From a virus, in IMG/VR virus record IMGVR_UViG_3300043775_001868, positions 1 to 22,993 of that record: DNA of 22,993 bases; one strand, 5' to 3'. Positions 1 through 22,993 of this stretch are shown here, one piece after another. Each line of letters begins with the position of its first letter. Position 1 is the first letter of the stretch. The notes under the pieces were generated by a model that was not told the origin of the DNA, searched no databases, and was given only the letters and a program-made list of their open reading frames with translations. The position numbers were made by a program, and so were the translations under genes.

Positions 1-1
1 A

Positions 2-2851
2 GTCCTCCCGCCCGAAGTGCGTGGGCGCGTGGGCGGCTACACCGTCCTCGCCAACATCGCTCCGATGGATGTCTTCAAGGACGGAGTGAAAGTCTCCGAA
101 GCCAAAAACATGGACGGCGCGATCATCTCGGCATGGATGAAGGAAGGCCAAAACATCGGCCAAGCAGGCAAGCAGGTCTCGCTACCACCAGGCTACACGG
201 CCAAGGAAAACCTCGCCAGCAAGCGAGCCGACAAAGCCCTCGCCGACTTCTTCCGCGACCGCATCAAGCGCATCGACACCGAACTCGAAAAGGTGCTGGT
301 GCGCGAATACACCGAGGCCATCACCAAGGCCGTGAAGCAATCCCGCCCGAAGGCCGGTGACAACGGAGTCCGCAAATCCACGCTCGGAGCCGAGACGCAG
401 AAGTTCGCCGACATGGTTTACCGCGCCACCCTCCTTGACGACGAGGCCACGCCCAAGCGCATGGACGAGATTGATGCCGCGCTCACCAATCCGGACGCCA
501 CCGCCGAGGACATCTCCGCTCTCTCTGAAGAGCTGTCGATCCTCAACACATTTGGCGACCTCGACAACCGTTCGTCCGAGACGCTCGCACAGGGTCTCGA
601 CTGGCTCAAAGGTCAACTGCAAATGGGACGCGAAGCGTGGCGGATCAAGGAGCAGGCCCGCATCGACGAGCAGAGGGCGCGTGCCGCAGCGACCATCGAA
701 TGGCTCGGCAAAGGCACAGCCAAAAAACGCTTCGCCGACAAGGGACTCATGCAACGCATCACCGAGGTCGGGAACAACTACCTTCTCGACCACGCCAGTT
801 TCGAGCAGTTCGTCACCGCCATGCTCCCGCCGGAGATCGCCGCGAACTTCTCCGTGCGTCTCCGCAAAGCCGACATGGCCGCGCAATCCGCAGAAATCCG
901 CGATGGCAAAGGCATCCTTGATGCCGTCCGGGAAGGCGCGAAAGCCGCCAACATGTCCGCAGGCGATGCCATGCTCTGGCTCAAAGGAGATCAGAAAAAT
1001 GCCGTAGCCTACCTTGAAGGCCGCAAAGTGAAGGACGAGCGCATCGCCATCGAACTTGCTCAAAAGATCGTCACCGGCGAGGCCGACCGAAGCAAGCTCA
1101 CCGATGCCGATATCGAGACGCTCCGCAACGAACTCGCCGCACTCCCGGCGGACACGCAAAAAGAATATGTCACGATCAAGCGAGTCATCTTCCGTGGAGA
1201 GGATGTGAGGCTCGATATGTCCCGCGCCAAGGCCATCCAACTCCTGCTCTCATGGAACCAACCGGATGTCCAAATCAAGATGCGGAAGGAAGGGTGGACT
1301 GATGAAAGCGCAGCCGACCTCAAGGCGCTCGTTAACGATCCTGTCTCCCGATCCGTCATCAACTACCTGCAAGCCCTCTACGGCAAAGGCGTAAGCATCG
1401 TGAATCCGGTCTACTCGCGAATTTTCGGCATGACCATGCCGCAGGTCAAAAACTACGCGCCGACCCGGTTCCTCAACGCCAAAGACTCAAAGGACATCGG
1501 CCTCGACGGGTCGCCGACCGCCACCGGCACGACTCCGAGTTTTGCCAAAACCCGTGTCACCCACTCTGCCAAGATCGCTGCAGAGGATGCCCTCACCGTG
1601 GCGCAAGGCCACATCGCCCAGCAAGCGCACTGGGTCCACTTCGCCGAACTCGCCCGCGAATTCCGCGCATTGCTCTCCTCACCGGAAGTCCGTGAATCCC
1701 TCAAGCAAAAGCACGGAGATGCCGTCCTCAAAAGCGCCGAACTCTGGGCAGACCAATTGGAACAACGAGGCGGCAACAAGGCCCGCGAATCCGCATGGCT
1801 CAACAATGTCATCGGCACAGCCATCTCCGGCAAAGCAGTCGCCTCGCTCGGATTTAATCTCAAGACGCTCGCCATGCAGCTTGAGAACACAATCCGCTTC
1901 GGCCTCTCGCTCGACATGAAGCAGATCGCCTCGGCGCTCTCGCAACCCGGCGACATCATCGAAGACATCCAGACCGTCTGGGAATCCGATGCCATCCAGA
2001 ACCGGCTCCAAGGAGGCGCAACCGCCGAGGCGCGTTTCCTTTTCTCCCGCTATGCCGGGAAACCAAATTTCGCCGCGAAGATCGCCGAGGCATCGATGAC
2101 CCCAATCAACTGGCTCGACTCCGCAGGAACCTCGATCTCCAGCGCCATCGTCTACAGGGCCAACCTCAATGACGCCCTCGACGCAGGCATGCCAGAGAAC
2201 CTTGCCAAGCAAGCCGCACTCAATGCCGCCAGCGAGGCCATCTATCGTTTCGCGCAGCCGGTCAGCTTCGGCCAGAAAAGCATCATCGAAAACAACGGGA
2301 ATGTTTTTGCAAAAACCTTTTTCCTTTTCATGTCCGACCCGCGCCTCAAGACCGCCATCCTCGCAGATGCCGCTCGCGGGCTGGCCACACGGCGAGGCAA
2401 CGCCAGCGAACACATCCGCCGCATCGTCGCCGTGGAACTCATGGCGCTTGTCTCGCATGTCATTTCCAGCGCATTCAAAGACACCTTCTCAGATGACGAC
2501 GACGAGGAAATCTGGGGCATCGGCGGCTTTGCAAAAGCCATGCTCCTCGCCCCATTCCAAGGATTCTTCTTCGCAGGATCAGTGGCCGAGGTCGCCCTCT
2601 CCAAGCTCACCGGCCAAGGGTATTTCACCTCGTCGCAGAACCCGCTCCTCAACACCGCCGAGTCGGCAATACGCGCCGGTTCAAACCTCGATGACGCCTT
2701 CAACTTCAGCGACCCAGAAGCTATGCTCAAACAATGGAACAACATCTTCCGCTCGATGGCAGTCACGCCAACCATGGCCGCGCCCGCCGTCCTCCTCAAC
2801 ATGGTCAAGCCTGCGCTCGGCCTCTACCAAAACGCCACCACCGAGGACTGA
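2..2851 (+). CDS. Large phage virion-type protein, C-terminal part (5' end outside window)
   Basis: The frame is open from base 2 with no start signal. The GTG at 17 sits inside conserved-looking sequence (LPPEVRGRVGGYTVLANI), so I read this as the last ~950 residues of a longer protein. The first two thirds are charged and helical, with many Glu/Lys/Arg/Ala. Near the C-terminus, counting from the GTG, are hydrophobic stretches around residues 800-818 and 833-862, the second following an acidic DDDDEE run. Very large polyvalent proteins with this mix are typical of podoviruses, where they are carried inside the capsid and ejected with DNA. That role is inference; I see no lysozyme, protease or polymerase motif in this part. 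It lies directly upstream of the lysis cassette, as the last structural gene. Its stop is followed by a partial (2853-2860) and then a full copy of the phage motif. Confidence 0.7.
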   Translation, partial: VLPPEVRGRVGGYTVLANIAPMDVFKDGVKVSEAKNMDGAIISAWMKEGQNIGQAGKQVSLPPGYTAKENLASKRADKALADFFRDRIKRIDTELEKVLVREYTEAITKAVKQSRPKAGDNGVRKSTLGAETQKFADMVYRATLLDDEATPKRMDEIDAALTNPDATAEDISALSEELSILNTFGDLDNRSSETLAQGLDWLKGQLQMGREAWRIKEQARIDEQRARAAATIEWLGKGTAKKRFADKGLMQRITEVGNNYLLDHASFEQFVTAMLPPEIAANFSVRLRKADMAAQSAEIRDGKGILDAVREGAKAANMSAGDAMLWLKGDQKNAVAYLEGRKVKDERIAIELAQKIVTGEADRSKLTDADIETLRNELAALPADTQKEYVTIKRVIFRGEDVRLDMSRAKAIQLLLSWNQPDVQIKMRKEGWTDESAADLKALVNDPVSRSVINYLQALYGKGVSIVNPVYSRIFGMTMPQVKNYAPTRFLNAKDSKDIGLDGSPTATGTTPSFAKTRVTHSAKIAAEDALTVAQGHIAQQAHWVHFAELAREFRALLSSPEVRESLKQKHGDAVLKSAELWADQLEQRGGNKARESAWLNNVIGTAISGKAVASLGFNLKTLAMQLENTIRFGLSLDMKQIASALSQPGDIIEDIQTVWESDAIQNRLQGGATAEARFLFSRYAGKPNFAAKIAEASMTPINWLDSAGTSISSAIVYRANLNDALDAGMPENLAKQAALNAASEAIYRFAQPVSFGQKSIIENNGNVFAKTFFLFMSDPRLKTAILADAARGLATRRGNASEHIRRIVAVELMALVSHVISSAFKDTFSDDDDEEIWGIGGFAKAMLLAPFQGFFFAGSVAEVALSKLTGQGYFTSSQNPLLNTAESAIRAGSNLDDAFNFSDPEAMLKQWNNIFRSMAVTPTMAAPAVLLNMVKPALGLYQNATTED

Positions 2852-2866
2852 TTTTTGACTCGCCTG

Positions 2867-2881
2867 TTTTGACTGATACCA
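2867..2881 (+). promoter_or_regulatory. Phage 15-bp motif copy 1, before the lysis cassette
   Basis: Exact TTTTGACTGATACCA. It ends 7 bases before the ATG at 2889. A partial copy (TTTTGACT) lies at 2853-2860. This is one of nine copies in the window and probably a phage-specific promoter or regulator site; its function is inferred from position and repetition only. Confidence 0.7.
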
Positions 2882-2888
2882 TCCAACC

Positions 2889-3065
2889 ATGAAAAACCTC
2901 ATCACCTACATTTTAAACAGGGCGCAGGAGCAAAGTTCTTGGAGAGGCTTAATTTTAATTTTGACCGCCTGCGGTTTGCGTCTGGAACCCCAACTTCAAG
3001 AGGGAATCTTGGCGGTTGGTTTATCCGCAGTTGGGTTGATCAATCTGCTTCGCAAAGAAAAATGA
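2889..3065 (+). CDS. Small holin-like membrane protein (58 aa)
   Basis: Encodes 58 residues starting MKNLITYILN and ending LLRKEK. There are two hydrophobic segments, roughly residues 20-30 (GLILILTACGL) and 40-54 (ILAVGLSAVGLINLL), joined by a short polar turn (RLEPQLQEG), with a basic C-terminus. Small two-helix proteins of this style (SSWRGL..L...G..L.PE..E.I...GL..VGLI) are common directly before phage lysis genes. I call it a probable class II-type holin that would permeabilise the inner membrane. The ATG follows a phage motif copy by 7 bases and has no strong SD. Its stop overlaps the next start by 4 bases, giving a coupled holin-lipoprotein-endolysin cassette. The holin role rests on context and topology, not on a diagnostic motif. 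Confidence 0.65.
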   Translation: MKNLITYILNRAQEQSSWRGLILILTACGLRLEPQLQEGILAVGLSAVGLINLLRKEK

Positions 3066-3310
3066 CCCCGGGCCGGATCGCCGCAGGGATGATCATGCTG
3101 GGCTGGATTTTCCTCGCCCTCGCATTCTTGACCTCCTGCGTGAGCATCCCGGTCCCGCCGTTCGGCGACCGAGTCGGCGAGATGGGCAACCTGCAACTCA
3201 GCGTCTCCGTCAAATACATGCCGGTGCAAAACCCCGATCTCCCGAAAGACGACAACCTGTCCTATGCCTGGTCGAAATTCGGCGAGGTAAAAGCCCTCAA
3301 AGACAAATGA
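3062..3310 (+). CDS. Small lysis-cassette lipoprotein, possible o-spanin
   Basis: Encodes 82 residues from the ATG at 3062, which overlaps the preceding TGA (ATGA). A further upstream start would run through the holin-like gene in another frame and is not believable. The N-terminus has a hydrophobic signal (GMIMLGWIFLALAF) ending in a lipobox L23-T-S-C26, so the mature protein should be a lipoprotein. It is followed by a short proline-rich stretch (IPVPPFG). Lying between holin-like and endolysin genes, it fits an outer-membrane spanin subunit (Rz1-like) that disrupts the outer membrane during lysis. No separate inner-membrane spanin is visible, so it could also be another small lipoprotein. 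It overlaps the endolysin start by 4 bases. Confidence 0.7.
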   Translation: MTPGRIAAGMIMLGWIFLALAFLTSCVSIPVPPFGDRVGEMGNLQLSVSVKYMPVQNPDLPKDDNLSYAWSKFGEVKALKDK

Positions 3311-3852
3311 CCCGCCTGCTCGCCGAAATCGCAGCAGCAGAAGTCGGGGTCCGCGAGATCGGAGGCAACAACAACGGATCCAAAATCCGCGACTACCAGC
3401 GGGCCACCAACCTCAAGCCAGCTTCGTGGCCATGGTGCGCTGCGTTCGTTGATTGGTGCATCCGCGAGTGGCTCGACCGACCCGGCGTCCGCGACTGGCT
3501 CAACCTGCAATCCTCCACGCCCGAAGAATGGCGACCAAAGACCGCGCTCGCCTACGGTTTCATCGGCTGGGCGAAGTCCCGCCCCAAAACCTCGGTGATC
3601 TTGCACGAACGCGACCTCGCCCAACCCGGCGACATTGTCGTCTTCGACTTCTCGCATGTCGGAATCGTCGAGTCCGATTCCGGCCACCAGATCATCACCA
3701 TCGAAGGAAACACCAATGGCCGAGGCGACCGCGACTCCGAGTCCGGTGATGGCGTCTGGCGCAAAGCCCGCCAGAAAACAATCGCCCGGAATTTCATCCG
3801 AATCCGCCCTGTCTTGGCACTTTCTGGCACCGCTCCTGTAAATCGTTCGTAG
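3307..3852 (+). CDS. Endolysin, CHAP/NlpC-P60-like cysteine peptidase/amidase
   Basis: Encodes 181 residues. The N-terminal part has the pattern LLAEIAAAEVGVREIGGNNNG, typical of CHAP-type cell-wall hydrolases, then WPWCAAFVDW with the likely catalytic Cys44. Later come the DLAQPGDIVVF strand, FSHVGIVE with the likely catalytic His117, and TIEGNT with Glu133/Asn135 completing the active site. Such enzymes cut amide or peptide bonds in peptidoglycan. No signal peptide is seen, so export would depend on the holin. The start is coupled to the lipoprotein gene (ATGA). The last codons (from about 3814) overlap the left arm-type repeats of the attachment site, so the 3' end of this gene doubles as attP DNA. 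Confidence 0.85.
   Translation: MTRLLAEIAAAEVGVREIGGNNNGSKIRDYQRATNLKPASWPWCAAFVDWCIREWLDRPGVRDWLNLQSSTPEEWRPKTALAYGFIGWAKSRPKTSVILHERDLAQPGDIVVFDFSHVGIVESDSGHQIITIEGNTNGRGDRDSESGDGVWRKARQKTIARNFIRIRPVLALSGTAPVNRS
3814..3830 (+). repeat. Left arm-type integrase-binding repeats
   Basis: TTGGCACT at 3814-3821 and TGGCAC at 3825-3830, direct repeats about 11 bp apart. The same TTGGCACT octamer recurs twice on the other side of the tRNA-like core. This is the layout expected of arm sites for a tyrosine integrase; the binding itself is inferred. Confidence 0.55.
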
Positions 3853-3865
3853 TCAGTAGCCGTTT

Positions 3866-3923
3866 CTCGACTCGAAATCGAACGCAGGGCAACCTGCCGT
3901 GGGTTCAAATCCCACCCCTTCCG
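3866..3923 (+). other. attP core: 3' half of a tRNA-Ser(CGA)-like gene
   Basis: Sequence from the anticodon arm to the discriminator base of a class II tRNA. The anticodon loop is CTCGAAA (3871-3877, anticodon CGA) with a four-pair stem. A long variable arm GCAGG-GCAA-CCTGC lies at 3884-3897. The T arm is GTGGG-TTCAAAT-CCCAC at 3899-3915, then the 3' acceptor strand CCCTTCC (3916-3922) and G73 (3923). Upstream I find neither a D arm (no GG..A pattern) nor a 5' acceptor strand, so this is not a complete gene. A tRNA 3' half next to a tyrosine integrase is the classic phage attachment core, which rebuilds the host tRNA after integration. The crossover probably lies in the anticodon stem-loop. 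The left limit is approximate. Confidence 0.8.
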
Positions 3924-3926
3924 CTC

Positions 3927-3952
3927 CTCCAGTAAAGCCTCTGGAGCCTTTT
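3927..3952 (+). terminator. Hairpin after the tRNA-like core, possible terminator
   Basis: CTCCAG (3927-3932) pairs with CTGGAG (3941-3946) across an 8-base loop, followed by CCTTTT (3947-3952). It may be the tRNA terminator carried over from the host together with the att core, or the end of the lysis transcript. The T-run is short. The rest of the interval to 4030 is T-rich and shows no gene. Confidence 0.45.
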
Positions 3953-4033
3953 CCCAAGCGGGTCTACAGACCTCCCTCATCTTTTGCTTCGTGTTTTTTT
4001 CTGTTGCGTGGTTTTGCTTTTGAGGGGATGTTT

Positions 4034-4060
4034 TTGGCACTAGTTGGCACTGACTGCCAA
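4034..4060 (+). repeat. Right arm-type integrase-binding repeats
   Basis: TTGGCACT at 4034-4041 and 4044-4051 (10 bp apart, same face of the helix), then TGCCAA at 4055-4060, which is TTGGCA inverted. They lie just before the integrase ATG at 4077, so integrase binding here might also repress its own gene. Confidence 0.55.
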
Positions 4061-4076
4061 AACACCAAGCAACAGA

Positions 4077-5075
4077 ATGAAACACAACCCCTATGCGGTG
4101 CGGTTTGAAGATTCGCGAAATCGATGGGTGCTGGATTTGAAGGCGTCCCATTTCGGGGATCGGAAACGGATGTTTTTTGAGACGGAGTTGGAGGCGCATT
4201 CGGAGGGGGCGCGGTTGGTGGATGTCTTGCGCGAGAAGGGGCGCGAGGGAGTGAGGAGCAAGGAGGGCGGGATGTCGGTGGCGGTGGCGACCCGGATGTT
4301 CGCAGCGGAGAACGCGACCAAATCGAAGTCGCATTTTGCGAAGGTCGAGATGTTGTGCCGGGAACTGTCCTCGAAATGGTCGGGGCCGTTGTCTGCCATC
4401 GAGCCGGTGGCGCTGACTCGGTGGCTTAACCAGACCTCGGATTCGCCGACCACCCGGGCGATGTGGTTTCGCTATGCTCGGATGTTTTTCCGATGGGCCG
4501 CGAGGATGAGGTTCATCGAGAGGTCGCCGGTCGAGGGGATGCGGTCTCCGAAGGCGACACCGGCGCGAAACATTTTGACGGCTTCGCAAATGAAGGAACT
4601 GCTCAAAGCGCCGATGCAGGATGATGTGAAGGCGCTGGTGCTGCTAGGCGGGTTCGCGGGCCTGCGGACCATCGAGGTGGCGCGGATGAATTGGGAGGAT
4701 GTGGATTTCAAATCGAAGCAAATCCACATTCGGCCCGAGGTCAGCAAACAGACCACCGGGATGCTGGAGCGAGTCGTAGACATGACCGAGCCGCTGGTGA
4801 AGCGGAGGGAATTTTTCAAAGGCAAAAAAGGTGTGATCGTGAAAGGATCGCTGGAGGCGTTGCATGAGGCTCGGCGGCGCGTGGCACTTGCTCTTGGCTG
4901 GGAGGGCTGGCCAGAGAATGCGCTTCGGCATTCGTTCGCGACCTACCACCTCGGTCGCTGCGGTAATGCGGGATTGACGGCCTACCAAATGGGTCACACC
5001 TCGCCAGCGATGGTGCAGCGGGTCTATGCGGTTCCCGCCGTGCGGGCAGATTGGAAGGCGTTCTGGAGGATTTGA
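4077..5075 (+). CDS. int: Tyrosine-recombinase integrase
   Basis: Encodes 332 residues from the ATG at 4077 (MKHNPYAVRF). An in-frame TTG at 4044 lies inside the arm repeats and is less likely. An N-terminal arm/core-binding region (to about residue 165) is followed by the catalytic domain. Visible residues are Arg197 (GLRTIE), likely Lys224, Arg284-His285 (NALRHSF), His307 (MGH) and the nucleophile Tyr317 (RVYA). The first His of the usual HxxR box is Asn281, a variation I believe also occurs in related integrases. It should catalyse attP x attB recombination at the adjacent tRNA-derived core. The gene is markedly G-rich on the coding strand (many codons ending in G), unlike the C-rich lysis and structural genes to its left, which suggests a different history. 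The downstream 5079 gene follows closely. Confidence 0.92.
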   Translation: MKHNPYAVRFEDSRNRWVLDLKASHFGDRKRMFFETELEAHSEGARLVDVLREKGREGVRSKEGGMSVAVATRMFAAENATKSKSHFAKVEMLCRELSSKWSGPLSAIEPVALTRWLNQTSDSPTTRAMWFRYARMFFRWAARMRFIERSPVEGMRSPKATPARNILTASQMKELLKAPMQDDVKALVLLGGFAGLRTIEVARMNWEDVDFKSKQIHIRPEVSKQTTGMLERVVDMTEPLVKRREFFKGKKGVIVKGSLEALHEARRRVALALGWEGWPENALRHSFATYHLGRCGNAGLTAYQMGHTSPAMVQRVYAVPAVRADWKAFWRI

Positions 5076-5078
5076 CCT

Positions 5079-5270
5079 ATGCCCTACGCCAACAAAAAAA
5101 CGCAGCGGAAATTCATGGCGAAGCAATATGCGGATCGCTACCGCACGGACGACAAATTCAAGGAGGCGGAGAAGGATCGCAAGGCGGATTGGTATCAACG
5201 GAACCGCGAGAAGGTGATTGCGCGGGTGATGGAGAACAAGGCGAAGAAAACGCGAGTGCAGAAAAAATAA
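5079..5270 (+). CDS. Small basic protein of unknown function (63 aa)
   Basis: Encodes 63 residues, very rich in Lys, Arg and Asp (start MPYANKKTQRKF, then DWYQRNREKV and a Lys-rich tail). The ATG has a good SD (GGAGGA at 5065-5070, 8 bases upstream) that lies within the last codons of the integrase gene, so the two are probably co-translated. The motif WYQRNREK resembles short basic proteins seen near HNH genes in phages, but no HNH or zinc motif is present. It could bind nucleic acid because of its charge. I do not recognise a function. It has the same G-rich codon style as the integrase and may have travelled with it. Confidence 0.7.
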   Translation: MPYANKKTQRKFMAKQYADRYRTDDKFKEAEKDRKADWYQRNREKVIARVMENKAKKTRVQKK

Positions 5271-5335
5271 TTTCGCCCGCAAACCCAGTCTGCAAGCGGA
5301 TGTCAAGTGTTTTTTTATGGTAGGTGAACACCCCA

Positions 5336-5364
5336 TTGAAAAATAATTCTTGTGTGGTTTTAGT
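5336..5364 (+). promoter_or_regulatory. Possible promoter for the RHH regulator operon
   Basis: TTGAAA (5336-5341) with a 17-base spacer to TTTAGT (5359-5364). The -10 match is poor, but it lies inside the operator-like site O1 (5356-5368), as expected for an autorepressed promoter. The 120-base gap 5271-5390 otherwise shows a T-run (5311-5317) and no gene. Weak call. Confidence 0.3.
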
Positions 5365-5368
5365 AACC
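5356..5368 (+). promoter_or_regulatory. Operator-like site O1 (GGTTTTAGTAACC)
   Basis: A 13-bp sequence with dyad half-sites GGTT-N5-AACC, 23 bases before the first RHH gene. Identical copies occur at 5694 and 5764. A short dyad of this size suits an RHH dimer of dimers; the partner is inferred. Confidence 0.6.
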
Positions 5369-5390
5369 TCGGATAGGAATCTTCATCGTC

Positions 5391-5639
5391 ATGCCAAACC
5401 AACACTCCACCGACAAAGAAGTGATCGGATTTTATATCCCTCGCACATTGGCGGCACGGGTTCGCAAAGCTGCCAAATCCCGTGGGCTGACAATCACCGC
5501 TTTCATTGAAGAAACTCTTACCCATGCCACTCGCCAAACCACCCTCGCGCCGGAAGATTACCTCGCTATCGCCGAAGCCACAAAAAGAGCTGCTGGCCGT
5601 GTGGCTTCCAAGAGAGCTAGTCGCCAGAGTAAAAGTTGA
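5391..5639 (+). CDS. Ribbon-helix-helix DNA-binding protein 1
   Basis: Encodes 82 residues (MPNQHSTDKEVIGFYIPRTLA...). Residues about 10-43 fit an Arc/CopG-type RHH fold: a strand (EVIGFYIP), helix A (RTLAARVRKAAKSRG) and helix B beginning LTITAFIEETL. Such proteins dimerise and bind short palindromes. The 13-bp dyad O1 lies in its leader, so autorepression and a role in the lysogeny switch are plausible. An SD-like TAGGA sits about 11 bases before the ATG. The C-terminus (AGRVASKRASRQSKS) is low-complexity and basic because this frame runs through the DNA encoding the second RHH protein in another frame, so that tail may not be ancestral. Confidence is good for the fold, low for the precise role. 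Confidence 0.75.
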   Translation: MPNQHSTDKEVIGFYIPRTLAARVRKAAKSRGLTITAFIEETLTHATRQTTLAPEDYLAIAEATKRAAGRVASKRASRQSKS

Positions 5640-5745
5640 GGCGGCAGCAGGCAAAAGACCAACCAGTCGGCAGGTCGAGTTTTTTTTGGAGCAGGTTTTA
5701 GTAACCCGCCAAGTTAAAGACGCATACATAAAGTCTCTAGAATAA
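5524..5745 (+). CDS. Ribbon-helix-helix DNA-binding protein 2, overlapping paralogue
   Basis: Encodes 73 residues from the ATG at 5524; TTG 5506 or an internal GTG near the RHH strand are alternatives. The segment ELLAVWLPRELVARVKVEAAAGKRPTSRQVEFFLEQVL is split here only for naming: strand ELLAVWLP, helix RELVARVKVEAAAG, second helix TSRQVEFFLEQVL. It aligns residue by residue with protein 1 (IPR.LAARV against LPRELVARV, and both end in TRQ). The two look like tandem duplicates that now overlap by 116 bases in different frames (+1). Operator copy O2 lies inside its own 3' coding sequence (codons for QVLVTR). It probably binds the same sites, alone or as a heterodimer with protein 1. No strong SD is visible, so translation may depend on coupling. 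Confidence 0.65.
   Translation: MPLAKPPSRRKITSLSPKPQKELLAVWLPRELVARVKVEAAAGKRPTSRQVEFFLEQVLVTRQVKDAYIKSLE
5694..5706 (+). promoter_or_regulatory. Operator-like site O2 (GGTTTTAGTAACC)
   Basis: Identical to O1 over 13 bp, inside the 3' end of the second RHH gene and 70 bp upstream of O3. O2 and O3 also share the flanking A and C. Confidence 0.6.
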
Positions 5746-5763
5746 ACAATTTTTTTATAGAAA

Positions 5764-5776
5764 GGTTTTAGTAACC
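5764..5776 (+). promoter_or_regulatory. Operator-like site O3 over the excisionase-like start
   Basis: The third identical copy ends 1 base before the ATG at 5778 and overlaps the end of its SD (AGAAAGG, 5759-5765). A TATAGA (-10-like) lies at 5756-5761. Binding here could block both transcription and ribosome access. Confidence 0.6.
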
Positions 5777-5777
5777 C

Positions 5778-5981
5778 ATGAACATAATGATGACCGTAGA
5801 AGAAGCCGCGCAACTCACCGGCTACGCGCCATGGACGATCCGGCAGTTTTGTAACAAGGGGATGTTCACCGCCGAGAAGCCCCGTGGCGACCGTGGCGGC
5901 TGGCGCATCCTTCGGCCCTCGCTGGAGAAATGGTGGGCAGACAAGCGCCGTGCGAGCCTCAACACCCGGAGGGCTTCCTAA
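5778..5981 (+). CDS. Helix-turn-helix protein, excisionase/AlpA/MerR-like
   Basis: Encodes 67 residues. The first half has the classic pattern MTVEEAAQLTGYAPWTIRQFCNKGMF, where an HTH (VEEAAQLTGY-APWTIRQFCNKG) is followed by a short wing (KPRGDRGGWRILRPSLEKWW). This is the usual form of small excisionase or AlpA-type regulators (HTH_17). In a temperate phage it would act as the directionality factor at attP or as a transcription regulator of the lytic operon. It is the gene directly controlled by operator copy O3. Its stop TAA overlaps the next start by one base (TAATG). Which of the two roles it plays cannot be told from sequence. Confidence 0.8.
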   Translation: MNIMMTVEEAAQLTGYAPWTIRQFCNKGMFTAEKPRGDRGGWRILRPSLEKWWADKRRASLNTRRAS

Positions 5982-6082
5982 TGGACACGATCCTTCGCTG
6001 CCTCGACTACGCTTTCGATTTTATCTGGATGGTATCGCCGGTCGTGATCCTCGGCCTTTGTGCATGGAGGTTGGCCCGATGA
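5981..6082 (+). CDS. Tiny membrane protein (33 aa)
   Basis: Encodes 33 residues: MDTILRCLDYAFDFIW, then a hydrophobic segment (MVSPVVILGLCAW) and RLAR. The start overlaps the previous stop (TAATG) and the stop overlaps the next start (ATGA), so it is tightly embedded in an operon; this is the main reason to believe it. One transmembrane helix is likely, with a positive C-terminus inside. Function unknown. Confidence 0.55.
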   Translation: MDTILRCLDYAFDFIWMVSPVVILGLCAWRLAR

Positions 6083-6231
6083 GTGCAGGATTCGCCATCG
6101 CCCTCGCCATCCTCACGCTTGGGTCGTGCTTCGCCAGCTACCTCTGCGGGCAGCGCAATATGTTCATCCGCATGCGCCGTTTCGAGGAACGCCGCAGGCG
6201 ATGGGCGGAATGGGAAGATTTCGAGGACTAA
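6079..6231 (+). CDS. Small membrane protein (50 aa)
   Basis: Encodes 50 residues from the ATG at 6079, coupled to the preceding stop. A transmembrane segment at about residues 3-24 (AGFAIALAILTLGSCFASYLC) is followed by a strongly basic then acidic tail (RMRRFEERRRRWAEWEDFED). It could be a small anchor or superinfection-type protein; that is only a guess from topology. An earlier in-frame start would overlap the two upstream genes and is rejected. Confidence 0.55.
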   Translation: MSAGFAIALAILTLGSCFASYLCGQRNMFIRMRRFEERRRRWAEWEDFED

Positions 6232-6251
6232 ACACCCTCACCACAAGAAGA

Positions 6252-6593
6252 ATGCAGTTAAACCACAACACAAAACTAAAAATGCAAAAAGTAAAACTAA
6301 CAGGAGTTCAGCGGTATAAGTTATTTGCTTACATCGAGTTCAATAAGGAAACAGCCCAAAAGGCAACGAGCGCAGCTTTGGCGCAACAAGCGACCTTGGA
6401 CTTGGGCTTTGAGGTCACTCCAAGCCATACCAATGATGCCCGCCTTCAGCTTGGAATTCGCAAGCGAACCGGCGCAAAGAGTCCACATGACCGGCTACGC
6501 ATTGTTTGCAAGCACCTGCAAGCACTCTACGCCGCGCTGCAACTGCCTATGCCAGACGAACTGGTAAAAATTCGCGCAGGCCAATCTATCTAA
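6252..6593 (+). CDS. Unassigned early protein, possible DNA-binding helix-turn-helix
   Basis: Encodes 113 residues from the ATG at 6252, or 103 from the ATG at 6282 (MQKVKLTGVQRYKLF). Neither has a good SD. The middle (ALAQQATLDLGFEVTPSHTNDARLQLGI) has the rhythm of a helix-turn-helix in which a new helix follows GFEVT. Small proteins of this look occur in phage regulatory regions, but I cannot name the family. The gene is visibly more A-rich than its neighbours (AAACAACAC.. leader, many AAA codons), hinting at a different origin. It is followed directly by a strong hairpin (6601-6630). Confidence 0.6.
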   Translation: MQLNHNTKLKMQKVKLTGVQRYKLFAYIEFNKETAQKATSAALAQQATLDLGFEVTPSHTNDARLQLGIRKRTGAKSPHDRLRIVCKHLQALYAALQLPMPDELVKIRAGQSI

Positions 6594-6630
6594 AAAAAAC
6601 GGCCCCGAAGGACGGCAATCCGACGGGGCC
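6592..6630 (-). terminator. Intrinsic terminator oriented for minus-strand transcription
   Basis: GGCCCCG (6601-6607) pairs with CGGGGCC (6624-6630), extended inside by GGA/TCC. An A8 run (6592-6599) precedes it, so read on the minus strand it is a GC hairpin followed by U8, a textbook terminator. On the + strand there is no T-run. No minus-strand gene is evident nearby. Confidence 0.6.
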
Positions 6631-6663
6631 AAGTCAAAACCACAAGAACGCAGTATTAACAAA

Positions 6664-7509
6664 ATGAAAAATACAGAAACACAGATCGAAGTCAAACAAC
6701 CTCGGGCAACGGCGCTTGGCATCATGGCCGACCGCTTGTCCGTAGACCCCTCCAAACTCCTCGACACCCTCAAGGCAACTTGCTTCAAGGGCGCGAGCAA
6801 CGAAGAAATGCTGGCCTTGGTTGCCGTGAGCAACCGCTACGGGTTAGACCCACTCACCAAGCAAATCTACGCCTTCCCTAGCAAGGGCGGCATCACGCCG
6901 GTCGTCTCGGTGGACGGGTGGCTACACATCCTTAACTCGCAACCCCAATTCGACGGCATCGAGTTTTTGTTTGAGGATGGCCCGGACGGCAAACCGGCAT
7001 CGGTCACGGCGGTGGTCTACCGCAAGGATCGCACCCACGCGACCAAGGTGACCGAGTATTTTGCGGAATGCTACCGTCCCACGGAGCCGTGGAAACAATT
7101 CCCTCGCCGGATGCTTCGGCACAAGGCGGTGAAGGAGGCCGTGCGTGTGGCTTTTGGAATCTCCGGCATCACCGATGAGGACGAGGCCCGCGACATCGCC
7201 AAGAACACGGTGGCTTTTGAAAAGGTGCGGGTGGAGAAACCGGTGGCGGAAGCACCGAAGCTGATCGAGGTCGAGGCCGTGGCGGTTTCGGCTGATACCG
7301 AGGCAATTCCATCGGAAACCCCAAATTGGGCGGACGAATTGGAAAAGCGCATTTTCGAGCATGAGGCAAAGGTCAACGCCTTCCTCATTGCCAAAGGCCA
7401 GATCACTGAGGGCCAGACATTCCGCGACATCGCGGATGAGGGCTACCGCAACCGAGTGCTGTCGAACACGCCACGATTCATCGAGGCCGTTTTGAAGGAG
7501 GTCGCATGA
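6664..7509 (+). CDS. bet: Bet/RecT-family single-strand annealing protein
   Basis: Encodes 281 residues. The core matches the Redbeta/RecT annealase style: ALGIMADRLSVDPSKLLDTLKATCF, then LVAVSNRYGLDPLTKQIYAFPSKGGITPVVSVDGWL (as two halves), EFLFEDGP.., AVVYRKDRTHATKVTEYFAECYR and the helix MLRHKAVKEAVRVAFGISGI. This family anneals complementary single strands during phage recombination and replication. The C-terminal third is acidic and variable. It overlaps the exonuclease start by 4 bases (ATGA), the usual annealase-exonuclease pairing. It starts after the hairpin at 6601-6630, with a weak SD. A one-mismatch version of the phage motif (TTTCGGCTGATACCG, 7286-7300) lies in its coding sequence and is probably chance. 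Confidence 0.92.
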   Translation: MKNTETQIEVKQPRATALGIMADRLSVDPSKLLDTLKATCFKGASNEEMLALVAVSNRYGLDPLTKQIYAFPSKGGITPVVSVDGWLHILNSQPQFDGIEFLFEDGPDGKPASVTAVVYRKDRTHATKVTEYFAECYRPTEPWKQFPRRMLRHKAVKEAVRVAFGISGITDEDEARDIAKNTVAFEKVRVEKPVAEAPKLIEVEAVAVSADTEAIPSETPNWADELEKRIFEHEAKVNAFLIAKGQITEGQTFRDIADEGYRNRVLSNTPRFIEAVLKEVA

Positions 7510-8525
7510 TCCGGCACTCCGCTCTCGACAAGCTGGACCTGTGTCCGTGCTTTGAATCCAACCCCGTCTCCGGCCCTGCGGCGGAGCGTGGGACTCGGAT
7601 GGATGTGGCTTACCGGGGTCTTCTCATGGGGGAGCGCCAGCCGTTCCTCTCGCTCTCTGACGACGAGCAGGATGCGGTGCTGTGGGCGGTCACAACGGCC
7701 AAGGAATTGGCCGAAGGACATGAAATCATCGCTGACGAGGCGCTCCTCAAAGTTACTACGCCGCATCTCTCGCATGAGGGAACGGAGGATTCGCGAGTGA
7801 ATGCGAAATCCATGAGCATGGACCTCAAGTCGGGCCAGCCACGCAGTTATCACAAGCAGCAGGCGGCTTACGCTCTCGGCAACATGGACCGCACATTCGC
7901 GAAAGAGTGGGAGTGTGTGTTGCTATTCTGCGACCAGCGCGAAGTCGTCCACTACCGCTACACCTACGAGGAGGCGGATGCGTGGGTGAAGGGGATCGTG
8001 GCCTCGGCGACCGATCCCAACCGCCAGCCCTGCGCTAATGAGTATTGCTCATGGTGCCTCAAAAAAGACCGATGCCCACAGGTTGTCGAGCCGGTCGTTC
8101 AAACGCTGGCGACCGTTGAGTCGTCGGTTTCGCTGGCCGATGTCCGGCAGGGGATTCTGGCCGACCCGGATCGGCTGGGGAAATTCCTCAAGGCGGCGTC
8201 GATCTTTGAGAAGGAACTCCTCAAGCCGATCAAGGATGCGGCGAAGGAACTCCTCGCGGCCAATGGGGAGGTTCCCGGTTGGAAACTCCAGCACCAAAGC
8301 GGCAGCGAGTATTTCGACCGGCTGGCCATTGTCTCGGCGGCGGTGGCTGGGAAGTCGGGCCTCGATGACTTGGTCGCGGCGATGGGTGGCGACATGGGTG
8401 GCAAAGCGTTCCGCGAATGGCATGAGAAAATGCGAATGCCGGTGAGGGAGGAGAACGCGCAACGCAAGGCCGACATCGTGAAGCTCGTCGAGGACAAGCC
8501 AAAGAAAGCGAGGGCGCTGAAATGA
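7506..8525 (+). CDS. Cas4/RecB-like PD-(D/E)XK exonuclease with Fe-S-type cysteines
   Basis: Encodes 339 residues. The N-terminus SALDKLDLCPC supplies Cys13. The nuclease core shows EGTED (Asp95), then MDLKSG with Asp106 and Lys108, and QQAAYALG (Gln118/119), matching the PD-(D/E)XK motif. A cysteine cluster (Cys176, Cys181, Cys184, Cys190; CANEYCSWCLKKDRC) is like the 4Fe-4S site of Cas4/AddB-type nucleases. The C-terminal half is helical and ends in a basic tail (KPKKARALK). Its expected role is resecting double-strand ends to give single strands for the Bet protein encoded upstream. The start is coupled to bet (ATGA) and the stop to the next gene (ATGA). The Fe-S assignment is by pattern only. 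Confidence 0.85.
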   Translation: MIRHSALDKLDLCPCFESNPVSGPAAERGTRMDVAYRGLLMGERQPFLSLSDDEQDAVLWAVTTAKELAEGHEIIADEALLKVTTPHLSHEGTEDSRVNAKSMSMDLKSGQPRSYHKQQAAYALGNMDRTFAKEWECVLLFCDQREVVHYRYTYEEADAWVKGIVASATDPNRQPCANEYCSWCLKKDRCPQVVEPVVQTLATVESSVSLADVRQGILADPDRLGKFLKAASIFEKELLKPIKDAAKELLAANGEVPGWKLQHQSGSEYFDRLAIVSAAVAGKSGLDDLVAAMGGDMGGKAFREWHEKMRMPVREENAQRKADIVKLVEDKPKKARALK

Positions 8526-8788
8526 ACGATCTCCAAACCGTCATGGACCTGTTTGAGACAACCCGTGAGGACTACCTTGCCGAGGCCCGACTCGCAGCGG
8601 AATCCCTCGCCAATCAGAGGGGCGTCATCACGGTCAACGATGTTCGCGAGATGTGTCCACCTCCTGCAAACATCGACCCGCGAGTCATGGGTGCGATCTT
8701 CAAGTCAAAAGCATGGCAGAAGGTGGGCTACATGTCTTCCTCCCGCGCTCACATGAGGCCAATCGCCATGTTTGAAAGGAAGGCATGA
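8522..8788 (+). CDS. Conserved phage protein of the recombination operon (88 aa)
   Basis: Encodes 88 residues. The pattern of a helical N-terminus (YLAEARLAAESLANQRG), then ITVNDVREMCPPP.NIDPRVMGAIF and WQKVGYMSSSRAHMRPIAMF is one I recognise from phage recombination/replication operons, where it is usually left unnamed. The middle (ITVNDVREMC...PRVMGAIFK) could form a winged-helix-like DNA-binding unit. It is coupled at its start to the exonuclease (ATGA) and is separated from the next ATG by one base. No enzymatic motif is seen. Its function is unknown; a DNA-end or replication accessory role would fit. Confidence 0.7.
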   Translation: MNDLQTVMDLFETTREDYLAEARLAAESLANQRGVITVNDVREMCPPPANIDPRVMGAIFKSKAWQKVGYMSSSRAHMRPIAMFERKA

Positions 8789-8789
8789 A

Positions 8790-9473
8790 ATGAGGTGGCT
8801 CAATATCGAGATCGCGAACCTCCGCTCCCCGGCGTTTGTCGGGGCGGAGCCGGTCGAGCGGGCGACTTGGTTGTCCCTTCTCGCTTACTGCTCCGACCAA
8901 GAAAACGGCGGCGTCATTAAGGGATGCCGTGAGTGGAAAGACCGGCAATGGCAGATGACCTGCGGAGTGTTGGCAAGCGAGGTTTCCGCACAAGCGCAAC
9001 TTTGGGAGTGGCGCGGGCGCGACCTACGCATTGCATTCTATCCGGTTGCGAAGGAAGCAGAGGTTCAAGCAAAACGCGAATTTGCTTCGCGTGGTGGTCG
9101 AGCAAGTGGTGAAGCACGCCGCGAAGCACAGCTTGAAGCACAGCTTCAACCAGAAGGTGAAGCAGGTGGTTCACAGGATGGCGAAGCTGACCGCGAACGG
9201 AAAGGAAAGGAAAGGAATGTAATGGAAGGGAAAGGAAAGGAAGTAGGTCGCTCCGCTCCCCAAAGCAACGCCTACCTTCTCGATGAGGAGTTTTGGGCTG
9301 AGATGCGGAGGCATTATCCGGGCATCGATGTCGATGCGGAGTCCCGCAAGATGGATGCGTGGCTTCTCGCCCGCCCCGGTCGCAAGAAGACCCGCCAGTT
9401 TGTGATCAACTGGCTCAACAAGGTGGAACCGGCGCTCGCGCCAGCCAAGGTTGAGGAGGTGGAGCAATGGTAG
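8790..9473 (+). CDS. Phage replication protein with embedded repeats (likely origin-binding)
   Basis: Encodes 227 residues from the ATG at 8790, with SD AAGGAAGG at 8776-8783; a TTG at 8772 is less likely. The N-terminal domain (MRWLNIEIANLRSPAFVGAEPVERATWLSLLAYC) has the shape of phage replication-initiator or DnaD-like N-terminal domains. Residues about 100-155 are low-complexity (EARREAQLEAQLQPEGEAGG, then Lys/Gly/Glu repeats) because the DNA there is made of 12-bp iterons and GGAAA repeats. The C-terminal part (LLDEEFWAEMRRHYPGID.DAESRKMDAWL) is a helical module as seen in primosomal loaders. It sits directly before a DnaC-like loader, overlapping it by 7 bases. By analogy with lambda O, it may bind an origin inside its own gene and recruit the loader. 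Confidence 0.75.
   Translation: MRWLNIEIANLRSPAFVGAEPVERATWLSLLAYCSDQENGGVIKGCREWKDRQWQMTCGVLASEVSAQAQLWEWRGRDLRIAFYPVAKEAEVQAKREFASRGGRASGEARREAQLEAQLQPEGEAGGSQDGEADRERKGKERNVMEGKGKEVGRSAPQSNAYLLDEEFWAEMRRHYPGIDVDAESRKMDAWLLARPGRKKTRQFVINWLNKVEPALAPAKVEEVEQW
9087..9170 (+). repeat. 12-bp iterons inside the replication gene (putative origin)
   Basis: Phased 12-mers: GAAGCACGCCGC (9111), GAAGCACAGCTT (9123), GAAGCACAGCTT (9135), a degenerate unit (9147) and GAAGCAGGTGGT (9159). Upstream relatives ending in GTGGT start at 9087 and 9099. Each is exactly four codons, so the frame is kept. The origin role is inferred from position in the gene. Confidence 0.6.
9199..9243 (+). repeat. Polypurine GGAAA repeat tract
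   Basis: GGAAA repeated three times, then GGAATGTAATGGAAGGGAAA and further GGAAA/GGAAG units. The strand is purine apart from three T residues, and it lies 30 bases after the iterons. It could be a melting or alternative-structure element of an origin, or simply low-complexity coding DNA (KGKER...). Confidence 0.6.
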
Positions 9474-10162
9474 CCACGGTCCAATGCTGCGCGACCGAGT
9501 CGTGCTACAACTCGGTGCCGGTGCCGGGGGAGGATTTGCTCCGGATTTTCCCAAATGTGAAAATCCTCTGCGACGAGTGCGATCTCGAAAGAATCGAAAG
9601 GCTGAAGCAGGAGCAGGCCGCAGAGGAGCAGGAGAGGCGGCAGGAGGCGTTCCATGCCATCTGCCCACCACTTTACCGAGAAAGCGACCCCAAACGCATT
9701 CCTGCGGCCTTCCTGCGCGAATGCGAGGCATGGCGCTTTAATCCGGTCGGCCTCGGTCTCGTCGGGCCTGCGGGCTGCGGGAAGACGCGGGCGGCTTGGA
9801 TACTGCTGAAGCGTCTGCATTTTGAGAACTTGCGTGTCTTTGGCATCACCTCCACGGGATTTGCGAAAGCCTGCGCGGACCAATTCCACGACAATCCGCA
9901 GGCCAAAGCCTTGGCGGAGGACACGCTGACCCGCTGCCGCCGGACGAAGGTGCTGCTGCTCGATGACCTCGGCAAGCAGAAGATGACCGAGCGCAGCGAG
10001 TTGGAACTCTTCGACCTGCTGGAACACCGATCCTCCCACGAACTGCCCATCATTTGGACGGCCAACGCCGCCAAGGGCGACCTCAGAAAAATGCTCTCGT
10101 CCGACAGGGGCGAGCCGATCCTCCGGCGGTTATCGGAGTTTACGAAAATTATCAACGCATAA
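9467..10162 (+). CDS. DnaC-like helicase loader ATPase
   Basis: Encodes 231 residues. The N-terminus has a Cys cluster (Cys7, Cys8, Cys13, Cys35, Cys38; CDEC) that may bind zinc, then a Glu/Gln-rich helix. The AAA+ domain shows Walker A GPAGCGKT (100-107), Walker B VLLLDDLG (162-169), a sensor-1-like IIWTAN with Asn200, and an arginine-finger candidate in the LRRLSEF helix (220-225). This is the DnaC/IstB form. It should load the replicative helicase at the phage origin, receiving DNA from the preceding initiator-like protein. It overlaps that gene by 7 bases. The 45 bases after its stop hold a phage motif copy and an A/C-rich leader. Confidence 0.88.
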   Translation: MVATVQCCATESCYNSVPVPGEDLLRIFPNVKILCDECDLERIERLKQEQAAEEQERRQEAFHAICPPLYRESDPKRIPAAFLRECEAWRFNPVGLGLVGPAGCGKTRAAWILLKRLHFENLRVFGITSTGFAKACADQFHDNPQAKALAEDTLTRCRRTKVLLLDDLGKQKMTERSELELFDLLEHRSSHELPIIWTANAAKGDLRKMLSSDRGEPILRRLSEFTKIINA

Positions 10163-10170
10163 AAACGAAG

Positions 10171-10185
10171 TTTCGACTGATACCC
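10171..10185 (+). promoter_or_regulatory. Phage 15-bp motif copy 2, before the SSB-like gene
   Basis: TTTCGACTGATACCC, the variant with C at positions 4 and 15. It ends 22 bases before the ATG at 10208. The leader between is made of AAC/CAA repeats. Confidence 0.7.
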
Positions 10186-10207
10186 CGAACAACAACAACC
10201 AAACAAC

Positions 10208-10693
10208 ATGACAACAACACACGAACTCGCAGAAAAACAAAACCGCTATGTGACCGCCGAAGGCAAATACATCGCGAAAGTAAAGCAACCCGGCAACGGG
10301 TGGCTGGGCAAGACGAAGACCGGCACGGATTTTATCCGAGTGCCGCTCCTCATCGATGACCCGGATAGCGACCAGCATGGACGGGAAATCGTCTGGCAGG
10401 GCTGGCTCACCGAAAAGGCAACCAAGCGGACCTGTGACACGCTCGACCAGGCATTTGGCCGCGAGTGGGACATCAAAATGCTGGACGCTGGCAAGTCGCC
10501 GTTTCTCGGCCAGAAGTGCCGGATCACGGTCGAGGCCGAGGAATACAACGGCCAACTTCGCCACAAGATCAAATGGCTCAACCCGCTGGAATCCAAACCA
10601 CGGGAAACCGAACCGCTCTCCAGCGACCGGTTGGCCACGCTCAACAAACGCCTCGCCGCCGCCCGCGCCTCCGATGACGAAATCTCCTTCTAA
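10208..10693 (+). CDS. SSB-like single-stranded DNA-binding protein
   Basis: Encodes 161 residues. The central part reads as an OB-type beta barrel: GKYIAKVKQPGNGWLGKTKTGTDFIRVPLLI, then IVWQGWLTEKATKRTCDTL.., CRITVEAEEYNGQLRHKIKWLNP. It ends in a flexible linker and the tip DDEISF, close to the DDDIPF tail that bacterial SSBs use to bind partners. It is preceded by a motif copy and an A/C-rich, unstructured leader suited to high expression. This is not a canonical bacterial SSB; it resembles phage SSB substitutes (DUF669-like). Its 3' end overlaps the next gene by 20 bases. Confidence 0.7.
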   Translation: MTTTHELAEKQNRYVTAEGKYIAKVKQPGNGWLGKTKTGTDFIRVPLLIDDPDSDQHGREIVWQGWLTEKATKRTCDTLDQAFGREWDIKMLDAGKSPFLGQKCRITVEAEEYNGQLRHKIKWLNPLESKPRETEPLSSDRLATLNKRLAAARASDDEISF

Positions 10694-10967
10694 AGACTAC
10701 CACTTGGAAGGGGTCCGAGACTTAGCCTGCAACATCATCTTGCAGGCGGTCGAGGACATCTGGAACCGCCAGAAATACAAATCAAAACACCAAAGGGCGA
10801 TCATGGTGGAGGCTCGGCGGTCGGCTCGGCATTTTTTTAAGAACCGAGCGTTCACGCAAGTCTGCAGCACGATGGATTTACCTGCGGACAAAATCAAGGA
10901 TGCGGCATTTTACCCGGCGAAATTTCCGCAGATCATCAAGATGCTGCGGGAGCGAAAAAAACGATGA
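10674..10967 (+). CDS. Unknown helical basic protein (97 aa)
   Basis: Encodes 97 residues from the ATG at 10674 (MTKSPSKDYHLEGVRDLACNII). Earlier in-frame starts would run under the SSB-like gene. It is mostly helical and basic (ARRSARHFFKNRAF, then a Lys/Arg tail RERKKR), with no recognisable motif. It overlaps the SSB-like gene by 20 bases and the next start by 4 (ATGA), so it is clearly in an operon with replication and resolvase genes. A nucleic-acid role is plausible from charge and context only. Confidence 0.65.
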   Translation: MTKSPSKDYHLEGVRDLACNIILQAVEDIWNRQKYKSKHQRAIMVEARRSARHFFKNRAFTQVCSTMDLPADKIKDAAFYPAKFPQIIKMLRERKKR

Positions 10968-11377
10968 ACTGGACCCATGAGCAACTCAGACAACTCGGCT
11001 ACCGGCAAAACCCCGATGGTTCATTCTCTCACTCTTCAACTGCGCGGATACCTCACGCCCAGCCTCAACCGGCTCCTCGGCCAGCATTGGACGACACTCC
11101 AAAAGGAGAAGGTTCGCGCCCGCCACGCACTCGACTCCGCATTGAAAGAAAATCCGTTCGCTTACTTGATGCAGACAACTTCGCAGGCGGATGCAAGCCA
11201 CTCATCGACCAGTTGCGTTACGCGAAGCTCATCGAAGACGACGACCCGGAAACCATCGAAATCCTATTCCGGCAAACCAAAGTCAAAACGAAGTCCGAAG
11301 AAATGACTCAGATCGAAATAGCAATACAGGGGGAGTATGAGGGGGAAAATCGAGAATCTTGTCAAGACAAGTTTTGA
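10964..11377 (+). CDS. RusA-like Holliday junction resolvase (unusual N-terminal half)
   Basis: Encodes 137 residues. The C-terminal half shows the RusA-type core: LLDADNFAGGCKPLIDQLRYAKLIEDDDPETI, with likely metal-binding Asp residues (DADN, DDD), then a strand with KVKTKSEEMTQIEI. The N-terminus (MNWTHEQLRQLGYRQNPDGSF) is followed by a Pro-rich linker. Overlapping it in another frame (10977-11306) is a segment LTPSLNRLLGQHWTTLQKEKVRA that itself looks like a RusA N-terminus, so the gene may be a frame-shifted descendant or overprinted. It would cut branched DNA before packaging, just upstream of terminase. The stop codon TGA lies inside motif copy 3. The start is coupled to the previous gene (ATGA). 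Confidence 0.7.
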   Translation: MNWTHEQLRQLGYRQNPDGSFSHSSTARIPHAQPQPAPRPALDDTPKGEGSRPPRTRLRIERKSVRLLDADNFAGGCKPLIDQLRYAKLIEDDDPETIEILFRQTKVKTKSEEMTQIEIAIQGEYEGENRESCQDKF

Positions 11378-11386
11378 CTGATACCA
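11372..11386 (+). promoter_or_regulatory. Phage 15-bp motif copy 3, before the small terminase
   Basis: Exact TTTTGACTGATACCA. It ends 8 bases before the ATG at 11395. The resolvase stop TGA is part of it. Confidence 0.7.
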
Positions 11387-11394
11387 TCAACCCT

Positions 11395-11760
11395 ATGAAA
11401 TTGAACCCGAAACAAGAGGCTTTTTGCCAAGGGGTCGCGAGCGGTCTCTCGCTTACTCAAGCCTACATCCGCGCCGGTTACTCCGAAAAGGGAGCCGGAC
11501 AGGGAGGCGAGCGATTGTTGAAAAATGTTGAAATCAGCAAAAGGGTTGACGAACTCCGCGCCAAGGCTGAATCCAAGATGAGCTACAAACGCGAGACCTA
11601 CCTCGAAACGCTCCGCGACCGGTTCATGGAAATGCCGCCGGAATCGGCGACCTGCGCGAAGTATGGCGAGATGCTCGCGAAGGCGATGGGATGGAACGAA
11701 CCGGAAAAGATCGAGGTCGCCGGGGCCATGGACATCAACCTCCGCATCGGTGGAAACTAA
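11395..11760 (+). CDS. terS: Terminase small subunit
   Basis: Encodes 121 residues from the ATG at 11395, which follows motif copy 3. An upstream in-frame start at 11359 would be inside the resolvase gene. The N-terminus LNPKQEAFCQGVASGLSLTQAYIRAGYS is the characteristic terminase_2-type HTH (recognition of the packaging site), followed by KGAGQGGERLLKNVEISKRVDELRAK and a helical oligomerisation region. It recognises phage DNA and stimulates the large subunit, encoded shortly downstream with one gene in between. Overlap with the next frame is 11 bases if the GTG at 11750 is used. Confidence 0.88.
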   Translation: MKLNPKQEAFCQGVASGLSLTQAYIRAGYSEKGAGQGGERLLKNVEISKRVDELRAKAESKMSYKRETYLETLRDRFMEMPPESATCAKYGEMLAKAMGWNEPEKIEVAGAMDINLRIGGN

Positions 11761-12241
11761 CATCAATCCGCTTTTGATTCCGTTTGTTGAATTTCAACAA
11801 GTCTCGTTAAAAGAAGCTAATTTGTGCCTTCAAAACTGGGGTCACAAAATGGGACCGCTTCACCGAGGGAATCAAGATGCAACCTGCCATGCGATAGTTC
11901 ACGAAGGTCGAGCCGTGGCCGTCACGACCGCAAGCAACCTTATCTCCCCGGTTGTGGGCGGTGGTTGCAAATGGATGACCCGTGACAACACCATTGAGCT
12001 ATCGCGCCTATGCGCTGCCCGAGGCGGACTGTGCCGTGTTGCTCTGCGGTTGTGGAGGGAGTTCGTGTTCCCTGCACTCGGATACGATTATGCCGTGAGC
12101 TACCAAGACGCCGACCTGCACAATGGGCAAACCTATAGATTTGATGGATGGAAACGGGTGGGTCGTTCTGTATCCGGAACCGATACACGATCTGGAAGGC
12201 CCGGTAGAGACAAGTGGGTTTGGATGTGGAAGCAACCATGA
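11750..12241 (+). CDS. GNAT-fold/Mom-like protein between the terminase genes
   Basis: Encodes 163 residues from GTG 11750 (VETNINPLLIPFVEFQQVSLKEANLCLQNW, seen as a leader plus VSLKEAN helix). No good SD is seen, so the start is uncertain. The pattern AIVHEGRAVAVTTASN, then TIELSRLCAARG..RVALRLWREFVFPALGYDYAVSYQDADLHNGQTYRFDGWKRVG follows the GNAT-like order beta4, CoA-binding helix and conserved YRFDGW. This is like phage Mom and XF1762-type proteins. Mom modifies adenines to block restriction enzymes; whether this one does so is inference. Its place between terminase subunits would modify or sort DNA at packaging. It overlaps terL by 4 bases (ATGA). Confidence 0.65.
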   Translation: METNINPLLIPFVEFQQVSLKEANLCLQNWGHKMGPLHRGNQDATCHAIVHEGRAVAVTTASNLISPVVGGGCKWMTRDNTIELSRLCAARGGLCRVALRLWREFVFPALGYDYAVSYQDADLHNGQTYRFDGWKRVGRSVSGTDTRSGRPGRDKWVWMWKQP

Positions 12242-13557
12242 TCAACATCGACATCATCCCGCGCCCGCAACTCGCGAGCTACCTGCACCGGACGCAACGC
12301 TGGTCGGTGATGGTGCTGCACCGCCGCGCCGGGAAGAGTTTCGTCTGCATCCAAGACCTCATCGCGAAGGCGCTTTCACACAAGCGCAGCGGACCACCGC
12401 TCCGCTACGCCTATGTGGCTCCCACTCGCGAGCAGGCAAAGGACATCGCGTGGAAATACCTTGTCCAGTTCACCTCGCAAATCCCCGGCGTGGTCATCAA
12501 CAAGGCCGATCTCGCGATCACCTTTCACAACGAAGCCACGATCCGACTCTACTCGGGCGAAGCCTACGAGCGCCTGCGCGGAATCTACCTCGATGGGGTC
12601 GTGATGGACGAGGCCGCCGACCTCGACCCAGCGGCATGGGACAATGTCATCCGGCCAACTCTGACCGACTACCAAGGCTGGGCGACATGGGTGGGAACGC
12701 CGAAGGGGCGAAACATTTTCTGGAAGATGTGGAACCGGGCGTGTGCTGACAACGATTGGTTCACACTCCAACTCAAGGCGAGCGAGAGCCACATCATTCC
12801 CGAGGAGGAACTCGCCGACATCCGGCGCGGGACCACGGAGAATGCGTTCCAGCAGGAATACGAATGCTCGTTCAACATCGGTCGCCCGGGCGCGATCTAT
12901 GTTCGCAGTCTGGAAAAGGCCCGCGCCGAGAAGCGGGTCACGAACGATGTGCTGTGGTTCAAAGAACTCCCGACATACACAAGCTGGGATGTCGGCGCTC
13001 CGCTCAACCAGAAGGTGTGGATTTGGCAGATGGTCGGCGACCGCATCAATTACATCGAGTCGCTTTCCGGGTCCGATGAATGCAAAACCCCGGCGGATTG
13101 GGCGGCACGGCTCAAGGAGCGCCAATACGGCTACGGGGGGCATTACATCCCGCATGACGCCGCAGCGGAAGTGGGAGGACTCTGGCAGGAGGCGCTCGGT
13201 CGCAGCGGGCTGACCGGCGTGGTTCCTGTGCCACGGCAGATCAGCGTTTGGGATGGAATCAATCTCGCCAACGATGCGTTCCCTCGCATTCACATCAACG
13301 AGGCCGGTTGCGCGGATGGCATCGAGGCGCTCGACGCCTACCATTCCAAAGAAGAACGCGATGGGGTGACGATCAAGGATGTGCCGGTGCATGATTGGAG
13401 CAGTCACTTCTGCGATGCGTTCAGTCTCTCGCACCAGGCTATCAAACGCGGGATGGTCATCGACCGCTCCGCGATCCCGCGCAAGGCCGAGCGCCACGAA
13501 GCAACCCGAGTCATGGCAGGATTCCGAGGCGGTGGATTCGGAAAGGTCCGCCGGTGA
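12238..13557 (+). CDS. terL: Terminase large subunit (ATPase/nuclease)
   Basis: Encodes 439 residues from the ATG at 12238 (MINIDIIPRPQL), overlapping the preceding stop. The ATPase domain has Walker A HRRAGKS (28-34), Walker B VVMDEA (121-126) and the coupling motif GTPKG (153-157). The C-terminal nuclease has acidic candidates Asp251 (SWDVG), Asp307 (PHDAA) and Asp393 (HFCDAF). It packages DNA into procapsids with the portal and terS. The length fits podovirus-like terminases. It is coupled to the next gene (GTGA at 13554). Confidence 0.93.
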   Translation: MINIDIIPRPQLASYLHRTQRWSVMVLHRRAGKSFVCIQDLIAKALSHKRSGPPLRYAYVAPTREQAKDIAWKYLVQFTSQIPGVVINKADLAITFHNEATIRLYSGEAYERLRGIYLDGVVMDEAADLDPAAWDNVIRPTLTDYQGWATWVGTPKGRNIFWKMWNRACADNDWFTLQLKASESHIIPEEELADIRRGTTENAFQQEYECSFNIGRPGAIYVRSLEKARAEKRVTNDVLWFKELPTYTSWDVGAPLNQKVWIWQMVGDRINYIESLSGSDECKTPADWAARLKERQYGYGGHYIPHDAAAEVGGLWQEALGRSGLTGVVPVPRQISVWDGINLANDAFPRIHINEAGCADGIEALDAYHSKEERDGVTIKDVPVHDWSSHFCDAFSLSHQAIKRGMVIDRSAIPRKAERHEATRVMAGFRGGGFGKVRR

Positions 13558-13949
13558 AACGCGAACTGGAACTCCAAATCCTCGACTTGTATCGGCGCTA
13601 CCCGCAGCCGCGATGTTTCGCCGAGGAGGTCGAACTCACCGCATGGAATGGCGTGGTCATCAACACCGAGGACTTCTTCATGCTCGCCCGCCCGGTGGAC
13701 ATTCACGACCCCGAGGAACGCTGGCGTGATGCCGCTCACACATACCACAGGTTGTGTCAGAACTGCTGGCTGATCACTATATATAGTGGTATCAGTCAAA
13801 ATAACCCTTGCAACTTCGCTCCGTATCGTCTCCCATTCATCGCATGGAGTCGGCGAGACCGCCCGCTCCGAGTTTACGAAACCCAAAAACTCCAAAAGCG
13901 ATGCGACTTACTGACCACGAAATCAACCCCATCCTCTCACCCTGCCTAG
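13554..13949 (+). CDS. Unnamed head-region protein with an odd C-terminal extension
   Basis: Encodes 131 residues from a coupled GTG (GTGA). Residues about 1-76 (MKRELELQILDLYRRYPQPRCFAEEVELTAWNGVVINTEDFFMLARP, in segments, to CQNCWLI) look like a small conserved phage protein that usually ends about here. The remaining ~55 residues are poorly ordered. They run through a palindromic hairpin and the inverted motif copy 4, then overlap the start of the next gene by 49 bases. In the forward orientation the motif would place a TGA in this frame (at 13794), so the extension probably arose when the motif was inverted. Function unknown. Confidence 0.65.
   Translation: MKRELELQILDLYRRYPQPRCFAEEVELTAWNGVVINTEDFFMLARPVDIHDPEERWRDAAHTYHRLCQNCWLITIYSGISQNNPCNFAPYRLPFIAWSRRDRPLRVYETQKLQKRCDLLTTKSTPSSHPA
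13770..13795. repeat. Palindromic hairpin next to the inverted motif
   Basis: Perfect palindrome CACTATATATAGTG (13775-13788) flanked by CTGAT (13770-13774) and ATCAG (13791-13795) with a 2-base bulge. The right arm is part of the inverted motif. Strikingly AT-rich in this GC-rich region. Confidence 0.6.
13787..13801 (-). promoter_or_regulatory. Phage 15-bp motif copy 4, inverted
   Basis: TGGTATCAGTCAAAA, the exact reverse complement of TTTTGACTGATACCA, and the only inverted copy. It lies about 100 bases before the ATG at 13901 and inside the end of the 13554 reading frame. Confidence 0.7.
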
Positions 13950-14359
13950 CGTGGTTTGGAGGAGGCGGACGCAAAGGCCCGAGCAAGCAAGAACAGCAGG
14001 CTGCACAGCAGCAGCAAAACGATATGAGGACGCAGGCCGCCCAGCAAGCCGCAGCCCAAAAAAGCCTTCAAGAAGAAAGCGCCAAGCAAGCCGCAGCGCA
14101 ACGGGAAGCGCAGCAGAAGCAAATGGAACTGCTGGAAAAACAACGAGCCGAAGCCGCCGCTGCCCAACAATTTCAAATTGAGGAAATGAGACGCCAAGGG
14201 GCGATGAATTCCCCAGCACCAGCCGCAAACATTGATGCAGGCGATCCTGCCGGGGATACCGCAAAAGAAGCCCTTCGCAGAAAAGGGATGCGGAAATCCA
14301 TTCTCGCCGGGGAATCCTCGCAGGCTCCCATGACGACCGGCTACTCAACTCTCGGTTGA
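13901..14359 (+). CDS. Gln/Ala-rich coiled-coil protein upstream of the portal
   Basis: Encodes 152 residues from the ATG at 13901 (MRLTDHEINPIL). After a short N-terminal segment (PCLAWFGGGGRKGPSK), residues about 35-105 are very rich in Gln, Ala, Glu and Lys and look like a long coiled coil. The C-terminus is KSILAGESSQAPMTTGYSTLG, a pattern (xKSxLAG...TLG) I associate with small podoviral proteins encoded directly before the portal. Role unknown; an internal virion or portal-associated function is the best guess. It ends a few bases before motif copy 5. Confidence 0.65.
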   Translation: MRLTDHEINPILSPCLAWFGGGGRKGPSKQEQQAAQQQQNDMRTQAAQQAAAQKSLQEESAKQAAAQREAQQKQMELLEKQRAEAAAAQQFQIEEMRRQGAMNSPAPAANIDAGDPAGDTAKEALRRKGMRKSILAGESSQAPMTTGYSTLG

Positions 14360-14364
14360 TTCAG

Positions 14365-14379
14365 TTTTGACTGATACCA
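14365..14379 (+). promoter_or_regulatory. Phage 15-bp motif copy 5, touching the portal start
   Basis: Exact TTTTGACTGATACCA with only one base (A) before the portal ATG at 14381. There is no room for an SD between them. Confidence 0.7.
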
Positions 14380-14380
14380 A

Positions 14381-16051
14381 ATGACCGGAAAAAATCCCGA
14401 ACTCGCCGACAAGGTTTTGCAGCGCCATGCGGAACTAGTGCATCAGCGGGCCACATGGGAATCGCTCTGGGAGGACATCGCGAAGTATGTGATGCCCCGG
14501 AAGGCGACGATGTTCACGCAGACGACCTCGCCCACCACCGAAGACGAGGCGCAACTCTTCGACGCCACCGCCGTGCGGGCAAACATGATTCTGGCCAATG
14601 GTCAACTCAGTTGGATGACGCCGCTCGAAAGCCGGTGGTTCAGCTTGGAACCGCCGAAGGCGATGGAGAGCGAGGACGAGATCGAGCAATGGTTCAAGCG
14701 TTGCACCGAGGTCATGCAGGCCGAACTTTCTCGCAGTAATTTCTACACCGAGATTCACGAACTCTATCTCGACCGTGGCGCATTCGGCACGGCGGCAATT
14801 CTGGTCGAAGCCGGGAAGAACAATTCCCTCAATTTCACAAAGCTCGATCTGGGATCGTTCGCGATCTCCGAGGATGACGAGGGCTATGTCGATACTCTCA
14901 GCCGCGAGTATGAGATGACGGCACGGCAGGCCGCACTCAAGTTCGGCGTGGAGAACCTCACCGACTCGATGCAGAAGGAACTGGAGAAACCCAACTCCAA
15001 CCGCAAGTTTTCCTGCGTCCACCTCATCGCTCCCCGTGGTCCGGGTGAGATCGAGCAAGGCAAGCGCGATGGCGCAAACAAACCCTACGCCTCGGTCTAT
15101 GTGGACAAGGCATCCAAGCATGTCTTCCTGTCCTCTGGCTTCGATGAGCAACCATTCTTCGTCACCCGCTACCTCAAGTGGAAGAACTCCGAATGCTACG
15201 GCTACTCGCCATCGTGGACCGCGCTGCCGGAATGCAAGCAACTCAACTTCCTTGAAAAGCAACTCGACTCGCTCGCCGAGATTCATGCGTTCCCTCGCAT
15301 CTTGATTCCTGCTGGGTTCGATGGCGACATCGACCTCCGCGCCGGGGGTGTGACCTATTTCGATCCGAACAATCCCAACGCCACTCCACGGGAATGGGGA
15401 ACCAATGGGAGATACGATATCGGTGTCGAGCGGGCCGAACAAAAGCGCAAGGCGATCAACGAAGCCTTCCATGTCGATCTCTTCCAGATGTTCGCGCAGT
15501 TGCAAAAACAGATGACCGCCCGCGAAGTCGCCGAACGCGCCAGCGAGAAGCTCATCCAATTCTCCCCAACCTTCGCCCGCCTCACGACCGAGCTATTCAA
15601 CCCGCTCCTTCGCCGGGTTTTTGCGATCCTCGCCCGCGCCGGAAAGTTCCCTCCCCCACCCCAGCAGTTGCAAATGATCGGCATCGTTCCCGAGCCGGAT
15701 GTCGCCTACAACTCGCGAATCGCCCTCGCGATCAAGTCTCTCGAAAACGCTGCGTTCGTCCGAACCAGCGAGATGCTTCTGCCCTATGTGCAGATCAAGC
15801 CCGAGATGCTCGACAACTTTGATTTCGATGAAATCTGCCGCGACATGGCGAGGAACGATGGTCTTCCCGCCCGCTGGCTCATGGAGGAGGAAATGGTCGC
15901 GCAGCAACGAGCCGCCCGCGCCCAAGCTCAACAGCAGGCCATGCAGGCGCAGCAGATGGAGCAGGCCGCAAGCGCCCTCGGCAAAGCGGGCAGCGTCAAA
16001 CAGGATTCCGCTCTCGCCGGGATGCTCCCCGGCATGATGGGACAAGCGTAA
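14381..16051 (+). CDS. Portal protein, T7-like head-to-tail connector
   Basis: Encodes 556 residues. The N-terminus (LADKVLQRHAELVHQRATWESLWEDIAKYVMPR, in parts) and DATAVRANMILANGQLSWMTPLESRWFSL are the hallmarks of the podoviral head-tail connecting protein (PF12236-type). A long helical region runs to about residue 400 (REVAERASEKLIQFSPTFARLTTELFNPLLRRVF), and the C-terminus is Gln/Ala-rich (QQRAARAQAQQQAMQAQQ). Twelve copies form the ring through which DNA enters and leaves. The start is one base after motif copy 5, without a usable SD, which is odd for such a highly expressed gene. The next gene starts at the stop (TAATG). Confidence 0.92.
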   Translation: MTGKNPELADKVLQRHAELVHQRATWESLWEDIAKYVMPRKATMFTQTTSPTTEDEAQLFDATAVRANMILANGQLSWMTPLESRWFSLEPPKAMESEDEIEQWFKRCTEVMQAELSRSNFYTEIHELYLDRGAFGTAAILVEAGKNNSLNFTKLDLGSFAISEDDEGYVDTLSREYEMTARQAALKFGVENLTDSMQKELEKPNSNRKFSCVHLIAPRGPGEIEQGKRDGANKPYASVYVDKASKHVFLSSGFDEQPFFVTRYLKWKNSECYGYSPSWTALPECKQLNFLEKQLDSLAEIHAFPRILIPAGFDGDIDLRAGGVTYFDPNNPNATPREWGTNGRYDIGVERAEQKRKAINEAFHVDLFQMFAQLQKQMTAREVAERASEKLIQFSPTFARLTTELFNPLLRRVFAILARAGKFPPPPQQLQMIGIVPEPDVAYNSRIALAIKSLENAAFVRTSEMLLPYVQIKPEMLDNFDFDEICRDMARNDGLPARWLMEEEMVAQQRAARAQAQQQAMQAQQMEQAASALGKAGSVKQDSALAGMLPGMMGQA

Positions 16052-16344
16052 TGGCTCCCGAAGACAAAGCCGCTGCCCTTCGGCGTGAGCGCGAGCGCCA
16101 GAAGGTCACCAACGCCTACCATCGCTTGTTTGCAGGCAAGGACGGCCAAGCGGTCATCGCCGACCTCAAGCACCAGTTCGCTACCGACTCGCAGGTTTTT
16201 CTGCCTGGTTATGATTTCAACCCCGTGGTCGCCGCGCTGCGAGACGGTCAACGAGGCGTTGTCCTCCACATCGAAGCCATGCTCCGCAGGCCGGTCATCG
16301 CGGACGGCGACATCGAAGCCCCCAAACGCAAGGTCAAGAAATGA
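16051..16344 (+). CDS. Small Bbp19-like phage protein (97 aa)
   Basis: Encodes 97 residues. The pattern NAYHRLFAGKDGQAVIADLKHQF, then NPVVAALRDGQRGVVLHIEAMLRRP matches the Bbp19-like phage domain (HRLF.T..G..VL.DL..., ...REG.R.VVL.I...L). Such proteins often sit between portal and scaffold or tail genes; their function is not established. The start overlaps the portal stop by one base (TAATG) and the stop overlaps the next start (ATGA). Confidence 0.7.
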   Translation: MAPEDKAAALRRERERQKVTNAYHRLFAGKDGQAVIADLKHQFATDSQVFLPGYDFNPVVAALRDGQRGVVLHIEAMLRRPVIADGDIEAPKRKVKK

Positions 16345-16517
16345 GCAAGAAAACCGAACCCAAAAAGGACATCCCACCCGCACCCGAAATGGAGCAGATG
16401 CTCGGCGACAAGACCCCTGCCTATGTCGAATGGATGCGCGATTACCACCCGCAGGAATTCGCGATCCGCTACGCCGGACGCCGCACCCATCTCGGTTACC
16501 ACCCGCATCAAAACTGA
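16341..16517 (+). CDS. Small conserved phage protein (58 aa)
   Basis: Encodes 58 residues: MSKKTEPKKDIPPAPEMEQ, then TPAYVEWMRDYHPQEFAIRYAGRRTHLG. The YVEWMRD..P..F...Y.GRRTHLG pattern looks conserved among podovirus head-region small proteins. It is coupled to the preceding gene (ATGA at 16341) and ends 7 bases before motif copy 6. Too short to classify; function unknown. Confidence 0.65.
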   Translation: MSKKTEPKKDIPPAPEMEQMLGDKTPAYVEWMRDYHPQEFAIRYAGRRTHLGYHPHQN

Positions 16518-16524
16518 CGCGCAG

Positions 16525-16539
16525 TTTTGACTGATACCA
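16525..16539 (+). promoter_or_regulatory. Phage 15-bp motif copy 6, before the scaffold gene
   Basis: Exact TTTTGACTGATACCA. It ends 3 bases before the ATG at 16543, again with no SD between them. Confidence 0.7.
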
Positions 16540-16542
16540 TTT

Positions 16543-17418
16543 ATGGAAGACACCACCGATACCTCCTCCGAGCAGAGTCTGCTCGACACAGGAGCCGACA
16601 CCAACGCCGCAGCGCCCGCCGCTTCGGAGACGACCACCACCACCACGCAACCCTCCACTCCCTCGACCGGCTGGGTCAACCCGGACGGCACATTCGGGGA
16701 AGGATGGACGAACAACCTCCCGGAGGATTCTGCCGCCTACAAGGACACCCTAGCGAAATACAAAAGCGTTCCCGACATGGCGAAGGCGCTCGCGAACGCG
16801 AATCAACTCATCGGGAAAAAACTCGGAGTTCCCAACGAGAAATCCTCGCCCGAGGAACACGCCGCTTTCCGCCGTGCGATGGGCGTTCCGGATTCACTGG
16901 AGGAATACAAGTTCGCTCCGGAGACACTTCCCGAGGGGATGACATGGAGCGACGACATGGCGAAGCCGTATGCCGAGATCGCTCACAAGCACGGCATCCC
17001 GCCATCGGCCATGAAGGAACTCGTCACGCAACACGCGAAGACCGAAATGTTCAAATTGGAGGCGATCCAAGCCACCTACGAGAAGCAACGCACCGAGGCT
17101 GTGCAGACGCTCCAAAAGGAGTGGGGAAATGATTTCGGGAAGAACATTGGACTTGCGAAGCAGGCCGCGAAGATCGCCGGGGTCGATGCAAACTCGCATG
17201 GATTTTCCGATCCCGAAGTCGTGCGTGGATTCGTTCGCATGGCGCAAATGATGAGCGAGGACAAGGTCGGTCGCTCGATGGGCGGCACCGAGTTTATGAC
17301 CGGCGCGGCCCGCGCCAAGGACATCATGTCGAACCCCGACAACACTTGGCACAAGCGATACATGGAAGGCGACCGCGAAGCCGCCGCGCTCGTCACCTCC
17401 TTGCTCAAGCAGGGATGA
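16543..17418 (+). CDS. Capsid assembly scaffold protein
   Basis: Encodes 291 residues. The N-terminus is acidic and Thr/Ser-rich (MEDTTDTSSEQSLL, TTTTTTQPSTPS). Then come GWVNPDGTFGEGWTNNLPED, YKDTLAKYKSVPDMAKALANANQLIGKK and PEEHAAFRRAMGVPDSLEEYKF, the usual order of T7 gp9-like scaffolds. The C-terminal half is a long helical region (MAKPYAEIAHKHGIPPSAMKELVTQHAK...). It guides assembly of the major capsid protein and leaves before packaging. Its place between portal and capsid genes fits exactly. It begins 3 bases after motif copy 6. A tRNA gene starts 6 bases after its stop. Confidence 0.88.
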   Translation: MEDTTDTSSEQSLLDTGADTNAAAPAASETTTTTTQPSTPSTGWVNPDGTFGEGWTNNLPEDSAAYKDTLAKYKSVPDMAKALANANQLIGKKLGVPNEKSSPEEHAAFRRAMGVPDSLEEYKFAPETLPEGMTWSDDMAKPYAEIAHKHGIPPSAMKELVTQHAKTEMFKLEAIQATYEKQRTEAVQTLQKEWGNDFGKNIGLAKQAAKIAGVDANSHGFSDPEVVRGFVRMAQMMSEDKVGRSMGGTEFMTGAARAKDIMSNPDNTWHKRYMEGDREAAALVTSLLKQG

Positions 17419-17423
17419 AAATC

Positions 17424-17494
17424 TGCGGGGTAGTGAAGAGGCATCACACCAGTTTCATAATCTGGAATCCCGAGTTCGATTCTCGGCCCCGCTA
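17424..17494 (+). tRNA. tRNA with CAT anticodon (Met, or Ile if lysidine-modified)
   Basis: All conserved positions are present: T8, A9, A14, G18-G19, A21, a D stem GTGA/TCAC (17433-17436 with 17444-17447), and an anticodon loop TTCATAA with T33 and anticodon CAT (17456-17458). The T arm is CCGAG-TTCGATT-CTCGG (17470-17486). The acceptor pairs GCGGGG with CCCCGC. Positions 1-72 are T-T, unpaired; 31-39 is also T-T. The three G-C pairs of an initiator anticodon stem are absent, and Y11-R24 is elongator-like. No CCA is encoded. Phage motif copy 7 begins 2 bases after it. Confidence 0.9.
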
Positions 17495-17496
17495 AT

Positions 17497-17511
17497 TTTT
17501 GACTGATACCA
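17497..17511 (+). promoter_or_regulatory. Phage 15-bp motif copy 7, after the tRNA
   Basis: Exact TTTTGACTGATACCA. It is followed not by a gene but by a structured stretch (17513-17622), so it may start a leader RNA. Confidence 0.7.
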
Positions 17512-17512
17512 C

Positions 17513-17622
17513 GGAGTGTGCTACACACTCCTTCGTCAGAGCAGACACCTCCTTTGTGAGCCTGCTCCCTAATACCCGCCGTCGAAGACCCCACACGGGA
17601 CACTCGGAAGCGAAGGGAGCAG
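17513..17622 (+). ncRNA. Structured leader or small RNA before the major capsid gene
   Basis: Three paired elements are seen. (1) GGAGTGTG (17513-17520) with CACACTCC (17524-17531), 3-base loop. (2) GAGCAG (17539-17544) with CTGCTC (17562-17567); inside it CAC/GTG closes a loop CTCCTTT (17549-17555). (3) CTGCTCCCT (17562-17570) with AGGGAGCAG (17614-17622), nine perfect pairs. Elements 2 and 3 share the CTGCTC strand and exclude each other. The loop CTCCTTT is the exact complement of the capsid SD AAAGGAG (17665-17671). It could be a switch controlling capsid translation or a stable small RNA. No reading frame explains it. Function is inferred. Confidence 0.45.
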
Positions 17623-17635
17623 AACAAACCATCAG

Positions 17636-17650
17636 TTTCGACTGATACCA
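17636..17650 (+). promoter_or_regulatory. Phage 15-bp motif copy 8, before the major capsid gene
   Basis: TTTCGACTGATACCA (C at position 4). It ends 26 bases before the ATG at 17677 and 14 bases before the SD. Transcripts starting here would lack the structured element upstream. Confidence 0.7.
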
Positions 17651-17676
17651 ACTCACCACAAACCAAAGGAGCCAAA

Positions 17677-18585
17677 ATGGCAAATCTCAATGGAGTTCTG
17701 ACGAACATCCCCGATCACTACACGACCCAGTTCGATAGCAACTGGAAACACCTCGTTCAGCAAAAGAACAGCAAGCTGAAAGAATATGTCACCATCGATT
17801 CCATCGAAGGTAAGGAGAAATCCTATAATCAACTCGACGCAACATCGATGACCCAGATCACGGATCGCTCGGGCGACACCCGGATCAGCAATCAAGCGAT
17901 GGCCAAGCGTTGGATTCGCCCGCTGAACTACGACTGCGCCAAACTCGTTGACGAGTTCGATGAGCAGTTCCTCGGCGAGGTCGTGCTTCCCACAAGTCCG
18001 ATCATTCAGTCCCACGCCGCAGCCTACGCTCGCACTTGCGACTCGATCATTATCGGCGCACTCGGCGGCACAGCCTACACCGGCGTGACCGGCACAACGG
18101 CCACCGTCCTGCCCGCAGGCCAGAAGATCGCAGCCAACTATGTCGAGTCCGGCGCAGTCGCCAACTCTGGCCTCACCATCGCCAAGCTCCGCGCAGCGAA
18201 GTTCCTCTTCGACTCCAACGAGGTTGACGAGGAAGAGGAGCGCATCATGGTTGTGTCCGCCAAGCAACTCCAAGACCTGCTCCGCACGGTCGAGGCAACC
18301 TCGGCAGATTACAACACGGTCCGCGCCCTTGTGGACGGCACTTTGAATACCTTCATGGGTTTCAAATTCCGCCGCAGCCAACAGCTCCCGCTGGCCGTCG
18401 ATATCCGCTCCTGCTTCGCCTATGTGAAGAGCGGCATCATCCTTGCCGAGCGTGGCCTCAAGACCATGATGGATGTGCGTCCCGACCTCTCGCACTCCCT
18501 TCAAATCCGTTCCGTGGCCAGCCTTGCTGCCGTGCGTATGGAAGAGAAGAAAGTCGTCGAGATCGCCTGCGACGAAGTCCTCTAA
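17677..18585 (+). CDS. Major capsid protein
   Basis: Encodes 302 residues. Features of podovirus-type HK97-fold capsids are visible: N-terminal MANLNGVLTNIPDHYTTQF, a long helix with SNWKHLVQQKNSKLKEYV, a basic/aromatic strand MAKRWIRPLNYD, then LVDEFDEQFLGEVVLPTSPIIQSHAAAYART, an A-domain with DEEEERIMVVSAKQLQDLL, and FMGFKFRRSQQLPL. It has a good SD (AAAGGAG, 17665-17671), the clearest in the head region, with motif copy 8 upstream. It follows the scaffold gene, tRNA and structured leader. The stop is followed by a terminator-like hairpin. The match is to a capsid family (Phage_capsid_2-like) by style; I could not align it. Confidence 0.88.
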   Translation: MANLNGVLTNIPDHYTTQFDSNWKHLVQQKNSKLKEYVTIDSIEGKEKSYNQLDATSMTQITDRSGDTRISNQAMAKRWIRPLNYDCAKLVDEFDEQFLGEVVLPTSPIIQSHAAAYARTCDSIIIGALGGTAYTGVTGTTATVLPAGQKIAANYVESGAVANSGLTIAKLRAAKFLFDSNEVDEEEERIMVVSAKQLQDLLRTVEATSADYNTVRALVDGTLNTFMGFKFRRSQQLPLAVDIRSCFAYVKSGIILAERGLKTMMDVRPDLSHSLQIRSVASLAAVRMEEKKVVEIACDEVL

Positions 18586-18601
18586 GTGCCTGCACCCCGC
18601 T

Positions 18602-18633
18602 GGCAGACCGGGAAATGTCTGCCGCCCACTTTT
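18602..18633 (+). terminator. Terminator-like hairpin after the capsid gene
   Basis: GGCAGAC (18602-18608) pairs with GTCTGCC (18617-18623), 8-base loop, then GCCCACTTTT. The T-run is short and offset, so termination may be partial. The rest of the 74-base gap to 18660 shows nothing else. Confidence 0.5.
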
Positions 18634-18659
18634 CCAATCTGTGATCTGACCGCGCCTCA

Positions 18660-20768
18660 ATGACAGACATCCAAATCTGCAACCTCGCCCTCGCCCGCCT
18701 CGGTGATTCCCACATCACCGCACTCACGGACGCGACCGCGCAGGCGCAGTATTGCTCTCTGTTCTACACGCAGACGGTCGAGGAACTCCAAGCCGAGTTC
18801 GATTGGCAATTCTGCCGCAAGCAGGTTTCCCTCACCAGCGGAACGGTCCCGCTCACCGGCTATTCCACGCAGTATGCCCTGCCCACTGACTTCATCCGGG
18901 CGATCCGCCTTGGCAATATCGACGCCAGCGAAAATTTCGGCACTTGGGAAATCGTTGGAACCAATCTCCACACGAACCTTACCTCTCCGGTCGCGCTCGA
19001 CTACATCGCCAATATCACGACGACCACCTCGTTCCCGGCGATCTTCACCGAACTTCTTTCGATCAAACTCGCCGCCGTCCTCGCTATGCCGCTCACCGGC
19101 AGCAAGGACTTGTTCACCCAACTCGCCGAGGTCTACGGCGCGACATTGCAAAAGCCCGCTTTCCTCCACGCCACCGAGCGGGTCGGCAGGCAACGCGCCA
19201 CCAATTCCATCGGCACGCAGGCCGACATCGTCCGGCTTGCCATCCTTAAGACCGGCACCGCTGATGGCTACAAGCCCAACGGACAAGCCGCGATGTTGGG
19301 TAACAGCTTCTACGAACAAGCCCGCAACGAACTTCTTTCGGAGTTCGATTGGTCGTTTGCCCGCACCTCGGCCTCGATCACCGCCGATGCAGCAAACCCC
19401 GTCACCGGCTACGCCAGACGCTATGCCCTGCCCGCTGGGGCGCTCACCGTGCTTCGGGTCAACGAGGTCGATGCCAGTGAGAATTTCTCGGTCTGGGAGG
19501 TGGTCGGGGGATTCATCCACACCGAAGCCGCCTCGCCGATCCTTGCGGAGTTCACCACGACCGTTACCGACATCACTAGATTCCCTGCGATCTTCATCGA
19601 CCTTCTTGTGAACAAGATCGCCATGCGCCTCGCCATGACGACCGGCGATGCGGGCCGCATGGAAATCCTTGCCAAGGAAACCGAGTTCGTTTTCCAGAAG
19701 CCCGGCTTTTCAAAAGCGATTGAGAAAATCGCACCAATCCGGCCATCGGTCGCATTGAGCGCCACGGAAATCTGCAAGCAGGCCGTCATGCGTCTTGGAA
19801 CCACGGACTCGCTAAGTCAGACCGGCGGACACCCAGCTTTGTTCGCCCATTCCTTCTACGAACAGGCGCTGGAAGAACTTCTCGCGGACCTCCCGTGGGC
19901 CTTTGCCAAGAAGCAGGTCAGCATCGCCGTCAACGCCACCGCTCCGACCCAAGGCTACGCGAGACGCTACGCGATTCCCACGGATTTCTTGCAACTCATC
20001 CGAGTCAACCAAATCGATACAAGCGAAAATTTCGGCCAATGGGAGATCGTCGGCGGGTTCCTGCACACCGACCTCGGAACGCCGATCATCATCGACTACA
20101 CGGCCAACATCACCGATGTGACGCAATTCCCGCCTCCCTTCGTTGAGGCGCTCATCGCCCGGATCGCCGCCAAGATCGCGCTTCCCCTCACGGCCAAGCC
20201 CGACATCGCCACCGCGCTTGCTCAAGCCGCAGCGGAAACTCTCAACCGCCCGACCATCCAAATCCTCATCGAGAAATCGGCCAAGCCCCGCGCAGGGTCC
20301 GCCGCCAACTCGGTCTCCGAGATTTGCCGCCAAGCCATCCTCAAGGTGGGCAGCGCCGAAGCCTTCAAGCCCTACGGGGAGCCGATGGCCATCGCGACCA
20401 GTCTCTTTGACCAGACGCGCAACGAACTCCTCGCCGACTTCGATTGGCAGTTCGCTCGCATCCAATCCTCCCTCACCGCCGATGGGACGCCGCCCGCCTT
20501 CGGCTACACGACCCGCTACGCCCTGCCCAGCGCCACCCTCAAGGTGCTTCGCGTCAATGGCGTGGACGAGGATGAGAACTTTGGAAACTGGGAAATTGTC
20601 GGTGGGTTCTTGCACACGAATTTCACTTCCCCGATCCGCATCGAGACGACGGCCATCGTGTCCGACGCCACTAAATTCCCGCCGGTCTTCGTGAACATGC
20701 TCACGGTCACCCTCGCGATGAAACTTTCCCAACTCATGGATTTCCAAGCCGCCCCAGCCGCCCGCTAA
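18660..20768 (+). CDS. Tail adaptor protein with four tandem gp11-like domains
   Basis: Encodes 702 residues. Four units of ~180 residues, each a version of the T7 gp11-type tail-tube/adaptor domain, begin near residues 1, 187, 368 and 552. Each repeats I(C)x(L/Q)A(I/V)x(R/K)xG at the start, then (F/Y)EQxxxELLxxFDWxFA, a strand GYxxRYALP, (V/I)LRVNxxDxSENFxxWE(I/V)VGGFLHT, and xxFPxxFxxxLxxxxAxxLA. T7 gp11 is one such domain of about 200 residues, assembled as a ring below the portal; here four are chained. The last unit lacks its normal C-terminal helix, which instead begins the next reading frame, in the same frame after one TAA. It follows the capsid gene and has a weak SD. Confidence 0.85.
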   Translation: MTDIQICNLALARLGDSHITALTDATAQAQYCSLFYTQTVEELQAEFDWQFCRKQVSLTSGTVPLTGYSTQYALPTDFIRAIRLGNIDASENFGTWEIVGTNLHTNLTSPVALDYIANITTTTSFPAIFTELLSIKLAAVLAMPLTGSKDLFTQLAEVYGATLQKPAFLHATERVGRQRATNSIGTQADIVRLAILKTGTADGYKPNGQAAMLGNSFYEQARNELLSEFDWSFARTSASITADAANPVTGYARRYALPAGALTVLRVNEVDASENFSVWEVVGGFIHTEAASPILAEFTTTVTDITRFPAIFIDLLVNKIAMRLAMTTGDAGRMEILAKETEFVFQKPGFSKAIEKIAPIRPSVALSATEICKQAVMRLGTTDSLSQTGGHPALFAHSFYEQALEELLADLPWAFAKKQVSIAVNATAPTQGYARRYAIPTDFLQLIRVNQIDTSENFGQWEIVGGFLHTDLGTPIIIDYTANITDVTQFPPPFVEALIARIAAKIALPLTAKPDIATALAQAAAETLNRPTIQILIEKSAKPRAGSAANSVSEICRQAILKVGSAEAFKPYGEPMAIATSLFDQTRNELLADFDWQFARIQSSLTADGTPPAFGYTTRYALPSATLKVLRVNGVDEDENFGNWEIVGGFLHTNFTSPIRIETTAIVSDATKFPPVFVNMLTVTLAMKLSQLMDFQAAPAAR

Positions 20769-22526
20769 ATGAAGACCGAGGAACTTTTCAAAGAACTCCA
20801 GTTCCTCGCCGGGAAGCCCGCATTGAAAAATGCGGTCGAGACCCGCGCCTCCTCGCGCCCCTCCTCCGCGCTCACCGAGGACGAACTCTGCCGCCAAGCG
20901 ATCTTGCGGGTCGGCACCGCCGAGCAGTTCGGCCCCTCCTCGCAGGCGATGCTCCTCGCCAAGTCCCTCTACCCGCAGGTTCGCGATGCGCTCCTCCTCG
21001 CCGGATCGTGGACATGGGCAATGAAGGCCACGACGGTCACCGAATCCCTCCCGCGCCCGGAATACAAGTGGGCATACCGCTACGCGATCCCCGCCGACTG
21101 CCTGCGCGTCTTCCGGGTCAATGACTACGACTACTCGACCGGCGACTCGGCATGGGAAGTCGCTGGCAATTTCGTCCTCACCAATGCCGATTCCGGCTCG
21201 CCCGCATGGGTCACCGGTCGCGTCTACGAGGTCGGCAATGCAGTCTCCAACAACGGCGCGGTTTACCGCTGCCTGGTTGCCGGTTCGACCAAGCAACCCG
21301 GCGTCACCTCCAGTTGGACGACCGATTGGGATGTCTGGCTCGGCACGGCGATCACGCTGGAATATGTCAAGAAAGTGACCGAGGTCACCCTCTTCGACTC
21401 CCTCTTCATCGATCTCCTCACGGCCAATCTCGCCTCCAAGCTCGCGGTTCCTCTCACCGGCGATGCCAACAAAGCCGCGCTCCTTGCGAAGGAAACCGAA
21501 CTCCTCGGCAAAAGCCCCGCGATGCGCCGGGATTCCACCGAGCGCAAAGGCCGGATCAAGCCTGCGTGGATGTCCTCCAAACTCGTCTCCTCCCGCAATG
21601 GCGGCGATGGGGTCGATGCCGCGCAGGTCAGCGGAGGCGGTCCCGCAGGCGGCGTTAGCTACCCCTCGCTCCTTGTCACCGTGGGATCGGTCACCAACCT
21701 CCCCACGGGAGCGACTCCCACCGTCACCAACACCGGCACAAACGACACGGCGGTTCTGAATTTCGGTCTCCCCCAAGGCCCAGCCGGAACGGTCAATGTC
21801 GGCACGACCACCACCGGAGCCGCAGGCACCAATGCCAGCGTTGCCGCCACCGGCACCCCGGAGAACCGCGTTCTCAATTTCACCATCCCTCGCGGAGACC
21901 AAGGCATCCAAGGCATTCAAGGATTGCAAGGAAACACCGGCCCCGTTGGTCCCGCGAATTCCCTTTCCATCGGCACGGTCACCGCTGGCCCGACCGCTGC
22001 GGCCACAATCACCGGCACCGCTCCGAACCAGACCCTCAACCTCACCCTCCAGCAGTCCGCGCTCCTCTCCTCGGCGAAAACCACGCTGACCGGCAACGGG
22101 GTTCTCCGCACTTTCTCGGTTTCCGGCCTCAAATCGAGCGACCCGAACCATGTCATTGTGGCGATCAACGGAGTCGTGCAGGAACCCACCACCGACTACC
22201 TCGTCAACCAAGGCGCAGGCACGATCACTTTCACCACCGCGATCCCGAACGGCGCGAAAATCGTCGTCGTTGCCCTTGGTCTCTACTCGCCCACCACCCA
22301 GCGCGACCCGGACAACTTCATCCACTCCTTCGCCCTCAACACCGCAGGCACCTTCAGCTACTACGGACTGCTCCTCAATTCCGACATCCCCGCCACTGGC
22401 TCCGCCGCCGCCGTGGCCAAGTGGATCATCACCCGCTCCGCGCTTTCTGCCGCCGGAGCCGTCACTGCCACCGCCCAAGCGACCAATGTCGCGTGGACCA
22501 ACCGGGAGACCGCCACCTACGCATGA
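20769..22526 (+). CDS. Adaptor-fibre fusion: fifth gp11-like domain plus tail-fibre-like C-terminus
   Basis: Encodes 585 residues. It starts at the ATG directly after the TAA of the previous gene, in the same frame. Residues 1-35 (MKTEELFKELQFLAGKPALK...) match the end of an adaptor unit, so they complete unit 4. Residues about 36-280 are adaptor unit 5, interrupted at about 146-193 by a module (WVTGRVYEVGNAVSNNGAVYRCLV...W) like a CBM5/12 carbohydrate-binding domain. Then come three ~35-residue beta repeats (VTVGSVTNLPTGATPTV.. ; VNVGTTTTGAAGTNASV.. ; LSIGTVTAGPTAAATI..), a short collagen-like run (GDQGIQGIQGLQGNTGPVG) and a trimer-type fibre end. It may join the tail ring to receptor-binding fibres. 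The stop overlaps the next start (ATGA). Confidence 0.8.
   Translation: MKTEELFKELQFLAGKPALKNAVETRASSRPSSALTEDELCRQAILRVGTAEQFGPSSQAMLLAKSLYPQVRDALLLAGSWTWAMKATTVTESLPRPEYKWAYRYAIPADCLRVFRVNDYDYSTGDSAWEVAGNFVLTNADSGSPAWVTGRVYEVGNAVSNNGAVYRCLVAGSTKQPGVTSSWTTDWDVWLGTAITLEYVKKVTEVTLFDSLFIDLLTANLASKLAVPLTGDANKAALLAKETELLGKSPAMRRDSTERKGRIKPAWMSSKLVSSRNGGDGVDAAQVSGGGPAGGVSYPSLLVTVGSVTNLPTGATPTVTNTGTNDTAVLNFGLPQGPAGTVNVGTTTTGAAGTNASVAATGTPENRVLNFTIPRGDQGIQGIQGLQGNTGPVGPANSLSIGTVTAGPTAAATITGTAPNQTLNLTLQQSALLSSAKTTLTGNGVLRTFSVSGLKSSDPNHVIVAINGVVQEPTTDYLVNQGAGTITFTTAIPNGAKIVVVALGLYSPTTQRDPDNFIHSFALNTAGTFSYYGLLLNSDIPATGSAAAVAKWIITRSALSAAGAVTATAQATNVAWTNRETATYA
21204..21347 (+). other. Carbohydrate-binding-like module inserted in adaptor unit 5
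   Basis: About 48 codons lie between the strands that are adjacent in the other four units (GGFLHTD..GTPIIIDY there; NFVLTNADSGS - insert - GTAITLEY here). The insert has W147, VY153, G156, NNGAVYRC and two later Trp residues, as in CBM5/12 domains. Sugar binding is inferred. Confidence 0.6.
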
Positions 22527-22759
22527 CGACGATCACTGAGACAAACATCACCCAGCAACTGGACCTCTCCCAGTTCACGATCCTTTTGCCGGATGACACC
22601 AAGGCGCTCGTCATCTACCCAACCGCAGAAAACTTTCCTCAACCCGGCAAGGAAGCCCGCATCTACCACGCGCAGGATACACACCTCCAATGGCTGTGGG
22701 ACAACGCCGCCAACACCTACCGACTCATGCTCGAAACCATCGACTGCGGCAACTTCTGA
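22523..22759 (+). CDS. Small tail-region protein (78 aa)
   Basis: Encodes 78 residues from the ATG at 22523, coupled to the previous stop (ATGA). It has an N-terminal MTTITETNITQQLDLSQF, then a beta-rich segment (TILLPDDTKALVIYPTAENFPQPGKEARIYHAQDTHLQWLWDN, shown in parts). No known domain is recognised. The position between fibre-type genes suggests a small tail or fibre-associated protein. An earlier in-frame start would lie inside the upstream gene. It ends 32 bases before motif copy 9. Confidence 0.65.
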   Translation: MTTITETNITQQLDLSQFTILLPDDTKALVIYPTAENFPQPGKEARIYHAQDTHLQWLWDNAANTYRLMLETIDCGNF

Positions 22760-22791
22760 ACTTTCCCCATAACACCAAGAAAACCCATCAG

Positions 22792-22806
22792 TTTTGACTG
22801 ATACCA
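22792..22806 (+). promoter_or_regulatory. Phage 15-bp motif copy 9, before the tail-fibre gene
   Basis: Exact TTTTGACTGATACCA. It ends 21 bases before the ATG at 22828. The leader is A/C-rich (CCAACAACCAAATAAATC), much like that of the SSB gene. Confidence 0.7.
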
Positions 22807-22827
22807 ACCAACAACCAAATAAATCAA

Positions 22828-22993
22828 ATGCCCAATCCCATCCTAAAAATCAAACGCGGAAGTGGCTCTCCTGTAAGTCTTTCTGTCGGAGAACTCGCCA
22901 TCGACACACAAAACAAGTCCCTGTTCGTGGGAACAGCAGACGGCCCGCTTGCCATCGGCGGTGAACATGTCTTTGCGAAAAAGACTTACGCCG
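22828..22993 (+). CDS. Tail-fibre protein, N-terminal part (3' end outside window)
   Basis: The frame starts at ATG 22828 and is open to the end of the window (55 residues). It reads MPNPILKIKRGSGSPVSLSVG, then ELAIDTQNKSLFVGTADGPLAIGG. The pattern (I)KRG...P..L..GELA.DT.NK.L(Y/F)VG is the usual N-terminal unit of phage tail fibres and tropism-determinant-like proteins, which attach to the baseplate or tail and carry the receptor-binding part further on. It follows motif copy 9, so it seems to be the first gene of a new transcription unit. Confidence 0.7.
   Translation, partial: MPNPILKIKRGSGSPVSLSVGELAIDTQNKSLFVGTADGPLAIGGEHVFAKKTYA

Follow-up and report, generated by a model that had tools for sequence, protein, structure and literature searches.

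A candidate control module of overlapping ribbon-helix-helix genes and three repeated operators in Verrucomicrobiota phages

Among the closest described systems is that of the small ribbon-helix-helix (RHH) regulators Arc and Mnt of phage P22. Arc heads its operon and represses its own promoter, and Arc and Mnt are accessory to a CI-type repressor (c2), with one shared operator region. The locus described here resembles this system in encoding small phage RHH regulators, and searches with its two proteins (RHH1 and RHH2) find structures of the Arc, CopG, and VapB type. However, in contrast to P22, the two RHH genes overlap and three identical candidate operators are present (O1, O2, and O3), one of them inside the second gene. 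With lambda-type CI/Cro control, the locus shares a few like operators that would act on an early promoter, although in this case the operators extend over ~400 bp, one of them is intragenic, no divergent repressor promoter is seen, and no HTH_3 or Peptidase_S24 protein is found in 11 phage records. Also, RHH antitoxins (VapB, MazE, FitA, and ParD) have the same DNA-binding fold and autoregulate through palindromic operators, but a type II toxin-antitoxin pair was rejected here, there being no toxin gene, the second gene itself encoding an RHH protein and the next one an HTH protein.

A further comparison is given by the stoperators of mycobacteriophage L5 and other cluster A phages, repressor sites of ~13 bp, some at promoters and most near gene boundaries, that lie mostly in one orientation relative to transcription and whose words diverge with the repressor and set immunity specificity; in the L5 type, the repressor is a monomer that combines an HTH with a stoperator domain and acts on 20-30 asymmetric sites throughout the genome (PMC9283540, PMC6550527). 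The sites reported here are alike in being of ~13 bp, in lying at a promoter or near gene ends, in mostly having a single orientation, and in having words that change in step with RHH1 residues. In contrast, the protein is of the RHH type, the sites are palindromic or nearly so, and there are three per genome, one of them being inverted in some lineages; neither 20-30 sites nor a monomeric protein joining HTH and stoperator domains was found. With regard to the blocking of elongation of the L5 type, the near-background promoter scores of O2 and O3 are compatible with a roadblock.

The RHH gene pair and its sites in the window

The window (the whole stretch of DNA analyzed, 22,993 bases) is an entire IMG/VR record and corresponds to a tailed-phage genome or a fragment of one, with almost every gene on the + strand. 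Pfam and PHROG matches identify the large terminase subunit, a tyrosine integrase, recT, a DnaC-like loader, and an HTH/excisionase-like gene. Other reading frames look structural. The integrase gene (4086..5075, +; PF00589 1.5e-10, phrog_1 9e-31) lies upstream of the RHH module. The first gene 3' of the module (5778..5981, +) matches HTH_17 (2.5e-7) and phrog_66, "excisionase and transcriptional regulator" (2.8e-7), so that the label excisionase-like, given to it in an earlier note made from the sequence, is a fair one. RecT annealing protein (6664..7509, +; PF03837 8e-26) is encoded by the first large gene of the downstream early operon.

Just upstream of the integrase gene, positions 3876-3931 resemble the 3' half of a tRNA-Leu (variable arm, T arm, CTTCCGC) rather than a full tRNA, and this fragment is likely the attachment core. 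Also, a tRNA-Met (CAT) gene is located at 17424-17494, between scaffold-like and coat-like genes, and in two adjacent reading frames of 702 and 585 aa (18660-22526), a domain of the type IC-LALxRLG...FDWxFxRxQxS recurs several times, the repeats being in tandem in one of the two proteins.

RHH1 (82 aa; 5391..5639, +), the predicted operator reader, matches phrog_582 (Arc-like) and phrog_7325 (CopG-like, 1.8e-4). Its paralogue RHH2 (73 aa; 5524..5745, +; RHH_5 1.5e-4) is encoded in the +1 frame, with the ATG at 5524 as its putative start, and overlaps RHH1 by 116 bases. The similarity of this overlapping pair, claimed in the earlier note, is borne out by BLASTP (36% over 47 aa, E=8e-6) and by profile-profile comparison (probability 96%, E=6e-9). 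Both proteins belong to the RHH superfamily: profile and fold searches with either return RHH proteins, including VapB, Arc, CopG, and AmrZ. For RHH1, the profile matches to solved RHH proteins are VapB26, MazE7, SvtR, AvtR, and Arc, and the top Foldseek matches are VapB, Arc, and CopG, all of them with E>0.1 because the domain is short; RHH2 also matches RHH structures by Foldseek. The RHH1 of the window is itself below the Pfam cut-offs, and RHH_1 is matched by 10 of 20 RHH1 homologues at E<=0.01 (best 4.4e-6). Moreover, the RHH2 homologues L113 and L111 exceed the Pfam cut-off for Arc, and the latter also that for FitA-like_RHH.

Judging from substitution patterns, translation takes place in both frames. 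Among 21 window-type sequences, the variation in the stretch encoding only RHH1 is 0.280 at RHH1 third positions versus 0.082 and 0.022 at the other two, and in the part of the overlap encoding the RHH2 domain (offsets 191-248), it is 0.286 at RHH2 third positions versus 0.155 at RHH1 third positions. The RHH2 pattern persists past the end of RHH1, and in the first part of the overlap, variation follows RHH1 only. The earlier note had treated the second frame as a gene, and this codon-position variation in the 21 sequences places it under coding constraint. A frameshift fusion of RHH1 and RHH2 was rejected, since the A7-A8 run of Akkermansia-type loci is only A4-A5 in the window family and so is not conserved. 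The codons for EDYE, a conserved motif of RHH1, contain the ATG of RHH2 when read in the +1 frame (GAY-TAT-GAR), as seen in L056 (1978-2193) and in most Akkermansia-side lineages, and the motif may be kept partly by this dual coding.

Three exact copies of the 13-mer GGTTTTAGTAACC, all on the + strand, are present in the window and nowhere else in the record, in the places first noted: O1 (5356..5368) is on the -10 element of the RHH1 promoter, O2 (5694..5706) is embedded at the end of RHH2 helix B, and O3 (5764..5776) is between RHH2 and the HTH gene, ending 1 base ahead of the ATG at 5778. The next best matches in the window have 3 mismatches, and shuffles yield ~2 such weak matches. In Markov simulations of the window locus, a 13-mer from the upstream 110 bp with two more copies (<=1 mismatch) was obtained in 0 of 150. 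Replication iterons, attachment arm sites, and partition sites were rejected as identities of the repeats, the copies being too few and no ParA-like neighbor having been noticed; for arm sites, the tRNA-like attachment fragment is 1.4 kb away.

The RHH1 promoter is sigma-70-like (5336..5364, +), with TTGAAA at 5336-5341, a 17-bp spacer, and TTTAGT at 5359-5364 (9/12 consensus matches). A stricter simple scanner listed no promoter in the window, since this -10 has no A at position 2; at the same place, relatives have TTGACG or TTGACA and TATAGT or TATAAT. The mean promoter score at O1 is 9.46, compared with 7.11 at random positions, and it is at least 9 in 16 of 26 cases, whereas the scores at O2 (8.06) and O3 (7.92) are near background, and in a few lineages, O2 or O3 does overlap promoter-like sequence. 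The site has GGT-N7-ACC symmetry, and O1 lies between or on the -35 and -10 in most lineages, being exactly between them in some, for example in L049 (TTGACG-TGGGTTATAGTAACCGA-TAGACT). As judged from this placement, O1 would be a promoter operator. For O2 and O3, the usual lack of a recognizable promoter means that the excisionase-like gene would more likely be governed through control of read-through or through looping than by a second promoter operator.

Relatives and variation of the operator word

The gene pair was sought in relatives, and the layout recurs in many related phages. Scans of IMG/VR found the O2-O3 pair in 21 stretches, the O1-O2 pair in 27, and a close RHH1 relative in 26 loci, and the alignment places O1 and O2 at fixed positions in all these relatives. 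Scanning of genomes contributed Akkermansia muciniphila (L047) and a Verrucomicrobiales MAG (L049), where RHH1 is ~30% identical to that of the window. The position of O1 is kept in all 30 W-type (window-type) and Akkermansia-type loci read, one clade having at O1 GGTTATAGTAACC, which extends the palindrome arms to five. Moreover, the pattern GGTTWTAGTAACC, in which one base of the 13-mer may vary, is found exactly three times and in a single orientation in 11 of 11 whole records besides the window, including a 2.9-Mb Akkermansia genome. None of 295 Bacillota genomes matched the profile, this sample being apparently skewed to small genomes and without a positive control. A pattern match in a Bacilli MAG (L048) was rejected as a coincidence, corresponding to a CRISPR array with a repeat that starts GTTTTAGTAACC; in this type II-like array (L048 5847-6800, reverse; repeat GTTTTAGTAACCTAAGAATTTTTGCTATGCTAATAC), a spacer with G as its last base gives an operator look-alike.

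The gene that follows O3 is not the same in all relatives. O3 is lost in L032 and L033, half decayed in L034, and in L041 and L043 it is missing from its usual place and present inside recT, 1.2 kb on; therefore, three sites are not obligatory. L041 (84-308) and L043 (2400-2558) also have a third RHH gene (MPNQRDPKKTRIAIWLLPEERK...), ~115-340 bases upstream of RHH1.

The 13 bases of O2 are invariant among the 21 window-type sequences. O2 has a fixed place in the RHH2 fold, as a by-product of a conserved RHH2 protein motif would. However, the residues encoded at O2 are the translation of the noncoding O1 word of the same genome (GFSNL, GLTNL, GVVHL, GDNHL, and GGEPP), and in Akkermansia-type loci, the same O2 DNA is read in another RHH2 codon phase (GFSNL, compared with VLVT in the window family), so that it is the DNA and not the protein that is conserved. 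On these two grounds, a protein-motif origin was rejected, and we give it hardly any credence. An operator kept inside a dual-coding region would mean that selection at the DNA level overrides protein sequence.

The site could also act in RNA as a hairpin (GGUU-UUAGU-AACC), and in the window family, every copy indeed has the sense orientation. Nonetheless, the 4-bp stem is weak, and because O1 overlaps or precedes the -10, it would be outside the RHH1 transcript. Moreover, O1 is inverted relative to O2 and O3 in L092 and relative to O2 in L156, for which the hairpin was rejected as very improbable. The inverted O1 of L092 argues for DNA over RNA and also against a strict orientation dependence at O1.

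The only named phage found with the RHH1 of the window is Akkermansia phage DTMo-2021a, where RHH1 and RHH2 are arranged as in the window and the three sites are GGTGGTTAACCACC, GGTGGTGAACCACC, and GGTGGTGAACCACC. Profile searches of genomes from Verrucomicrobiota, the phylum to which the gut bacterium Akkermansia belongs, yielded about two dozen additional RHH1 lineages. The word is identical or nearly so at all copies in a genome and differs between lineages, with at least 14 words, for example, GGTGGTKAACCACC, GGTTTRACAAACC, and GGTGTASTACACC, further lineages having GGTTTAACAAACC, GGTTTGACAAACC, GGTGATAATCACC, AGGGTCTAGACCCT, GGTGCTARCACC, GGTGTTAAACACC, GGTGTAAGACACC, GGTGTAAACAACC, GGTCTAAGACACC, GGTATGTTATACC, and GGTTCACTGAACC. 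Most of them fit GGT-N7-ACC, and in the half-sites, GGT is common and bases 4-6 vary, a comparison where identity within a lineage is partly by construction, the words having been grouped by similarity. With no palindrome or GGT filter, at least two downstream copies of an upstream 13-mer were recovered in ~18 of ~26 RHH1 lineages, versus 1 of ~5,400 simulated regions. For example, GGTTTRACAAACC has three copies in five of the six carrier genomes and two in the sixth, and among 14 non-carriers, a single copy occurs in one. A viral scan for paired GGTTTGACAAACC found nothing. Only two copies are seen in several lineages, and one or none in the homologues L091, L105, L137, and L157.

Many of these other loci have integrase, RecT, exonuclease, or packaging-gene homologues nearby and are therefore prophage-like, and a few, such as L181, look like chromosomal remnants without O2 and O3. 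One contig (G227:C2) has tandem RHH1-type genes (L094 and L103) with different strands and the words GGTTTAACAAACC and GGTGTAAACAACC.

The protein that reads the site

The strand of RHH1 was aligned to that of Arc, and the three outward residues were taken as the predicted DNA contacts. Over 19-22 lineages, with residues and words hand-picked and the tests therefore supportive and short of proof, word distance follows the distance in RHH1 contact residues (Mantel r=0.447, P=0.0002), compared with only 0.221 for RHH1 core residues, and covariation with RHH2 contact residues was not detected (0.105, P=0.10). The association remains when the distance of the two helices is regressed out (partial Mantel r=0.352, P=0.0002) and also among pairs that are <50% identical. 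Moreover, G at base 4 of the word is present in 11 of 11 lineages with R or W at the middle contact residue and in 2 of 14 others (Fisher P=2e-5, the lineages being not fully independent). L092 and L107 have helices that are 70% alike, with both the strands (IRSIQIP and VAFVRVP) and the words (GGTTTAACAAACC and GGTGTAAACAACC) different, whereas L092 and L094, at 67%, have strand and word in common.

These comparisons point to RHH1, rather than RHH2, as the reader of the operator. RHH2 alone, or an RHH1-RHH2 heteromer, could be thought of for the same role, as RHH2, itself a paralogue of the RHH type, is constrained as a coding sequence, O2 is always inside its gene, and asymmetric sites such as GGTGTAAACAACC could suit a hetero-oligomer; however, the strand residues of RHH2 vary widely under the constant W/Akkermansia word, without covariation, and we regard this assignment as improbable. 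That the 13-bp site would be the DNA operator of an RHH regulator is thus supported on the RHH1 side. Of the earlier proposal that the RHH proteins govern themselves and the excisionase-like gene, the part that stands is that the sites behave as RHH operators, with RHH1 and not RHH2 indicated as their reader.

Proposed mechanism and role in lysogeny

The best explanation for the whole, to which we assign a probability of roughly 60%, would be a control module of a temperate phage with RHH1 as autorepressor. Its computed part comprises the sites, their concerted change, the covariation of RHH1 with the word, the translation of both frames, and the overlap of O1 with the promoter. The inferred part (binding, roadblock, lysogeny role, and the role of RHH2) would be as follows. 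RHH1 would recognize the palindrome of the 13-bp operator in DNA, two RHH dimers probably joining so that each takes one GGT half-site, and at O1 would occlude the -35 and -10 of its own promoter. On O2 and O3, which lie right where the two RHH genes end, it would act in a stoperator-like way, blocking the transcripts that escape O1 before they reach the early genes (the HTH/excisionase-like gene, recT, exonuclease, and replication genes); RHH1 and RHH2 would still be made. Also, O2 and O3 may hold O1 in a loop. RHH2 would be a translated paralogue that most likely modulates RHH1, for example, by partnering or antagonizing it.

Across lineages, O1 is 16-98 bp before RHH1, O2 follows at about +250 to +390, where helix B of RHH2 ends, and O3 is ~26-75 bp beyond O2. 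The O1-O2 spacing of 280-435 bp in all lineages is within the range in which a loop could form, oligomers of higher order are formed by RHH proteins on DNA, and O2 and O3 are mostly without promoters, all of which would suit a mechanism in which RHH1 reads the three sites and O2 and O3 are auxiliary, loading O1 cooperatively by DNA looping (like lac O2 and O3) with no roadblock. However, the spacings are out of helical register and freely variable (26-75 bp for O2-O3), and looping leaves unexplained the precise position of O2 and O3 at the ends of the RHH genes. Looping alone is therefore considered rather unlikely.

With respect to lysogeny, the earlier note spoke of a switch without a CI-type repressor, and a Pfam HTH_3 or Peptidase_S24 repressor, the two families covered, was found in 0 of 11 phage records, some of them fragments and one, that of Akkermansia phage DTMo-2021a, called complete; control genomes were positive. 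On the scope of these two families, RHH1 is therefore the best candidate for the lysogeny repressor, and we infer that the RHH1/RHH2 module may hold lysogeny. Negative autoregulation alone would be an unusual means of holding it, which counts against this explanation. Alternatively, RHH1 would serve in early lytic regulation in the manner of Cro or Arc, damping its own operon following infection, with lysogeny held by another, unrecognized repressor. The genes arc and cro likewise head operons running in the early-gene direction, as does the RHH1-RHH2 operon, and negative autoregulation fits such a role. Nonetheless, the result of 0 of 11 for HTH_3 and S24 speaks against it, as does the diversification of operator words across lineages in the manner of immunity specificities, and this early role appears doubtful, if somewhat less so than looping alone. 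The autorepressor reading can be extended to a widespread switch of Verrucomicrobiota phages without CI, where RHH1 shuts its own promoter and stops read-through at operators contained in the end of the overlapping RHH2 gene, and words and strands co-diversify into immunity groups; this extension is put forward tentatively, with the odds somewhat against it. It predicts that a lysogen would be immune only against phages of the same word. Akkermansia prophages inducible by mitomycin are known (PMC8008629).

The open-access papers and annotations searched contain no description of the module (most subscription journals were outside this scope), and the three-operator RHH layout in Verrucomicrobiota phages suggests a phage on/off switch of a kind not yet described. 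If true, it would provide, as far as found, the first candidate for an immunity system in phages of this phylum, including those of Akkermansia. Moreover, the lineages would constitute a natural series of matched RHH repressor-operator pairs in which rules of strand-to-base recognition are testable.

Annotation misses the module, as in pJ30893 (NZ_AP021899.1, L188), a circular 32.8-kb Akkermansia plasmid in which an integrase is encoded near an RHH1 homologue and which may be a phage genome of the DTMo-2021a kind; here, RHH1 is inside a longer hypothetical protein, and RHH2 is matched by no listed gene. Finally, the window has another palindrome, GGTGAACACC, upstream of the -35 (5323-5332), which in several relatives reads GGTGATCACC; it is located at about -66 to -68 from RHH1 in most, not all, window-type loci. 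This palindrome could be a site of RHH2 or of another regulator.
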